A stretch of DNA of 63,293 nt, taken from assembly GCA_009929795.1 (NCBI GenBank), contig RZZR01000004.1:1-63293 (forward strand), in the 5' to 3' direction. This DNA comes from Deltaproteobacteria bacterium (lineage in GTDB: Bacteria; Desulfobacterota; Desulfovibrionia; Desulfovibrionales; Desulfomicrobiaceae). The notes beneath the pieces were generated by a model. It saw only the letters and a program-made list of their open reading frames with translations. It did not search any database and was not told the DNA's origin. Position numbers and translations under genes: made by a program. Below, piece after piece: positions 1 to 63,293 of the stretch; position 1 is the stretch's first letter, and each line of letters starts with the position of its first letter.

Positions 1-348
1 GAGGCCTGCGAAGGCATCCCTGTCCTGCAGGGCCAGGGTCCCGATGATCAGCCGTTCCACCCCGCTGTCCATGTAGGCCCGGGCCGTCTCCAGATCCCGA
101 ATACCGCCTCCGAGCTGGACCGGGACTCCGGTCCCGGCGCAGATCCTGCCCACGAGGGAGGCGTTCACCGGCTGGCCGTCAAAGGCCCCATCGAGGTCGA
201 TGACATGGAGCCACTCGGCCCCCAAATCGACCCAGTGTCTGGCCATGGCCACAGGATCGCTCGAAAACACCGTGACCTGATCTTTGACCCCCTGCCTGAG
301 GCGAACGCATTGGCCACCCTTAATGTCCACCGCCGGAAAGATGATCAC
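1..348 (-). CDS. hisA: HisA, ProFAR isomerase (C-terminal part cut off by window edge)
   Basis: The reverse-strand translation begins [20 protein letters not shown], the first beta-strand of the HisA barrel with its catalytic Asp, and continues with a phosphate-binding LGGGIRD motif. HisA isomerises the ring-opened ProFAR intermediate of histidine synthesis in the cytosol. Only about 116 of the usual 240 or so residues are present because the window begins inside the gene. The start is GTG at 348; its first four bases (GTGA) overlap the stop of the upstream lipoprotein gene, so the two are probably translationally coupled. It is the last visible gene of the minus-strand run tatB-tatC-hisB-lipoprotein-hisA. 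Confidence 0.93.
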
Positions 349-983
349 AGCCCCAGATCCTCCAGCCCCCTATGGATGCCCTCGCCGGCCAACTCCCTGG
401 CCGTCAGCCATTTGCCGCCTCGGCGGACAAAGGTCGGGGCCTCCAGAATGTTCTGGCTCAGGGCGATCTGGGCCTCGTCGAAATGAAAACGCCGGACCGA
501 TTCGTCGGCCATGCCGATCAGGAACATGTCCAGCACGACCTTGGCCGGTTCGGCCGAACCCCATTGTCCACCCGCGCGCTCCCCCCATTCGAAGAGTTGG
601 GGTACGAGCATATAGTCCGCCGACAAACAGCGGCCGACCTGCAACCAATAATCCAAGGCCGAAACCCGGGATGAACTGATATCCCTGTCCACGATCTCCA
701 CACATTGGCGGGTTAGGGTCGTACCCAGAAAGTTTCGTCCCAGTCGGGCCAGAAGGAGACTCTCCAAATCCGCGTCGAGATCGGTCAGGACCGTGGGCCC
801 GACCAGAGGCTGATCCTCGGGAACATACCCGGCCAGGAGCTGGCCCATGTGACGGGGCTGAGTGAACGGGGCCACAGCCAGGATCATTCCCTGGGGAACC
901 TTGAACCCTGGTTCCGGCCTCGTAGCGCAGGCTCCCAACAGCAACACGACCACCAAGGGCAGGAGGAAAAGGATTCTGTTCAT
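345..983 (-). CDS. Unknown lipoprotein encoded between hisB and hisA
   Basis: The product is 212 aa. It begins [19 protein letters not shown], a classic lipoprotein signal with a hydrophobic core and a lipobox ending in Cys19, so it should be lipidated and anchored in the cell envelope. The mature part has no motif I can name; it is a mixed, globular-looking sequence with no repeats or further membrane segments. The ATG at 983 overlaps the hisB stop by four bases (ATGA), and its own stop overlaps the hisA GTG start by four bases. The gene is therefore locked between two histidine genes at the translational level, although an envelope lipoprotein has no obvious role in histidine synthesis. A longer in-frame reading upstream is only a shadow of hisB. 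Confidence 0.85.
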
Positions 984-1564
984 GCCTGGAGGACGCCCTT
1001 TGTGCTGAAGACACCACGCTCGACCCTGGCAACGGCCTGGCGCAGGGCCAAGCCTAGGCCCTTGAAGGACGACTCGAGCAGATGATGTCCGTTCATGCCG
1101 TATCGAAAATCCAGATGGACGTTCATGCCCGCCGTGGTCGTCAAAGCCTTGAAGAACTCCCGCCAGACGTCCTTTTCCTCGCCAGCGATCACCTCCGGCA
1201 GGCAATCCTCCCGATAGACCAGATACGGCCTTCCTGACAGGTCCACCGTGGCCTCGACCAGGGCCTCGTCCATGGGCACCCGGGCCCAGCCGACCCGGCC
1301 GATGCCCTTGCGGTCGCCCAGGGCCTCCTTCAAGGCCGTCCCCAGGGAGAGACCCACGTCTTCGAGGGTGTGGTGGGCGTCCACATGCAGATCGCCGGAA
1401 CAATTCAGGCGGAGGTTGAACCCGGCCCAATAAGCCATGAGGTCGAGCATGTGGTCGGCCAGACCGAAACCGGTCCGGATGGAGTTCTGCCCGTCCCCGT
1501 CCAGTTCCAGATGCAGGCTGATGTCCGTTTCCTTGGTCTTCCGCTCCAGGGTGTGCGTGCGCAT
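980..1564 (-). CDS. hisB: Imidazoleglycerol-phosphate dehydratase HisB
   Basis: The 194-aa product is the length of a monofunctional bacterial HisB. It shows the duplicated metal-binding signatures of the family: an N-terminal DHM, the central DAHHTLED and the C-terminal [11 protein letters not shown], which bind the Mn ions used to dehydrate imidazoleglycerol phosphate. The N-terminal [16 protein letters not shown] block is also typical. There is no HisN phosphatase domain, unlike the enterobacterial bifunctional enzyme. The gene starts 7 bases after tatC and overlaps the downstream lipoprotein gene by four bases. Confidence 0.97.
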
Positions 1565-1571
1565 GGGGTAC

Positions 1572-2462
1572 CTATGTCTTCTTTTCAGGAGATTTCTTAG
1601 ACTTCTTGGCCGCTACCTTGGCAGCCTTGGCCGCCGCCTTGGCTTCCCTGGCCGCGAGCTTGGCCGCCGCCCGCTCCTCGGCCTGTTTTTTTCTGCGCTC
1701 GATCCGCTCCTTGCCCAGATAATAGGCCACCCAGATACTGGCCTCGTAGAGAATGATCAAGGGACCCGCCATGAACACCTGGGAAACCATATCCGGCGGG
1801 GTCAGGATGGCCGAAACGATGAAGGATACCAGAATGGCGTACTTCTGCTTCTTGCGCAGCCCGGCCGAGGTGACCATGCCCATTCGGGCCAGGAAAAAAA
1901 TGAACAGGGGCAGCTCGAAAACGAGACCGAAGGCGAACAGGAGCTTGACCGAAAAACTGAAATATTCCTTCAGGGAGGGCATGGGCCGGATCATGTCCGT
2001 GGCAAAGCCCATAAAAAACTCGAACCCGAAGGGAAAAACCACGAAATAGCCGAACATGGCCCCGGACACGAAAAACAGGGCCGAGAAAAAAGCCACCGGC
2101 ACCAGGTAGCGGCGCTCCTCCGAGTAGAGGCCCGGGGCGATGAATCGCCACAATTGGAAGAAGATGTAGGGACTGGCCAGAAAGATACCGGCCAGAAAGG
2201 CCACCTTGATGTAGGTGAAGAAGCCTTCGGGCAGGCCGGTGTAGATCAGGGCGCTGTCCGGGGGCATGACCGCCACCAGGGGCCGCATGAGTATGTCGAA
2301 GAGTTCCTTGGCGAATCCGTAGCAGGCCAGAAAACCAACAAAGGAGGCGATCAGGCAGCGGACAATCCTGTTCCGAAGTTCCTCCAGATGGGCCGTAAAG
2401 GGCATGGCCTCCTGGGAATCTTCGGATTCAGGGGCCTTGGCCTGCTCCTGGTCCGTGCTCAT
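1572..2462 (-). CDS. tatC: Sec-independent translocase subunit TatC
   Basis: This 296-aa integral membrane protein has the TatC hallmarks: an N-terminal cytoplasmic [11 protein letters not shown] motif that helps recognise twin-arginine signals, then six hydrophobic segments between about residues 35 and 245. The C-terminal tail of about 50 residues is very rich in Ala, Lys and Glu and looks like a charged cytoplasmic helix, longer than in E. coli TatC. It overlaps tatB by four bases (ATGA). Within the window, DsrO carries an Arg-Arg signal and is a plausible substrate of this system. Confidence 0.96.
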
Positions 2463-2761
2463 TTTGAACCGTCCTTGGTCTCTTCCTGTTTCTCGACCGT
2501 CGATGCAGCGGGTGATTCAGCGCTGGTCTCGGGCTCCTTGTCGGCCTTGGCCTCGATCTTGGCCGCCTGGGCCGTGGTCTGTTTCTTCTCTTCTTGGGCC
2601 ACCTCGTGCTCGATGGTCCTTTTGACGTCGTTGCTCATGCGACGGAACTCGCCCATGGCTTTACCCAGGGTTTTGGCGATTTCCGGAAGTTTTTTCGGGC
2701 CGATGACGATGAGAGCCACCAGCAGGATGATCATCAGTTCGGTGGTGCCGATGCCAAACAT
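2459..2761 (-). CDS. tatB: Tat translocase subunit TatA/TatB
   Basis: The 100-aa protein begins MFGIGTTELMIILLVALIVIG, the single membrane helix of the TatA/B family, followed by the PKKLPEIAKTLGKAMGEFRR hinge and amphipathic helix, and then a charged, low-complexity tail. The MFGIG start and the position directly before tatC favour TatB over TatA, but the two cannot be separated with certainty here. No second tatA-like gene lies next to it. It starts 58 bases after guaA and overlaps tatC by four bases. Confidence 0.9.
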   Translation of the reverse strand: MFGIGTTELMIILLVALIVIGPKKLPEIAKTLGKAMGEFRRMSNDVKRTIEHEVAQEEKKQTTAQAAKIEAKADKEPETSAESPAASTVEKQEETKDGSK

Positions 2762-2819
2762 GTCGTACGCTCGTTGTTGTCTCTGGTTGAAGGGTGTTCC
2801 GGGCCGAAAGGATCAGGGA

Positions 2820-4367
2820 TCATTCCCACTCGATGGTACTCGGCGGCTTGGAGGAAATGTCCAGAACCACCCGATTAACGCCCTTGACCTCGTTGATGAT
2901 CCGGTTCGAAATTCTGGCCAGGACTTCGGACGGGACCCGGCTCCAGTCTGCGGTCATGGCATCCACACTGTCAACGATCCGCAGGGCCACCACATGCTCG
3001 TAGGTCCGCTCGTCGCCCATGACCCCCACGGTCTTCAAAGGCAAAAGCACGGCGAATCCCTGCCAGACCTTGTAGTACCAGCCCGATGCCATGAGCTCGT
3101 GGTGGACGATCCGATCGGCCTGACGAAGAATCTCAAGCCGCTCCCGGGTCACCTCGCCGACGATTCGGATGGCCAGCCCCGGCCCCGGAAAGGGATGCCT
3201 CCAGACGATGTAGTCCGGCAGGCCAAGTTCCTGGGCCACCTTGCGGACCTCGTCCTTGAAGAGCTCCCGCAGGGGCTCCACCAGACGCAGAGCCATCTTT
3301 TCCGGCAGCCCGCCCACGTTGTGGTGGCTTTTGATCACCGCCGAAGGGCCCTTGAAGGACACGCTCTCGATGACGTCCGGGTACAGGGTTCCCTGGGCCA
3401 GAAACTCCACGTTTTCGATGGCCTTGGCCTCGGCCTCGAAGACCTCGATGAAGGTTCGGCCGATGATCTTGCGCTTTTCCTCCGGGTCTTCGACACCTTC
3501 CAGACGATCGAGGAAGAGATCCTGAGCCTGAACCAACTTCAGGTTCAGGTCGAAGTGCTCCCGGAGGTACCCGGCCACTTCCTCGGCCTCGTTCATCCGC
3601 AAAAGACCGTTGTCCACGAAGATGCAGTGGAGCCTTGAGCCAATGGCCCGATGCAGGAGCACGGACACCACCGTGGAGTCGATGCCGCCGCTCAGGCCGC
3701 AAACCACCCTGGACTCCCCGATCAGGGCCGGAACGTCCCGAAGGACGCCCTCGACAAAGGAGGACATGGACCAGGTCGAACGCAGCCCGGCCACATGAAA
3801 GAGGAAATTACGGAGAATCTCGTTGCCATCCTCGGTATGGGCCACCTCGGGGTGAAACTGCAGGGCATGGAGCTTCCTGGACGGATCGGACATGGCCGCC
3901 ACATCCACTGTCTCGGTCCTGGCCGTGACTGTGAATCCCGGAGGCGGCGACAGGACCTTGTCTCCGTGGGACATCCAAACCTGCAACGCCTTACCTCGGT
4001 CCAGGCCCTGCCACAAGGGCGAGTCCCCGGCCAGAGTCAGTTCCGACCGACCGTACTCACGATTATGGGCCGGAGAAACCTGCCCTCCCAGGAGATGGGC
4101 CAGAAGCTGCATGCCGTAGCAGATGCCTAGGACCGGAACTCCCCAATTCAGGATTTCCCGATCTAGACTCGGCGAAGTCGTGGCCGTGACGCTGGACGGC
4201 CCGCCCGAAAGAATAAGGGCCTTGGGATCCAGTGCCTTGAGTTCGGCCGTGGAGATGGTGCAGGGATGGATTTCGGAATAGATCCCGGCCTCCCGCACCC
4301 TGCGGGCGATGAGTTGCGTGTACTGCGACCCGAAATCGAGAATGATCACCCGTTCCTGAACCTGCAT
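2820..4367 (-). CDS. guaA: GMP synthase (glutamine-hydrolysing)
   Basis: The 515-aa product converts XMP to GMP. Its N-terminal class I glutaminase domain has the nucleophile motif LGICYGMQ near residue 80 and the His/Glu pair FHPEVAHTE. Next comes the PP-loop ATP pyrophosphatase domain ([10 protein letters not shown]) and the C-terminal dimerisation domain ending IEWE. The start at 4367 ([16 protein letters not shown]) is preceded by a good GAGGAG ribosome site; a longer frame reaching back into guaB is not real. It lies 37 bases after guaB, forming the classical guaBA pair. Confidence 0.97.
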
Positions 4368-4404
4368 GCCTTTTTCACTCCTCGCCCGGATCCGGTCCGC
4401 GCTT

Positions 4405-5871
4405 CTAATTGTTGCCTTCAACCCTGTAGTTGGGGGCTTCCTTGGTGATGATGACGTCATGGACATGGCTTTCCCGGAGTCCGGCCGGGGAAATGCGCAC
4501 GAACTGGGCGTGTTCCTGGAGATCAGCCAATGTCGGGCAGCCCAAGTAGCCCATGCCCGAACGGAGGCCTCCAAGGATCTGATCCAGAGTATCCATGACC
4601 GGGCCCTTGTAGGGTACCCGTCCGACAATACCCTCGGGCACCAGCTTGTGGCTCTCGGTCTTGTCCTGGAAATAGCGGTCACCGCTACCGGCCCTCATGG
4701 CGTCGATGGAACCCATGCCCCGATAAATCTTGTAGGTCCGGCCCTGGTAGAGGATGGTCTCTCCCGGACTCTCATCCGTTCCGGCCAGCATGCTGCCCAT
4801 CATGACCGAATTGGCCCCGGCGGCCAGGGCCTTGACCACATCACCGGAGAACTTGACACCTCCGTCGGCGATGAGGGTCCGACCGAAGCGGCGGCAGACC
4901 TTGGCCGACTCCATGATGGCCGTGAGCTGGGGCACTCCCACTCCGGCCACCACCCGGGTCGTGCAGATGGAGCCTGGCCCGATGCCGACCTTGACCCCAT
5001 CCACCCCGGCCTTGATCAGAGCCTCGGCCCCGTCGGCAGTGGCCACGTTTCCGGCAACCAGCTGACATTGCGGAAAGGCCGACTTGATGGCCTCCGCCGA
5101 ACGGATAATATTTCGGGAATGGCCATGGGCGGAGTCAAGGACGATCAAATCCACCCCGGCCGACAACAGGGCCGCCACCCGCTCGTCCCGGTCACCGCCG
5201 ACTCCCACGGCCGCCCCGACTCTGAGCCGTCCGTGGCCGTCCTTGCAGGCGTTTGGGTACTTGCGGACCTTCTCGATGTCTTTGATGGTCAAAAGGCCCT
5301 TGAGCTTGCCCGCGTCGTCGACCACGAGCAACTTTTCGATCCTGTTTTCGTGCAGAAGACGCTTAGCCTCTTCCTGGCCGATGCCCACCGGCACGGTCAC
5401 CAGGTGTTCGCTGGTCATGACCTCGCTGACCTTGATCGAGGGATCCGTCACGAACCGGACGTCCCGGTTGGTGACGATGCCCACGAGGAGATCGCTTTCC
5501 ACCACCGGCAGACCGGAGATGCGGTAACCCTCCATGAGTTCGAGAACCTTGCCCACCGTGTCCCCCGGAGCGACCACGATGGGGTCGATGATCATCCCGC
5601 TCTCGGACTTCTTGACCTTTTCCACCTCCAGACGCTGCCGCTCGATGGACATATTCTTGTGGATGACCCCTATGCCCCCGGCCCGGGCCAGATAGATGGC
5701 CATTCTAGACTCGGTCACCGTATCCATGGCCGCGCTCAACAGGGGCACGTTCAGAGAAATCTCGGGCGTGACCAAGGTGGAGATGTTGACTTGGTCCGGC
5801 AGGACCTCGGAGTACCTGGGAAGGAGAAGAACGTCATCGAAGGTCAAACCCGTGCCAACAATCTTGTCCAT
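4405..5871 (-). CDS. guaB: Inosine-5'-monophosphate dehydrogenase
   Basis: The 488-aa, full-length enzyme oxidises IMP to XMP, the committed step of GMP synthesis. The barrel begins [14 protein letters not shown] pair of CBS domains is inserted at roughly residues 95-205 and would allow allosteric control by purine nucleotides. The catalytic Cys loop GPGSICTTR and the flap with [10 protein letters not shown] are both present. It is followed by guaA. The start at 5871 has an AGGAG ribosome site just upstream. Confidence 0.98.
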
Positions 5872-5890
5872 GAAATTGCTCCTGAGTTGA

Positions 5891-5936
5891 CGGATCCGGA
5901 GTCAGGCCCCGAAAAAACGGGTGGAGCTCCGATCCG
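5891..5936 (-). other. Imperfect inverted repeat between livF and guaB
   Basis: In the 73-base gap between livF and guaB, arms at 5891-5901 and 5927-5936 pair with a single bulge around an inner CCCG-TTTTTT-CGGG mini-hairpin (minus-strand reading). There is no U-run after the outer stem, so it is not a standard intrinsic terminator. It may stabilise or end the liv transcript, or act in the guaB leader. Confidence 0.45.
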
Positions 5937-5944
5937 TTGAATTC

Positions 5945-6652
5945 TTAGAGTCCGAGGTAGGCCTTCTTGACGTCCTCGTTGGCCAGGAGATTTTGGGCCG
6001 TGTCGACCATGGTCACCCGGCCGTTCTCCATGACATATCCCCTGTGGGCTACCTTCAGGGCCTGGTTGGCGTTCTGCTCCACGAGGAAGATCGTAGTGCC
6101 ATGTTCGGTGTTCAATTGGGAGATGATTTCAAAAATCTGCCTGATGACCAGCGGAGCCAGTCCAAGGGACGGTTCGTCCAAGAGGAGGAGCCTCGGCCTG
6201 GCCATCAACGCCCTGGATATGGCCAGCATCTGCTGTTCCCCGCCGCTGAGCGTCCCCCCGGCCTGGTGTCTCCGTTTGGCCAGGATGGGGAAGAGGCCAA
6301 AAACCATGTCCAGATCCTGCTTGATGCCGATCTTGTCTCGACGCAGATAGGCTCCCATGTCGAGGTTCTCCATGACCGTCAGGTAGGGAAAAATGAGCCT
6401 GCCCTCGGGAACCTGGGAAACCCCCATGGCCACGATGGCGTCAGCCGTCTTTCCCGTCAGGGAGCGGCCTTCAAAGACGATATCGCCGGACCGTGGAGGA
6501 ACCACCCCGCAGATGGACATGAGGGTCGTGGTCTTGCCGGCCCCGTTGGCACCGATCAGGGTGATGATCTCGCCTTGCTCGACGCTGATGGACACGTCTT
6601 CAAGGGCCTGGATGTTGCCGTAGAAGGTGTCGATGGATTTGACCTCAAGCAT
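5945..6652 (-). CDS. livF: Branched-chain amino acid ABC transporter ATPase LivF
   Basis: The 235-aa ATPase has a Walker A GANGAGKTT, signature LSGGEQQML, Walker B LLLLDEPSLGL and the short LivF-type C terminus. It energises the LivHM permease together with LivG. Its start overlaps the end of livG by 8 bases, a tight coupling that fits equal amounts of the two ATPases. It is the last gene of the five-gene liv operon. Confidence 0.96.
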   Translation of the reverse strand: MLEVKSIDTFYGNIQALEDVSISVEQGEIITLIGANGAGKTTTLMSICGVVPPRSGDIVFEGRSLTGKTADAIVAMGVSQVPEGRLIFPYLTVMENLDMGAYLRRDKIGIKQDLDMVFGLFPILAKRRHQAGGTLSGGEQQMLAISRALMARPRLLLLDEPSLGLAPLVIRQIFEIISQLNTEHGTTIFLVEQNANQALKVAHRGYVMENGRVTMVDTAQNLLANEDVKKAYLGL

Positions 6653-7442
6653 CGGCGTCCTCCCCCAGATAGGCCTTGATCACCCGTGGATCCTTGGCGA
6701 TCTCCTGCGGGGTGCCGACGGCGATGCCCTGTCCGTACTCCATGACATAGACTCGGTCCGACAGGCTCATAACCACCTTCATGTCGTGTTCAATGAGCAG
6801 GATGGAGATGTCCTCTTCGTCCCTGATCTTTCGGATCAGAACATTCAGGCTGGCCGTCTCCTGCGGGTTCATGCCCGCGGCCGGCTCGTCCAGCAGAAGA
6901 AGGAATGGGTCCGTGGCCATGGCCCGAGCTATCTCAAGACGGCGCTGAGCCCCATAGGGAAGATTGCAGGCCGTCTCGTTCACGAAGCGCTCCAGGCCGA
7001 CCTTTTCCAGGAGATGATAGCTGGCGTCCACCGTGGCCTGTTCCTCGCGCATCGTCGTAGGGCCCCGGAGGACCGCACCGAGAATCCCGCTTCTGGTCCG
7101 GGAGTGACGGCCGATCATGACGTTCTCCAGGACCGTCATGTTTGGGAACAACCGGATGTTTTGGAAGGTTCTGGCCATGCCCTGGGCAGTGACCAGATTT
7201 GGTTTCATCCCGTTGATCCGTTTTCTGTCTCCCTTGCGCGACCGGATAAAGATGTCCCCATCCGTCGGGACATAGATGCCCGTGATGCAGTTAAAGAAGG
7301 TAGTCTTGCCGGCTCCGTTGGGCCCGATCAGGGCCACGATCTCCCCACGGTCGACCCGGAGGGAAACCCCGTCCAGGGCCCGAAGGCCTCCAAAGTCCAT
7401 GGCCAGACCCTGGACGTCCAGCATGGTCGTTGCAGTATTCAT
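6645..7442 (-). CDS. livG: Branched-chain amino acid ABC transporter ATPase LivG
   Basis: The 265-aa ATPase has Walker A GPNGAGKTTFFN, the LivG-typical GMARTFQNIRLF Q-loop segment, a LivG-like ABC signature region (LPYGAQRRLEIARAM) and Walker B LLLLDEPAAGMN. The extra C-terminal residues after about 250 are usual for LivG. It pairs with LivF on the cytoplasmic face of the LivHM channel. The start at 7442 is 45 bases after livM. Confidence 0.96.
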   Translation of the reverse strand: MNTATTMLDVQGLAMDFGGLRALDGVSLRVDRGEIVALIGPNGAGKTTFFNCITGIYVPTDGDIFIRSRKGDRKRINGMKPNLVTAQGMARTFQNIRLFPNMTVLENVMIGRHSRTRSGILGAVLRGPTTMREEQATVDASYHLLEKVGLERFVNETACNLPYGAQRRLEIARAMATDPFLLLLDEPAAGMNPQETASLNVLIRKIRDEEDISILLIEHDMKVVMSLSDRVYVMEYGQGIAVGTPQEIAKDPRVIKAYLGEDADA

Positions 7443-7487
7443 GTCCGTGTCTGTCCTTGTTCGCTTTCGTCTCTGTCCTCGACGGAC

Positions 7488-8708
7488 CTAGGCCTTGGCG
7501 CCGGTCTCTTTGGCCTGGCCCTTGTAGGTGTAGTGTCGTTTCGGGGTGGAAATGAGGCCCTGGGGTCGAAAGACCATCATCAGGACCATGGCTGCTCCAA
7601 AAATGAGCATCCGATATTCGGAAAAAGCCCGCAGATATTCCGGAAGCAGGATCATGATGAATGCCGCCAGGATAACACCGAGGATGGATCCCATGCCGCC
7701 CAGAACGACGATTGAGAGGATAATAGCCGATTCCAGAAAGGTGAAGCTGGCCGGATTGATGAACGTCGTCTTGGCGGCGAAGATGACCCCGGCAAAGCCC
7801 GCCCAGGTCGCCCCCAGGGAAAAAGCCATCAGCTTGGTCTTCATCTTGTCGATGCCCATGGCCTGACAGGCGATCTCGTCCTCGCGCAAGGCCATCCAGG
7901 CCCGGCCGATCCGCGAGTCCTGCAGGCGGTTGACCACGAAGATGGTCACGATGACCATGGCGATCATCAGATAATAGATGTAGACTGAGGCCTGAGTCAC
8001 GCCCATCTCCATGCCGAAGAAGCCCGGGCGGCTTATGTTGGCGATGCCGCTCGGGCCCTGGGAGAACTCGTTCCAGTTTTCAAGGATCAGGCGGATGATC
8101 TCGCCGAAGCCCAGGGTGACGATGGCCAGGTAATCCCCCCGCAGCCTGAGGACCGGAAAGCCCAGCAAGATGCCGAACAGGGCCCCCAGAGCTCCGCCCA
8201 GGGGCAGAACCAACCAGAATCCGAGTCCGAAGTGGTAGTTCAGCAGGGCGTAGGTATAGGCCCCCACGGCGTAGAAGGCCACATAGCCCAGATCGAGCAG
8301 CCCGGCCAGCCCGACCACGATGTTCAGTCCCAGGCCCAGCATGACGTAGATGAGGGCCGTGATCATGATGTTCACCTGATAGGTTGACGTGATCAGCGGA
8401 AAGACCGCGGCCGCGGCCAGAAGAAATGCCCCGGCCGGCAGGAAAAATCTTGGCTGGGTCATGATCTGCCTGATCATCGTCTGGACTTTGCCCCCCTGGT
8501 CCCCGTCCGAGGACCCGCCTCGATTCCGGCGCTCCATGAGGTACCGCCAGACAAAGGACAGGACAAAGCTCCCCAGGCCGATCCAAAGGACGTTTTCCCA
8601 TCGCCACTCGATGGTCTTGTTGACCGTGTTCACCCGAATGACCATTATCGGAAAGGTCAGAAACATGAACCAGATGGAGACGAGAAGGGATTTCTTGAGA
8701 CCGTTCAT
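7488..8708 (-). CDS. livM: Branched-chain amino acid ABC transporter permease LivM
   Basis: The 406-aa polytopic membrane protein carries the LivM block GLNIVVGLAGLLDLGYVAFYAVGAY and the EAA-like cytoplasmic loop ALREDEIACQAMGID. Before the conserved core there are about 100 additional N-terminal residues with two or three further hydrophobic segments, as in many long LivM proteins. I chose the ATG at 8708 (MNGLKKSLL) because AAGGTGA precedes it; a start at 8753 would add 15 residues of poor character. It follows livH by 66 bases. Confidence 0.94.
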   Translation of the reverse strand: MNGLKKSLLVSIWFMFLTFPIMVIRVNTVNKTIEWRWENVLWIGLGSFVLSFVWRYLMERRNRGGSSDGDQGGKVQTMIRQIMTQPRFFLPAGAFLLAAAAVFPLITSTYQVNIMITALIYVMLGLGLNIVVGLAGLLDLGYVAFYAVGAYTYALLNYHFGLGFWLVLPLGGALGALFGILLGFPVLRLRGDYLAIVTLGFGEIIRLILENWNEFSQGPSGIANISRPGFFGMEMGVTQASVYIYYLMIAMVIVTIFVVNRLQDSRIGRAWMALREDEIACQAMGIDKMKTKLMAFSLGATWAGFAGVIFAAKTTFINPASFTFLESAIILSIVVLGGMGSILGVILAAFIMILLPEYLRAFSEYRMLIFGAAMVLMMVFRPQGLISTPKRHYTYKGQAKETGAKA

Positions 8709-8774
8709 GCGATAGTCACCTTGCTTCGCTGTTCGTGATCGTCGGCCCGGCAAAAAGCCCGCCGGGCCAAGCCG

Positions 8775-9677
8775 TCAGACCTTCTGGGTGGTCGAGCGCC
8801 CCAGGATGCCCGCCGGCCTGAAAATGAGGATCAGGACCAGCAGTGAAAAGGCGAAGACATCCTCATAGTCGCTTGAGATGTACCCGGTTCCGAAGCTCTC
8901 GGTCCAGCCCAGGACCAGACTGCCCAGAACCGCCCCGGGAATGGATCCGATCCCGCCGAGCACGGCCGCGGTAAAGGCTTTGATGCCGGCGATGAATCCG
9001 ATGTAGAAATTGATCTGCCCGATGTGCGAGGCGATGAGCACCCCCCCCAAAGCGGCCAGGGCCGAACCGATGATGAAGGTCGTTGAGATGATGCGGTCCA
9101 CGTTGACCCCCACGAGCATGGCCATCTTCCGGTTCTGGGCCGTGGCCCGCATGGCCTTGCCCATCTTGGTGAACTTGATGAGCATGGTCAGAAGAATCAT
9201 GGCCACCGCCGCCACCAGGATGATGAGCAGATCCGATTCGGCCATGGTGCTGTAGTAGGGCTTCATGAACTCGAACTTGGGGATCAGCCGAGGAAAGGGC
9301 AGGAAGTCGGAGGTCTGGGCCAGCAGGACGTAGTTCTGCAGGAAAATGGACATGCCGATGGCGCTGATCAGGGGGGACAGCCTCGGGGCATGCCGCAGGG
9401 GCCGGTAGGCGATCTTTTCCAGGGTGAAGCCGTAGGACATGGAATAGATGACCGCCACCAGTGAGGCCAGGACCAGGATCGATATCCCGCTGAAGCCCAT
9501 CATGGACAGGACCCCGGCCACGATCAGAGCCGTGAAGGCTCCGATCATGTAGATCTCGCCGTGAGCGAAATTGATCAGTTCGATGATGCCGTAGACCATG
9601 GTGTAGCCCAGAGCGATGAGCGCGTAGATGGCTCCCCTGGTCAGACCGCCGAAGAAAAGTTCCCAGAAATAGTCCAT
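8775..9677 (-). CDS. livH: Branched-chain amino acid ABC transporter permease LivH
   Basis: The 300-aa inner-membrane permease begins with the LivH signature GLTRGAIYALIALGYTMVYG followed by INFAHGEIYMIGAF. It has about eight hydrophobic segments and the cytoplasmic coupling loop MGKAMRATAQNRKMA. It forms the transport channel with LivM. It lies 129 bases after the binding protein gene livK, with a strong hairpin in between. Confidence 0.95.
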   Translation of the reverse strand: MDYFWELFFGGLTRGAIYALIALGYTMVYGIIELINFAHGEIYMIGAFTALIVAGVLSMMGFSGISILVLASLVAVIYSMSYGFTLEKIAYRPLRHAPRLSPLISAIGMSIFLQNYVLLAQTSDFLPFPRLIPKFEFMKPYYSTMAESDLLIILVAAVAMILLTMLIKFTKMGKAMRATAQNRKMAMLVGVNVDRIISTTFIIGSALAALGGVLIASHIGQINFYIGFIAGIKAFTAAVLGGIGSIPGAVLGSLVLGWTESFGTGYISSDYEDVFAFSLLVLILIFRPAGILGRSTTQKV

Positions 9678-9733
9678 TGTCGATCGCCGTGGGCTTGAGC
9701 GTGAATCCGCGGGCCAAGGCCGCGGTCAAAATG

Positions 9734-9762
9734 GCAGGGACAGGCCATGGGCCTGTCCCTGC
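9734..9762 (-). promoter_or_regulatory. 13-bp perfect hairpin between livK and livH
   Basis: GCAGGGACAGGCC and its exact complement are separated by a 3-base loop in the livK-livH gap. On the minus strand the stem is followed by CATTTTGACC, a weak U-run, so it is best read as a partial terminator or mRNA-protecting hairpin. Such an element would leave livK, the periplasmic protein needed in excess, more abundant than the membrane components. This role is inference. Confidence 0.7.
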
Positions 9763-9806
9763 GGATCGTGACGGAGATGAGGACGGTTGCGGACTCCGTC
9801 CCGGAA

Positions 9807-10931
9807 CTAGTTGAGTTCCTTGTAGACCCCATTCTGGACCTGATAGACCGAGAAACCGGCCCCTTCGGCGTCGCCCTTGTCGTCGAACTTGATCTTGCCG
9901 ATGGGGGTGTCGACGTACTCGGTGCGCAGGGCCGTGACCAGCTTGTCATAGTCGGTACCGCCGGACTTCTCGATGGCGTTCAGCAGGGCCAGGGCCGCAG
10001 TGTAGGCCTGGTCGAAAAAGGCGCCCGGCTCGGACCCGAAGGCGGCCTGATGCTCGTCGCGGGCCACTTTGTACAGGGGATTGCTCGAAATGTCCTTGGG
10101 ACCGGTGGCGTACACGCCCTCGGCATCCGGACCGGCCACCTTGATGAAGGTGTCATCCTTGACGCCGTCGTCGGACAGGAACGGGGTGTCCATGTTCTTC
10201 TTGCGCATGGTGCCGACGATCTTGGAGGCCTCGGGATGGTAGCCGCCAAAGACCACGCAGTCTGGCTTGGACCGGCCGACCTTTTGGACTACGGCCGAGT
10301 AGTCGACGGCCCCGGGGGTCACGCCTTCAAAAAGAACGACTTCGCCCTTACCGGTCAGATAGTCCTGGACAAAGGTGGCGAATCCCTTGCCGTAGTCACC
10401 TTTGTCATGGATGATGGCGATCTTCTTGGCCCCGAGTTTGTCAATAATGAAGTCAACGGCGACCTTGGCCTGGTCATTGTCAGGGGCGATGGTCCGGAAA
10501 AAGTTCGGGTACTCGCCACTCTGGGTGAGGGGCGGATTAGTGGCCGAGGGGGACATGCAGACCTTCTTGGCGTCGCGGTAGATGCCCATGGCCGCCTTGG
10601 TTGCCCCGCTGCAAATGTGGCCAAGGATGACGTCGGCCTTGTCGGAGACCAGCTTGGTGGCCGCGTTGGTGGCCATCTCGGGCTTGCACTGATCGTCCTG
10701 GGCCACGACCACGATTTTCTTGCCCAGCACACCACCCTGAGCATTGTACTTGTCGGCCACAAGCTTGGCGGCATTCAGGGTCGGCAGGCCATAGGAGGCC
10801 AGGTCACCGCTGTGGGCTCCGGCAACGCCAAGGATAATCGTGTCCTGGGCCAAAGCCGGACCGGCCAGACACCCGAGGCAGAAGGCGGCCAGGACGAACC
10901 TGCCCAGCAAGGCACGCAACGAACTTTTCAT
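9807..10931 (-). CDS. livK: Periplasmic branched-chain amino acid binding protein
   Basis: The 374-aa protein begins with a Sec signal peptide ending near ALAQD and then has the type I periplasmic binding fold of the LivJ/LivK family (DTIILGVAGAHSGDLASYGLP, later SGATKAAMGIYRDAKKVCMSPSATNPPL). It captures the substrate for LivHMGF. The ligand is probably a branched-chain or related amino acid, but this family also binds amides and aromatic compounds, so specificity is not proven. The start has a GGGAGGG ribosome site. It is first in its operon. Confidence 0.94.
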   Translation of the reverse strand: MKSSLRALLGRFVLAAFCLGCLAGPALAQDTIILGVAGAHSGDLASYGLPTLNAAKLVADKYNAQGGVLGKKIVVVAQDDQCKPEMATNAATKLVSDKADVILGHICSGATKAAMGIYRDAKKVCMSPSATNPPLTQSGEYPNFFRTIAPDNDQAKVAVDFIIDKLGAKKIAIIHDKGDYGKGFATFVQDYLTGKGEVVLFEGVTPGAVDYSAVVQKVGRSKPDCVVFGGYHPEASKIVGTMRKKNMDTPFLSDDGVKDDTFIKVAGPDAEGVYATGPKDISSNPLYKVARDEHQAAFGSEPGAFFDQAYTAALALLNAIEKSGGTDYDKLVTALRTEYVDTPIGKIKFDDKGDAEGAGFSVYQVQNGVYKELN

Positions 10932-11070
10932 GGAACCCTCCCGAAGAAATTGAAAAAAGTTTGAGAAACCATGCCCGCCCCGATAGAACCGAACCTTCGA
11001 CGCGAAGGACCGGGCGAAAGAAACCGGACCGGGCTCGATACCGCTTTAGAATAAGCGACGTTAGGTATCA

Positions 11071-11562
11071 TCAAGCCTTTTGGGCTGTCAAATCCCGATC
11101 CGGTCCGGTCTTCGCATCGGATGAGACAGATTTCCTTCCCGGACGTTTTTTGGAGATCAGACCTTTTAAGTCGTCAGCCGCTTCGTCCTCGGATCCGGCC
11201 GGGGCCAGGAAATGCATCACCCCCTTCGGTGAAATCCAATGCCAGCCTTTGGGTTCCTTCAAAAGCTGAGCCCCCCGGCTTTCGAGATACTCGACATTCA
11301 GAGCCTCGGCCGCGCCCTGCTCGATCTCCCGCAAAAGATCCTGCCCCTCGAAGACCATGCTCGCCGAACGCTGGATCTCCAGGGCGGCCTGCACGATGTC
11401 CAGCAGGGCCACCCCCGGCTCCGCCTTTTTGGCCGTCAGAGCCTTCTCGAGGTTCTTCAGGTCGGAGGCAAGATTTTTTATCTCCCCCAAAGTCAAGACC
11501 CTGGCCCGCTCGGCTCGTTCCGTGACTACACGGGTCAACCGCTGCTGCATCTGTCTACCCAT
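11071..11562 (-). CDS. Unknown cytosolic protein, coiled-coil-like
   Basis: The product is 163 aa with no signal peptide or membrane segment and no family I recognise. Residues 1-60 are rich in Arg, Glu and Leu with a helical, coiled-coil-like pattern. Around residue 105 there is a compact KGWHWISPKGVMHFL stretch that looks like a small folded element. The tail after 130 is highly charged and probably disordered. A GGGAG ribosome site precedes the ATG at 11562. It lies upstream of livK on the same strand with a 139-base gap. Confidence 0.7.
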   Translation of the reverse strand: MGRQMQQRLTRVVTERAERARVLTLGEIKNLASDLKNLEKALTAKKAEPGVALLDIVQAALEIQRSASMVFEGQDLLREIEQGAAEALNVEYLESRGAQLLKEPKGWHWISPKGVMHFLAPAGSEDEAADDLKGLISKKRPGRKSVSSDAKTGPDRDLTAQKA

Positions 11563-11596
11563 GACTTCTCCCGCTGTTCGTGATTGAATTCCTTGC

Positions 11597-11794
11597 CTAA
11601 AAACACGGTCTCGGTCTGGATTTGTCCAGTATTCCCATTTTGGCAGGAGCGACCGGACGATCGTCCCCTTGAGGAATTACGATGATTCCGTGCAAACGAT
11701 TGGGCATGAACACCCAATCGTCCAATTTGATTGGAAAGCGAATTCTGGACGTCTTCACCAATTTATCCGTCGCCACCATCCTAGCCCAGTCCAT
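11597..11794 (-). pseudogene. Remnant of a REP-associated (Y1/IS200-like) transposase
   Basis: The 65-residue frame contains LDDWVFMPNRLHGIIVI followed by GDDRPVAPAK. This matches the arrangement in REP-associated tyrosine transposases, where the HUH motif reads MPNHxHGII and is often followed by GDRPVAPT. The first His of the HUH pair is Arg here, a stop codon lies just upstream, and the catalytic-Tyr region is absent. It is therefore an inactive fragment. I see no matching ends or REP repeats nearby. Confidence 0.6.
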
Positions 11795-12210
11795 AACATC
11801 TTTAGCAGGCTACCCGGTCCGGGTATAATCATAGCCGACGGCCAAGGAAACGAACCGGCAGAGATGCATGCGGAAATCGAATCTCGTCGACCCGCCTTTT
11901 CATGCATATCAGACTGGGAAAAAAGCTTGTGTGCACAAAATGCCATCAATCTTTCTATAATTGGTGGACCGATCTGACTTCTCGTCAGATGTGCATATTT
12001 CCACGAAGCATGGCGGTCAACACCGTAACGCATCGCCAACCGTGGCCGTGATGTCAAATAATTGTCCGAAGACGAGCCTTTCCTCGATTCCGAACCTCCG
12101 CACCACATCTTCAAAACCCCACAAGCCCCTTGCCCTGAAAGCCGGATCGTGGAAGAAAGGCCCATGCCCGTTGGGCCGAACCATCCAACTCCAAGCAAGG
12201 AGAACCCGCC
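11795..12210. other. Intergenic stretch without recognisable genes
   Basis: About 415 bases between the transposase remnant and the next plus-strand gene. Short open frames on both strands show no family signature. Just before the next gene, around 12163-12181, GGCCCA and TGGGCC flank a 7-base loop. I see no tRNA, no terminator with a U-run and no clear promoter. It is probably decayed mobile-element DNA. Confidence 0.5.
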
Positions 12211-12648
12211 ATGAAACATTGCCTGACCATCCTGACCGTCCTTGTTCTGACTTTGACCCTATCTCTGCCGGCCATGGCCGACGATATCCCGGACCTGACC
12301 GGTACATGGGAGGGAACCAGGAGCAGCATGGTCCACCATGGAGACAAGACCGTCTTTGTCGAGGAAAGCCCGGGCATGACCTATGTCATCGAGCGTCAGG
12401 AAGGCCGATTGATCATGGGCCGCAAAATCACCGTCCGCAAGGTCGACGGCCAAAAACACGACGAGCCCTTTGTCGGTGTGATCAGCGCCGATGGCTCGGC
12501 AATCAGCCTGGCCGACTTTGAGGCTGGATACGCTTTCGGCCGAATCCTCGGACCGGCCGACCTGGAAATAACCTATCTGTCCGACGGCACCAGCCCGACG
12601 GACAAGAACATGGTTGCCGGAATCCACCGCCTGAAGCGGACACAATAG
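12211..12648 (+). CDS. Small secreted protein of unknown function
   Basis: The 145-aa product has a clear Sec signal peptide (MKHCLTILTVLVLTLTLSLP, cleavage probably after PAMA). The mature 120 residues begin DIPDLTGTWEGTRSS, a TGTWEG opening seen in small beta-barrel, lipocalin-like extracytoplasmic proteins, and alternate short strands with turns to the end. It should be periplasmic. There are no cysteines in the mature part. An AAGGAG ribosome site precedes the ATG. It is plus strand and alone, followed by a hairpin at 12743-12769. The exact family is not known to me. Confidence 0.8.
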   Translation: MKHCLTILTVLVLTLTLSLPAMADDIPDLTGTWEGTRSSMVHHGDKTVFVEESPGMTYVIERQEGRLIMGRKITVRKVDGQKHDEPFVGVISADGSAISLADFEAGYAFGRILGPADLEITYLSDGTSPTDKNMVAGIHRLKRTQ

Positions 12649-12742
12649 AGGAACCGGACGTTGATCGACCACCGAAACGGAAACGACCGGACAAGGGCCA
12701 GTGGATTGCGCCTCCCTTGCTTTTTCCACGAGTTGGACCCAA

Positions 12743-12769
12743 CCCTCGAAGCCACCCTCGCTTCGAGGG
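12743..12769 (+). terminator. Hairpin after the small secreted protein gene
   Basis: A 10-bp perfect stem (CCCTCGAAGC with GCTTCGAGGG, 7-base loop) lies 95 bases after the stop at 12648. A short TTTT follows after a few GC bases, so termination would be inefficient. A TTGACA sequence at 12785 might belong to a promoter for the next gene, but I see no convincing -10 box. Confidence 0.5.
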
Positions 12770-12873
12770 CGGCCCGTTTTCGGGTTGACATCGGCCCCTG
12801 ATACCTGTCAGGAAATCAAACCATCTGACCGCAAGACGAAACCTTAACAACACCCGGGGAACGAACACCGCCC

Positions 12874-14394
12874 ATGCACCTTCACGTGAACCCCAAGCCA
12901 CGGAAGAACCGTTACCGCAGTCGTTCTCGAGCTCCGTTCATTCCGAACCTGAAACGACTGATCAACGGTCTGGGGAAGGTCCGGCCCTCACTTCCGACCT
13001 GGCGGCCCCGGCCCTGGTCCGTACCCCGGCTTTCCTGGTCGGCCTTCGACCTGCCCCGATTTCGGCCCCTGACCGCCCGTCTGGTCATGCCTCTGACCGT
13101 CGCTGCCTTGATCTTGGCCTTCACGGCCCTGGCCGTGGCACTTCTGACCACAGACCCGACCCAGGAAACGGCCGTGGCCGCCGTACCTCCGATCCCCCCG
13201 CCGGCTAGACAGGAAATTCTGACCCAGACCCCTCTCGAACCCCAGCACCCGGTTGTCTCGGGTCCGGAGACCACGACAATTTCAGAAACCGTCCATCCAG
13301 GCCAGACCCTATCGGACATTCTGAACCCCTACCTTAATGTTGCCGATATTCACTCCACGGCCGCCCGTTGCGCCGAGGTCTTTCCAGTCACCCGGTTCAG
13401 GGTTGGCCAGCCCTATACCATCACCCTTTTGGACGATCTCATCTCCGAATTCATCTACGAGATCGACTCTTCGGAACAGCTTGTCATGAATTTCGGTTCC
13501 TCCGGCCTGCAAGGCGTTGAACGCCAGGCCATCGCCTACGACCTGTCGATCAGATCCGTGGCGGGGACCATCACCTCCAGCCTGTTCGGGGCTGTGGACA
13601 AATTGGGAGAAAAACCCGAACTGGCCATCAGACTGGCCGACATCTTTGGATGGGACATCGATTTCGTCCGGGACATCAGGGAAGGGGACGGTTTCCGCCT
13701 TGTGGTGCAGGAGCGGTTCCGGGAAGGGGAATTTTCGGGCTACGGCCCCATCCTGGCGGCCACCTTCACCAACCAGGGAAAAACTTTCCAGGCCTTTCGC
13801 TTCGAGGACCGGGCCGGTCGGGCCGACTACTACGACGAAAACGGCCGCTCCATGCGCAAGGCATTCCTTAAGGCGCCATTGTCCTTCACCCGCATCTCGT
13901 CGGGCTATACCAACAGCCGATTTCACCCGATTCTGAAAACTTGGCGGCCCCATCACGGCATCGACTACGCAGCCCCCACGGGCACGCCAATCATGACCGT
14001 GGGTGACGGGGTGATCTCGGCCCGAAGCTACGACAACGCCGCTGGCCGTTACGTCAAGGTCCGACACTCCAACGGGTACGAGTCCATCTACAACCACATG
14101 TCTAAATTCGCTTCAGGGACGAACCCGGGCTCCCGGGTCAAGCAGGGTCAGGTCATCGGCTACGTCGGGACCACAGGCTACGCCACCGGTCCACATCTGG
14201 ACTTTCGGGTCAAGAAAAACGGCGAATACGTGAATCCGCTGACAATCAAGTCACCTCCGGCCAATCCGGTCCCTGCCGAGCACATGGCCGCCTTCCAAAT
14301 GGAGCGGGAACGCCTCCTGGCCCTGATCAACGTCGAGGACTCTCAAGATCTGGCCGCGACCACGGACCGGCCAAGGTCCGGGTCCGGATCCTGA
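12874..14394 (+). CDS. M23-family peptidase with OapA/LysM-like domain, inner-membrane anchored
   Basis: The 506-aa protein has a basic cytoplasmic N terminus of about 68 residues, one membrane segment at about 70-92, a Pro-rich linker, and an OapA/LysM-like region (about 135-200). The C-terminal M23 domain has the HxxxD motif HHGID at 360-364 and GPHLD at 439-443. Family members cut peptide crosslinks in peptidoglycan. The usual HxH motif reads HxD here, with Asp in place of the second His, a zinc ligand; Asp could still coordinate zinc. It stands alone on the plus strand and its stop is 6 bases from the convergent radA. Confidence 0.9.
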   Translation: MHLHVNPKPRKNRYRSRSRAPFIPNLKRLINGLGKVRPSLPTWRPRPWSVPRLSWSAFDLPRFRPLTARLVMPLTVAALILAFTALAVALLTTDPTQETAVAAVPPIPPPARQEILTQTPLEPQHPVVSGPETTTISETVHPGQTLSDILNPYLNVADIHSTAARCAEVFPVTRFRVGQPYTITLLDDLISEFIYEIDSSEQLVMNFGSSGLQGVERQAIAYDLSIRSVAGTITSSLFGAVDKLGEKPELAIRLADIFGWDIDFVRDIREGDGFRLVVQERFREGEFSGYGPILAATFTNQGKTFQAFRFEDRAGRADYYDENGRSMRKAFLKAPLSFTRISSGYTNSRFHPILKTWRPHHGIDYAAPTGTPIMTVGDGVISARSYDNAAGRYVKVRHSNGYESIYNHMSKFASGTNPGSRVKQGQVIGYVGTTGYATGPHLDFRVKKNGEYVNPLTIKSPPANPVPAEHMAAFQMERERLLALINVEDSQDLAATTDRPRSGSGS

Positions 14395-14400
14395 CCCACC

Positions 14401-15753
14401 TCAGCCGAACAGACAGCGACTGACGTCGCCGATTCTGGTCCACCCCGCCTGATCCTGTTGCCCGGCCTTGGGATGAAAAACAGGGGTGTAGCCAAGTCTC
14501 CCGGCCTGACGAAGCCGAAGGGCATGGCTGAACACCGGACGGACCTGCCCGTTTAGATCCACTTCCCCCCAGAACACCGCTCCCTCGGGCAGGGCCCGGT
14601 CCCGAATGGACGACAGAATGGCCACGGCCAGACCAAGATCCAGGCCTGGATCGGTCAGCTTGAGTCCCCCGCCGATCTTCACGTAGATGTCCATCTGGGA
14701 CAAATTGAGCTTAAGCCGTTTTTCCATCACCGCCAGGATGAGGTTTAGGCGATTGGCCTCCAGGCCCACTGCCGTCCGGCGGGGAAAGGCCAGGTAGGAT
14801 TTGCACGCCAGGGCCTGAACCTCCACGGCGAAGGTTCTGTGCCCCTCGGCGGCCATGACCAGAGCCGTGCCGCTCAGGCCAGGATCCCGGGCCTGGAGAA
14901 AGAATGTCGCCGGGTCGTCCACTATTTTAAGCCCTTCTTTGGCCATCTCCAGGACCAGAAGCTCGTCCGAGGGTCCGAACCGGTTCTTGATCACCCGCAA
15001 CAGCCGGTAGAGATGCTGGCGATCCCCTTCCAGATAGAGGACCGTGTCCACCATGTGCTCCAGAATCTTGGGTCCGGCGATCTGGCCGTCCTTGGTCACA
15101 TGGCCCACGAGGACAACGGCCGTGCCGGTCTCCTTGGCCTTGTCGATAGCCTGCACGGCCACGGACCGGACCTGGCCGACGCTCCCCGGCAAACCCGGAG
15201 CCTGGGACGAGGTCATGGTCTGGACCGAATCCAGAATCAGAAGATCGAGACCCGGATTCTGGTCCATAAGCTGCAGAGCCTCGTCCAGCCTGTTCGTGGC
15301 CAAGGCCGTCAACCCTGGCCCCAGAAGGCCTAAGCGGTCGGCCCGGCCGCGCAGTTGCGCCAGGGATTCCTCTCCGGAGACATAGGCCGCCCGTCCCTGC
15401 CCCCTGGCCAGAGCGTAAGCCAGTTGCAAAAGCAGGGTCGATTTCCCGATACCCGGCTCCCCGCTGAGAAGAATGGCCGCACCAGGTTCCAGTCCACGCC
15501 CCAGCACAGCGTCCAGGCCCGACATCCGGGTCGAAATGGCCTCGCTTTCAGGGTCGAGGGCCTCCTCCAAAAGTATGGCCCCGCTCGAACGGCCCTCCTG
15601 CCCTCCTGCCGGACCGGCGACTCCAAGCTCCCTGGCCAGGGTATTCCACTCGCCGCAGGCCTTGCACTGGCCCTGCCAGCGGGACGTTCCTTGGCCGCAG
15701 GCCGAGCATACATACCATTCCTTTTCCCGTCCTTCTTCGCGGGTCTTGCCCAT
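14401..15753 (-). CDS. radA: DNA repair protein RadA
   Basis: The 450-aa product has the full RadA layout: an N-terminal zinc finger (CSACGQ then CKACGEW), a RecA-type ATPase with Walker A GEPGIGKSTLL, the RadA-specific KNRFG motif, and a C-terminal Lon-like domain containing KIGGGLKLTDPGLDL. RadA drives branch migration of recombination intermediates. The start at 15753 (MGKTREEGREKEWYVCSACG) fits the family; a longer frame upstream is not needed. It closes the long lysS-to-radA minus-strand array, 19 bases after the cysteine synthase fusion. Confidence 0.96.
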   Translation of the reverse strand: MGKTREEGREKEWYVCSACGQGTSRWQGQCKACGEWNTLARELGVAGPAGGQEGRSSGAILLEEALDPESEAISTRMSGLDAVLGRGLEPGAAILLSGEPGIGKSTLLLQLAYALARGQGRAAYVSGEESLAQLRGRADRLGLLGPGLTALATNRLDEALQLMDQNPGLDLLILDSVQTMTSSQAPGLPGSVGQVRSVAVQAIDKAKETGTAVVLVGHVTKDGQIAGPKILEHMVDTVLYLEGDRQHLYRLLRVIKNRFGPSDELLVLEMAKEGLKIVDDPATFFLQARDPGLSGTALVMAAEGHRTFAVEVQALACKSYLAFPRRTAVGLEANRLNLILAVMEKRLKLNLSQMDIYVKIGGGLKLTDPGLDLGLAVAILSSIRDRALPEGAVFWGEVDLNGQVRPVFSHALRLRQAGRLGYTPVFHPKAGQQDQAGWTRIGDVSRCLFG

Positions 15754-15772
15754 GTCCGCTCCCTGTCGCCCT

Positions 15773-18106
15773 TCAGAACAAGGACGGCCCAAAAATTCTC
15801 GGCCCGGCCGGGCCGTCCTCGAGTCTGAAACCCAGGCCTTCAATTTCTGCCCGAAGGCCGTCGGCACCCGAAAAATCCCTGCTCTCCCGCAAAAAGCCCC
15901 GCCGAACCACCAGATCCCGGACCTCGGCCGGGACGTCGGTCCAGACTAAGGGCAGGGCCCTTCTGTCCAAAATTCCGAGGACCTCGTCCACCTGGAAGAG
16001 GGCATCCAGACAGATCCGGGCCTCCCGGTTCCACCCGGCCCGGCCTGCGGATAGGCGGTTGATCTCCCGGCAGAACTCGAACAGGGCCGGCCAGAACTTG
16101 AAGATCCCCAGGTCCGCATCCAGGGTCTGACGGAAGGACCGATGCAGATCGAACGCGGCCTGCCTGACTTCAGCTCCGGCCTCTTCACGAAATTCCACGG
16201 CCCCAGCCTCTTCATGACCGGAACAGGCCCGAAGCATGGCCGCCGTCTCCTGGACCCGCTTCTGGTTTTTGGCCCACATGGCCAAGGTTTCGTCTCCGGC
16301 GTCGAGGCTCCGCCTCCAGGCTGCCGACAAAAGCCACATCCGCAGCGCATGGGCGGACCATCCCTGGGCCAGTAGACCGTCTAGGCCCGAGTCCTGATCG
16401 GATCCGCCCCGCACCGGACCGCTGGCGCACCAACACCCCGGAACCAAGCCCAGGGCCCGCCAGATGCCCCCAACATTTTCGATATGGGGAAAGACCTGAT
16501 CAGACCCGGCCATGAAGAGCCGTATCCGCTTCGGGGCCAAAAGCCCGGCCCAGGCCATCTGCAGATGCCAGGACGGGCGAACATTGCCCCATTTCGTCTT
16601 AAAGACCGTGCCCTCTTTCAAATCCTGGAGAGTGGCCCGCTTGAGCAGAGTGAAGTCCCGTGGATCGTCCTTGGCGTAGCGTTCCAGGTCGACGGTCTTG
16701 CCCGGGCTCAATTTGTCCGTATCCATTCCGGACAACTCACCGTACCCGGAGTCACGCTGAACGTCGTAGTAGAGGGACCTGAGCTTCTCGTAGGCCAAAC
16801 CCTTGTTTAAGAGTTCCGTGCAGACCCCTGTCATTCCCTCGGCGTCGCTGCCTCCGAAAATCAGGGCCGAATTCGAGGCCACGCCCATAATCCCGCAAAG
16901 CTTAGCGATCCGGTCCCTTTGCCCGTGACAAAAGACCTCCCGGGTCTGTCCGGCAGATCTGGCCGCAGCCACGGCCCGATCGTCGAAATCGGCCAGGCCC
17001 ACCGCCGTCTGGGCCGTGAAACCCTCACGGCCCAAATACCTGGCCAGCACGTCCAGATGAAGCAGTCGTCGCCAGAACTCCAGATCGCCGGTCCTGTCCA
17101 GGCTGGGTCCAGGGGTGTAGAGGACATTGACGTCCCGTGAAGAAAACGGGCGGACCGTCCGGGATTCGTCGAGCCCGCCCAGGGCTGGGCCCTCGTCCTC
17201 CCTGCCCGCGTAGAGAGAAGTGCTCAGGTAGCGGTCCCCGGCGTCGGGAAGAATGACCACCACAAGGCCTTTGGCCATGTCGGCGGCCACATCCAGTGCC
17301 CCGGCCAGGGCGGCACCTCCGCTCATGCCGATAAACAGCCCTTCCTTGCGTGCCGCATCCCGGCACAACCCGAAGGCCCGCTCATCCTCGACGTGAACGA
17401 CCTCATCGAGAACGCTCCGGTCGTAGATACCCGGAGGATAGGACTCCTGCATGTTTTTAAGTCCCTGAATCTTGTGGCCGGCAAAAGGCTCAACCCCCAC
17501 CACCCTCACTGCCGGGTTCAGAGTCTTGAGCCCCCGACACAGGCCCATGGCCGTGCCCGTGGTTCCCAGGCAGGCCACCACGCAGCTAACCCTTCCCTCG
17601 GTCTGCTCCCAAATCTCCCTGGCCGTTCCAAGGCAATGGGCTTCGATGCTGGCCGGGTTGTTGTACTGGTCCATGAGCACGTAGCGGTCGGGTTCCTCCC
17701 GAGCCAGACGATAGGCCTCCTCAATGGCCCCGTCCGTGCCGAACCGGGCCGGAGTCTGGATGAGTTCGGCCCCGTAGGCTCTCAGGATGCTCTTGCGCTC
17801 CTCCGAGGCCGCCTCGGACATGACCAGAGTGATGGCATAGCCTTTCACAGCGCAGACCATGGCCAGACCGATACCCGTGTTCCCTGAAGTGGCCTCGATG
17901 ACCGTCTTGCCAGGTGCGAGTTCGCCGCTCTTCTCGGCCGCCTCGATCATGGCCAAGGCCACCCGATCCTTGATGGATCCGCCGGGATTAGCGGACTCGA
18001 GCTTGGCGGTCAGAGTCACGTCTGGATTCCGGTTCAACCGTCCGATCTTGATCAGCGGAGTGCGCCCGATGGCCCCCAGCACGTTTTCAGCAATGTCCAC
18101 GCCCAT
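15773..18106 (-). CDS. cysK: Cysteine synthase fused to a degenerate cysteinyl-tRNA synthetase-like domain
   Basis: The product is 777 aa, against about 310 for CysK alone. Residues 1-305 are an O-acetylserine sulfhydrylase with the PLP lysine in GGSIKDR (K46), TSGNTG (73-78), a phosphate loop GTTGT (181-185) and SGGAA (262-266). From about 318 the sequence follows class I CysRS (LDVLARYLG, YYDVQRDSGYGELSG, RPSWHLQ, FPHIEN, HALRMWLLS). Its active-site features are gone: the CysRS Cys-Gly-Pro-Thr and HIGH region reads TPGPSLDRTGDLEF, the second zinc Cys after WH is missing, the HHENE zinc motif reads HIENV, and the KMSKS position reads RGGSDQDSG. The second half is therefore unlikely to charge tRNA and may be regulatory or structural. 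No frameshift is seen, so the fusion appears genuine. Confidence 0.93.
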   Translation of the reverse strand: MGVDIAENVLGAIGRTPLIKIGRLNRNPDVTLTAKLESANPGGSIKDRVALAMIEAAEKSGELAPGKTVIEATSGNTGIGLAMVCAVKGYAITLVMSEAASEERKSILRAYGAELIQTPARFGTDGAIEEAYRLAREEPDRYVLMDQYNNPASIEAHCLGTAREIWEQTEGRVSCVVACLGTTGTAMGLCRGLKTLNPAVRVVGVEPFAGHKIQGLKNMQESYPPGIYDRSVLDEVVHVEDERAFGLCRDAARKEGLFIGMSGGAALAGALDVAADMAKGLVVVILPDAGDRYLSTSLYAGREDEGPALGGLDESRTVRPFSSRDVNVLYTPGPSLDRTGDLEFWRRLLHLDVLARYLGREGFTAQTAVGLADFDDRAVAAARSAGQTREVFCHGQRDRIAKLCGIMGVASNSALIFGGSDAEGMTGVCTELLNKGLAYEKLRSLYYDVQRDSGYGELSGMDTDKLSPGKTVDLERYAKDDPRDFTLLKRATLQDLKEGTVFKTKWGNVRPSWHLQMAWAGLLAPKRIRLFMAGSDQVFPHIENVGGIWRALGLVPGCWCASGPVRGGSDQDSGLDGLLAQGWSAHALRMWLLSAAWRRSLDAGDETLAMWAKNQKRVQETAAMLRACSGHEEAGAVEFREEAGAEVRQAAFDLHRSFRQTLDADLGIFKFWPALFEFCREINRLSAGRAGWNREARICLDALFQVDEVLGILDRRALPLVWTDVPAEVRDLVVRRGFLRESRDFSGADGLRAEIEGLGFRLEDGPAGPRIFGPSLF

Positions 18107-18117
18107 TCCTCCCTGGA

Positions 18118-19839
18118 TCAGTCCCCCGCCCGGACGCCCAAAACGGCCTTGATCGTCAACTGGATCCGCATCAATCCTTCGTAGTTCGATTTCTGGGGAC
18201 AGAAGGCCACCTGGAGTTCATGTCCCTTCAGGTCTGTGGCCGTCCACTCCGGACCGGCCCTCCAGAACTGGGCCTGCATGGTCGTTCCGCACTCCGGATC
18301 CCTCAGTGTCAACCCGAGGTGCAGGCGGTCTCGGCCCAAAAGTCTGGAATCCCGGACCTCCAGCCATCCAGACCTGAAGACCGGTCGGGGATTGCCCGGA
18401 CCAAAGGGCTGCATCAATTCGATCTCATCCAGAAGCACCGGGGTGATGTCTTGAAACGGCAAAGCCATATCCAAAACGATTTCCGAAGGACCCGGACGGC
18501 GACCCAATTGCTCCAGGACGACCTCAGAAAAGAGCCCCTCGAAGGCCTCCAGACGCTCCGGGGGCAGACTGCAGCCAGCCGCGTGTCGATGGCCTCCGAA
18601 TCTTGTCAAAAGTTCCGAGCACCTGGTCAATCCTTGGAAGAGATCGAAATCGCCTGCGCTGCGGCCAGAGCCCTTGAGACCCTCGTGGTTGGCGGTCAGG
18701 ACAATGGTCGGAACGTGGAACTCCTCCACGATTCGTGAGGCCACGATGCCGATAACCCCCTGATGCCAATCCGGGCCGTACAGAACAAATCCAGCCCGGC
18801 CCAGAGCCGTCTGCCCCATGGCCTGGACCCGGGCCTCGTCCAGGATCCTAGCCTCCTCGGCCCGGCGATTGGAGTTGAGAACGTCGAGCTTCCGGGCCAT
18901 CCGTCCGGCGGCGGCCTCGTCTTCGGACAAGATCAGGTCCAGAGCCATTTCCGGATCGTCAAGCCGACCGGCCGCATTGAGCCTCGGGGCCAGGCCGAAG
19001 CCGATGGAGCCGGTGCCCACGGATGCGTCCGTCTCCATGCCGCAAACCCGCTTCAGGGCCCGGATACCCGGCCTCGGGGAATCCTTGAGCAGGAGCTGGC
19101 CATTCTTGACCAGAATCCGGTTTTGGCCCTTCAGACTGACAACGTCGGCCACGGTTCCCAGGGCCACCAGGTCCAGGAATTGACGCATGTCCACGACCGG
19201 TCCCGGCAATAGACGATTGAGGGCCGCCGCCAGAAAAAACACCACGCCCACCCCGGCCAGGGACTTGGATGGCCAGTCCAGGACCAGGGGATTGATGAGG
19301 ACGTCGGCCGGAGGCAGCTCCGGACCCGGGGCATGGTGGTCGGTCACGGCCACGAACAGGCCCAGTTCCTTGGCCCGAGCGATGGGTTCCAACGCATTGG
19401 TCCCGCAGTCCACCGTCAGCAGAACCTTGGCCCCGGCCTCGGCCAAATTCTCGATCCCGTGGACGCTCAACCCGTAACCGTCGTCCCGGCAGGGCAGGAA
19501 ATGCTTAGCAACCACCCCCCGCCTGGCGCAAAAATCCCTGACCAGGGCCGTGGCCGTGACTCCGTCCACGTCATAATCTCCCCAGACGACCAGTGCCCCT
19601 CTCTCTTCCAGGGCCATGGCCAGACTCCTGGCTCCTTCAAGGAGCCCCGGCCACTCCTCCAGGGGTTTGAGCAGGGAAAGATTCGGGCAGAGAAAACGAC
19701 GGATATCCTCCGTCGATGTCAAACCCCGCAGAGAGAGAATCCGGGCCAGGATCGGGGAGATGCCCAAGGTGTCGGCTTGTGGACCATCCATGGCCCTGGA
19801 CTCTGGCCGCATCGTCCATTTGGTGCATGTGCGAGTCAT
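18118..19839 (-). CDS. recJ: Single-stranded-DNA exonuclease RecJ
   Basis: The product is about 573 aa, the usual RecJ length. It carries the DHH phosphoesterase motifs, including DYDVDGVTAT, TVDCG and the DHH signature TDHHAPG, then the DHHA1 domain with the GGHRHAAGCS motif and a C-terminal OB-fold region. RecJ degrades 5' single-stranded ends in recombination and mismatch repair. I place the start at ATG 19839 (MTRTCTKWTMRP); an ATG at 19911 would overlap the HDOD gene by 32 bases. No strong ribosome site is visible at either. It lies 11 bases before the cysteine synthase fusion. Confidence 0.95.
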   Translation of the reverse strand: MTRTCTKWTMRPESRAMDGPQADTLGISPILARILSLRGLTSTEDIRRFLCPNLSLLKPLEEWPGLLEGARSLAMALEERGALVVWGDYDVDGVTATALVRDFCARRGVVAKHFLPCRDDGYGLSVHGIENLAEAGAKVLLTVDCGTNALEPIARAKELGLFVAVTDHHAPGPELPPADVLINPLVLDWPSKSLAGVGVVFFLAAALNRLLPGPVVDMRQFLDLVALGTVADVVSLKGQNRILVKNGQLLLKDSPRPGIRALKRVCGMETDASVGTGSIGFGLAPRLNAAGRLDDPEMALDLILSEDEAAAGRMARKLDVLNSNRRAEEARILDEARVQAMGQTALGRAGFVLYGPDWHQGVIGIVASRIVEEFHVPTIVLTANHEGLKGSGRSAGDFDLFQGLTRCSELLTRFGGHRHAAGCSLPPERLEAFEGLFSEVVLEQLGRRPGPSEIVLDMALPFQDITPVLLDEIELMQPFGPGNPRPVFRSGWLEVRDSRLLGRDRLHLGLTLRDPECGTTMQAQFWRAGPEWTATDLKGHELQVAFCPQKSNYEGLMRIQLTIKAVLGVRAGD

Positions 19840-19879
19840 TTTCTGATACGGGAAGTGGTTGGGGTTTGGCACGTGAAGG

Positions 19880-20725
19880 CTAGAAAAGAACGCCGTGGAC
19901 CGAGGCTCCACCGTCCAGACACTCTGCCGCCGCGGCCACGGCCGCGTCCGTTCGGTCCTTGCCAGTCAGGGAAGCCAAGATGCGCCGTTCGTCGTCCACT
20001 GCGTCCGGCCCGGTCAGGACCAGACCGTCAGCCAAGCAGAGGATTGCAGACGCCTCCTGAAAGGCCGGAGCCGAGAGCGGGGCGTGGTGCCAGCTGATGG
20101 GTTCGGTGATCTCGTCCGGCAGGTTCCAGCTCCGCAGGGCCAAGGCGCCGATCAGGGCGTGGTCGATGCCCCAGTGGGCCTCCTCGGCCTCGAGCAGGGG
20201 TACCCCATCCTTGACCGCCAGAACGTTGATGGCCCGCCAATGATCGGGCCGCAGAAGGACCGTGAAGAGCTTACCCATGTCGTGGAGCAGGCCAGCCGTG
20301 TAGATGATGGATGGATCCCGGTGTTCCAGGACATTGGCCACGGTTCGGGCCGTCAGGGCCACGGCGAACCCGTGACGCCAGAAACTCTCCAGGTCGAAAT
20401 CGTTCGGATCGATCCGTTTGTTTACGGAGCGCAGGGCCACGAACAAAACCATGGTCCTAATTTCTTTCATCCCCAGAATCGACACGGCCCGGTCCAGAGT
20501 CGATATCTGGGACTGCAACCCGTAGTAGGCCGAGTTGGCCGTCTTCAGAATCGCAGCGCTCAGACCAGGATCCCGGTTCACGGCCCGGGCCACGTCGGCC
20601 AGGGAGCCCAGGGAGTCTTCCGCCGTCAGGATGAACAGATCCCTAATCAGGACTGGGGAAAAGGGCAGAATAGATTGGACCTCGGACAGGCCGGCCAGGA
20701 AATCCTGCCCCTGCTGAAAATCCAC
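19880..20725 (-). CDS. HDOD domain signalling protein
   Basis: The 281-aa cytosolic protein consists of one HDOD domain. The diagnostic pattern is present: ILKTANSAYYG near residue 60, SILGMKEIRTM near 83, then YTAGLLHDMGKLF, WGIDHALIGALAL and ISWHHAP. HDOD proteins are relatives of HD hydrolases that usually act as regulatory scaffolds rather than enzymes; the HDMGK and WHH residues keep part of the HD motif. There is no attached receiver or GGDEF domain. It sits 2 bases after the TPR gene and 40 bases before recJ. Its partner is unknown. Confidence 0.9.
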   Translation of the reverse strand: MDFQQGQDFLAGLSEVQSILPFSPVLIRDLFILTAEDSLGSLADVARAVNRDPGLSAAILKTANSAYYGLQSQISTLDRAVSILGMKEIRTMVLFVALRSVNKRIDPNDFDLESFWRHGFAVALTARTVANVLEHRDPSIIYTAGLLHDMGKLFTVLLRPDHWRAINVLAVKDGVPLLEAEEAHWGIDHALIGALALRSWNLPDEITEPISWHHAPLSAPAFQEASAILCLADGLVLTGPDAVDDERRILASLTGKDRTDAAVAAAAECLDGGASVHGVLF

Positions 20726-20727
20726 CG

Positions 20728-21561
20728 CTACTCCTTGGCCTGATCCAAAAGCTCGAGAGCCTTCTTGTAGTCCTTGGGAACCAGGTTGTGCTTCTGGAGG
20801 TAGGCCACGAACTGTCTGGCTTCCTTCAGCTCCGGGTTGAGCTTGAGTGCCTGGAGAAGGTGGTCGATGGTCTTGGGAACGTCGTCCTGGGCGAAATGGG
20901 CCCTGGCCATGTTGTAATGAAGGTTCTCGTCGTGAGGGGCCAACTCACTGGCCCGGGAGTAATATTCCAGGGCTTGTTCGATCATCTTGTTCTTGCGCAG
21001 CTTGATGCCGAACTCGTTGAAGAGGTGCTTGTGCTCGGCCTCGAAGGCCGCATCCAAGTGAACGAGACGGTTGAAGATGTCGTTGCCCTTGTTCGTCTCG
21101 CCCCGGTCGAGATAGGTAAGCCCTAGGCCGAAGTTGGCCCTGATGTTCTCCTCGTCCACCTTGATGGCGTTGTTGTACTCGAACTCGGCGCTGAACGACT
21201 CCCCTCGGGTCCTGTGGCGGTCGGCCTTGGCAATGGTCTTGGTCAGCTCCCGCATCTTCGGATACACGGTTTGGGTGTAGAACTCGGGTTCCGGGGCAAA
21301 CTTGTCGAGAAAATCATCCTTAGGCACCAGTTGTTTAGGGCCCGAAGGCACGTAGTTCACGTTCAGGGGCTGAACCTCGACGTTACCGTCCTCGATCTCT
21401 TTGACGAACCAATAGGTCTTCTGGACGGTCTTGCGGACCGTGGTCCCGGTCCCGACCTTGGCCACAGCCTCGGTGGAGAAAACCCCGCTCAGAAGTTCCC
21501 GGGGCTTTTCCTCCAGCCCATCGCCCTCGTTCGTCCCGCCGCTTTCGACTTCCTGATCCAT
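20728..21561 (-). CDS. TPR-repeat protein
   Basis: The 277-aa cytosolic protein has about 100 N-terminal residues without repeats (including TTVRKTVQKTYWFVKEIEDG) and then at least three tetratricopeptide repeats from about residue 115 to 250, for example the units around IRANFGLGLTYLDRGETNKG and NLHYNMARAHFAQDDVPKTI. TPRs are protein-protein interaction surfaces, so a scaffold or adaptor role is likely but the partner cannot be read from sequence. It follows pyrF by 28 bases and precedes the HDOD gene by 2, suggesting the latter two are translated together. Confidence 0.88.
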   Translation of the reverse strand: MDQEVESGGTNEGDGLEEKPRELLSGVFSTEAVAKVGTGTTVRKTVQKTYWFVKEIEDGNVEVQPLNVNYVPSGPKQLVPKDDFLDKFAPEPEFYTQTVYPKMRELTKTIAKADRHRTRGESFSAEFEYNNAIKVDEENIRANFGLGLTYLDRGETNKGNDIFNRLVHLDAAFEAEHKHLFNEFGIKLRKNKMIEQALEYYSRASELAPHDENLHYNMARAHFAQDDVPKTIDHLLQALKLNPELKEARQFVAYLQKHNLVPKDYKKALELLDQAKE

Positions 21562-21589
21562 GTGTCGCTCCTCGATCCTGATGTCCGGA

Positions 21590-22261
21590 TCAAACGCCTC
21601 TCATGCTCTCGACAAAGTCTTGAACCGCCCGCGCCGGGTCATCGGCCCCGATGATGGGTCGACCGACCACTAAAAAATCTGATCCCTCTCGGACGGCCTG
21701 CTCCGGAGACATGGTTCGGGCCTGGTCTCCGACCTCGTCGCCCGGTCTTCTGATCCCCGGAGTGAGGACTAGATGCCCCGGACCGCAAAGGGCCTTGACC
21801 TTCTGGGCCTCGCGGGCCGAACAGACCGATCCGTCCAGCCCCATCCGCAGGCCTTCCCGGGCTAACCCGGCCACCTTCCCTGAATCGGCCGTATCAGGGT
21901 CCGCGACGCTGGTCAAAACGGTCACCCCCATGAGCAAAGGCCCTGGCTTTGCTACCTCGTTCCTGGCCGAAACCGCTGCTCTGAGCATGTCAGCCCCCCC
22001 CAGGAGATGGAGAGTAAGCATGTCCGCTCCACTAGCCGCCCCGCTGCGGACCGCTCCGGCCACGGTGTTGGGAATGTCCAGGAACTTCAAGTCCAGAAAC
22101 ACCTTGAAGCCCATCACCTTGAGTTCGGCCACGATATCCGGGCCACTTCGCACGAAAAGCTCCAGCCCCACCTTGACCCAAGGGACCAGTCCCCGCAGGG
22201 ACCGGGCCACGGTCTGGGCTCGGTCCGGCGTCAGATCCAGAGCCACCACAAGTTCAGCCAC
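21590..22261 (-). CDS. pyrF: Orotidine 5'-phosphate decarboxylase
   Basis: With GTG at 22261 the product is 223 aa ([16 protein letters not shown]), the length usual for bacterial PyrF. The catalytic DLKFLDIPNT motif (Asp-Lys-Asp network), the VTVLTS strand and the C-terminal phosphate loop FLVVGRPI are present. It makes UMP, the last step of de novo pyrimidine synthesis. A GGGAG ribosome site precedes this GTG. An ATG at 22345 would add 28 residues overlapping gmk and is less likely. The chosen start overlaps the gmk stop by 8 bases. Confidence 0.95.
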   Translation of the reverse strand: MAELVVALDLTPDRAQTVARSLRGLVPWVKVGLELFVRSGPDIVAELKVMGFKVFLDLKFLDIPNTVAGAVRSGAASGADMLTLHLLGGADMLRAAVSARNEVAKPGPLLMGVTVLTSVADPDTADSGKVAGLAREGLRMGLDGSVCSAREAQKVKALCGPGHLVLTPGIRRPGDEVGDQARTMSPEQAVREGSDFLVVGRPIIGADDPARAVQDFVESMRGV

Positions 22262-22910
22262 GACACGCTCCCATCCCGGTCGCCCAGCCCGCAAGGATTC
22301 GGTCCATGAGTGTGGGATCGTATACCGGCCTAGTCTTTTCCGCAAGGCAGACGGCCCGCAGTGTGTCGTAAGCCCGGTCCAGATCGTCGTTTACCAGCCA
22401 ATGGTCGAAGATACCCGCCCCGGAAATCTCCCGGGCAGCGTTCCGGAGCCTGACGGAAACGGCTTCGGGCCGGTCGGTGCCCCGCCCCGAGAGGCGAGCT
22501 TCCAAAGCCGCCTTGGATGGAGGAAAAACAAAGACGTAGCATCCCTGATTGAGGCTCTTTTGCAGTTGCCCGGCACCCTGGACGTCGATGTCGAAAATCA
22601 CGTCCTGACCATTGGCCAGCATGTCCTGAACCTCGGCAAGAGGGGTTCCGTAGAGATTGCCGTGAACCTCGGCCCATTCGGCAAAAAAACCGGATCGCAG
22701 CCGAGACTCGAACTTCGTTCTGTCCCAAAAATGGTAGTCTACGCCGTCTGTCTCACCGGCCCTAGGGAGTCTGGTCGTGCAGGAGATGGAGAATCTGAAG
22801 GCCGGAAACTCCCCCTTCAATCGCTTGACCAGGGTGCTCTTGCCCGTCCCCGAAGGCCCACTGAGGATTAGGGCCATCCCTCTATGTTTGATCCGGTCCA
22901 AGGCTCTCAT
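22254..22910 (-). CDS. gmk: Guanylate kinase
   Basis: The product is 218 aa. The P-loop [11 protein letters not shown], the GMP-binding SCTTRLPR and GVDYHFW motifs, and the IDVQGAGQL block are all typical. It phosphorylates GMP to GDP and so acts downstream of the guaBA genes elsewhere in this window. I chose ATG 22910 ([21 protein letters not shown]) because family members usually have an RG-hydrophobic run before the P-loop. ATG 22876 is a possible shorter start. The start lies inside the end of remA (29-base overlap). Confidence 0.95.
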
Positions 22911-23160
22911 CCTCGGTCTCAAAACGCTGGGCGATGGTCTCGGTATGAATGGCCGAGAGAATGCAGTGGTTGGAGTCCATGACGATGATCGACCGCGTCT
23001 TGCGTCCCTGGGTGGCGTCGATGAGCCGCCCATCCTGACGGGCGTCCTCCCGCAGTCGGCGCATAGGGGACGAATTGGGGTTGACGATGGCTACCACCCT
23101 GGAACTTACGGCGGCGTTCCCGAATCCGATGTTCAGCAGTTTACTGTTTTTCATGCCCAT
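22882..23160 (-). CDS. remA: RemA/DUF370 family protein
   Basis: The 92-aa product contains the core of the family almost unchanged: [47 protein letters not shown] and ILSAI. In Bacillus, RemA is a DNA-binding regulator of matrix genes. In many other bacteria this small protein is encoded, as here, between yicC and gmk, and its function there is not settled. The start is ATG 23160 or ATG 23154; a GGGGA element 10 bases before 23160 favours the former. Confidence 0.92.
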
Positions 23161-23185
23161 GATTGGTGTTTCCCCGTCTTCGATC

Positions 23186-24070
23186 TTACTCCAGATTCTG
23201 AACCTGCTCCCGAATCTTCTCCAGACCGGTTTTAAACTCTACGACCATGACTCCCACGTCCTGACTCTGAATCTTGTTCCCGCATGTGTTTATCTCTCTA
23301 AAGCACTCTTGAAGCAGGAAATCAAGCCTGCGACCCAGTTCTCCCCCGGCCTTCATGGTCCTGTCGATTTCCGTGAGATGGACTTCGAGCCTAGTTAGTT
23401 CCTCGGAAACGTCGACCCTGTCCGAAATAATCACCAGTTCCTGAACCAGACGGGTATCGTCCATCTCCACCTTGAACCGGTCAAGCATGGACTCGACCCT
23501 GATCCGCATGGCTTCAAACCGATCCTGGGCACTGTTTTCGGCCCCGTATCGAATTTTGACCAGCAAACCTTTCAGAGCCTCAATCCTCGCGGCCATGTCC
23601 TCGAAAAGGGCCTGTCCCTCCCGAATCCTGGATTCGTCCCAGACGTTCACGGCTCGCCCGAACCAGTCAAGAAGGTCCTTGCGCAGCCCGGGGTCGAGTT
23701 CCTTTCTGCTTTCGGACCACAGGGAGGGAATCCTCAAAAAAACGTTCGGGTCCGGCTCCCAAGCCCTCTCCCCGGCCTCGCCGGCAAACTCCCGCAGCCC
23801 CTTGACCATGGCCATGGCTTGGACTCGGTCAAACCTGATCTCCACCAGTTCGGGGTCCAGAAGCTGAAGATCGAGATAGACGTCCACCCTCCCCCTGTTG
23901 GCCGTCCGCCGCAGGATCGTCTCCAGCTCGGCCTGCAGTCCGTTCAGGGCCTGGGGCAACTTCCATTTGACGTCGAGATGGCGGCCGTTGACGCTCTTGA
24001 TCTCCCATCGAATGGACCAGGACCGGGAGTGCTCCACGGCCTGGCCGAATCCGGTCATGCTTCTGCTCAT
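23186..24070 (-). CDS. yicC: YicC/YloC family endoribonuclease-like protein
   Basis: The 294-aa product opens with the YicC signature [12 protein letters not shown] and [18 protein letters not shown]. It ends with the conserved C-terminal block [25 protein letters not shown], followed by [19 protein letters not shown]. Family members are metal-dependent RNA-cleaving proteins that affect small-RNA turnover in E. coli. The start at 24070 has a strong GGAGGAAGGG ribosome site and overlaps the DUF4416 stop by four bases. The order yicC-remA-gmk is a widespread conserved group. Confidence 0.95.
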
Positions 24071-24612
24071 CCCTTCCTCCTCACCCAGGCCTTGACCTGG
24101 ACCGCAAAGACCGCCCTGATGGCGGTCAGTTCGTTCTGGATCACCGCTCCGGCATAGTCGGGAAAAGTCCAGGGCTGAACGATCCAGCCGCCGCGCCCGT
24201 AGACGAGGGTCAAATCGGCCCAGACTCCCTTGCCGAGATAAACGCGGTGAGAAAAATTCTTGCCGGTGGCCAAAACTAGACGCTCCAAGGTCAAGAGGCC
24301 GGGATCCAGATTGACGGCCCGTTTTCCGTCCTGGCTCCAGGCCATCTCCAGGGCGTTGGTCCAATGTTTGACCTCGACCAGGGAGTCCATCCGTACCAAT
24401 GGCCGGAAGGAGACCAGGCGGCGAAGGATAGGCTGCCCCAATTCCCGATCGTAGTAGGTCGTCTGGTCAAAGGGTAACGGATCGGAAACATGGTCCATTT
24501 CTCCAAACCGGGCCGCGAGGATCTCCTGCAGCTTCGTCCAGATCCGGTCCATCCCGGACGAAAGAATCGACATGCAGATCTTGGCCGGTCCCGGGTCCGC
24601 CAAGCTACTCAT
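24067..24612 (-). CDS. DUF4416 family protein
   Basis: The 181-aa cytosolic protein matches DUF4416 by general layout: an N-terminal PAKICMSILSS strand, TTYYDRELGQPILRRLVSF, then KRAVNLDPGLLTLERLVLAT and a C-terminal DYAGAVIQNELTAIRAVF. No catalytic function is known for the family. The gene overlaps mtaB upstream and yicC downstream by four bases each (ATGA), so it is translated as part of a chain of RNA-related genes. A link to RNA or translation is only guilt by association. Confidence 0.85.
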   Translation of the reverse strand: MSSLADPGPAKICMSILSSGMDRIWTKLQEILAARFGEMDHVSDPLPFDQTTYYDRELGQPILRRLVSFRPLVRMDSLVEVKHWTNALEMAWSQDGKRAVNLDPGLLTLERLVLATGKNFSHRVYLGKGVWADLTLVYGRGGWIVQPWTFPDYAGAVIQNELTAIRAVFAVQVKAWVRRKG

Positions 24613-25898
24613 CCCTCTTCTCCATCACAGCGGACGAGGCACGCGTCATTATGGACTCCGCATGGCCGGACATCGACAAGGCGCCCCTTGGACATGGGAC
24701 GCTCTCCCTCGTGCAGGACACAGGTCATGTATCGGCCGCAGACCCCCTTGCGCCCGGTTTCCGGCACAACACACATCCGAGGCAAAGAGGAAATCCGTTC
24801 CAAAAACGACTGTTTCCGTCCGGCCAGGATCTCCCGCAAAATTTTCGCCCGCTCTTTCTTCATTTTCTCCCCAACCTGCCCCGGCATGGTCGCCGCCGGA
24901 GTCCCGGGTCGGGGGGAAAATGGAAAAACATGCCCATAGGTCACGGGAAAAGAAAGGCAAAATTCCCTGGTTCGAGCGAAGTCTTCCTCTGTTTCGCCCG
25001 GAAATCCGACCAGAAGATCGACGCCGATTGCCGGACTGGGCCAGAACCGTTCGAGGTTCCGGATGAAATCCCCCACGGTCTCGGCGGTGTAGTGTCCCCG
25101 ATTCATGGCCTTGAGTACGCGTGGGCTGGCGCTCTGAAGAGAAATATGCAGGTGAGGACAAACTAGGGTATGGCCCTCAAGGGTGTCCAGGGCCTTGGCT
25201 CCCAGTTCCGACGGCTCCAGCGATCCAAGACGAATCCTGGCCCGCCCGGCCCATTTCGGACTGAGCATCGAGCCCAGATCTGCCACCAGATCCCAAAAAT
25301 CGATTCTGGGATGAAGATCCATACCAAACTGTCTGAGATTGATGCCGCTGAGGATGACCTCCGGAACGCCCCGCGAAAAGAGCCGATCCACTTCGTCGAT
25401 CACTTCGTACGCCGGACGGCTTCGGGACGGACCTCGCGTTTCCGGAATGATGCAATAGCTGCATCGGTGCGAGCACCCATCCTGGACCTTAACCACGCCC
25501 CGGGCCCGGACTGATCCCTGCACGGCCAGGGGGGCAAACGTGTCTGCGAACTTCGGCACATCCGACGAATCTTCGTACCCATCCACTCCCCGGAGCAGAT
25601 CAACCTTGCGGCCCTGGGGGATGGTCAAAACCCGGAAATCATCCCAGGCCCTTTTTGGCAGGGAAGCAGCACACCCTGTGGCCACCACTTTGGCCGTGGT
25701 TTTGGCCGCCAGGCTGCGTACCAGACGGGCCGACTCGTCCTCGGCCCGGGCGGTGACCGCGCAGGTGTTGATTAGGATCACGTCAGCCCTGCCGGGATCA
25801 CGAACCTCATGCCAACCGAGCCCGGCCCAAGCTTCCCTCAAGGCCTGGCTCTCGTATTGGTTGATCTTGCAACCCAGGGTGTGGATATAGAAACGCAT
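24609..25898 (-). CDS. mtaB: MtaB-type tRNA methylthiotransferase
   Basis: The 429-aa protein has the three-part methylthiotransferase layout: an N-terminal [4Fe-4S] domain (TLGCKINQYES, NTCAVT, TGCAAS), a radical-SAM domain with CSHRCSYC near residue 145, and a C-terminal TRAM-like part. The GCKINQYES form is typical of MtaB, which converts t6A37 to ms2t6A37 in tRNA, rather than of MiaB or RimO. I chose ATG 25898, 5 bases after the lpxI stop; TTG 25913 is possible. It overlaps DUF4416 by four bases. Confidence 0.93.
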   Translation of the reverse strand: MRFYIHTLGCKINQYESQALREAWAGLGWHEVRDPGRADVILINTCAVTARAEDESARLVRSLAAKTTAKVVATGCAASLPKRAWDDFRVLTIPQGRKVDLLRGVDGYEDSSDVPKFADTFAPLAVQGSVRARGVVKVQDGCSHRCSYCIIPETRGPSRSRPAYEVIDEVDRLFSRGVPEVILSGINLRQFGMDLHPRIDFWDLVADLGSMLSPKWAGRARIRLGSLEPSELGAKALDTLEGHTLVCPHLHISLQSASPRVLKAMNRGHYTAETVGDFIRNLERFWPSPAIGVDLLVGFPGETEEDFARTREFCLSFPVTYGHVFPFSPRPGTPAATMPGQVGEKMKKERAKILREILAGRKQSFLERISSLPRMCVVPETGRKGVCGRYMTCVLHEGERPMSKGRLVDVRPCGVHNDACLVRCDGEEG

Positions 25899-25902
25899 CG
25901 GC

Positions 25903-26742
25903 TCATGGTCCAAGAAATGTGGTCACATCTCCCTCTCCGAGCCCGACGATGGAGATGCCGACCTCGTTGGCGAAGGCCAGAGCCTCGGCCGGGTCAAAAA
26001 AAAGACTGCGCCCAGACTCCACGGCCAAGCAAGTGGCTCCGGCCCGGTGCATGTGATGCAAGGTACCCAGCCCCACGGCCGGCATGTCCAGACGGTGGTC
26101 CTGTCCGGGTTTGAAAACCTTGACCACAACACATCCCGGCCCGGCCAAATTTCCGGCCCGAAGGATGGTCGCGTCCGTGCCGTCTATGCCCTCCACGGCC
26201 ACGACCATCCGTTCCCGGACGACCAGACACTGGCCGATGTCCAACCGCCCCAGTTCCTTGGCGATGGGCCAACCGTAGATCACGTCGGCCCTTTCCCGGG
26301 TTCCTGGAGAAAACTGGGTCAAAATTCCGGGGCGGGTGGCCAGCTCGGGCACGATATCCAGGGCCGAGGCCACGGCCATACCCTCGCCCTCGAACTCTCT
26401 GGCCACGGCCCGCAGAATGCTGTCGTCGCTACGTCCGGCCAGACGAAGAAGCAGCCTTGTCGCCCTGAAATCCGGACGGATGTCCAAAGCTCGGGGTTTG
26501 TTCACCGGTCCGGCAAAAACCACGGTCTCGACGCGATGTTTCTTGAAGAAAGAGATGATCCGGCCCAGTTGGCCGAGACGAAAAAACCGGAAGACATCCA
26601 CGTCCTCGGCCAGTTCTGCCCGGGTTTCCCTGACGAATCCGGCGGCGATCACGCCCAGCCCCCGGTCTTTGCCGGCCCGGGCGACCATGGCCGGAAACTG
26701 CCCTCCTCCGGCCACGATGCCGAGTCGGCGGGCCCCGGTCAT
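25903..26742 (-). CDS. lpxI: UDP-2,3-diacylglucosamine pyrophosphatase LpxI
   Basis: The 279-aa product has the DUF1009/LpxI fold: an N-terminal LGIVAGGGQFPAMVARAG, FAGPVNKP in the middle and a C-terminal catalytic domain with GTDATILRAG and the conserved VVKVFKPGQDHRLDMPAVG block. It hydrolyses UDP-2,3-diacylglucosamine to lipid X, the fourth lipid A step, replacing LpxH in many alpha- and deltaproteobacteria. ATG 26742, 8 bases after lpxA with an AGG element upstream, gives the expected N terminus; GTG 26772 would add 10 residues. Confidence 0.94.
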   Translation of the reverse strand: MTGARRLGIVAGGGQFPAMVARAGKDRGLGVIAAGFVRETRAELAEDVDVFRFFRLGQLGRIISFFKKHRVETVVFAGPVNKPRALDIRPDFRATRLLLRLAGRSDDSILRAVAREFEGEGMAVASALDIVPELATRPGILTQFSPGTRERADVIYGWPIAKELGRLDIGQCLVVRERMVVAVEGIDGTDATILRAGNLAGPGCVVVKVFKPGQDHRLDMPAVGLGTLHHMHRAGATCLAVESGRSLFFDPAEALAFANEVGISIVGLGEGDVTTFLGP

Positions 26743-26752
26743 GGATTCAAGC

Positions 26753-27562
26753 CTATTCAGGATCGCCTTCACCCCGCTTCCCGGGTCCGGCCACCCCCCG
26801 CTTGGTAGTTCGCAAAAAATCGAGCAGGGCGACTATGGGGCCAAGATTCCCGAATTCGGCCTCCACGGCCTCCACGGCCGACTCCTTGCGCTGACCGCTC
26901 CGCCAGATGGTCTGGTAGGCCTTTTTGAGGGCTGAAATTTCTTCCCGGGTCAATCCGGCCCGCTTCAAACCGACCACATTAGGCCCATGAAGCTTGGCCC
27001 GGTCCCCGTTGGCCAGCATGAAGGGCGGGATGTCCTGGCTCACGGCGCTCTTGCCGCCGATGAACGCCATGTCGCCGATCCGCGTATACTGATGCACCGC
27101 AGCCAGACCACCGATCACGGTCCGCTGGCCGACATGCACGTGCCCTGCCAAGGTGGCCCCGTTGGCCAGAACCACTCCGTCCGCCAGACGGCAATCGTGG
27201 GCGATATGCGCATAGGCCATGACAAAACAGTCGGATCCGATCACGGTCTTGCCGGCTCCGGATGTTGAACCCCTGTTCAGGGTCGTGAACTCCCGGATCC
27301 GGTTGCGATCCCCGATCACCAGCCAGGTTTCCTCACCGTCATACTTGAGGTCCTGGGGATCGTCCCCCAGAGATGCGTAAGAGTGGACCTGGTTGTCTTG
27401 CCCGAGCCTCGTGTGGTGACGGATCAGGCTGTGGGAACCGATCATGGTCCGGTCGCCGATTTCACTATCCTCCTCGATCAGAGTAAAGGGGCCCACGACC
27501 ACCCCCTGACCGAGCTTGGCCTTGGGGTGGACGATGGCCGTCGGGTGAATCGTCGTTTTCAT
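26753..27562 (-). CDS. lpxA: UDP-N-acetylglucosamine acyltransferase LpxA
   Basis: The 269-aa protein starts IHPTAIVHPKAKLGQGVVVG and runs through left-handed beta-helix hexapeptide repeats to about residue 190. The active-site AYAHIAHDC, with the catalytic His, is present. A helical C-terminal domain follows. It transfers a hydroxyacyl chain from ACP to UDP-GlcNAc, the first step of lipid A synthesis. Its ATG shares one base with the fabZ stop (TGATG), and lpxI follows after 10 bases. Confidence 0.97.
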   Translation of the reverse strand: MKTTIHPTAIVHPKAKLGQGVVVGPFTLIEEDSEIGDRTMIGSHSLIRHHTRLGQDNQVHSYASLGDDPQDLKYDGEETWLVIGDRNRIREFTTLNRGSTSGAGKTVIGSDCFVMAYAHIAHDCRLADGVVLANGATLAGHVHVGQRTVIGGLAAVHQYTRIGDMAFIGGKSAVSQDIPPFMLANGDRAKLHGPNVVGLKRAGLTREEISALKKAYQTIWRSGQRKESAVEAVEAEFGNLGPIVALLDFLRTTKRGVAGPGKRGEGDPE

Positions 27563-28023
27563 CAGTCCTCCCGATCCACGATGGCTGCGGTCAGTATTCC
27601 CTGAGCCACGAGGCCTCCGTCCACTTTGGCCTCGGCCTGAATCTTCCAGAGGTTCAGCTTGTGTTTCATGTGCTCGACATGCAGATTGATCACATCTCCG
27701 GGAAAAACCGACCTTCGAAACCTAACCTTTTCGATCCCGGTGAACAGAAAGAGTTTTGTGGCGGCCAGATTCGGGATGCTCTTGGCGACAAGAATCGCCC
27801 CGGTCTGGGCCATGGCCTCTAGTATCAGTACTCCGGGCATGACCGGATAGTTCGGAAAATGGCCTTGAAAAAAAGGCTCGTTGATCGTCACGGCCTTGAT
27901 GGCATCGGCGTATTTCAGGGATTCATAGCGGAGAATCCGGTCCACCAAGAGAAACGGATATCGATGAGGTAGCAGCTCGAGTATCTCGGTGCTGACGATT
28001 TCCCCGGTCAAATCTCGATTCAT
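27562..28023 (-). CDS. fabZ: 3-hydroxyacyl-ACP dehydratase FabZ
   Basis: The 153-aa hotdog-fold enzyme carries LLPHRYPFLLVDRI with the catalytic His and PGVLILEAMAQTGA with the catalytic Glu. It dehydrates hydroxyacyl-ACP in fatty-acid elongation and competes with LpxA and LpxD for the same substrates, hence the common lpxD-fabZ-lpxA order seen here. It overlaps lpxD by four bases and lpxA by one. Confidence 0.97.
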   Translation of the reverse strand: MNRDLTGEIVSTEILELLPHRYPFLLVDRILRYESLKYADAIKAVTINEPFFQGHFPNYPVMPGVLILEAMAQTGAILVAKSIPNLAATKLFLFTGIEKVRFRRSVFPGDVINLHVEHMKHKLNLWKIQAEAKVDGGLVAQGILTAAIVDRED

Positions 28024-29057
28024 GCTCGCTCCTTCCCGTCATCTGTTGTCTGAAGGGTTTCCATCTTCTTTTCCAACTGCCTGACCCGTCGGGCCAGCTC
28101 CGGCAATTTGGCAAGAATGGCCGCCGTTCGAAGGAATTGTCCATGCTCCATGGGCGGAATACCCGCGCCGTAGTCCTTGCCCCCCTCCAGAGATCTGTTC
28201 ACCCCGGTCTGTGCACCCACCCGACATCCCTGTCCCAGGGTAAGATGCCCGGCGACGCCCACCTGGCCAGCCAGGACCACGCTGTCCTCCAACACGGTGC
28301 TTCCGGCAATGCCCACCTGAGAGACGAGAATACAGCCCTTCCCAACCTGTACGTTGTGTCCGATCTGAACCAAATTGTCGATCTTGGTTCCCCGACTGAT
28401 CCTGGTCTGACCCAAGGCGGCCCGATCAATGGTCGTGTTGGCCCCGATCTCCACATCGTCGTCGATGACCACGACTCCCACCTGGGGAAACTTCTCCAGT
28501 CCGGTCTGGGCCTGGGCGAACCCGAAGCCGTCGGACCCGAGGACAACCCCGGCATGAAGGACCACCCTTCGACCGACACGCGTACCGGCCATGATCGTCA
28601 CGTTGGGATAGATCAGGGTATCTTCGCCCAGGATACAGTTCTCTCCGATATAGACCCCGGGGAAAATCCGGACCCTGGCCTCGACCACGGTTTCAGCCCC
28701 GATATAGACTCCCGCCCCCACATGCGCCTCGACCGATACCCGAGCCGTGGGATCAATGACCGTTCTCGGATCGATTCCCTTGAACCGTCCCTGCTCCACG
28801 GCAAACATCTTCACCGCCCGGGCGAAATCGACATAGGGGTCCATGCTCACAAGCGGGTTGACCACTTTGTCCGCATGGTCAGGATGGATAAGAACCGCCC
28901 CCGCTTTAGTCCCGGCCAACTGGGGAGCATACTTTGAATTGACGAAGAAACTCAGCTCGTTGTCCCGGGCATCGACCAGGGTGTTCACGCCGACGATCTC
29001 GAGATCTCTGGCGGACTGGGAAAGGCCCAGGCGGTCGGCAATCTCCGAGAGCAGCAT
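28020..29057 (-). CDS. lpxD: UDP-3-O-acylglucosamine N-acyltransferase LpxD
   Basis: The 345-aa product has an N-terminal uridine-binding domain (MLLSEIADRLGL, NELSFFVNSKYA), a long hexapeptide-repeat beta-helix from about residue 100 to 290 containing GSDGFGFA and IGHNVQVG, and a C-terminal helix (RRVRQLEKKMETLQ) that extends the trimer. It adds the second acyl chain in lipid A synthesis. It lies 2 bases after ompH and overlaps fabZ by four. Confidence 0.97.
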   Translation of the reverse strand: MLLSEIADRLGLSQSARDLEIVGVNTLVDARDNELSFFVNSKYAPQLAGTKAGAVLIHPDHADKVVNPLVSMDPYVDFARAVKMFAVEQGRFKGIDPRTVIDPTARVSVEAHVGAGVYIGAETVVEARVRIFPGVYIGENCILGEDTLIYPNVTIMAGTRVGRRVVLHAGVVLGSDGFGFAQAQTGLEKFPQVGVVVIDDDVEIGANTTIDRAALGQTRISRGTKIDNLVQIGHNVQVGKGCILVSQVGIAGSTVLEDSVVLAGQVGVAGHLTLGQGCRVGAQTGVNRSLEGGKDYGAGIPPMEHGQFLRTAAILAKLPELARRVRQLEKKMETLQTTDDGKERA

Positions 29058-29059
29058 GC

Positions 29060-29611
29060 CTACTCCTTGGCCCCACCAGACTTGCCCTTTTGAGCCCTCC
29101 AGACCCGGTTGAACTCGGCGACGATGGCCCCGGTCAGATCGACAGATTCATCGGCGTACAGCAGCCCGCTGCCCTTGGAGTCGAAAATGGCCGTAAATTT
29201 GTTCTTCCTGCCGAATTCCTCGATGATCTTGGCTAACTCCTCAATGACCGGCTTGCTGAGCTTCTCCTCCTCCTGCTTGATCTTGCGCTGGTATGCCTGG
29301 TAACTGTCTTGGAAATCCCGGACCCGACGCTTGAACTCCAGTTCTTTGTCTTCCTTGGCTTCCTGACTGAGTACCAGGTTCTGCTTCTGCAGCGATTCTC
29401 TCAAGTCTTCCAGATCCTTCTGCTGCTTGTCGATATCCTTCTTCATGTCCTCGAACTTCTCACGCAGAACGTCCATGGCCTCGACTCCAGGCTCCGACAC
29501 GGAAATTACCTGCTGCATATCAATGGTCCCGATCTTCAATTCCGCGGCCCAGGTCTGAGCAGACCCGAGCGTGATCATCGTGACGGCCAGAGCCATCCAT
29601 ATCCTTTTCAT
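29060..29611 (-). CDS. ompH: OmpH/Skp-type periplasmic chaperone
   Basis: The 183-aa protein has a Sec signal peptide (cleavage near AQTWAAE), then KIGTIDMQQVISVSEPG, the typical first strand of Skp. A long charged coiled coil forms from about residue 45 to 115, and a second conserved segment KPVIEELAKIIEEFGRKNKFTAIFD closes the hairpin. Skp holds unfolded outer-membrane proteins in the periplasm for BamA, whose gene lies 73 bases upstream. An AGGAG site precedes the ATG. Confidence 0.94.
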   Translation of the reverse strand: MKRIWMALAVTMITLGSAQTWAAELKIGTIDMQQVISVSEPGVEAMDVLREKFEDMKKDIDKQQKDLEDLRESLQKQNLVLSQEAKEDKELEFKRRVRDFQDSYQAYQRKIKQEEEKLSKPVIEELAKIIEEFGRKNKFTAIFDSKGSGLLYADESVDLTGAIVAEFNRVWRAQKGKSGGAKE

Positions 29612-29684
29612 CTCATTTCACTCCTTTTCGTTACGCCGTTTTGGCCCGCGTGGTCCATCAAAAAATCCGCGGGTCGTGTGATCG

Positions 29685-32441
29685 TCAATAGAACTGCCCA
29701 ATCGAAAATTCGAGTCTGGTCCCGCCCCCGGCCTTGTTGTCCCGGTCTAGGGCATAGCCCAATTCCAGGCGCAGGGGCCCCAGGGGTGAATACCATCTGA
29801 TCCCAGTGCCAACGCTCTTGTACAGGTCGGTATTGACCCACTCGTCGTCATCCCAGCTCTGGCCGGCGTCGAAAAACAAAAGGCCGACCAATCCAATGTC
29901 CTTGTTCAGCGGAAAGAGATATTCGAAATTGGTGAAAAACTCCTTGTTGCCTCCAATCCTGGTGCCTTCGTCGTTGCGGGGGGAGATATACAGGCCCTTG
30001 TACCCGCGGACGCTGTCCATGCCTCCCAGGTAAAATCGCTCGAAGTCCGGGATCTGGTCCGCGCCGTTGCGCATGACGTAACCCACCTGGCCATGCCAGT
30101 GGAACACCGTGTCCCACCACAGGGGCCGATAGTAGCTGCTGTCGTAAATGTACTTGACGAACTGGTCGTCTCCACCCACCAACCCCCCGGCATACTCCAC
30201 GGAGAGCCGGTTGATCGTGCCCGTGGAGGGGTTGAGCCTGCGGTCTGTGGTATCCCGGGTCACGGCCGCGTACACCGCGCTGGCCAGATTCTTCCCTTCA
30301 CGGTCCTTGATCCAGTCAGTTGCGTCATCGTCGATGTTGCTAATCCGGTATTCCTCGATCCGATAGTTCCAGGACAAATAGGTGTACTCACCCAACGGAT
30401 AGGCAAATTTGGCGATGCCGCCTATGGCCTTCTTGTCATAGCTGAAATAGTCGATATTCCGGATGTAGGCCGTGGCCCCGGCCCCGAGCTCCGTGTCGTA
30501 GACCCTTGGGTTCCAGAAGGTCAGGTCGTACCTGGTGCTCGCCGCCCCGAGCATACCGCTGAGGGTCAGGGAGTAACCCTTGCCGAACAGGTTGCGTTCT
30601 TCCACCCCGCCGGTGATGAACACCTTGTCTATGGTCGAATACCCCGCCCCTGCGCTGATCCTGCCCGTGGTCTTCTCCTTGATCTGAACCACCAGGTCCA
30701 GTTCGTGTGGTTCCGGGGTGGGCACGGACTCAATGTTCACGGTCTCAAAAAAGTCGAGCTTCACCAGCCGTTGATTGGAGCGCCTGATACCGTATCCCCT
30801 GAACACGTCGCCGTCGGCCAGGCGCATCTCCCGGCGGATGACGTTGTCACGGGTCTTCTCGTTGCCCTGAATCTTGACCCTGCGGACATAAATCTTCGGA
30901 CCCGTGGACATGATATAGGCCACATCAATTGTCAGACTCTCTTCGTCCCGCCTCAGATCGACGTCGGACTCGGCAAAGGCGTACCCGAAATCGGCATAAT
31001 AGTCTGCCAGGCCCTGGAGGTCCTCCCGGAGCTTGGAGCGATCAAACCAGCCCTGGGCGTCGAACTCGAGATCGTCCAGCTTGGTGACCAGTTTGAGTCT
31101 GTCCGGACTCTCCAGCATATCCCCGCGAAAGGTCACCTCGCCGACCCGGTATCTGGCCCCTTCCGATACCTTGAAGACGATCGTGATTCCGTCCTCATGG
31201 TACTGGACCTCGGGCTGGGCGACCTTGACGTCCATGAACCCTCGATTCCCGTAATACGCCTCCAGAGCGGCCGCGTCCCGATCCAAAAGCTCCTCTTTGA
31301 GGACCCCGGTTCCTGTCAGCCAAGAAAACATGCCCCGGACCTTTAAGGCCAGCTGATCTCTGAGGTCATCCACATCCAGGCGTTCGGCCCCTTCGATCCG
31401 GATCTCCTTGATATAGAGCTTCTGGCCCTCGTCGACCTTAATCATCAGCCTTGCCTGCCGGGGGTCGGTCTGCTCCAGGTCGTAGGATACCTTGGCGTTG
31501 TAATACCCGTCCTTGCGATACATTTCCCGGATCTTGGTCATGTCGTCGGCCAGGACCTTGGGATTGATGACCGATCCGGCCTTGCTGCTCATGGCCTTCA
31601 GGATGTCGTCGGAGTCAATAGCCTCAGCACCCTCGACCCCGATGGCCTGAATGAGCGGTTTTTCCCTGACCTCGAAGGTCACCAGCTTTCCGTCCTGGAG
31701 GTCCTCGGCCTTGATGAGGATGTCATCGAAGTAGCCCAGGGAATAGAGGCTGCGAAGCTCCTGGTTCATGCGCTCCGGAGTATAGTCGTCCCCTTTCTGG
31801 ATGCTGAGGCGCATGAGGACGACGTCCTTGTCCAAAATCCTGTTGCCCTCGACCCGGATCTCGGCGATGCGCTCCTTCCTCAGAAGCTCAAGGCGGACCT
31901 CCGTCGCCAGATCCTTGACCGCCGGCAAAAGATTGATGAGTCCCTTGCGGACCGCAAACAGAGCCTTGGGTTCCTTGAGGCCAAAGGCCTCCACGAGGCG
32001 GGCGTCGATGCTCAAGGACTCGCCCACCTGACTAAAGCTGCCGTACAGAGCGTACTGGGCTCCGGACAGCAGGGCCATATCCTTGGAAACGGCCAAGTCG
32101 AGGTATTGCACATCGTGCTCGGTGAGCAACCTTTTGACTTCGACAAAGGGAACCACCGGAATGCCCGCCTCCACAAGTTCCTGAATGATCAGTTCAGGAA
32201 GTCCCTCCCGCAGATACTGCAAATCAGGCGAGGCATTGATCTCGAAGGGAAGCACGGCAACCCTCGGGGCTCCGGGCTCGCCGTTTTCGGCCTGACTCAT
32301 CCCCGAAAAAACAGCGAGGACCAGCCAAAAGGTCAGCATGACGATCGCCGACAGGCAATCGAGACGCATCATCCCGACCGAGAGCCGCGCCCGATAGGCG
32401 ACCCGCTCAATGGACGAGGTCCGGCCTGATGGTGACTTCAT
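29685..32441 (-). CDS. bamA: Outer-membrane assembly factor BamA with an extra TolB-like N-terminal domain
   Basis: The product is 918 aa, about 110 longer than E. coli BamA. After a membrane or signal segment (about 27-50) comes RVAVLPFEINASPDLQYLREG, opening a TolB-N/FlgO-like domain of about 130 residues. Five POTRA units follow from about residue 191, and the C-terminal beta-barrel contains GRISAGAGYS, the RGYKG lid motif and a final aromatic residue (SIGQFY). BamA inserts outer-membrane proteins. ATG 32441 has a well-placed GGAG ribosome site and overlaps lolD by 35 bases. The extra domain is not part of the standard protein. Confidence 0.95.
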   Translation of the reverse strand: MKSPSGRTSSIERVAYRARLSVGMMRLDCLSAIVMLTFWLVLAVFSGMSQAENGEPGAPRVAVLPFEINASPDLQYLREGLPELIIQELVEAGIPVVPFVEVKRLLTEHDVQYLDLAVSKDMALLSGAQYALYGSFSQVGESLSIDARLVEAFGLKEPKALFAVRKGLINLLPAVKDLATEVRLELLRKERIAEIRVEGNRILDKDVVLMRLSIQKGDDYTPERMNQELRSLYSLGYFDDILIKAEDLQDGKLVTFEVREKPLIQAIGVEGAEAIDSDDILKAMSSKAGSVINPKVLADDMTKIREMYRKDGYYNAKVSYDLEQTDPRQARLMIKVDEGQKLYIKEIRIEGAERLDVDDLRDQLALKVRGMFSWLTGTGVLKEELLDRDAAALEAYYGNRGFMDVKVAQPEVQYHEDGITIVFKVSEGARYRVGEVTFRGDMLESPDRLKLVTKLDDLEFDAQGWFDRSKLREDLQGLADYYADFGYAFAESDVDLRRDEESLTIDVAYIMSTGPKIYVRRVKIQGNEKTRDNVIRREMRLADGDVFRGYGIRRSNQRLVKLDFFETVNIESVPTPEPHELDLVVQIKEKTTGRISAGAGYSTIDKVFITGGVEERNLFGKGYSLTLSGMLGAASTRYDLTFWNPRVYDTELGAGATAYIRNIDYFSYDKKAIGGIAKFAYPLGEYTYLSWNYRIEEYRISNIDDDATDWIKDREGKNLASAVYAAVTRDTTDRRLNPSTGTINRLSVEYAGGLVGGDDQFVKYIYDSSYYRPLWWDTVFHWHGQVGYVMRNGADQIPDFERFYLGGMDSVRGYKGLYISPRNDEGTRIGGNKEFFTNFEYLFPLNKDIGLVGLLFFDAGQSWDDDEWVNTDLYKSVGTGIRWYSPLGPLRLELGYALDRDNKAGGGTRLEFSIGQFY

Positions 32442-33111
32442 GAAGTTCTCCGGCATGTAGTTCCAAGTGACGATTCATTCGGGCGGCCAGTTCTCGGTTG
32501 TGGGTGACTACAACCAAGGCCATGGACAGTTCCCGGTTGAGACGGACGAGCAGTTCGGCCACACGGGCCCCGGTTGCCTCGTCCAGGTTTCCTGTGGGTT
32601 CGTCGGCCAAAAGGACCTTGGGATCCATGAAGACGGACCGGGCGATGGCCACCCGTTGCCGCTCTCCTCCGGACAGGGTGTTTACCCGGTGCGAGATCCG
32701 CCCCTCCAAGCCCACCAGGGCCAAAAGATCCCTGGCCCGCTTCAAGGCCTTCGCTCGGGCCATTCCCCCGATGATTCCGGGCATGGCCACGTTCTCCTCG
32801 GTACTGAACTCTGACAGTAGATGGTGGAACTGAAAAACGAATCCGATTTCTCGGTTTCGAATCCTGGCCCGGTCCGTCTGACCCAGTCCCTGAAGATCCC
32901 GGCCGTCGAATCGGACCCGGCCTTGAGTGGAGGTATCCAGTGTTCCCATAATATGCAACAATGTACTTTTACCGGACCCCGACGCTCCGACGACGGCCAG
33001 AGAATCTCCTGGGTTGATCTCGAGGTCGACGGACTTCAGGATCGTCAGGGTCTCGGCCTGGCCCTGGTAGTCCTTGCCCACCCCTTCCAGCCTGTAGAGC
33101 GGTTCACTCAT
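32407..33111 (-). CDS. lolD: Lipoprotein-releasing ABC transporter ATPase LolD
   Basis: The 234-aa ATPase of the MacB/LolD class has Walker A GASGSGKSTLLH, the LolD-typical FVFQFHHLLSEFSTEENVAMP Q-loop region, signature LSGGERQRVAIAR and Walker B VLLADEPTGNLD. With LolC/E it drives release of lipoproteins from the inner membrane. It overlaps lolC by 8 bases upstream and bamA by 35 downstream. Confidence 0.96.
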   Translation of the reverse strand: MSEPLYRLEGVGKDYQGQAETLTILKSVDLEINPGDSLAVVGASGSGKSTLLHIMGTLDTSTQGRVRFDGRDLQGLGQTDRARIRNREIGFVFQFHHLLSEFSTEENVAMPGIIGGMARAKALKRARDLLALVGLEGRISHRVNTLSGGERQRVAIARSVFMDPKVLLADEPTGNLDEATGARVAELLVRLNRELSMALVVVTHNRELAARMNRHLELHAGELHEVTIRPDLVH

Positions 33112-34339
33112 AGCGCAAAGCGTCGGCAGGCTGCATTCTGGCCGCCTGCCGGGCAGGGTAGATGGTGGCCAGGAAGCAGAGGACCATGGCCGAGATGCCG
33201 ATCAGGGTAAGGTCTGTCCAGCGCAGGTGGACCGGAAGATGATCGAGATAATAGACGTCCAAGGGCAGCTTGATGAACTGGTAACGCTTCAGGGCTAGGC
33301 TGACCCCCACTCCCAGAATGAAGCCCGCGACCGTCCCCACGACTCCGATGGTCGTCCCCTGGAGCATGAAGATCCTGCGGATTCTCTCCGGCGTCGCTCC
33401 CAGGGAAACGAGCACCGCGATGTCCCTAGTCTTTTCCATGACCATCATGACCAGGGTGGTGATAATGCTGAACGAGCCGACCAGGACGATCATGACCAAA
33501 ATGACTGCCATGGCCGTCTTCTCCAATTCCAGGGCCGAGAACAGGTTTTGGTTCATCTCGATCCAGTTCCGGCCGTACAGGGGATATCCCCCAAGTACAT
33601 GCAGCAGATTCTTTTGAACCTCTTGGACAGCGTAGACATCGGCCACCCGAAGTTCCAGCCCCGACACCAGATCCCCGGCAAAACCAAGCAGATTCTGGGC
33701 GGCCGCAAGGCCCGTGTAGGCCAGGGTCGAGTCATACTCGAACATCCCGGATTTGAAGACCCCGACCACGGTGAAAAATTCGATCTTGGGGGTGAAGCCC
33801 GCCGAACTGACCTTTCCGCTCGGAGCCAAAACACTGATCCTGGATCCGACCCCCAGCCCCAGCCGGTTGGCCAGATCGGCCCCGACGATGACACCTGGAA
33901 ACTCTCCCTCGAGATCCAGATCCTCTAGGCGCCCCTCCCGCATGTCCCGGCCGATGCTCAGAACATCGCCGGCCGTTTTAGGATCGATTCCCCTGAGGAC
34001 CACGCCCTTGACCCCGGAGGGTGTGCTGAGCATGACCTCTGAGTAAATAAAGGGCGTCGCCGCCAGGATCCTCGGAACCTGGAGGCATTTTTCGGCAAGA
34101 TCCCTGTAGTCGGGGATACCTTTTTCCATGCTGACCACGATCAGATGGGCGTTGACACCCAGGATCTTGTCCCTGAGGTTGTCGCTGAACCCGTTCATGA
34201 CTCCAAGGACGACGATCAACGAGGCCACACCCAGAGCCACGCCCACGACCGAAATCAGAGAAATAACCGAGATGAAGGCCTGTTTGCGACGGGCCAGAAG
34301 ATATCTGCAGGAGACGAACAGCTCGAAGGATATGCGCAT
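33104..34339 (-). CDS. lolC: Lipoprotein-releasing ABC transporter permease LolC/LolE
   Basis: The 411-aa protein opens with FELFVSCRYLLARRKQAFIS followed by ISVVGVALGVASLIVVLGVMNGF, the first membrane helix of the LolC/E family. A large periplasmic domain (about 50-270) follows, then three more helices in the FtsX fold. Only one lolC/E-type gene is present, so LolCD2-like homodimerisation is likely, as in many bacteria outside the gammaproteobacteria. ATG 34339 gives a normal N terminus; a GTG at 34372 would add 11 residues. Confidence 0.93.
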   Translation of the reverse strand: MRISFELFVSCRYLLARRKQAFISVISLISVVGVALGVASLIVVLGVMNGFSDNLRDKILGVNAHLIVVSMEKGIPDYRDLAEKCLQVPRILAATPFIYSEVMLSTPSGVKGVVLRGIDPKTAGDVLSIGRDMREGRLEDLDLEGEFPGVIVGADLANRLGLGVGSRISVLAPSGKVSSAGFTPKIEFFTVVGVFKSGMFEYDSTLAYTGLAAAQNLLGFAGDLVSGLELRVADVYAVQEVQKNLLHVLGGYPLYGRNWIEMNQNLFSALELEKTAMAVILVMIVLVGSFSIITTLVMMVMEKTRDIAVLVSLGATPERIRRIFMLQGTTIGVVGTVAGFILGVGVSLALKRYQFIKLPLDVYYLDHLPVHLRWTDLTLIGISAMVLCFLATIYPARQAARMQPADALRYE

Positions 34340-34389
34340 GGGTTCTTGACCCGGCCAACACTCCCGATTCACGGGAGGGCCGGGATCTT

Positions 34390-35901
34390 CTAGTCTCTGC
34401 CCGCCTCCGGCCGAAGCAGGGGAAAGAGGATGACCTCACGAATGGAGGCCGAATCCGTAAGCAGCATCGTCAGCCGGTCGATGCCGATGCCCTCGCCGGC
34501 TGCCGGGGGCATGCCGTATTCCAAGGCCCGGATGTAGTCCTCGTCCATGGCGTGAGCTTCGTCGTCTCCGGCTTCCTTTTCTCTAATCTGCTCCTCGAAT
34601 CTGCCCCTCTGATCTGCGGGATCGTTCAATTCCGAGAATGCATTAGCCAATTCCTTGCCGGCCACAAAGAGCTCGAAGCGATCCGTCAATTCCGGGTTGG
34701 CCTCGTTTCTGCGGGACAGAGGCGAAATCTCTGTCGGGTAGTGGTAGATGAAATGGGGCTGCACGAGTTTCGGCTCGACCAGGATGTCGAATATCTTGGC
34801 CTGGAGCTTACCGAGCTTTTCTCCGGCCATGGCCTTTTCCCCCAGACGCTCGACCAACGACTTGAGACGCCCGTAATCCTCGTAGTCCTCTCGGGTCAGG
34901 CCGCCGACCACCTCCAGAGACTCGTGAAAGGTCAGTCGCTTCCAGCCAGGCGAAAGGTCGATATCCGTCCCCTGGTAGGGAACCATCGTACTCCCGGTGA
35001 CTGCCAGAGCCAATGTGGCGAACAGCTCCTCGGTCAAATCCATGAGATCCTTGAAGTCCGCATAGGCCCAGTAGAACTCGACCATGGTGAATTCCGGATT
35101 GTGCTGGGTGTCGATCCCTTCGTTCCGAAAATTTCTGTTGATCTCGTAGACCTTTTCGAGCCCGCCCACCAAGAGCCGCTTCAGGTAAAGCTCCGGCGCA
35201 ATGCGCATGTACAGCGTCATGTCCAGGGCATTGTGATGGGTGACGAAAGGTCTGGCCGTTGCGCCTCCTGGCACGGGCTGCATCATCGGGGTCTCTACTT
35301 CGAGAAATCCCCGAGCATCGAAGAAGGCCCGCATAGACCGAGTGATGGCCGAGCGCTTCAAAAAGACATCCCTGGCTTTCTCATTGACGATTAGATCCAC
35401 GTACCGTTGCCGGTAACGTGTTTCCACATCCTTCAGACCATGAAATTTCTCTGGCAAGGGACGCATGGACTTGGCGATGAGGCGGACCGAGTTTGCCCTG
35501 AGGGTCAATTCGCCGGTTTTGGTCCGAAACAGCCCGCCCTGAACGCCGACAATATCGCCGATGTCAAATTTTTTGAAAAGGGCGTAGTGCTCGGCGCCCA
35601 ATTCGTCCCGCTGGGCGTAGGACTGAATTCTGCCCGTCCTGTCCTGAATATGGAAAAACGTGACCTTTCCGAAAGATCGAAGGGCCACGATCCTTCCGGC
35701 CAAACTGAAGGACTTCTGCTGGGATTCGAGTTCACCCTCGTCGAGGTGGCTGTTTTCCTCCAGAATTTCACGAATCGTGTTGAGCGGTCTGAAATCGTTC
35801 GGATAAAGCGGTACGCCCTCGGATTGAATGAAGGCGGCCTTCTCCTTTCGATGAACCAGGACTTGGTTCTCGCTCTGAGGTTGTGGTTGCTTTACTGACA
35901 A
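34390..35901 (-). CDS. lysS: Lysyl-tRNA synthetase (class II)
   Basis: The product is about 503 aa. It has an N-terminal anticodon-binding OB domain (LAGRIVALRSFGKVTFFHIQD) and the class II catalytic motifs, including RYVDLIVN, FLEVETPMMQ, RNFRNEGIDTQHNPEFTMVE and GIGIDRL. There is no ATG at a suitable place. The best start is TTG 35901, preceded at 9 bases by GGAG; longer frames run through an unrelated upstream stretch. It heads the 21-kb minus-strand array that continues with lolC. Confidence 0.95.
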   Translation of the reverse strand: MSVKQPQPQSENQVLVHRKEKAAFIQSEGVPLYPNDFRPLNTIREILEENSHLDEGELESQQKSFSLAGRIVALRSFGKVTFFHIQDRTGRIQSYAQRDELGAEHYALFKKFDIGDIVGVQGGLFRTKTGELTLRANSVRLIAKSMRPLPEKFHGLKDVETRYRQRYVDLIVNEKARDVFLKRSAITRSMRAFFDARGFLEVETPMMQPVPGGATARPFVTHHNALDMTLYMRIAPELYLKRLLVGGLEKVYEINRNFRNEGIDTQHNPEFTMVEFYWAYADFKDLMDLTEELFATLALAVTGSTMVPYQGTDIDLSPGWKRLTFHESLEVVGGLTREDYEDYGRLKSLVERLGEKAMAGEKLGKLQAKIFDILVEPKLVQPHFIYHYPTEISPLSRRNEANPELTDRFELFVAGKELANAFSELNDPADQRGRFEEQIREKEAGDDEAHAMDEDYIRALEYGMPPAAGEGIGIDRLTMLLTDSASIREVILFPLLRPEAGRD

Positions 35902-36005
35902 GAATCGTTTCTCCGACGAGTACGGAAAATGGGACGTCCGCAGAAAACAGGACGACGGTTCGCGGGTGGAGGGGGAGAACCCGGCCATTGGACACAAAGA
36001 CAGAC

Positions 36006-36034
36006 TGCGTATTGGAATTCCCCCAAAGCGTCAA
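36006..36034 (-). promoter_or_regulatory. Possible promoter upstream of lysS
   Basis: On the minus strand TTGACG (36029-36034) and TACGCA (36006-36011) are separated by 17 bases, about 105 bases before the lysS start. The -35 box is good and the -10 box is weak. This is the only sigma-70-like pair I could find ahead of the lysS-to-radA array. Confidence 0.35.
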
Positions 36035-36188
36035 GAATCGCTCCGGCCGGTCGCTCCCCCCGTTCATTTCTGCGGCTTGACGAAATACCGGTCATGATTG
36101 AGAAGCAGAGCAAGACGGCTGTCGGAGCGGTCCCAAAGCCCAATCCGGGTCAAACATACAGTTCAACCGCATATTATGTAAGGCACCC

Positions 36189-36470
36189 ATGAGAACTGAC
36201 CTTTCCGCCTGGATCCGTTCCGCTTCCCAGATCGTTCGCCAAAGCGGTATCCCCCCGCTCGCCCTTCTCGGCATCGTCATTTTTTGCATCTTCTTCCCGA
36301 GATTCTTCATTCTGATCCTCCTCGTTTTGGCAGGGTGGTGGGTGTACCGAAACGTCATCTCTAGCCAGAGAAAGTCCGGAGGAAAATTCGGCTCATTCGG
36401 CCAGGGGCGGAACGATGCTCGGGCCTGCGGTCGAGGCGGAAAAGGGAAACCCCGCTCAAGGCATGGCTAG
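36189..36470 (+). CDS. Small membrane protein of unknown function
   Basis: The 93-aa product has an amphipathic N terminus, one or two closely spaced hydrophobic segments between about residues 22 and 52 (ALLGIVIFCIFFPRFFILIL and the following stretch), and a basic, Gly-rich tail. It looks like a small inner-membrane protein. A TATTAT element lies 14-20 bases upstream, though without a clear -35 box. It runs into the next plus-strand gene with an overlap of 56 bases, or 8 if that gene starts at its internal ATG. Family unknown. Confidence 0.65.
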   Translation: MRTDLSAWIRSASQIVRQSGIPPLALLGIVIFCIFFPRFFILILLVLAGWWVYRNVISSQRKSGGKFGSFGQGRNDARACGRGGKGKPRSRHG

Positions 36471-36822
36471 AAAGCGCAAAGCACCCTGTTTAGCGGAAAT
36501 GGCCCGCGCCGTTCGCAACCAATGCCTTTTTTGCCAGAATGGGCAGGCGTCTCTGGTTGCGTCCTGCGAGGACACTGACTGCCTTCTTCACCCCATTCGC
36601 CAAGGGCCCGGACTGACTTCGAGTCAGCCAACCCTTGACCGGATCATCGCCGCCTATTGCCGCACATGTTCCGACGATGTTGCCTCCTGCACAGGAGACA
36701 ACCCACTCCCCGGACATGACCCCTGCCCCTTGGCTCCCTTCAGGGTTCTGATCGAGGGCGATCCGCCCTCGCTTCAGGTTAAAAAAAAGGGAAGGACCAG
36801 TCAGCTGGTCCTTCCCTTATGA
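36415..36822 (+). CDS. Cysteine-rich unknown protein
   Basis: The 135-aa protein has ten or so cysteines in a zinc-finger-like arrangement: CLFCQNGQ, CEDTDCLLHP, YCRTCSDD and a terminal CPLAPFR. Paired Cys-x2-Cys and Cys-x4-Cys spacing suggests zinc or Fe-S binding. There is no signal peptide. The start may be ATG 36415, with AGG/GGA elements upstream, or ATG 36463 (MARKRKAPC). Its last 12 or so codons and stop lie within or just past the terminator hairpin of the convergent gene, so the C terminus may be partly dictated by that structure. Function unknown. Confidence 0.7.
   Translation: MLGPAVEAEKGNPAQGMARKRKAPCLAEMARAVRNQCLFCQNGQASLVASCEDTDCLLHPIRQGPGLTSSQPTLDRIIAAYCRTCSDDVASCTGDNPLPGHDPCPLAPFRVLIEGDPPSLQVKKKGRTSQLVLPL
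36781..36818 (-). terminator. Strong intrinsic terminator of the 115-aa gene
   Basis: A 14-bp perfect stem (AAGGGAAGGACCAG with its complement, 4-base loop) is followed on the minus strand by eight Ts. It ends the monocistronic gene at 36855-37202. It also lies inside the 3' end of the convergent plus-strand coding sequence. Confidence 0.93.
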
Positions 36823-36854
36823 AGCAACGGGCCACCGGCCCAAGATAATTTCCT

Positions 36855-37202
36855 TTATCCGTAAATCTTTACTTCCAGCCAGTCCCTGATCTCCGGATTG
36901 ATTCCGTACACGCCCTTTTGATGGCCGACTGAATCCATGAAAGGCTTGGCCAGTTCATCAGGCAGCCGTACCTTTGCCAACTCCTCGGCACCGTCGGAAT
37001 TTCTTCTCACAAGAAATACTGTCGGATGAGCCTGCCAAGTATCCACGACAAAGTATAACGACTCGTCATCCTTGCCCTTGACTCTGTTTTCGTATGATCC
37101 TCCGTAACCCGAATTGCCCCACTCCAGAAAAAGAGCCACAGCATCTTCCGGAGTCATCTCCCAGTCAAATATATGATTCCTGAAATCCTTAAAGCTGGCC
37201 AT
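36855..37202 (-). CDS. Unknown 115-aa cytosolic protein, own transcription unit
   Basis: The product begins MASFKDFRNHIFDWEMTPED and has no signal peptide, membrane segment or cysteine. It is acidic with several aromatic residues (GNSGYGGSYENRV, YFVVDTWQAHPTVFLVRR) and should be a small globular protein. I do not recognise the family. A perfect AAAGGAGGT ribosome site, a good promoter at 37239-37266 and a strong terminator at 36781-36818 indicate a discrete and probably highly expressed gene. It follows the dsr/cbiA cluster on the same strand, which may hint at a role in sulfur or energy metabolism, but nothing in the sequence proves it. Confidence 0.88.
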   Translation of the reverse strand: MASFKDFRNHIFDWEMTPEDAVALFLEWGNSGYGGSYENRVKGKDDESLYFVVDTWQAHPTVFLVRRNSDGAEELAKVRLPDELAKPFMDSVGHQKGVYGINPEIRDWLEVKIYG

Positions 37203-37238
37203 GGGTACCTCCTTTATTTCCAAATTATGCATAAGTTC

Positions 37239-37266
37239 ATTTTAGGAACTATTAGCAGGAAGTCAA
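37239..37266 (-). promoter_or_regulatory. Promoter of the 115-aa gene
   Basis: Minus-strand TTGACT (37261-37266) and TAAAAT (37239-37244) with a 16-base spacer form the best sigma-70-type promoter in the window. They lie about 35 bases before the ATG in an AT-rich gap after cbiA. Confidence 0.7.
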
Positions 37267-37286
37267 GGATTTTCGTGCGTACACTT

Positions 37287-38723
37287 TCAGGCACTCTTGG
37301 CGACGAATTTTTTCAATTTGTCGAAATTCTTTTTGGAACGCTGGAACGCTCTTGATGCATTGACAAAATTTACAGCCCAGCCGGGCACGCCTAATGCGTG
37401 GAGATGCGTGTAGGAGGCATAGGTGTTTTCGTGAACAAGTCCATCGTGACCGCTGTCCATGCCGACCCCCATGCTCATTTTAAGAACATATATCGGATTG
37501 ATGCCGTCATGGAACTGACAGGTGGAATAGTGAAATTCATGGCCGCTGAATGTAAAACCGACCTGAAAGAACGGATTCGGGACCACGACCGAGGCCTCGG
37601 TGTATCCATGCCCCTGGGGCCGGTGACAGAGACGTGTCGTGACAGGAAAAACTCCAGCCATGGGGTAGGTCCGATCGCCATATACCAAAGACCGCCCGAG
37701 ATACATGAAGCCGCCGCATTCAGCATAGATCGGAAGGCCTGAATCCGACAAATCCTTGACCCTTTGCCTGATGGTCTCCTGCTCGGCAAGCTTGTCGGCC
37801 ATTGTCTCGGGAAACCCCCCTCCAAGATACAGACCGTCGAGTTCCGGCCATTCATTCGGCTCCAGCAGACTCACTTGAACAAGTTTTGCCCCCTGTGCCT
37901 CCAACGCCTCGAGGTTCTCCCTGTAGTAAAACCAGAGGGCTGCGTCCCGGACAAAGCCGATGGTCACATTTTGGTTCCTACCCACTGCCTCAGGGAAAAG
38001 AGATAGTTGCGAATCAAGAAATGGAGGAGCCGCACAGGCCACAGACCAGATGGCCTCAAGATCGCAGGTTTCGCGGATGATTCTGGCCAGATCAGAAAAA
38101 AGGACTGTACCGCTCTCCATTTCCCGGTCCGAAGTAAGGCCCATGTGACGTTCAGGAATGGGGTTGTGACGGATCTTGGGCAGAGCCCCGAGAACAGGCA
38201 CATCGGTATAGGCTGTGATGCTGTCTCTAATGATCGCCCTGTGCCTGTCGCCGGCAGTTCTGTTAAGAATGACGCCAGCCAGGTGCATGTCAGGTTCAAA
38301 GGCCTGACAACCTTTGATGACCGCTGCCATGGTCCGGGTGATTTTCGTGCAATCGACAACAAGCAGAACCGGACAGTTTAGGATCCTGGCCAACTCAGAC
38401 GTCGAACAAGTTCCAGATGTGTTCTTTCCGTCGAACACTCCGCGGTTGCCCTCGATCAGAGCCAAATCACAGGTGATGGTTCGAGCCTTGAACAAGGCCC
38501 GAATGAGATCGGAGGAGAAGAGAAAAGGGTCCAGATTAGATGTGCTTTCCTGGCAGGACAAGCCCAACCAATTGGCATCAATGTAATCCGGGCCCTTTTT
38601 AAAAGGCTGGACAATCTTTCCGGACTCAACAAAGGCACGCCCCAGACCAAGACTGACAATAGTCTTGCCGGAGCCGCCGCTGAGTCCGGCCACGATCAGC
38701 CGCGGGCACATCCTGGAAGGCAT
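37287..38723 (-). CDS. cbiA: CbiA/DsrN-type glutamine-dependent amidase
   Basis: The 478-aa protein has the two-domain layout of cobyrinate a,c-diamide synthase: an ATP-binding domain with P-loop AGLSGGSGKT and KKGPDYIDA, and a C-terminal class I glutaminase-like domain with nucleophile YAECGGFMYLG. CbiA amidates corrin carboxylates. In dsr clusters the same family (DsrN) is thought to amidate siroheme, giving the siroamide cofactor of dissimilatory sulfite reductase. Position 72 bases after dsrD on the same strand supports the DsrN role, although a cobalamin role cannot be excluded. The C-terminal 25 residues are strongly basic. Confidence 0.93.
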   Translation of the reverse strand: MPSRMCPRLIVAGLSGGSGKTIVSLGLGRAFVESGKIVQPFKKGPDYIDANWLGLSCQESTSNLDPFLFSSDLIRALFKARTITCDLALIEGNRGVFDGKNTSGTCSTSELARILNCPVLLVVDCTKITRTMAAVIKGCQAFEPDMHLAGVILNRTAGDRHRAIIRDSITAYTDVPVLGALPKIRHNPIPERHMGLTSDREMESGTVLFSDLARIIRETCDLEAIWSVACAAPPFLDSQLSLFPEAVGRNQNVTIGFVRDAALWFYYRENLEALEAQGAKLVQVSLLEPNEWPELDGLYLGGGFPETMADKLAEQETIRQRVKDLSDSGLPIYAECGGFMYLGRSLVYGDRTYPMAGVFPVTTRLCHRPQGHGYTEASVVVPNPFFQVGFTFSGHEFHYSTCQFHDGINPIYVLKMSMGVGMDSGHDGLVHENTYASYTHLHALGVPGWAVNFVNASRAFQRSKKNFDKLKKFVAKSA

Positions 38724-38795
38724 GAGCTTTTCGGCCGATTCGTTATCGTTCGACCACGGCTTGAGGCACCCTGGTCTCGGAGTTCAAGTGGCGAT

Positions 38796-39038
38796 CTAGC
38801 TCTCGCCTTCGGCACCGGCCTGCTTGCCGGCTCCGGGCAGTCCGTACATGGTCGTGCTCCCGCTCGACCAATAGACGAGGCGCTCTTCAGTGACCAGCTC
38901 GTTGACGATTTTTTTTACGTCACGCATTTTCCTGTCCGGAAAAAGGTTGGACAGATCATTGAAATAGAACTTCGATTTTGAACCTTCCTTGGACTTGATA
39001 AAATCAATGATGATATCTTTATCTTTGGGGTCGGCCAT
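38796..39038 (-). CDS. dsrD: Dissimilatory sulfite reductase-associated protein DsrD
   Basis: The 80-aa protein has the DsrD winged-helix core (IIIDFIKSKEGSKSKFYFNDL, MRDVKKIVNELVTEERLVYWSSGSTTMYGL). DsrD occurs with the reductive type of dsrAB and is reported to stimulate DsrAB activity, so its presence indicates sulfate or sulfite reduction rather than sulfur oxidation. The acidic tail is short. It lies 63 bases after dsrB, with a GC-rich hairpin between, and has a GGAGGTAATTG ribosome site. Confidence 0.97.
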   Translation of the reverse strand: MADPKDKDIIIDFIKSKEGSKSKFYFNDLSNLFPDRKMRDVKKIVNELVTEERLVYWSSGSTTMYGLPGAGKQAGAEGES

Positions 39039-39065
39039 ACAATTACCTCCACAGTTGCGGCATCA

Positions 39066-39085
39066 GGGGGCCCTTCAGGGCCCCC
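39066..39085 (-). promoter_or_regulatory. GC-rich hairpin between dsrB and dsrD
   Basis: An 8-bp all-GC stem, GGGGGCCC/GGGCCCCC, with loop TGAA lies 16 bases after dsrB and 27 before dsrD. There is no U-run, so it is more likely an mRNA-stabilising or processing element that sets the dsrAB to dsrD ratio than a full terminator. Confidence 0.7.
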
Positions 39086-39101
39086 TTTCAGGCCATGTTC
39101 C

Positions 39102-40262
39102 TTAGAACTTGAAGTTCGTGGTCTGCCGCCAGGTGTAGTAGGCGGGATCACGGAAATCGTCGATCATATGTTCGCTGAATTCCAAACCAGTCTTCTCGAA
39201 GAACCGTTCCCAACCGATGCGCTCGGCCCAGTCGCCGACTCGCTCGTACTTGCGAGCGTCCTTGGCGTAGGTATCAACGATCTGCCGAATGACTTTGGCC
39301 AATGTGGGCCAGCGGGGCGGCTCGTTGGGAATGAAGGCCACGACAACCTTGGAGAACTTCGGATTGCTGATCCGGTTGGAGACCTTGCCGCCGGCCATGA
39401 TGACCAGTCCGTCACCCTCGGTGTCGGCCAGGGGCAGGGACGGGCACATGGTGTAGCAGTTGCCGCAGAACATGCAACGCTCTTCCTTGATGGCCACGGT
39501 CTTGACGGTCTTAGCCTCGCCCTTCTCCGTGGTGATGTCCATCTTGACCGGACGAATGGCGCCAACCGGGCAGGCAGCCACGGCCAGAGGAATCTCGCAC
39601 AGATTGTCGAGGTACTCGTGGTCGATCATCGGAGGCTTGCGGTGATAGCCGAGGATGGCGATGTCGGAGCAGTGAACGGCCCCGCACATGTTCAGGCAGC
39701 AGGCCATGGATATGCGGACCTGGGCCGGCATGCGCATCTCCTGAAACTCCTCGAACAATTCGTCCAGAACGACCTTGACCGTTCCGGAGGCGTCCGTGGC
39801 CGGGGTATGGCAATGGACCCAACCCTGGGTGTGGACGATGTTCGTGATGCCGGCACCGGTACCGCCGACCGGGAACTTGTGTCCGCCGGTGGACTGCTTC
39901 TGGTCGTTCAGGAACTTTTTAAGATTCTTGGCCTCGTCCAGGGTGGTGACCATGAACTCGATGTTGTTCCGGGTCGTGAACCGCATATGGCCGCCGCAAA
40001 ACTTGTCGGCGATGTCGCAGATCTCGCGGATGTGGCCAACGCTCATCAAGCGAGCGCCGCCGCAGCGGACCGTGTAGACCTCGTCGCCGGACTCGGCCTT
40101 GTGCATGAGAACACCGGGCTCGACGATTTCGTGCCACAGCCATTTGCCCTTGTTCTTGGCGATGACCGGGGGCAGGAAATCGGTGAAGTGGCGGGGACCG
40201 ATGTCCGTGATCCGGTTCTCCATCGGTTTGTCGGGATTGTATCCAGAAGAAATGAAAGCCAT
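39102..40262 (-). CDS. dsrB: Dissimilatory sulfite reductase beta subunit
   Basis: The 386-aa subunit has siroheme/[4Fe-4S] cysteines in [14 protein letters not shown], the ferredoxin-domain cysteines in [12 protein letters not shown] and the sulfite-binding TRNNIEF region. With DsrA it forms the alpha2-beta2 enzyme that reduces sulfite in the cytoplasm, passing sulfur to DsrC. DsrC is not encoded in this window. It follows dsrA by 14 bases. Confidence 0.98.
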
Positions 40263-40276
40263 GTTCGCTACCTCCC

Positions 40277-41590
40277 TTATCTCAGATGGTGTTTCCGGAA
40301 CTCGTTGATGTCACGCTTCCAACCGCCGGGCACGTCTTCTTCCTTCCAGAAGATGTACGGGTTGTGCCTGGGCTCCTGAACGTGCTGCGGAATTGCCTTC
40401 ATGTTCACGGACTCGAGGAGCCTCTGGAAGCCCTGACGCTTGATCAGTTCGCCCAGACGCTCGCGGTTCTTCCCCTCTTCCATCCACCAGTCCCAGATGC
40501 CCTCAATGATCTCCTTGATCTCGTCGTAGGGCTCCTCGACCTTGATGAAGGGTACCAGCAAGGAACCCATCTGGGCGCCGTCCAGGATCGGGGCCTTGGC
40601 ACCGACCAGGATGGACAGGCCGCGGTCGTTGCCGATCCGCAGGGCCCTGGGCATGACGTTCAGACAATGCATGCAGCGGGTGCACTCACGGTCGTTGATT
40701 TTCAGCTTGCCGTCTTCGATCCACATGCACTCGGTGGGACAGAGATCGATGACTTCCTTCTGAATATCGAACGGACCCCAGTCACGGCCGGCATGGGCGC
40801 CGCCGTTGGGGGCGATCTCACCGCCGATGTAGGCGGCCACGGCTTCCTGATCGATGCGAATCTGGTCACGCCATGTGCCGACAAAGGCCATGTCCGAACG
40901 GGCGATGGATGCCACACAGCAGTTGGGACAGCCGTCGAACTTGAACTTGAACTTGTAGGGGAAGGCAGGACGGTGGAGTTCGTCCTGGTATTCCTGGGTC
41001 ATGGTGTAGCAGAGCTCTTGGGTGTCGTAGCAGGCCCACTCACAACGGGACTCGCCCAGACAGGTGGCCGGGGTGCGCAGGTTGGAACCTGAACCGCCAA
41101 GGTCTTGATTCAGGGTGTGGGTCAGTTCGAAGAAAATCTCTTCCAACTGGGGGGTGGTGGTGCCCAGGAAGACGATGTCCCCGGTGGCGCCGTGCATGTT
41201 GGTCAGACCTGACCCGCGGAACTCCCAAAGGTCGCACAGCTGACGGAGAAACTCACTGCTGTAGTATTTGCCGGCTGGCTGGTTGACCCGCATGGTGTGG
41301 AAGTGGGCCACGCCCGGAAACATTGTGGGCTGGTCGCAGTACCGGCCGATGACGCCGCCGCCGTAGCCAAAAACGCCGACGATGCCGCCGTGCTTCCAGT
41401 GAGTCCGGCCCTGTTCGTAGGACAGTTCCAGAACGCCCAGCAAATCGTCACAGACGTCGACGGGAATCTGAAACTCGACGTTCTTTTCGTTTTTGTGACG
41501 ACGCTCGGCCTCTTCCTTGATGTCCGTGACAAAGCTCGGCCATGGACCGCTCTGCAGCTGGTCCAAAAGAGGGGTTTGATGTTTAGCCAT
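40277..41590 (-). CDS. dsrA: Dissimilatory sulfite reductase alpha subunit
   Basis: The 437-aa subunit begins [12 protein letters not shown] and contains the conserved [14 protein letters not shown] and [13 protein letters not shown] cluster motifs around the siroheme and the inserted ferredoxin domain [19 protein letters not shown]. Its length and motifs match the reductive bacterial type. A strong AAAGGAGGATG ribosome site precedes the ATG. dsrB follows directly, then dsrD and the CbiA-like gene, the standard order in Desulfovibrionales. Confidence 0.98.
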
Positions 41591-41812
41591 TGCACATCCT
41601 CCTTTAAGAGTTAAAACCTGACTTCTCGGTTTGCGCGACCGAAGGCGGGCACGGCCCTTATTCGGCCACCTGACGACAAAACCATCGATCTATGTTCGTG
41701 GAGTAAACACCTGTGAAGAGTTGCTCAAAATGCCTGTTTTGTCAATGGAAAATCCGAAAGACTCTTCGCTGGAAAACCTTCTAGTCAATCTGACCCTAAG
41801 CCCCTTTCCTTC
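41591..41812 (-). promoter_or_regulatory. Leader region upstream of dsrA
   Basis: This 222-base gap separates dsrA from the upstream TPR gene. On the minus strand a TTGACA (41740-41745) is present, but the sequence 17 bases further (AACTCT) is a poor -10 box, so the promoter assignment is tentative. No terminator for the TPR gene is visible, so read-through into dsrAB is possible. Confidence 0.4.
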
Positions 41813-42424
41813 CTAGCGATACGGAGCGATCTCCTCGAGAAAACGCTCTTCGACCTCGTAGCCAGTTTCCACGGCCTTGTCGAAATATTCGATGGCCTTC
41901 TTCATGTCGTTCATCTCAAGATAGGCGATGCCGAGGTTGTTCCAAGCCGGACCGAATGTGGGCTCCTGGTCCACGACCCGCTCGCATTCCTGGATGCACG
42001 ACGTATGATCGCCCTGAAGGAGATATGCCCCTGCGAGACTGGTCCGAGCCTGAATGAACTGCGGATCGAAAGACAGGGCCCGGCGCAGTGATCCGATGGC
42101 CTTGTCAATCTCCTTGCGCTGAAGATGAATGAATCCGATGTTTCCGTGCGGAACCGCAAAGCGAGGACGAATTTTGGCCGCCTGCTGGTTGAAACTCATA
42201 CAGGCATCCAGATCCCCCCGATGCATAGCTATACCGCCAAGCTGGACATAGGCCTCGGACAGTTCAGGGTTGAGCCGGATGGCCTGGATCAGCGAAGACT
42301 CAGCCGAGTCCAAATCCCGCTTGCCGATATAGGCCACGCCGAGGTTGTAGTGCAGAGTCGAATTTTTGGGATCATTCTCCAGCTGCGCCTTGTATTCCTT
42401 GATCATCTTGTCGGCAACACTCAT
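41813..42424 (-). CDS. TPR protein upstream of dsrA
   Basis: The 203-aa protein is made of about five tandem tetratricopeptide repeats, for instance around STLHYNLGVAYIGKRDLDSA, RFAVPHGNIGFIHLQRKEID and FGPAWNNLGIAYLEMNDMKK. It has no signal peptide and should be a cytosolic adaptor. ATG 42424 (MSVADKMIKEY) has a GGAG site 6 bases upstream; an ATG 18 bases earlier would overlap the preceding gene. It lies in the group of uncharacterised genes between dsrMKJOP-ferredoxin and dsrAB, so it may help assemble or regulate sulfite reductase, but this is inference. Confidence 0.9.
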   Translation of the reverse strand: MSVADKMIKEYKAQLENDPKNSTLHYNLGVAYIGKRDLDSAESSLIQAIRLNPELSEAYVQLGGIAMHRGDLDACMSFNQQAAKIRPRFAVPHGNIGFIHLQRKEIDKAIGSLRRALSFDPQFIQARTSLAGAYLLQGDHTSCIQECERVVDQEPTFGPAWNNLGIAYLEMNDMKKAIEYFDKAVETGYEVEERFLEEIAPYR

Positions 42425-42438
42425 CTCTCGCTCCGTTC

Positions 42439-42798
42439 TCATGTTTCCCAGAAGGACTTTCCTTCCCGGTCAAGAAGTTCCTTGTACCAAAGGCAGAAAT
42501 CGAAAACCCCCCGGCAACGCTCATCCCGGCTGACCAGAGTCAGACAAAACTCAAGCACGGACTGTCCATAGGCCGCACTATAATTATCCGGCTGTGTTTC
42601 ATGCATAAAATCTCGAAATAATTGCTGAGTGGTCCTCCGAGTTACGTCTGTCCTGATCTCAATGGGATCCTTTGGGAGTTGAAACGGATCCCACTTGTCA
42701 TAGCCAATCCGATCGATGAACTTCTTTCGACGAGGTGAAAGACGCTCGAAAATCGCTTTTTTTTGCTCTTCGTGCTCGGGGGTCATCGCGTTAGACAT
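42439..42798 (-). CDS. Unknown 119-aa protein in the dsr region
   Basis: The translation from ATG 42798 (MSNAMTPEHEEQKKAIFERL) is helical and charged. A conserved-looking stretch RKKFIDRIGYDKWDPFQLPKDPIEIRTD is followed by a helix with two Cys (FCLTLV, RCRGVFDFCLWYKELLD). No membrane segment or known motif is seen. It begins 4 bases after the YkgJ-type gene and ends 14 bases before the TPR gene, so the three are probably co-transcribed. Function unknown. Confidence 0.78.
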   Translation of the reverse strand: MSNAMTPEHEEQKKAIFERLSPRRKKFIDRIGYDKWDPFQLPKDPIEIRTDVTRRTTQQLFRDFMHETQPDNYSAAYGQSVLEFCLTLVSRDERCRGVFDFCLWYKELLDREGKSFWET

Positions 42799-42802
42799 GG
42801 GC

Positions 42803-43498
42803 TCACCGATCTGCGCTTGGTATTGTGCCGGTTTCGTCGTCATTGTCACATTGACCCTGAACACCGAGGTATTCGGCGTCGTATTTGGTCAAAAGTGCCG
42901 TGGACACCGGAACCAAGTATTTCTCAAGCTCCGGGTAGATCGACCCGATTCTGGCCGCTAGATCTCGGCTCATTTCCATAAGTTGGTCGTGAAGCCGATC
43001 CATATTCACGGCCGGGTATCGTTCTCCGCCGACAAACCCGCTCATCCCGCAGGTTCTGGAATCGGCCCCTATCTGCATGGGCACCCCGTACAGTCGGCAG
43101 GTCAATGGTCTTTCGTCGTACAATTCGCAGGAATTGTCCTCGGACAAGAGCGGACACCTGATCCTAGCCTCACCGGCCTCGCGCAGAATCTCCTCGGTGG
43201 AGACCCCTGCTTCGGATTTCTTAAACAATTGCTTCTTGATCTTGTATGCTTGCCGGTCGGCCTTATCGGCCCGAATCAGGATATCCTGTCTTCTATCCTC
43301 ATCGAGACCAGCAAAGGCTCTGTTGAGATGCAAGGCCTCGATCAGGGACACGTCGAACATGGCGTGACAACAATCACTGCACCCCAGGGAACAGGAAACG
43401 CAACTCGGGTGATTCTGGGTCACCTGGACGAAAATTTGATCGACCCGACTTTGCAGAGCCTTGTAACGGTCGATAATATCATGACAATCTGAGAGCAT
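42803..43498 (-). CDS. YkgJ-type cysteine cluster protein
   Basis: The 231-aa protein carries the YkgJ-family metal-site pattern: CSLGCSDCCHAMFDVSLIEA near residue 36, then RCPLLSEDNSCELYDERPLTCRLYG near 115 and a further Cys in SRTCGMSG. These cysteines are thought to bind zinc or an Fe-S cluster. The family is common but functionally unclear. The gene starts a new unit after the ferredoxin terminator and is followed by the 119-aa unknown and the TPR gene, all between the two dsr blocks. Confidence 0.88.
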   Translation of the reverse strand: MLSDCHDIIDRYKALQSRVDQIFVQVTQNHPSCVSCSLGCSDCCHAMFDVSLIEALHLNRAFAGLDEDRRQDILIRADKADRQAYKIKKQLFKKSEAGVSTEEILREAGEARIRCPLLSEDNSCELYDERPLTCRLYGVPMQIGADSRTCGMSGFVGGERYPAVNMDRLHDQLMEMSRDLAARIGSIYPELEKYLVPVSTALLTKYDAEYLGVQGQCDNDDETGTIPSADR

Positions 43499-43570
43499 AT
43501 GCCACCCGGGAGCTATTCAATTTAAGAGAAAAACCCGGACATATCCTTGAGGAACCGCCGGAAAATGAAC

Positions 43571-43610
43571 AAAAACGGCGCCCGCCATGCCGAGCAGAGG
43601 GCGAGCGCCG
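43571..43610 (-). terminator. Terminator after the ferredoxin gene
   Basis: An 11-bp stem (CGGCGCTCGCC with GGCGGGCGCCG, one G-U pair, 13-base loop) followed by TTTTT on the minus strand lies 20 bases after the ferredoxin stop. It marks the end of the dsrMKJOP-ferredoxin transcript and separates it from the YkgJ unit. Confidence 0.85.
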
Positions 43611-43630
43611 CGCTGATCGAAACAGGAGAA

Positions 43631-43819
43631 CTAATTTTCGGTGACGGTGATGGCTTCCTGCTCGCAGACCTCGACGCATGACTCGCAGCCGAGGCACTCT
43701 TCTTCGTTCACTGGAACGGCCTTGCCGTCCTGAAGCTCGTAAACCTCTACCGGGCAGACATCCACACACTCGCCACAGCCAATGCACTTTTCATGATCGA
43801 CGGAAACTTCGTAACCCAT
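43631..43819 (-). CDS. 2[4Fe-4S] ferredoxin next to dsrMKJOP
   Basis: The 62-aa protein has two classical cluster motifs, CIGCGECVDVCP and CLGCESCVEVCE, each able to bind a [4Fe-4S] centre. A GGAGG site precedes ATG 43819; a longer frame upstream is non-coding. It lies 216 bases after dsrP and just before a terminator, so it is probably co-expressed with the membrane complex. It is a natural candidate electron carrier between DsrK or other donors and the cytoplasmic sulfite reductase. Confidence 0.95.
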   Translation of the reverse strand: MGYEVSVDHEKCIGCGECVDVCPVEVYELQDGKAVPVNEEECLGCESCVEVCEQEAITVTEN

Positions 43820-43958
43820 TGTGTACCTCCAATTGAAATCTTGAGAATCCGGTTTGCTTGGAAAACCCGGGATGCCCGGCCTTCCGGGCAAAACCGCTGT
43901 TCCCATACACACGGTCGCGGCCGATGTAAACATAAAGATGCCCTGCCCGCGTCGTGGA

Positions 43959-43979
43959 CCGGTTCATCATTTGAACCGG
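43959..43979 (-). promoter_or_regulatory. Hairpin between dsrP and the ferredoxin gene
   Basis: CCGGTTCA and TGAACCGG with a 5-base loop lie in the 216-base gap after dsrP. There is no U-run. A second small GC hairpin (CCCGG/CCGGG) lies closer to the ferredoxin start. These may adjust ferredoxin expression relative to the membrane complex. Confidence 0.5.
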
Positions 43980-44035
43980 GGCAGCAATTCCACCTTCATA
44001 CCCCAAGCCGGACCGTACAGCCTTTTTGCCTTCGA

Positions 44036-45193
44036 TTAGGCTTCCACTTCCTGCTTGACCCCTATGGCCACCTTGTACATGACCGTAAGGACCAGGAATC
44101 CCGTGGCGTAGATTCCGAGAGAGACTCCCAGTTCAAGGGCCGTTGGCACATACTCGGTTACCTCGTGCAGAGGGTTGGGAACGAATCCGCCCCCAATCAT
44201 GCCCAGGCCCTTGTCGATCCACGCCCCGATAAAGACCAGGATACAGCCAATGATCAGCATGTTGTCGCTCTTACGGTTCTTGGGGACCAGAAGGATGAGT
44301 ATGCCCGACAGGCCCATGATCATGGCCGTCCACATCCAGGGCACCAAAACGCCGTGTCCGTGGTACCCGAAAAACAGGTACTGGAGGTGGGCCATGTGCG
44401 ACGGTATCTGGCTGTAAGTCACTGTGAAGACTTCACACAGAAATAGGAAGATGTTGACGCTCATAGCGTAGACAACGGTCTTGCCCAGCACAGCCAGAAC
44501 GTCCTTGCCCGGATCAAACTTGGTGAAAATCTTGGCGATGTAGGTCACCAGAATAAGGAAAGCTGGGCCGGCGGCAAAAGCTGAAGCCAGGAAGCGGGCC
44601 GCCAGGACAGCCGTCAGCCAGTACCCGCGGCCGGGAAGACCGGCATACAGAAAAGCTGTGACCGTGTGGATGCTGACCGCCCAGGGAATGGACAGATAGA
44701 TGAAAAACTTGATCCAGTTCGGCGGAGCCACTTCCTTGCGTTCGGCCTGCAGAGTTACCCATCCTACAAGGATGTTGATAAAAAGATATCCGTTCAGCAC
44801 GACCATGTCCCAGAACAGGATAGAGTTGGGCGTCGGATGCAGGATCACGTTCATCAGTCGCTGAGGAGAACCCAGGTCCGCCACGATGAACAAAAGGCAG
44901 AGAATGACCATGGCCACTGCGTTGAATTCCCCAAGGATTAGAATCTTGCCAAATTTCTGGTAGTGATGAAGGTATTTTGGAATGACCAGCATGACCGCCG
45001 AGGCGGCCACGCCGACCAAAAAGGTGAACTGGGCGATGTAGAAGCCCCAGGACACGTCCCTGCTCATGCCGGTGATGGTCAGTCCCTGGGTGAGCTGCTG
45101 CCAGTAGCACAGACCGCCCACGGCCATCAGAACCAGCAGGAGGGACAACCAGCCCCAGTAAATTTTTCCGCCTGTAAGTGCCTTCTCAAGCAT
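44036..45193 (-). CDS. dsrP: DsrP, NrfD-type membrane subunit of DsrMKJOP
   Basis: The 385-aa protein has about ten hydrophobic segments and the NrfD/PsrC pattern (ISWGFYIAQFTFLVG-like DVSWGFYIAQFTF near residue 45, then DLGSPQRLMNVI). It is the quinone-interacting membrane subunit that pairs with the Fe-S protein DsrO. It follows dsrO by 11 bases and ends the dsrMKJOP block. Confidence 0.96.
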   Translation of the reverse strand: MLEKALTGGKIYWGWLSLLLVLMAVGGLCYWQQLTQGLTITGMSRDVSWGFYIAQFTFLVGVAASAVMLVIPKYLHHYQKFGKILILGEFNAVAMVILCLLFIVADLGSPQRLMNVILHPTPNSILFWDMVVLNGYLFINILVGWVTLQAERKEVAPPNWIKFFIYLSIPWAVSIHTVTAFLYAGLPGRGYWLTAVLAARFLASAFAAGPAFLILVTYIAKIFTKFDPGKDVLAVLGKTVVYAMSVNIFLFLCEVFTVTYSQIPSHMAHLQYLFFGYHGHGVLVPWMWTAMIMGLSGILILLVPKNRKSDNMLIIGCILVFIGAWIDKGLGMIGGGFVPNPLHEVTEYVPTALELGVSLGIYATGFLVLTVMYKVAIGVKQEVEA

Positions 45194-45204
45194 AGCGTCC
45201 CCCT

Positions 45205-45999
45205 CTAGATCAGATAGTAGACACAGGGCTCGGTCCCAAGTTCAGGCTTACGCCTGATGGAGTACCTAGCCCCAAGAAGTTTCCTGACATCGGACCCGGG
45301 ATCGTCGAGATCACCAAAGGCCATGGCCCCTTCGGACACCTCGACACAGGCCGGAAGATGTCCCTCGGCCAATCGCTCGGCGCAAAACTCGCATTTTTCC
45401 ACCACGCCCTTTGTTCTAGTGGGGAACTCCATGTCGATATTCTCGATGAACGGCCTGGGGTCCTGGAAATTGAAGCTCCTGGACCCGTAGGGACAGGCCG
45501 CCATGCAGTACCGACAGCCGATACAGCGATGAAAGTCCATCATGACGATGCCGTCTTCCCGCTGGAACGTGGCCTTGGTCGGGCAGACCCGCACACAAGG
45601 CGGGTTGTCGCAATGGTTGCAGAGGGTCAGCGTCGGCCTCTTGGTCAACTTTTCGAGATAAGGATGACTCTGCTCGGCGAACACGTCGCTGAACTGAGCC
45701 GTCCAAAGCCACTTGATCTCCTGCTTGGTGGGTATGCTGGGCACATTATGGGTCTTGTGACAGACCTCGATGCACTTCTTCTGAATCTCCGGGGTCATCT
45801 TGCTCGTATCGATGACCATGGCCCACCGCCCGGCCTTGAGGGCCTTTTCGCCCGTGGGGGCCCCATGCCTGGAAGCGAAAAGAATCGCCTCCCTGGGCCC
45901 TGCACCACCTGCGGCAAAAACGGTCAGAGCCGGCTTGACGCTCCAGCCGAGGACGGCCAGGCCGGCGAACTTGAGCAGACTTCTACGGTTGGTGTTCAT
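45205..45999 (-). CDS. dsrO: DsrO, periplasmic Fe-S subunit of DsrMKJOP
   Basis: The 264-aa protein begins MNTNRRSLLKFAGLAVLGW, a twin-arginine signal. Its four cysteine groups include CNHCDNPPCVRVCPTKAT, CIGCRYCMAACPYGS and CEFCAERL, typical of periplasmic ferredoxin-like subunits of the PsrB/HmcB class. It should carry several [4Fe-4S] clusters and relay electrons between DsrJ and DsrP. ATG 45999 has a GGGGGAG site and overlaps the dsrJ stop by four bases. Confidence 0.97.
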   Translation of the reverse strand: MNTNRRSLLKFAGLAVLGWSVKPALTVFAAGGAGPREAILFASRHGAPTGEKALKAGRWAMVIDTSKMTPEIQKKCIEVCHKTHNVPSIPTKQEIKWLWTAQFSDVFAEQSHPYLEKLTKRPTLTLCNHCDNPPCVRVCPTKATFQREDGIVMMDFHRCIGCRYCMAACPYGSRSFNFQDPRPFIENIDMEFPTRTKGVVEKCEFCAERLAEGHLPACVEVSEGAMAFGDLDDPGSDVRKLLGARYSIRRKPELGTEPCVYYLI

Positions 46000-46382
46000 T
46001 GATTCTCCCCCTTCGGCGCTACGTGGCAGTCCCAGCAATACGGAGAAACGGCCAGCGAATCGTGGCATTTGTCGCAAAATTTCTCCTTGTCGTCGTGACA
46101 TTTCATGCAGGTCTTTGACAGACTGACGAGGTACTCCTTGCCGTTGAACCGGCTATGGTATTCATGGGTACCCTCGCGGACGACCATGTCACGCCAATCG
46201 TTCAGGAGTTGCATGTGCTCGGTCTTCATCCACTCGACCGACTCGACACAATTTTTGGCGTCCTTGGGTTTGGCCAACTCCGGGGCTTTGAAGGGGGTCG
46301 CCCCAATGTTAAACCAGAACGGAAAAGTCATGAAGACCACGAATACCGCCAGGCCGGCGAGCACTTTACCCTTGTCGTACAT
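45996..46382 (-). CDS. dsrJ: DsrJ, triheme cytochrome c subunit
   Basis: The 128-aa protein has an uncleaved N-terminal signal anchor (VLAGLAVFVVFMTFPFWFNI) and exactly three CxxCH heme motifs: CMKCH, CDKCH and CWDCH. An additional Cys at NCVESVEWM and a His in TEHMQL are candidates for the unusual heme ligation reported for DsrJ. It faces the periplasm. Its ATG shares a base with the dsrK stop (TAATG). Confidence 0.97.
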   Translation of the reverse strand: MYDKGKVLAGLAVFVVFMTFPFWFNIGATPFKAPELAKPKDAKNCVESVEWMKTEHMQLLNDWRDMVVREGTHEYHSRFNGKEYLVSLSKTCMKCHDDKEKFCDKCHDSLAVSPYCWDCHVAPKGENQ

Positions 46383-48013
46383 TATTCGTCCTCCTTCCCT
46401 GGCAGAGGTTCGCCCCTGAGGTCGGTCTCACGCTCGGACTCACCCGGAAAAACCAGGGCATTGGCCACGAGCTCGTGAAGGCCACAAACCTGGACTTCCG
46501 GGCACCAATACTCCATCAAGGGGGGGAATACAGCCCGATCGATGGCGCACACGCAACCGAGCATGTTCACCCCATGCTTCTCATGGACATATCTGACCGC
46601 ATTGGCTCTGGGCAAGCCACCCATCATCCGCAGTTCGTCGTTCTCTCCGGCGTTCAGACCCGCGCCTCCGCCGCAGCAGAAGGTCTGTTCGCGGATGGTG
46701 TTCTCGGGCATGTCGTAGAACTTATCCACCACGGCCCTGGCCACATAGCGGGGTTCCTCGAGAAGGCCCATGCCCCGGGCCGGATTACACGAGTCGTGCC
46801 AAGTCAGACAGATGTTCGAATTTCGACTCTTGTCCAGATTGAGCTTGCCGTGCTTGATGAGGTCGGCCGTGAACTCGGCAATATGGACCATTTTTGTGGA
46901 CGCGGCGTTGTGAAAGGTCGTCCCGGTTATGGGATTGTAGGGTGTGATCATATGGCCCTTTTGGAAGTCCGGGCCATTCAGGGTGTCCATGTACTGGTTG
47001 ATGACCCGCCACATGTGACCGCACTCCCCTCCCAGAATCCACTTGGCCCCCAAGCGTTCGGCCTCCATGTACATCTTGGAGTTGAGGCGCTTCATGGTCT
47101 CGTGGGAGGTGAAGAACCCGAAGTTGCCACCCTCGGATGCGTAGGTAGACCAGGTAACTTCAAGCCCGTACTCACGCTTCAGATACTCGAAAAGCATCAG
47201 ATAGCCCATGCAGGTGTAGGTGCCGGGATCGGCGAAGACGTCTCCCGAGGGAGTCACGAACAAAATGTCAACGCCCTTCTTGTTGAAGCTCGGCTCGGGT
47301 CTGATGCCGGTGATCTCCTCAATGTCGTCGCAGAAGAATTCAAGCATGTCCTTGAAGGCGTGAGGCTGGATGCCCAAATGGTTACCGGTTCGGTAGCAGT
47401 TGGCCACCGGAGTGGCGATCCAGTCGATGTTCAGACCGACAAGATTCAAAAGTTCCCGGCCAAGAATGGTGATCTCGGCCGTGTCGATCCCGTAGGGGCA
47501 AAACACTGAACAGCGTCGGCACTCCGAGCATTGAAAGAAATAATACCACCACTCCTTGAGAACATCGAGAGTCAGCTTCCGTGCCCCGGCAAAGCGGCCT
47601 AGGATCTTTCCGGCCTTGGTGAACTCGCCCCGGTACACAGACCGCAGCAGTTCCGCACGAAGCACGGGCATGTTTCTGGGATCGCCGGAACCGATGAAAT
47701 AATGACATTTGTCGGCGCAGGCTCCGCATCGCACACAGATGTCCATGAACACCTTGAAGGTCCGATACTTGTCCAGACGCTCGCGCATGCCGTTCAGGAT
47801 GATCTCCTGCCAGTTCTCGGGCAGCTTCCAGTCTTCCTCCAGAGGGTTCCAGGGTCGCGCATTGGGCAGTCCAACATACTCGACGCTGGCCGGGTTCGAG
47901 GCGTAGCAATACCGGCCTGGCTTGATATCCGTTGGAAGGTCCATCCAGTCCTTGGACGGCGGTTCGTAATGGACTCTTTTTGCCAGATCATCTGGCCGAG
48001 GCAGATTAGACAT
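46382..48013 (-). CDS. dsrK: DsrK, HdrD-like Fe-S subunit
   Basis: The 543-aa cytoplasmic-facing subunit has two ferredoxin motifs (CVRCGACADKCHYF and CSECRRCSVFCPYG) and C-terminal CCG-type cysteines (TFCCGGGAGLN, GGECGHMW, WHDSCNPARGMG) that bind the noncubane cluster seen in heterodisulfide-reductase-like proteins. DsrK is proposed to react with DsrC trisulfide or disulfide. It overlaps dsrM by 8 bases. Confidence 0.97.
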   Translation of the reverse strand: MSNLPRPDDLAKRVHYEPPSKDWMDLPTDIKPGRYCYASNPASVEYVGLPNARPWNPLEEDWKLPENWQEIILNGMRERLDKYRTFKVFMDICVRCGACADKCHYFIGSGDPRNMPVLRAELLRSVYRGEFTKAGKILGRFAGARKLTLDVLKEWWYYFFQCSECRRCSVFCPYGIDTAEITILGRELLNLVGLNIDWIATPVANCYRTGNHLGIQPHAFKDMLEFFCDDIEEITGIRPEPSFNKKGVDILFVTPSGDVFADPGTYTCMGYLMLFEYLKREYGLEVTWSTYASEGGNFGFFTSHETMKRLNSKMYMEAERLGAKWILGGECGHMWRVINQYMDTLNGPDFQKGHMITPYNPITGTTFHNAASTKMVHIAEFTADLIKHGKLNLDKSRNSNICLTWHDSCNPARGMGLLEEPRYVARAVVDKFYDMPENTIREQTFCCGGGAGLNAGENDELRMMGGLPRANAVRYVHEKHGVNMLGCVCAIDRAVFPPLMEYWCPEVQVCGLHELVANALVFPGESERETDLRGEPLPGKEDE

Positions 48014-49037
48014 TGCTCGCTCCTTCTTCCGCAGATTCAGGTCCTTCCTTGTCCACTGGCAGGTCGGCCTCGATCATCTTCTCCCGGAATTCGTCCTCGT
48101 ACTCGTCATAGGTGTGATAGTGGACATTCTCGAACTTCCAGGGATTGACGTGGCGCACGGCGCGGTTGGTATTGGCCAAGTTCCTGGTCGGACTCATGAA
48201 CACTCCGCCCATGTGCATGAGCTTGCTCAGAGGGAAGTACACGAGAAGTACCGAAACCAGGAAGAGGTGTACGAAGAAAATCGGCCCGATGCCATCAGGA
48301 ATTACCGGATGGAAAGTGACCAGGCCCATCGTCAGGACCTTCACGTCGATGATGCTCACCTTGGTGAAGTACCGCATGGAGATCCCGCTCAAGGCGATGG
48401 CCAGAATGAGGAACAGCGGAAAGTAGTCGGCGGCCTGAGAGATGAAACGGATTTGGGGGACGACCACCCGTCGCAGAAAGAGATAGGACGCCGCGGCCAC
48501 AAGAACGAGGTCCGACATATAGAGCGTCGGAGCGCCGATCTGAAGAATGGTGTCCAGGGTCTCCAGCATTCCGATGGGCCACGGGATCGGCTCGGTAAAA
48601 AGCCGCATATGGCGAAGGAATACGACCAGGAAGGCATAGTGAAAGGCCAGACCGCCGAGCCAGAGCCACTTGCTGGACGTGTAGCGGACCTTGGGGCCGT
48701 CATACATTTCGACCTTGGTGTTCCGGAACAGAGAGCGGAAGAAGAGGATTTCCAGCAGCATCCTGACGATGACTCCCCCGGTCGAAGAGGGGTTTTCGAT
48801 CTTGGCCTGGGGAATCCAGGGCAGGGACTTCTGCTGGCCGCACGTTGTTGGAATGCGGAACGGAACGGGAGACCGGGCCCATTTGACCACCCTGAGGCAG
48901 AAACCGACCACGAACACGACAGCGGCAACGTAGGGGATGACCACCCCGAACGCGTACTGCCACCCAGCCGCCCCTGCCCCTAGCAGCGCGATCAGGACAA
49001 GTGCGAAGACCAGGAAGAGGGAGTAGAGTGCTTTCAT
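48006..49037 (-). CDS. dsrM: DsrM, cytochrome b-type membrane subunit
   Basis: The 343-aa protein has about six hydrophobic segments and NarI-like features: histidines in FHYAFLVVFLRHMRLF and LTMGLVTFHPVIPDGIGPIFFVHLFLVSVLLVYF-type regions suited to bind two b hemes. It exchanges electrons with menaquinone and passes them to DsrK. It is the first dsr gene of the operon, 35 bases after the RsbRD_N-like gene. Confidence 0.96.
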   Translation of the reverse strand: MKALYSLFLVFALVLIALLGAGAAGWQYAFGVVIPYVAAVVFVVGFCLRVVKWARSPVPFRIPTTCGQQKSLPWIPQAKIENPSSTGGVIVRMLLEILFFRSLFRNTKVEMYDGPKVRYTSSKWLWLGGLAFHYAFLVVFLRHMRLFTEPIPWPIGMLETLDTILQIGAPTLYMSDLVLVAAASYLFLRRVVVPQIRFISQAADYFPLFLILAIALSGISMRYFTKVSIIDVKVLTMGLVTFHPVIPDGIGPIFFVHLFLVSVLLVYFPLSKLMHMGGVFMSPTRNLANTNRAVRHVNPWKFENVHYHTYDEYEDEFREKMIEADLPVDKEGPESAEEGASNV

Positions 49038-49072
49038 GAAACCATTACCTCTTGTTGAGTTGAGAACGGAAG

Positions 49073-49594
49073 CTACCCCAGCCTGTTGTCTTGTATGAGT
49101 TGAGCCCTTTCCAAGAGCTTATGGGTCCGGTTGTAGAGATGATTCGCCTTGAGTTCCCAAAGCTTTTCCCGGCAGTCCATATAGATGTCGAATGCCATGG
49201 CCTGGGCCCGATCGATGCGCTCGCACAGATACTCCCAGGCTTGGGAGTTCTGAGGTTCGAGCACGGCCGGCCCCAGAACGTCCTTGACCGCCCCCTTGAG
49301 TTCGGAAACGAAAATGACGGCCCTTGACGGAGCAAAGCCCTGGACGGCCCTGATACGGACGATGCCGTCAATCAGCATCCGAATCTCATCGGAATCGACG
49401 CCTTCGGCCTCGGCAAGAAGGGGAAAAATGGATTCGAGATTGCGGTGAAAGGTATGACCCACAGGATTGGCGAACTGATCTTTCTTGGAGGCGAAAAACT
49501 TGGCGCCTTCACTGGCATAGGTCGAGAAAAGCATTTCCGACCATCGGGCGATGATCTGTTTTTTGTTTTTGGCGAGCAGGACTTCGATGGTCAT
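49073..49594 (-). CDS. RsbRD_N-like protein preceding dsrM
   Basis: The 173-aa cytosolic protein resembles the RsbRD N-terminal domain: MTIEVLLAKNKKQIIARWSEML at the start, then a helical bundle with FANPVGHTFHRNLESIF and GIVRIRAVQGFAPSRAVIFV. Related domains in stressosome RsbR proteins are globin-like sensor modules without heme. There is no attached STAS domain here. It lies 35 bases before dsrM and downstream of the only good promoter, so it is probably the first gene of the dsrMKJOP operon. A sensing or regulatory role is plausible but unproven. Start ATG 49594 is preferred to an ATG at 49669. Confidence 0.85.
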   Translation of the reverse strand: MTIEVLLAKNKKQIIARWSEMLFSTYASEGAKFFASKKDQFANPVGHTFHRNLESIFPLLAEAEGVDSDEIRMLIDGIVRIRAVQGFAPSRAVIFVSELKGAVKDVLGPAVLEPQNSQAWEYLCERIDRAQAMAFDIYMDCREKLWELKANHLYNRTHKLLERAQLIQDNRLG

Positions 49595-49735
49595 CGGCAG
49601 GTTTTTCCGGCCCGGCACTCCGGGCGATTGATAAAAAAATCGACCAAGAACCGGCTTGTTCAGGGACACCCCCCAAAACCCGCTCGCTGGCTCCGGTCAA
49701 GGCTCGGACCGAATCCGGTCCGACGAATGGGTGGC

Positions 49736-49764
49736 TTTGTAAATCACCCCCCCTGTATCGTCAA
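49736..49764 (-). promoter_or_regulatory. Promoter candidate for the RsbRD-dsrMKJOP-ferredoxin operon
   Basis: Minus-strand TTGACG (49759-49764) and TACAAA (49736-49741) have an ideal 17-base spacer and lie about 140 bases before ATG 49594. A 7-bp hairpin (49704-49723, TCGGACC/GGTCCGA) would fall near the start of the transcript. The region to the right is AT-rich and also serves the divergent lptD. Confidence 0.55.
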
Positions 49765-49975
49765 GCCAATTGGGAAATATCGAACAAGGGCCGAAACGGG
49801 GAATTTCACCTGCCCAACTGGCTTAATATCTAATTGAAATAAAAAGTTTTTATATTTTTCTGTTGTTTTCTTCTGCCCTGTGCTAGGGGCCGCCGGACCG
49901 GTCAATGACGTCCATGCAAACCGGGATCTCAATGCCCCCGAAACGAGCCCTACGCCAAGGATCAGCCAGCAGCTC

Positions 49976-52336
49976 ATGCCCTTTTCAAGACCAGTCCTCG
50001 TAACTGTCCTCATCTCGATCTTGCTGGCCGTGCGATTCGTTGAGGCTTCGACCTTTGAAGGCGTTGACGAGGAGTGGCGACTTTTGGCCGACACCATCAG
50101 GGCCGATCGAGCCCTCGGCATCCTGGAGGCCGAGGGAAACGTCGTACTCTTCCACGGTGACGACTTCCTTCAAGCCGACTACGCCCGCTACTACATGGGC
50201 ACTCGGTGGGTCTATCTGCAAGGCCATGTCAAGGCCAAGTGGGAAGGCGACTATCTCGAAGCCCGGACGGCCGAGTTCGACCTGGAAAACCGCTTGGGTT
50301 GGCTCAAGGATGGCGAGGTCTTCATGGCCGATCCCCACATGTACTTCAAAGGACATCAGATCAGGAAAACCGGACAGAGCACCTACTCCTTCGTCAGGGC
50401 CACGGTTACCGCCTGCGACGGCGCGTCTCCGGCCTGGTCCCTGGAATGCAGTTCAGGAAACGTGACCATCGACGGCTACGCCCGGATCCACGAACCAAAA
50501 TTTCGAATCAAAGACCGGCCCGTTCTCTACTCCCCATACCTCGTCGTCCCGGTCAAGACCAAGCGACAGAGCGGCTTTCTCCTCCCTGAAATCGGCCAGA
50601 GCAGCAGGCTCGGCTTCCAGTTCAACCAACCCTATTATCAGGTTCTTGACGAAGAGACCGATCTCACGGCCTACGCCAACCTCATGACTAGGCGGGGCCT
50701 CATGACGGGCCTTGAATACCGCCACACCCCGGACCTCCGTTCTAAAGGCCTTTGGAAGATCGACTACCTCTACGACCATGTCGTGGCTAAGACCAGAGGC
50801 GAGCTCGACTCGCAGTTCCAAAACGACGCCCCGCTTCTTCTCAGGCCTCACCACAACCGTTACTGGCTAAGAAACAAGTACGACGGGTATCTGTCCGACC
50901 CCCGCTGGAAGATTAAGTTCGACACTGATTTCGTTTCCGACGCCCTCTACCTTCGGGAATTCAAGAACGGCATCACCGGCTTCAACGAGAGTCGTCGGAC
51001 TTTTTTGGACCAGTTCGGTCGGGACATCGCCGACGACGACGCCCTGGAGCGCACCAGCCAGTTCATCCTCTCCCGCAACTGGTCCGGATTCGGCCTAGAC
51101 GCCCGGGTCAAGTACACCCAGAACCTCAGGTATTTCAACGACGCCAGCGAACTCTATCCGGCCGAGGACAACCCCACGGTCCAGAGCCTGCCTGAAATAA
51201 ATTTCAACACCTACAAAACGGCCCTCATGGATGGACCCCTGGAATGGCAGAGTCAGAGCCAGCTGGTCTATTTCTGGCGGGAATTCGGCACCACTGGGAC
51301 AAGGCTCGAGACCAGCCCGAGTCTCAGTCTGCCCCTGAGCTCGGATTTCGGGGCACTGATTGGCACTGTCGGATGGCGGGGCACTGGGTACGCCGTCGAC
51401 CGTCACCAAGCAGATCCAGACAATGCCGAACTCGACCCGGATCGAAGCTTTTATTCCCGCAGTCTGCCGTTCGCCCAGGCCGTGGCTTCGACCAGCCTCT
51501 TTAAGGTCTACGACCTGGGCCTTTCACCGGAGGATCCCGGTCAAGGGCGATGGACCAGGATGAAGCACCAACTCCTGCCCAAACTGACCTACGATCTGAT
51601 CCCCAACGAAACCATGGATCAAAGGGAGAACCCCTATTTCGACGAACACGACCGGATCAAACCGGCCAGCAATCTGACCTATTCCCTAACCAACACCTTC
51701 ACCCGAAGAATGGACACTCGAGTCGGAGACGCGTCGGCCGAAGGCAACGCCACCACCCTCGCGGCCGATTATCTGGACTTCCTCTGGATCAAGATCGAGC
51801 AGAGCTTCGATTTTCGGGAAGCCGACCGGACCGAGGAGACCGAACGCTACGAACGCCGCCCCTTTTCGGACATCATGGCCCAGATAAGCTGCACCCCCAA
51901 GCGGTACCTCAACCTCCAGAGCAGAACCTATTTTTCCCCGTACCTGCATCGCCTGACCAGCCATGAGCATGAACTCCGCGCCTTTCTCCCCAAGGGATTG
52001 GGCAATGTTTTCTGCGGACTGGACTTCCGTGACATGGCCGACGACGAGTATCCGGACAAGACCAACTACAGGAATCCGGACACCGAGAACGGCGAGTTGG
52101 GGGACCTCCGCCAGCGGATCCTGGCCCTTGGAGCCGTCCTGGACCTGAGCCCGGCCTGGCGGATATCCACCCTGTACCGGGCCGACATGGAAGATGGGGT
52201 CGATCTCGAAAAACGGATCGATCTTCTCTATCGGCATCAGTGCTACTCCTGGCAACTGACCGCCCAGGAAACCGATTACGACACTAGGTTCTCCATCCAA
52301 GTCAACCTCCTTAACCTCGGATCCGTCGGCAACTGA
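49976..52336 (+). CDS. lptD: LPS-assembly protein LptD
   Basis: With ATG 49976 the product is 786 aa with a Sec signal (VLVTVLISILLAVRFVEAS). The N-terminal OstA-like beta-jellyroll contains DTIRADRALGILEAEGNVVLF and YLEARTAEFDLENRLGWLKDG, and the large C-terminal beta-barrel follows from about residue 200. It inserts LPS into the outer leaflet of the outer membrane. An ATG at 49880 would add 32 residues before the signal peptide and is unlikely. mutL follows after 2 bases. Confidence 0.94.
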   Translation: MPFSRPVLVTVLISILLAVRFVEASTFEGVDEEWRLLADTIRADRALGILEAEGNVVLFHGDDFLQADYARYYMGTRWVYLQGHVKAKWEGDYLEARTAEFDLENRLGWLKDGEVFMADPHMYFKGHQIRKTGQSTYSFVRATVTACDGASPAWSLECSSGNVTIDGYARIHEPKFRIKDRPVLYSPYLVVPVKTKRQSGFLLPEIGQSSRLGFQFNQPYYQVLDEETDLTAYANLMTRRGLMTGLEYRHTPDLRSKGLWKIDYLYDHVVAKTRGELDSQFQNDAPLLLRPHHNRYWLRNKYDGYLSDPRWKIKFDTDFVSDALYLREFKNGITGFNESRRTFLDQFGRDIADDDALERTSQFILSRNWSGFGLDARVKYTQNLRYFNDASELYPAEDNPTVQSLPEINFNTYKTALMDGPLEWQSQSQLVYFWREFGTTGTRLETSPSLSLPLSSDFGALIGTVGWRGTGYAVDRHQADPDNAELDPDRSFYSRSLPFAQAVASTSLFKVYDLGLSPEDPGQGRWTRMKHQLLPKLTYDLIPNETMDQRENPYFDEHDRIKPASNLTYSLTNTFTRRMDTRVGDASAEGNATTLAADYLDFLWIKIEQSFDFREADRTEETERYERRPFSDIMAQISCTPKRYLNLQSRTYFSPYLHRLTSHEHELRAFLPKGLGNVFCGLDFRDMADDEYPDKTNYRNPDTENGELGDLRQRILALGAVLDLSPAWRISTLYRADMEDGVDLEKRIDLLYRHQCYSWQLTAQETDYDTRFSIQVNLLNLGSVGN

Positions 52337-52338
52337 TC

Positions 52339-54138
52339 ATGGCACCTGTCAGATCGCCCATAGCCGTTCTTCCCCCGGCCCTGCAGAACCAGATCGCGGC
52401 CGGTGAAGTCGTTGAGCGCCCCTCCAGCGTAGTCAAGGAACTTATCGAAAATAGCCTGGATGCTGGCGCCGACATCGTCCGGGTCGAGCTCGAAGGCGGC
52501 GGCCGGACCTTGATAATGGTCCAGGACAACGGCCACGGCATGTCCGATGAGGAACTCCCCCTGGCCCTGACCAGACACGCCACCAGCAAGATATCGGATC
52601 TGAATGGGCTGTCGCATGTTTCGAGCTTCGGGTTCCGGGGTGAGGCTCTGCCGAGCATCGCCTCGGTTTCGAACTGCACGCTGACGTCCCGGACACTTGG
52701 AACCGACAACGCCTTTTTCGTCCGGGTGGTCAACGGGAAAACCATCGGCCGGGGCCCGGCCGCCCTGGCCGCAGGCACCCGAGTCGAAGTCCGGGATCTG
52801 TTCTCCGTCGTCCCGGCCCGCCTCAACTTTCTCAAGACCGAGGCCACCGAGAACCGTCGTTGCGCCGACATCTTTTCACGCTTGGCCCTAGCCGCCCTGG
52901 AAGTCGACTTCGAGCTCCTCCAATCGGGCCGCCAGGTCCTGCACTATCATAAAGGTCAGTGTCTGCTTGAGAGGCTGCGGATTCTTTGGCCCCCGACCAT
53001 CGTCCAGAGTCTTCTCGAGGTCGAGCATCGAGACGAAAAAATCTCCGTCAACGGATTCTGCGGTTCCCCGTCTACGGCCCAACCCAGACCGGATCGCGTC
53101 CTTTTTTTTGTCAACAAGCGCCCGGTCCAGGACCGTCTGCTTCTCAAGTCCCTGCGCGAAGCCTACCGAGGATTTCTGCTCCGAAACGAGCACCCCCAGG
53201 CAGTTCTCTTTCTTAAGCTCCCCCCGGAGGCCGTCGACGTCAACGCCCACCCGGCCAAGGCTGAAGTCCGGTTCAGAGATGAAAAATCCATTTTTTCCGG
53301 CTGCTACCACGCCGTTCGCAACGCCCTCGAACGGGGAGCGAATCTTGGTTCCCCACACGTCGAAACCGATCACGGAACACCCTCTGGCCCGCTTCTGCCC
53401 GTTCAGATCTATACAACTGCACCCCCTGTCGATCACAAACCAGGCTTCGTCGGCAAAAAATTCCAGGCATTCCAAGAAACTGCGGCCATGTTCGCATCAA
53501 GCCGTCGACCTGCCGATAGCGGGCTTCATGTTCGCTCTGACGAAGGTGGTTCCCAAAAACAGGAGTCTTCTGGTATCTCCAGGCCTTTGGACCTTGGTCG
53601 GGAGTCCATCTATCTGGGGCAGGTGGATCGGACCTACCTGATCATCTCCGAACCCGACGCCCTGCTCATCGTTGACCAACACGCTGCGCACGAGCGCATT
53701 CTCTATCACTCCATGCGCTCCGGCCCTGTCGAGAAGCGCCTTCTGGCCATGCCCCGGCCCCTCGATCTGCACCCGACAGAACTGGAGGAATTGGACCGAA
53801 TTTGTCCCGAATTGGCCCGGGCCGGCTTCGACTTTGCCAGGGAAGAAAACGACCGTACCGTTCTCCTGGCCGTACCGGCCTGGCTTTCACCCTCGGAAGC
53901 CTCAGAAGCCCTGAGGGCCTTGCTGATCGGGCAGAGCCGGACCCTGGACGAAATGCTTGTTTCACTGTCCTGCCGAAGGGCTGTCAAGGCAGGCGATCTG
54001 CTCGGGCCGGAAGACGCCGCCCATCTCCTCGAACAATGGGGGAAATGCCCCGATCGCTTCCACTGCCCACACGGCAGGCCCACGGCCATACGCCTTGGCC
54101 GCACCGAGCTTGACAGGCTCTTTAAACGTTCAGCATGA
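52339..54138 (+). CDS. mutL: DNA mismatch repair protein MutL
   Basis: The 599-aa protein has the GHKL ATPase motifs (IAAGEVVERPSSVVKELIENSLDAGA-type motif I, DNGHGM, TSKISDL, GFRGEALPSI), a variable linker from about 330 to 410, and the C-terminal dimerisation domain with DQHAAHERI and CRRAVKAGD. The DQHA motif suggests the endonuclease-active form of MutL found in most bacteria without MutH. The start is 2 bases after lptD. Confidence 0.96.
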   Translation: MAPVRSPIAVLPPALQNQIAAGEVVERPSSVVKELIENSLDAGADIVRVELEGGGRTLIMVQDNGHGMSDEELPLALTRHATSKISDLNGLSHVSSFGFRGEALPSIASVSNCTLTSRTLGTDNAFFVRVVNGKTIGRGPAALAAGTRVEVRDLFSVVPARLNFLKTEATENRRCADIFSRLALAALEVDFELLQSGRQVLHYHKGQCLLERLRILWPPTIVQSLLEVEHRDEKISVNGFCGSPSTAQPRPDRVLFFVNKRPVQDRLLLKSLREAYRGFLLRNEHPQAVLFLKLPPEAVDVNAHPAKAEVRFRDEKSIFSGCYHAVRNALERGANLGSPHVETDHGTPSGPLLPVQIYTTAPPVDHKPGFVGKKFQAFQETAAMFASSRRPADSGLHVRSDEGGSQKQESSGISRPLDLGRESIYLGQVDRTYLIISEPDALLIVDQHAAHERILYHSMRSGPVEKRLLAMPRPLDLHPTELEELDRICPELARAGFDFAREENDRTVLLAVPAWLSPSEASEALRALLIGQSRTLDEMLVSLSCRRAVKAGDLLGPEDAAHLLEQWGKCPDRFHCPHGRPTAIRLGRTELDRLFKRSA

Positions 54139-54190
54139 CTTAAGGCATTTCCACGACAATACCTCCAACCCCCGAACAGGAGGCCCTCGC

Positions 54191-55462
54191 ATGAACATTC
54201 TCGTCATCGGCTCCGGCGGCCGGGAGCACGCCCTGGCCTGGAAGATCCGCCAAAGCCCATTGTGTACCAACCTCTACATCGCTCCCGGCAACGGGGGCAC
54301 GGCCCAAGAGGGGCAAAACATTCCGGTCAAGGATGATGACATCCCGGCCATCCTCCAACTGGCCAAGGACAAGGCCATCGACCTCGTGGTCGTCGGCCCC
54401 GAACTTCCCCTGGTTCTGGGACTCAAGAACGCCCTGGATCGGGAGCGTATCCCCTGCTTCGGCCCGGGGGCCTATTGCGCCCAGCTCGAAGGGTCCAAGG
54501 CCTTTGCCAAGTCTCTCATGCGCGAAACCGGAGTACCCACGGCCGATTTCGCCGTGTTCGACGACTACGATCTGGCCTGCTCCTGCATCAGGCAGCATCC
54601 CCTGCCCATGGTCGTCAAGGCCGACGGCCTGGCCGCCGGCAAGGGCGTGGTTGTCTGTCAGACCCGCGAGGAGGCCCAGACCGCCGTCAAAAGCATGATG
54701 ATCGACAGGGTCTTCGGCGCCGCCGGGGACCGGGTCGTCATCGAGGAGGCCCTTCAGGGTGAAGAAGCCTCCTTTCTCGTCTTTTGCGACGGAAGCCACG
54801 TCGCCCCCCTTCCTTCCTCCCAGGACCACAAGAGGGTCGGGGACGGCGACACCGGACCCAACACCGGAGGCATGGGAGCCTACAGCCCGGCTCCAATCCT
54901 GCCCGAAGCTCTTTTCGGAGAAATCTGCGATTTGGTCATCAGGCCCATCGTCAGGCGACTGGCCAGCAAGGGCCACTTTTTCCGAGGAGTTCTTTACGCC
55001 GGGTTGATGATGACAGAAGAGGGGCCCAAGGTTCTGGAATACAACGTCCGCTTTGGTGATCCAGAATGCCAGCCCCTGCTCATGCGGCTGAAAACGGACA
55101 TCGTCGAAATCATGAGGGCCTGTCTGGATGGACGACTGGACAGTGTCCCTGTTGAAATCGATCCCCGTTCGGCCATGTGCGTGGTCATGGCCGCCAAGGG
55201 TTATCCCGGAGATTACCCCAAGGGCATGGCCATCTCCGGCATCGCCCAGGCCGAGATGAATACGGCCGTCAAGGTTTTCCAGGCCGGGACAAGACTCGAG
55301 GGAGAGACCATTCTGACTTCAGGCGGACGGGTCCTCGGAGTCACCGCCCTGGGAGAGGGTCTTTCCGAGGCCCGCGACCTGGCCTACGATGCCGTCCGGG
55401 CCATTCGATTCGAAAACTCGTACTGTCGCAACGACATCGGGGCCAAAGGGCTCCGGACCTGA
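54191..55462 (+). CDS. purD: Phosphoribosylamine-glycine ligase
   Basis: The 423-aa ATP-grasp enzyme begins MNILVIGSGGREHALAWKI and contains PGNGGTA, VKADGLAAGKGV, the GDGDTGPNTGGMGAYSPAP loop and EYNVRFGDPECQ. It joins glycine to phosphoribosylamine in purine synthesis. A perfect AGGAGG site precedes ATG 54191. A longer frame starting inside mutL is not real. purE follows after 24 bases. Confidence 0.97.
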   Translation: MNILVIGSGGREHALAWKIRQSPLCTNLYIAPGNGGTAQEGQNIPVKDDDIPAILQLAKDKAIDLVVVGPELPLVLGLKNALDRERIPCFGPGAYCAQLEGSKAFAKSLMRETGVPTADFAVFDDYDLACSCIRQHPLPMVVKADGLAAGKGVVVCQTREEAQTAVKSMMIDRVFGAAGDRVVIEEALQGEEASFLVFCDGSHVAPLPSSQDHKRVGDGDTGPNTGGMGAYSPAPILPEALFGEICDLVIRPIVRRLASKGHFFRGVLYAGLMMTEEGPKVLEYNVRFGDPECQPLLMRLKTDIVEIMRACLDGRLDSVPVEIDPRSAMCVVMAAKGYPGDYPKGMAISGIAQAEMNTAVKVFQAGTRLEGETILTSGGRVLGVTALGEGLSEARDLAYDAVRAIRFENSYCRNDIGAKGLRT

Positions 55463-55486
55463 AACCCAAACAAGGAGGAAGAACAC

Positions 55487-55972
55487 ATGGCCGACGTCGC
55501 CATCTTCATGGGCAGCATCTCGGACAAGGACAAGGTTCAGCCTTGCGCCGACGTCCTGGCAAGCCTTGGCATCGAATACACCATGACCGTTACCTCGGCC
55601 CACCGGACCCCGGAGCGAACCGAACGTCTGGTCAGGGAACTGGAGGATCTGGACTGCCAGGTCTTCATCTGCGCCGCCGGCCTGGCCGCCCACCTGGCCG
55701 GGGCCGTGGCCGCCCGAACCATCCGGCCCGTTCTGGGCATCCCGGTGGCCGCCTCGGCCCTGGGAGGGATGGACGCCTTGCTGGCCACGGTTCAGATGCC
55801 TCCGGGATTTCCCGTCGGCACCCTGGCCTTGGATGGTGTGGGGGCTCGCAACGCCGCCTGGTTGGCCGCCCAGATCCTGGCCCTGAACGATCCGGCCCTG
55901 GCCGAGCGCATCCAGGCCGCCCGGGCCAAGATGCGGGCCGACGTGGAGGCCCAGGCCGCCGGTCTGGCCTGA
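55487..55972 (+). CDS. purE: N5-carboxyaminoimidazole ribonucleotide mutase PurE
   Basis: The 161-aa product has the PurE signatures GSISDKDK, TSAHRTPER and the CO2-handling loop near GIPVAASALGGMDALLATVQMP. The sequence fits class I PurE, which needs PurK; purK is not in the window. The family usually has GSxSDW, and here Trp is Lys. An AAGGAGGAAG site precedes the ATG. It ends 25 bases from the convergent TPR gene with no visible terminator. Confidence 0.95.
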   Translation: MADVAIFMGSISDKDKVQPCADVLASLGIEYTMTVTSAHRTPERTERLVRELEDLDCQVFICAAGLAAHLAGAVAARTIRPVLGIPVAASALGGMDALLATVQMPPGFPVGTLALDGVGARNAAWLAAQILALNDPALAERIQAARAKMRADVEAQAAGLA

Positions 55973-55997
55973 GATTTAATAGACATTTCGTCGCCCC

Positions 55998-57149
55998 TCA
56001 CCTCTCGGGAAGGAGGTCCAGAAGTTTATCGGCGTACTCCGCATGCCTCGACTGCCTTCCAACGCTGGATAAACTCTTGCGGGCCGTCGGATAATCCTCG
56101 ACCAAGAGGGCGCAGTGCGCGGCCAGAATCCGAAGACGGTCATCCGCTGGATCGGCTTGCAGGCCGTCCAGGGCATAGACCATGGCCTGTTCGGGCCGGG
56201 CCAGTTCGAATGACAAAAAGGCCATGGTCTTGAGCCGTTCCGTCGAGGGCTCGATCTTCTGGGCCTCTTTCAGGGCCGACAGTGCCCTCTCAATATCTCC
56301 GGCCCGGATGAAAAGAAATGCGACCTGTTCCAGGTCCTCGGCCTTCGAGGTCTCCATGACCCGGGCGGCCCGGCCCGGCAGACCGGCCCGGTCGTAGAGA
56401 AAGACCAATTTTCGATTATCGTCCAGTGTGATGTTCGTCAGGACCCTCTCCGTCTCCATGACTGCAAGGGCCCGAACGGTTTGCCCTTCGTCAATGGCCA
56501 CTCCGGCCAACAGGCTCCAGAGAACCTGCTCGTCCGGTTTCCGAGCCAGGGCCTGGAGAACGATCCGTTCGGCCTGATCCAGTCGGTCGGCCTTCGTTGC
56601 CATGTACAGCCGAAGACGGACGAGGTTCACATCCAGCTTGGCCATTCGCTCCGCGGCCATGGCCGCGACCCGTTCACCTCGAACCCAGTCCTCGACCTGG
56701 GCCCAGGCCTGAGCGGCATGCACGAGCAGGTCGGTCTCCTCCTCGCCCCCCAGGGCCCAGGCCCGCCTAAGGGCTTCAGCAGAGGGGCCGAACTCTTCCA
56801 AACGGTACAGGGTCAAGGCCAAATTACGGACCATGTCGGGGTTGTCCGGCTCCGAGGCCAATGCGGTCTGATAGTGGATCTTGGCCTGTCTGAACTCCCC
56901 ATCCTGGTAGCAGATGTTCCCGAGCAGATAATGCAGAAAGTGATGCGGTTCGTCGGCCTCCTGAAGTCTAGCTTCCAAAATGGCCTTGGCTCTATCCCGT
57001 TCGCCATGTTCCATGGCCGCGGCGGCCTCGGTCAAGGCCTTGTGATCCCCGCGATTCGGATCCGGCGCGGCCACGGCCGGACAAACGCACCGGCACCAAA
57101 ATATCATGACCGCCAGCATCGCCATGCAACATTTCGATTTGGAAATCAT
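55998..57149 (-). CDS. Exported TPR protein of the TonB locus
   Basis: The 383-aa protein has a signal peptide (cleavage probably near CPAVAAP) and about eight helical TPR-like repeats through residue 370, for instance DEPHHFLHYLLGNICYQDGE, NPDMVRNLALTLYRLEEFG and DRLRILAAHCALLVEDYP. It should sit in the periplasm. It is 4 bases after tonB; similar exported TPR proteins follow exbB-exbD-tonB sets in Desulfovibrio-type bacteria and probably interact with the Ton machinery. Confidence 0.88.
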   Translation of the reverse strand: MISKSKCCMAMLAVMIFWCRCVCPAVAAPDPNRGDHKALTEAAAAMEHGERDRAKAILEARLQEADEPHHFLHYLLGNICYQDGEFRQAKIHYQTALASEPDNPDMVRNLALTLYRLEEFGPSAEALRRAWALGGEEETDLLVHAAQAWAQVEDWVRGERVAAMAAERMAKLDVNLVRLRLYMATKADRLDQAERIVLQALARKPDEQVLWSLLAGVAIDEGQTVRALAVMETERVLTNITLDDNRKLVFLYDRAGLPGRAARVMETSKAEDLEQVAFLFIRAGDIERALSALKEAQKIEPSTERLKTMAFLSFELARPEQAMVYALDGLQADPADDRLRILAAHCALLVEDYPTARKSLSSVGRQSRHAEYADKLLDLLPER

Positions 57150-57153
57150 GGGA

Positions 57154-57819
57154 TCAATTCAGCTCGAACTTGATTGGCAGCCGAACCCAGGCCCGGACCG
57201 CTTCACCTCGGTACCGTCCGGGGCTGAATCGCCACTGGGAAACGGCCTCCACGGCACTTCGGTCGAAGATGCCCGGAGGCGTGGATGACTCGATGCTGAC
57301 ATCAGATACCAGCCCCTCGACTCCGACCAGAAAACGAAGCTCCACCCGCCCACTCAGCCCTCGCGATCGGGCCAGATAGGGGTATTGTGGTGGAATTTGA
57401 CGGATGGGCACGGGCGGAAAGTCCAGTTCTGCGGCCTCGAATTCCAGTTCTCCGGGCAGGCTCAGGCTGGCGATCATGTCCAGGCCCAGAGAGGGCTCGA
57501 TATCCAGGCTCCTAAGCATTCCGCTCGAGGCCTGCCCGAGGCCGGGAAGAACCAGGGCCTCGGCCTCGAAGAAAATCTTGGGCGAGGAAATGTTAGGGGC
57601 CTGGACGGCGTACCGCTCATCCTCGTCCTTTGGCCTCGTTGCTTCGGGGATCAGTCGCCGTTCCGGGGGGATGTCGAATGACAAGGCCACGCCCGGCGAA
57701 CGCTCCTCATCCTCATGCTGAGGGGCCTCGATGGCCAGAAGGGGCAGCCCTAGGAGCAAAACCACGGTGGTGGCCAGAGCCAGGACCAAGGCCATAGCCC
57801 AGACCGCAGTCCGTTTCAT
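57154..57819 (-). CDS. tonB: TonB energy-transducing protein
   Basis: The 221-aa protein has one N-terminal membrane anchor (VWAMALVLALATTVVLLLGLP), a periplasmic linker of about 110 residues lacking the usual long Pro-Lys/Pro-Glu run, and a C-terminal TonB domain (IRQIPPQYPYLARSRGLSGRVELRFLV, then VEAVSQWRFSPGRY). The RYPYxA-type and WRF motifs are diagnostic. It transmits proton-motive force to outer-membrane receptors. ATG 57819 overlaps the exbD stop by four bases. Confidence 0.94.
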   Translation of the reverse strand: MKRTAVWAMALVLALATTVVLLLGLPLLAIEAPQHEDEERSPGVALSFDIPPERRLIPEATRPKDEDERYAVQAPNISSPKIFFEAEALVLPGLGQASSGMLRSLDIEPSLGLDMIASLSLPGELEFEAAELDFPPVPIRQIPPQYPYLARSRGLSGRVELRFLVGVEGLVSDVSIESSTPPGIFDRSAVEAVSQWRFSPGRYRGEAVRAWVRLPIKFELN

Positions 57820-58229
57820 TCGGGCCGTCGCGAGGCCAGGCTGATGTTCCGGGCTCCGGCCAGACGGCATTGATCGATGGCCTCGACCACCGACTGGGTC
57901 CGGCTGTCCTTGTCTGCGACCACCAGAACGGCCCCATCAGGGGACTCGGCCAGAAAGGTGGCCACATGCCCCCGCACCGAACGGGAATCGATGACCTGCC
58001 CCTCGACATAGATCAGGCCCTGAGCATCTATGCCGATCTGCAGCGTGGATCGCTGCTCGAACTCGGCCGTCTCGGCCCCGGGCCGCTGGACGTCGATCCC
58101 GGCCTCTTTCACGAACGACGTGGTGACGATGAAAAAGATGAGCAGGATGAAGATCATGTCGATGAGCGGGGCCATGTTGATGTCCACGGCCCGGCCCCGG
58201 GTCCTGTAATTTGAACGGTAACAGCTCAT
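57816..58229 (-). CDS. exbD: ExbD/TolR family biopolymer transport protein
   Basis: The 137-aa protein has a short cytoplasmic N terminus (RGRAVDINMAPLIDMIFILLIFFIV), one membrane helix with the essential Asp in PLIDMIF, and a periplasmic domain ending in VVEAIDQCRLAGARNISLAS. It partners ExbB in using the proton gradient for TonB. The start ATG 58229 has a GGGAG site. No exbB lies next to it, so its partner must be encoded elsewhere. Confidence 0.93.
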   Translation of the reverse strand: MSCYRSNYRTRGRAVDINMAPLIDMIFILLIFFIVTTSFVKEAGIDVQRPGAETAEFEQRSTLQIGIDAQGLIYVEGQVIDSRSVRGHVATFLAESPDGAVLVVADKDSRTQSVVEAIDQCRLAGARNISLASRRPE

Positions 58230-58246
58230 GCATCTCCCTGCCAAGC

Positions 58247-59377
58247 TCAGTTTCGGCGTAAATCGATTTTCTCGAACGGCAGGCCGTCGAACTGGTCTTT
58301 CAAAGCCTTAAACGATGGACCACCGTTCAGGAATATCGACAGTTCATCAGCCTTTTTATCCGGATCGACGTCCTCGAAATGTTCAGGATATAAAACCTTG
58401 CCCACGTAATACGAGTTGGCGATAATGGATTCGAAGTTCTGATTGTAGGAATTGTAGGGCAGCAGGAAATACACCTTGGCGCTTCGGACTGCGGACAAGG
58501 CGACGTAGGCCGGGTCGCGCTCGAGTTGTCCCAGGGCGCTGGCCTCCTCTCCGAGGCGCACCGTGGAGACATCCAGAAAGATGAACTCCGGGTCCTCCAT
58601 GATAATCTTCTCCTTGGAGATGTTGGTGTGCGACAAGGGTTTTTCCCCAGGCGCCTGGGCGGCGATGTTCCGGGCATGGGTGAACGTAAACGGAGCAAAG
58701 GACGGTTCCGTGGACTGGAAGCCGTGCGGTCCGCTCTGTCCGAGGCCACCGATGTAGCATGTCGGTCGGTGATCCTCGGGGATGTCTTTGGTCCGCCTGT
58801 CGAGGTCTTCGATCCATCCGCTCAAGGCGGCGACGACATCTTCAGCCCGAGCCTCCCGGCCCATGACTTCGCCCATCAACCGAATGGATCGGTTTAGGGC
58901 CTCCCGGCCCCAGGTCAGATTGCCATAGTCCAGGACCACGACCGGGATGCCGGTCTTTTCCTGAAGCTTGTCGGGATCAACCCCCCGATCGGCAAAGGTT
59001 TTGAAGATGACCTGGGGCCGTTTTTCCAGGGCAACGATGAGCTCCGGATTGTCATGACCTCGAAACTCTCCGAACATGGGATAAGTCTTGAACTGAGGGT
59101 TGGCGATGGCATACGGCCGGGCGTCAATGCGCGACCCCCGGACCTCAATGCTGTCCACGGCCACGATGCGGTCGTGGGCCTGGACATAGGTCAAAAGGCG
59201 CAGACACCCTGCCCCCGAGCAAATGACCCGGGTCACCTCGTCGGGGATGGTCACCACTCGGCCGGCCATATCGGTTATCGCGCGTTCGGCCATGACCCGA
59301 CCCGAAATCGTGACCAGAAGGGCACACGCCAGAAGGAAAACCCCCGGCCATCGGAATCTCTCTTGTATCCGCTTCAT
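58247..59377 (-). CDS. Periplasmic metal-chelate binding protein (FepB/BtuF type), no permease nearby
   Basis: The 376-aa product has a signal peptide ending near GRVMA and a helical-backbone type III binding fold: AITDMAGRVVTIPDEVTRVIC, later RPQVIFKTFADRGVDPDKLQEKTGIPVVVLD and VYFLLPYNSYNQNFESIIANSYYVGKVLYP. This fold binds siderophores, heme, cobalamin or other metal complexes. The permease and ATPase genes usually found with it are absent here. It sits between a DUF4198 gene (4 bases) and exbD (17 bases). ATG 59377 is preferred to an earlier in-frame start. Confidence 0.9.
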   Translation of the reverse strand: MKRIQERFRWPGVFLLACALLVTISGRVMAERAITDMAGRVVTIPDEVTRVICSGAGCLRLLTYVQAHDRIVAVDSIEVRGSRIDARPYAIANPQFKTYPMFGEFRGHDNPELIVALEKRPQVIFKTFADRGVDPDKLQEKTGIPVVVLDYGNLTWGREALNRSIRLMGEVMGREARAEDVVAALSGWIEDLDRRTKDIPEDHRPTCYIGGLGQSGPHGFQSTEPSFAPFTFTHARNIAAQAPGEKPLSHTNISKEKIIMEDPEFIFLDVSTVRLGEEASALGQLERDPAYVALSAVRSAKVYFLLPYNSYNQNFESIIANSYYVGKVLYPEHFEDVDPDKKADELSIFLNGGPSFKALKDQFDGLPFEKIDLRRN

Positions 59378-59381
59378 GGTT

Positions 59382-60098
59382 TCATCGCCCCTTTTCATTA
59401 AAAAACACCAGAAACGACATGTACTGCCGGTACGAATTTTCTCCATCCGTCTTGTCGGTATGCCTCACGATGAGGATGTGCTGGCGACGATCCTCCATCT
59501 CGTATTCGAAAATCCCATTTTCGTCTGTCGAGAAATAGCTGCCCTTGCCGAGCATAATCTCGGCCGAGGCCAGGGGATGGCCGTCGAAAATCACCTGGAA
59601 CCTGGACTTGGCATCATGGACTAAGCCCTCGGGGCCTGACAAAGGGATAATCTCCAATGGCAGACCTATTGGTCGAAACCACATTTCTCCCGCTTCGAAA
59701 AAACATTTGGTGTATTGCGTCGAGTTGAATGAGGAAAGGACCGCCATTCCCTGATCCAGGGCCTCCTGCCGGGATATGAGTTTCTTCCCTTCCGGGGTGT
59801 TGACGCGTTCACCCCATTCGGCGACCGCTGTCATCAGGGCCGGCGGCGCCAATGGAAAGACGGTCACACCCCGATCATCATTCCCTCGGTTGCATTGAAT
59901 GACTGTCCCGTCGGGCCCAAAGGCCTGCACGGCCACAATGCGGCCTGAGTCGTAAGGCTCTTGTTTGCCAGGAAAAATGCCGCGACAGATCCGGTACCCT
60001 CCCCCTTCCGAATCGAGCCACAAATGATGGGCTTGAACCGATGTCGCGAATAGAGATAAAAACCCGATGAAAAGAACCACTCTCGTGTATGTGCTCAT
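59382..60098 (-). CDS. DUF4198 family periplasmic protein
   Basis: The 238-aa protein has a signal peptide (cleavage near SVQA) followed by HHLWLDSEGG, the His-rich mature start typical of DUF4198, and an Ig-like C-terminal region (DGHPLASAEIMLGKGSYFSTDENGIFEYEM). DUF4198 proteins are often found with nickel, cobalt or other metal uptake systems, and the N-terminal histidine would be free to bind metal after cleavage. It lies between the TonB receptor (18 bases) and the binding protein, supporting a role in metal acquisition; the metal is not known. Confidence 0.85.
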   Translation of the reverse strand: MSTYTRVVLFIGFLSLFATSVQAHHLWLDSEGGGYRICRGIFPGKQEPYDSGRIVAVQAFGPDGTVIQCNRGNDDRGVTVFPLAPPALMTAVAEWGERVNTPEGKKLISRQEALDQGMAVLSSFNSTQYTKCFFEAGEMWFRPIGLPLEIIPLSGPEGLVHDAKSRFQVIFDGHPLASAEIMLGKGSYFSTDENGIFEYEMEDRRQHILIVRHTDKTDGENSYRQYMSFLVFFNEKGR

Positions 60099-60116
60099 GA
60101 ACGACCATCCATCCCC

Positions 60117-62183
60117 TTAAAACTCGAAGATCAGGCCACAGGTGAACGTCGCTCCCGGAGCAATTGTGTCTCCGGCCGACGGGGAGAGAAAGATCGGATA
60201 GCGGTAATCGAAAATGTTTTCGGCATTGAAATAGATCGTGAAGTTATCGGTCAACCTTCTCGAAATCGAAGAGTCCAGGGTCCAGTAGTCGTCATTCTTC
60301 AATGTGTTTTCGTTGTCGAAATAGATGTCGGCATAATAGTTGGCGTACATCGACAGATTGAACCATTTCGGATTCTTGTAGTGAAATCCGGCATGGGCGT
60401 TATGCCTCGGGTCGTTGGGAAGGGTGTTCCCTTCGATGGAGGAATTGTTCTTGTCCTTAGCCACTCTGGAAACATTATAGGTATAGTTGGCGAACAATGT
60501 CAGGAAGTTGGTTGCGTACCATTGCAATTCGGATTCGATGCCGTAGATGTCGACCTTGCTGATATTGTCGAGCTTGTATTCGTACCGGGTCTTGCCACCT
60601 CCAAAGCTCCCGGTCCCAGTCAACCGATCGCCGATATAGTCGCGGGCAAATGACTGGTAAAAAGTCACCCGCCCCCACAATTGATCGGTCAGGAAACGCT
60701 CGGCACCGACGTCGTAAGACCATATCTGTTCCGGATCGAGATCGGGATTTGCCTCCCGGTAATAGGTTCCGCCGCCGCGGACATGGACTTTGTACAATTC
60801 GAACAGGCTCGGAGCCCTGAAGCCCTTGCCTCCCGAGGCCCGCAGGGTCGTTCTGTCGTCCGGATGCCAGGCGACTCCGAGCTTGGGCGAAAAACTGCCT
60901 TCGGTCTTGGTGTCGTAGGAATTGTCGTACGGCTTCTTGCCGGCGCTGGCGGCCGTGTCCCAGTTGGCCCCATTGGAGGTCTGAATCCAATCGTACCGGG
61001 CCCCGACGTTGAAGATTAACTGTTCGTCCAAAAATTTCAGATCGAGGTTGGCAAAAGGAGACACGAAACGCTGGGTTCCCTTGCCCCCGGCGTCACGGGA
61101 GCTTCCGTGGTAGTCCTCGTCGTACTTCCAGACGGCTTCCTTGTAGGATGCACCGATGGTCAATAGGGCCGGATCCAGATTCAGCAGAGTCCCCTGCAAA
61201 TCACCGCCCCAGGTGTAGGTCCCTTTGAACTTCTCATCCCGAAACGCTGATGAATAATTGTCGTTGGCCGAATCCTGATAGGCCGTCTTGTCAGCACGGT
61301 TGAGGTAGAGCAGGGCTTTCAGGCCGAAGGCATCGGTGGCGTGCGAGAAGTTGGCCCAGTATTGGTCGAGCTGGCAATCGTTGTGAAAATATTCCCGGCC
61401 CTGGCCCATGTCGTGATCGTAATACAGGGCCGCGAAGGAGAGGTTCGAAGCCGGGGTGAAATCATACGTGGCCTTGACCAGCCCCTGCCAGACCTTTCTG
61501 TACCGCTTGATGTTGTAGCTTGCCGGGTCTTCCTGCAAGTAGAAGCCATTGCTCTTGGCATACCCACCGGCGGCCATGGCCCCAAAATCCCCGAACTTCT
61601 GGCTGTAAAAGCCATGGGCGTCATAGGTCTCGGCCGTTCCAGCCGCGCCGCGGACCAGGGTCTGCCGCTCCTCGCTCGGCTTCTTGGTGATGATGTGTAT
61701 GACCCCGCCCAGACCTTCCGACCCGTAGAGAGCTGATGCCGGTCCCCGGACGATTTCGATGCGCTCGATGACATGCTTGGGAATATGGCCCCAGGCTACC
61801 CAGGCAATGGCATTGTTGAAATTGTCATTCTGGGGTACCCCGTCTACCAGTATCAGGAGCCGGTTGTTGCCCACTCCCCTCAGCTTCATCGGGCTGTAAA
61901 TGCCATTGGTCTGCAGAGCATAATGCCGGAAATTGTACATGCCAGGCACACTGCGCAGGATGTCCTCCACCCGGTCGAACGGGGAGGCCATCAATTGTTC
62001 ACTGGTCAGGACGGTCACGCTCTGAGGAGCGTCAATCGCCGGCATCTCGGTCCGGGTGGCGGATACCACCATGGTGTCCAGCCGATACGCCTCTTTGGTT
62101 TCCTCCTGTGCCCCTGCAATCAGCGGATATATCAGCACCGCCAGTCCCAGTCCAATCATTGCCATCCATCGAATAGCTTTCAT
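60117..62183 (-). CDS. TonB-dependent outer-membrane receptor
   Basis: The 688-aa protein has a signal peptide (cleavage near IAGAQE), a TonB box (DTMVVSA), a plug domain of about 120 residues (VEDILRSVPGM, MKLRGVGNNRLLILVDGVP, IERIEIVRGPASALYGSEGLGGVI) and a 22-strand-type barrel ending GLIFEF. The plug resembles the CirA/BtuB group, which handles catecholate siderophores, heme or cobalamin; the ligand cannot be decided here. It heads the locus and has a long leader with hairpins. An AAGGAG site precedes the ATG. Confidence 0.95.
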   Translation of the reverse strand: MKAIRWMAMIGLGLAVLIYPLIAGAQEETKEAYRLDTMVVSATRTEMPAIDAPQSVTVLTSEQLMASPFDRVEDILRSVPGMYNFRHYALQTNGIYSPMKLRGVGNNRLLILVDGVPQNDNFNNAIAWVAWGHIPKHVIERIEIVRGPASALYGSEGLGGVIHIITKKPSEERQTLVRGAAGTAETYDAHGFYSQKFGDFGAMAAGGYAKSNGFYLQEDPASYNIKRYRKVWQGLVKATYDFTPASNLSFAALYYDHDMGQGREYFHNDCQLDQYWANFSHATDAFGLKALLYLNRADKTAYQDSANDNYSSAFRDEKFKGTYTWGGDLQGTLLNLDPALLTIGASYKEAVWKYDEDYHGSSRDAGGKGTQRFVSPFANLDLKFLDEQLIFNVGARYDWIQTSNGANWDTAASAGKKPYDNSYDTKTEGSFSPKLGVAWHPDDRTTLRASGGKGFRAPSLFELYKVHVRGGGTYYREANPDLDPEQIWSYDVGAERFLTDQLWGRVTFYQSFARDYIGDRLTGTGSFGGGKTRYEYKLDNISKVDIYGIESELQWYATNFLTLFANYTYNVSRVAKDKNNSSIEGNTLPNDPRHNAHAGFHYKNPKWFNLSMYANYYADIYFDNENTLKNDDYWTLDSSISRRLTDNFTIYFNAENIFDYRYPIFLSPSAGDTIAPGATFTCGLIFEF

Positions 62184-62250
62184 CGTATCTTCTCCTTTTC
62201 CGAATCATTCATAGAAATAGTAAAAATGGTCATGAAATTCAGTTGCCCAT

Positions 62251-62312
62251 AAAAAAAAAGGCCACAAAGATCTCTCCCCGTTTTCGGGGAGCATGACCTT
62301 CGTGGCCTTTTT
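62251..62312 (-). terminator. Long terminator-like hairpin in the receptor leader
   Basis: The outer stem GGCCAC/GTGGCC encloses a perfect inner stem CTCCCCG/CGGGGAG. On the minus strand nine Ts follow, 68 bases before the receptor ATG at 62183. On the plus strand five Ts follow, so it can work both ways. Lying between the promoter-like TTGACA and the gene, it could act as an attenuator. Confidence 0.8.
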
Positions 62313-62326
62313 CCGTCTGTTATTAT

Positions 62327-62349
62327 GCCGGCCTCTGGCCGGCTTTTTT
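62327..62349 (+). terminator. Second GC hairpin with U-run on the plus strand
   Basis: GCCGGCC and GGCCGGC with a 3-base loop are followed by TTTTTT on the plus strand, a perfect small terminator shape. No plus-strand gene ends here, so it may mark an antisense transcript end or simply be a second leader hairpin on the minus strand. Confidence 0.6.
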
Positions 62350-62432
62350 AAAACAAAGGTGTGATTCCACCCATTCTTTTTCAGCTTCTGCAGGCAGTTT
62401 CAGCTGCCGATTGACTGAGGACGCTCTTACCA

Positions 62433-62454
62433 CCTTGAAAAGTGGGTGTCAAGG
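62433..62454. promoter_or_regulatory. Possible operator with -35 box
   Basis: An inverted repeat CCTTGA-N10-TCAAGG contains a minus-strand TTGACA (62447-62452). The -10 region 17 bases on (TAAGAG) is weak. The arrangement suits a promoter-overlapping operator for a metal-responsive regulator, but the motif does not match a consensus I can name. Confidence 0.4.
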
Positions 62455-62644
62455 TATGTGGATACTAATTTCTGATTTTTTTACAAAAACTGTGGAAGGG
62501 AAAAACTATCCTTTGATTTTCATGAATGATACCCGGGGTCGCGTGCTCCGGGTGTGAACTTTCCGGCGTTGAGTGATCTGAACTTTTATTTGCCGGTATT
62601 AAACGGAAAATTCATTTTTTCGAAATTGAGGGTGATTTTTCGTT

Positions 62645-62791
62645 TCATTTGACAGCATCCACCGCGAAGGAGAATGAATTTGTCTGATCGATGATTTGGA
62701 ATTGCTCAGCCCGATAAAATAGCGGCAGCAAATATGATCTCGCTGCCTTGCTGACGGACCCTGGTTTGTAATCAATGTATACCCAGTCCAC
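62645..62791 (-). CDS. Possible 48-aa small ORF, unknown
   Basis: From GTG 62791 the reverse strand reads MDWVYIDYKPGSVSKAARSY and continues without stops for 48 codons, ending AVDAVK. The composition is protein-like and differs from random readings in this AT-rich stretch. Its start lies inside the 27-bp palindrome, and no ribosome site or relatives are evident. It may be a truncated gene fragment rather than a real small protein. Confidence 0.25.
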   Translation of the reverse strand: MDWVYIDYKPGSVSKAARSYLLPLFYRAEQFQIIDQTNSFSFAVDAVK

Positions 62792-62837
62792 CCGTTAAAA
62801 TCAAATCCATTTTGATTTTAACGGGTGGACTGGGTAT
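62779..62837. repeat. 27-bp perfect inverted repeat
   Basis: Arms at 62779-62805 and 62811-62837 are exact complements over 27 bases, separated by only 5 bases (TCCAT). A stem this long is rare by chance. It has no U-run directly after either arm. It sits at the transition into the terminal lysine-rich gene and could be the scar or end of a mobile element, or a very stable RNA hairpin. Confidence 0.9.
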
Positions 62838-62883
62838 GATGTCGCCCTGAACGACAAGCCGGAAGAGGGATGATATTTGTGGT

Positions 62884-63293
62884 ATGGCCAAAGTCAGAAA
62901 GAAAAAAAGCAAGCAGAAACAGTGCCTCAGAAATGAAAAACAAAGAAAGCTGCAGTCCCTGACTCCGGATGCGATCCGCGATCAGGCAAAGGCCTTTTTG
63001 GCGGCATCCCGTTACCGGGACGCGATACTGGCCTTTCGCGAGGTGCTGAAAAAAGGGGGTGACAAGTATCTTGTCTTGCCGGACCTTTTCCGGGCCTACC
63101 GGCTCAGACACGGCCAGCTTCTTGCCAAAAAAATGACCAAAGAGGCTGAAACCGTGGCAAATCTGGGCAGGCAGGTGTTTGAAGCCCTGCCCCGGATCAC
63201 GCAGGAACTGCTGGAACAGGCCCTGGATTTCCTGCCGGTCCGAACCATCATGGCTGCATTGAAGGAAAAGTCGGCATTTGCGGTGTTGACCCC
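62884..63293 (+). CDS. Unknown protein, N-terminal part (cut off by window edge)
   Basis: At least 136 residues are visible, still open at the window end. The first 25 are extremely basic (MAKVRKKKSKQKQ and on), suggesting nucleic-acid contact, and are followed by a TPR-like helical pair (DAIRDQAKAFLAASRYRDAILAFREVLKKGG) and further amphipathic helices. Codon use, with many AAA codons, differs from the GC-rich neighbours, which suggests later acquisition. The start is ATG 62884 with only a distant GAGG upstream. The family is unknown to me; a large helical-repeat protein is likely. Confidence 0.75.
   Translation, partial: MAKVRKKKSKQKQCLRNEKQRKLQSLTPDAIRDQAKAFLAASRYRDAILAFREVLKKGGDKYLVLPDLFRAYRLRHGQLLAKKMTKEAETVANLGRQVFEALPRITQELLEQALDFLPVRTIMAALKEKSAFAVLT

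Follow-up and report, generated by a model that had tools for sequence, protein, structure and literature searches.

A conserved leader element upstream of a TonB receptor operon and other metal-uptake-type genes of Desulfobacterota is a likely nickel-responsive transcription attenuator

In anaerobes, nickel is a limiting resource for hydrogenases and CO dehydrogenase, and control of its uptake in the absence of the repressor NikR is an open question. According to a 2009 survey, NikR is present in less than half of the organisms with NikABCDE, and NikR-independent control has been inferred (PMC2667541). The operator consensus of NikR is GTGTTAC-N13/14-GTAACAC (PMC545781). Among RNA elements, the NiCo (czcD) riboswitch is a four-way junction that turns on efflux genes, and the cobalamin riboswitch (RF00174) precedes genes for TonB receptors and CbiM, frequently with a terminator at its end. 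In the dual-hairpin architecture of the leaders read by ANTAR proteins, the second hairpin overlaps the terminator (PMC3369931). The nickel-binding protein CooT is so far known only as an accessory protein of CO dehydrogenase; its dimer binds one nickel via Cys2 with a Kd of 9 nM, its function is unclear, and the word "RNA" does not occur in the text of the paper (PMC6006190). The orthologous group of CooT is called predicted RNA-binding protein, and a structure of CooT is available (PDB 6fan).

The window analysed here is a stretch of 63,293 nt (contig RZZR01000004.1) from a Deltaproteobacteria bacterium of the Desulfomicrobiaceae. On its minus strand, a structured leader precedes an operon for a TonB-dependent receptor (first gene, 60117-62183; Pfam Plug 3.6e-24, TonB_dep_Rec_b-barrel 2.8e-50), a DUF4198 protein (59382-60098; PF10670, 2.8e-19), a periplasmic binding protein (Peripla_BP_2, 58247-59446; PF01497, 4.9e-11), ExbD (57816-58244; PF02472, 4.8e-29) and TonB (57154-57870; PF03544, 3.5e-21), followed by TPR genes. 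We consider it likely that this leader is an attenuator of nickel (possibly nickel/cobalt) acquisition, read either by the RNA itself or by a protein; there are no expression, binding or probing data.

The leader carries a promoter-like sequence, a TTGACA hexamer (-35, 62447-62452) 17 nt before TAAGAG (-10, 62424-62429), with the terminator hairpin downstream. The -10 hexamer is preceded by TGG and is weak, matching the consensus at three of six positions. In the RNA, the first hairpin is P1 (GGCAG-CUGAAA-CUGCC, 62393-62408), identified by alignment with GGCAGC-UGAA-GCUGUC of the orthologous Desulfotignum leader (L037). Two hairpins of unknown role follow, a small one seen in sequence and fold (GGUG-GAAUCA-CACC, 62358-62371) and a stable one (GCCGGCC-AGA-GGCCGGC, 62327-62343) that has counterparts in L037 and in a second close leader, L020, and is followed by a T run on the plus strand. 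The intrinsic terminator, supported by the fold and by outer-stem pair counts, consists of a hairpin of 13+7 bp (62260-62307) and nine U (62251-62259). Its 5' arm contains P2 (GGCC-ACGAA-GGUC, 62295-62307), the proposed antiterminator, and its apical hairpin P3 (CUCCCCG-AAAA-CGGGGAG, 62274-62291), derived from the fold, fits both states. From the last U to the receptor ATG (62181-62183) there are 67 nt, with a ribosome-binding site (AAGGAG) at 62192-62197.

The 277-nt leader folds with -98.3 kcal/mol; its shuffles averaged -67.6 (sd 4.54, z -6.8), and none of 200 folded as well. The sequence-only reading had described a structured leader with several hairpins and a terminator upstream of the receptor, and this held, as did its nine Us, which it had placed 68 bases before the start codon. 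Its long, GC-rich hairpin held in part, since G+C richness is confined to the lower stem and the apical hairpin. Its statement that no known riboswitch consensus is present held for the window, in which no Rfam 15 family matched at the gathering score. A cobalamin riboswitch was therefore rejected as the identity of the leader, in the absence of an RF00174 match. All matches in a sub-threshold Rfam search of 62100-62900 were far below the gathering score; those on the leader (weak sRNA models) and on a perfect 27-bp inverted repeat (miRNA models, which gave the best scores) were judged to be due to chance. The latter repeat, with a 5-nt spacer (62779-62837), is situated between the leader promoter and a divergent ORF at 62884.

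The possibility that the hairpin merely terminates transcription of a neighbouring unit, in one or both directions, or that the promoter region is a DNA operator, appears very remote. In favour of a terminator, the hairpin also scores on the plus strand (34.5 bits, compared to 66.1); this is countered by the strand bias, the long U tract on one side only, the single copy in the genome and the strand specificity of P1. The sequence-only reading had named a transcription start between 62183 and 62251 as a refutation, and a scan of this interval found no promoter-like site on the minus strand. In favour of an operator, the TTGACA-bearing inverted repeat that it had noted is real in the window (7-bp arms, 62432-62438 and 62449-62455) and overlaps the -35 hexamer. 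However, the repeat is not conserved: it is absent from the Desulfotignum leader, which keeps TTGACA-17-TAAGA (TAAGAC aligns with the -10 hexamer). A copy of the NikR operator was not seen in the window's promoter, judged by eye only.

Of 101 genomes searched, only 3 gave a match to the receptor, the own genome included, and the operon therefore looks horizontally transferred. The ExbD and TonB genes overlap (57154-58244), and an ExbB gene was not seen beside them in the ORF list of the window. A second receptor copy, 71% identical and cut by the contig end, is present in the own genome (contig C46:2-493; L015, L016), near an ExbB-type gene and another TonB receptor gene; a search for the element at this copy found none.

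Orthologous receptors were collected by protein-similarity search of genome contigs, which gave 22 loci; most of these come from Desulfobacterota MAGs and two isolates. The element stands directly upstream of the receptor in 15 of them (L018, L020-L025, L027, L029-L032, L035, L037, L039), and in L034 it precedes a different TonB receptor at that locus. No element was found in L019, L026, L028, L033, L036 and L038; three of these bear the title Bacteroidales or Prolixibacteraceae, and a fourth Chitinispirillum. A further receptor orthologue (62%; L017, G022:C16), with FmdE-like genes in its operon as judged from sequence, has no match to our covariance model R1 upstream. The closest leaders, L037 and L020, share a mean column identity of 73% with the window, and the aligned parts comprise the promoter and P1 (both in L037), the GCCGGC hairpin and the terminator. 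In the alignment of 15 rows, the 5' arm of the terminator is invariant at GCCA.GA.GG and the opposite arm is looser. The near-invariant 5' arm, GGCC-ACGAA-GGYC, can fold on its own into P2, and this excludes the terminator. In the outer terminator stem, 96.7% of the cells are paired and two pairs are changed on both sides; in P2, 96.7% are also paired, one pair (G-C/A-U) is changed on both sides, and 3 of 500 shuffles reached as high a covariation score. As the sequences are few and the rows related, these values are supportive but not proof.

Because a terminator within the leader is kept across orthologues and before a related set of genes, together with a conserved and mutually exclusive hairpin, it is very likely that the element is a transcription attenuator, as inferred from sequence alone and without expression data. 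The regulated read-through proposed in the sequence-only reading is thus well supported; its other suggestion, an unknown riboswitch with direct RNA sensing, is neither shown nor excluded.

Model R1 found one copy in the own genome. Of 150 genomes in a search of relatives, a single other one (G106) had a strong match, situated before a CbiM gene. A search of a phylum sample, run with strict filters, was positive in 92 of 395 genomes (E <= 1e-4) and in 64 of 246 genera, with up to five matches per genome. Desulfoferrobacter suflitae DRH4 and Desulfacinum infernum DSM 9756 are examples of isolates that carry elements. The covariance search and leader alignment that the sequence-only reading had proposed as checks thus located the element in the phylum as well as at orthologous receptors. 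Comparison of the leader DNA with 61 genomes gave only short matches to common terminators and was uninformative.

The downstream gene was defined as the longest ORF on the strand within 600 nt, which gave 73 references from 78 instances; 66 ORFs were scanned, and those left out were small, overlapping or repeated. The families found were Plug (21), CbiM (8), DUF4198 (6), FecCD (5), OprB (5), DUF3842 (4), Phenol_MetA_deg (4), TP_methylase (2) and Peripla_BP_2 (2), with single matches to ExbB, SBP_bac_5, CODH, TrmO and FmdE. None of 18 control ORFs behind weak matches in the own order belonged to the element-associated families. The best matches of the solute-binding protein behind the element are the models of Opp4A and of the nickel protein NikA, neither of which reached its cut-off, and the CODH piece corresponds to the catalytic subunit of nickel CO dehydrogenase. 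OprB-type porins behind the element (L088, L110, L127 and others) suggest a porin route for nickel. Genes for DUF3842 stand directly behind the element in L082 (2054-2537), L094 (765-1264), L098 and L124, and several adjoin CooT or CbiM genes; this protein of unknown function is tied to nickel uptake by its position. DUF3842 was also considered as the regulator and rejected: it accounts for 4 of the 66 downstream ORFs, yet no copy turned up in the own genome (in a search without a positive control). The element, without a match among the Rfam 15 families in the scan of the window, is likely an on/off switch of an unlisted family that occurs in many bacteria of the sulfate-reducer type.

For a closer view of the hairpins, the loci of 70 matches were taken, 30 from the own-genome, relatives and phylum searches, and 40 fetched. 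Of 118 match rows, 77 were kept (the best strand per place and second sites); those dropped were opposite-strand echoes and the second occurrence of L084, in L118. With L034 there were 78 instances, and addition of 13 seed or orthologue leaders gave 91, or 90 after removal of one duplicate. As the set includes model-found sequences, conservation of the core is partly due to selection, less so in the 16 leaders of the orthologue line. The 13-nt P2 core is present in all 90 leaders, with the loops ACGAA (74), AUGAA (12), AAGAA (2) and others (2), so that 88 of 90 have an A-N-G-A-A pentaloop. The outermost P2 pair is G-C in 47 and A-U in 20 leaders. A P3 loop of GAA type occurs in only 31 of 90.

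P1 is not part of the covariance model. Defined as a stem of at least 4 bp with a loop ending in GAA, within 130 nt upstream of the element, it is present in 59 of 88 leaders, compared to a mean of 11.5 in 20 shuffles (range 6-19). Controls gave 11/88 on the reverse strand of the leaders, 18/89 in downstream stretches and 2/21 at weak-match terminators. For stems of at least 5 bp, GAA ranks first among 64 loop endings (48; next AAG with 22; median 2). The P1 stems vary freely (CGGC/GCCG, GAUUAC/GUAAUC, GGGG/CCCC and others) and the loop is constant, mostly AGAA, UGAA or AUGAA, with AUUGAA in 4 of 59; the spacing between P1 and P2 is highly variable, about 33-120 nt. The strict definition fails in 29 of 88 leaders. 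The window is among them, because its closing C.A pair is mismatched; the counterpart in L037 is intact. Upstream, 68 of 87 leaders had TTGAC within 220 nt of the element, compared to 11-20 in shuffles, and 39 had a promoter with at least 10 of 12 matches, compared to 2.4 in shuffles. This enrichment, again a matter of inference from sequence, makes it likely that the leaders are transcribed from their own promoters.

In the proposed mechanism, RNA polymerase would start at the TTGACA promoter and make P1 and then P2. Next would come the terminator, with the whole of P2 inside its 5' arm, unless something holds P2. P2 has only 4 bp and a predicted energy of -3.1 kcal/mol, compared to -35.3 kcal/mol for the terminator, and alone is presumably too weak against it, from which we infer that a factor must hold P1 and P2 for read-through. 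Such a factor should act when nickel is low. The most plausible reader would be a protein on both NGAA loops, in the way ANTAR dimers read two hexaloops. As the two hairpins share one loop motif and the antiterminator is weak, we lean towards a protein reader over direct sensing by the RNA, without being able to decide the matter.

An alternative that we rank as somewhat less likely is a direct metal riboswitch, in which Ni2+ (or Co2+) would bind to the P1/P2 RNA without help from a protein and shift the balance between P2 and terminator. A self-contained switch would work after transfer of an operon, and the copy in the window is conserved in a genome without detectable CooT, as are those in G106, G287 and G331. 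Against it, P2 is short and weak, no conserved junction or bulky aptamer core was seen, the spacing of P1 and P2 is very variable, and two stems with a common loop look like protein sites. Antitermination by an ANTAR protein bound to P1 and P2 is very unlikely. The own genome encodes one GAF-ANTAR protein, and ANTAR proteins are more frequent in element genomes (51/92) than in others (114/303, p 0.004), but there is no match in 41 of the 92, among them most members of family f12 and each of the five listed genomes of f56. The ANTAR loop rule, a hexaloop with A at position 1 and G at position 4, is not met by the pentaloop of P2 or by most loops of P1. Finally, the prematurely terminated leader (about 170 nt) could be a small regulatory RNA with constitutive termination. 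The strong terminator, own promoter and conserved loops would fit, but we consider this unlikely: the element stands before uptake-type genes with its arm conserved, G193 and G437 each have two copies in one gene cluster, and the mutual exclusivity of P2 and terminator would remain unexplained.

Returning to attenuation in response to nickel, the signal is suggested by the company that the element keeps. NikR (PF08753) is encoded in 183 of 395 genomes, in 5 of 92 with the element and 178 of 303 without it (p 5e-22). Since the element precedes genes of metal-uptake type and is found almost only in genomes without NikR, nickel or nickel/cobalt is the likely signal, still without expression, binding or probing data. 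Cobalt is not excluded, and CbiM, TonB receptors and TP_methylase could fit it as well. So could the locus L106 (1763-2065; G280:C23), where a single TonB-type gene is preceded by the element in tandem with a cobalamin riboswitch (RF00174, 96 bits), possibly for dual control. RF00174 matches were found at 3 of 60 scanned loci, and none overlaps the element.

CooT (PF10133) shows the opposite distribution to NikR, with 89 of 92 element genomes and 141 of 303 others (p 3e-21). The element is present in 85 of 144 genomes with CooT only, 4 of 86 with both CooT and NikR, 1 of 97 with NikR only and 2 of 68 with neither. These tests make no correction for kinship (the element occurs in 32 families and NikR in 58, with both in 8), and the genome sets for the ANTAR, NikR and CooT comparisons were compiled by hand. 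A CooT gene and an element are no more than 3 kb apart in at least 24 pairs, from at least 21 genomes, and in G193 and G437 CooT genes lie between two elements. As a nickel-binding dimer whose genes adjoin elements, CooT is the lead candidate for the reader in the phylum, although in the absence of binding data we would not yet bet on it. A bolder reading, which we hold to be tentative, makes CooT a nickel-sensing, RNA-binding antiterminator: the apo dimer would hold both NGAA hairpins, and nickel loading would release CooT and lead to termination.

The main result against this reading is the absence of CooT from the window's genome, where neither profile nor tblastn detected it; the genome is rated 96.4% complete, and the control G378 was found. 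The profile also missed CooT in the element genomes G287 and G331, and tblastn was negative in G106, G287 and G331. The own genome (G000) has NikR despite carrying the element. Its copy may be served by another factor, may be a self-sensing RNA, or may have lost control.

A search of the open-licence PMC literature, judged by title and start of abstract, found no paper describing the element. For roughly one in four of the phylum genomes sampled, it is a testable candidate for NikR-less control. It also names a regulon, with porins and two kinds of protein of unknown role (DUF3842 and DUF4198) among its members, and hints at what CooT may do. If the CooT reading is true, NikR would be replaced at the RNA level across much of the phylum, and the copy in the window would be a transferred one, served by another factor or out of control.

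Compared with the known systems, the element shares with NikR the presumed task, as NikR controls nickel uptake genes in the Desulfobacterota (PMC545781); in contrast to the element, NikR is a DNA-binding repressor, and its gene is seldom present in a genome that has the element. The cobalamin riboswitch resembles the element in its position before TonB receptors and CbiM and in its frequent terminator. The NiCo riboswitch is likewise an RNA element tied to nickel/cobalt, without an Rfam match in the window, but it precedes efflux genes, whereas the element precedes uptake-type genes. The targets of ANTAR proteins (eut, nas and ami leaders) differ in their A1/G4 hexaloops, compared to (A)NGAA in the element, which moreover precedes metal-uptake genes. 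In architecture, they are alike: both are leaders of a regulon with two small hairpins that share a common loop motif, here P1 (59/88 leaders) and P2 (90/90), and in both the second hairpin, which in the element lies within the 5' arm of the terminator, excludes the terminator.
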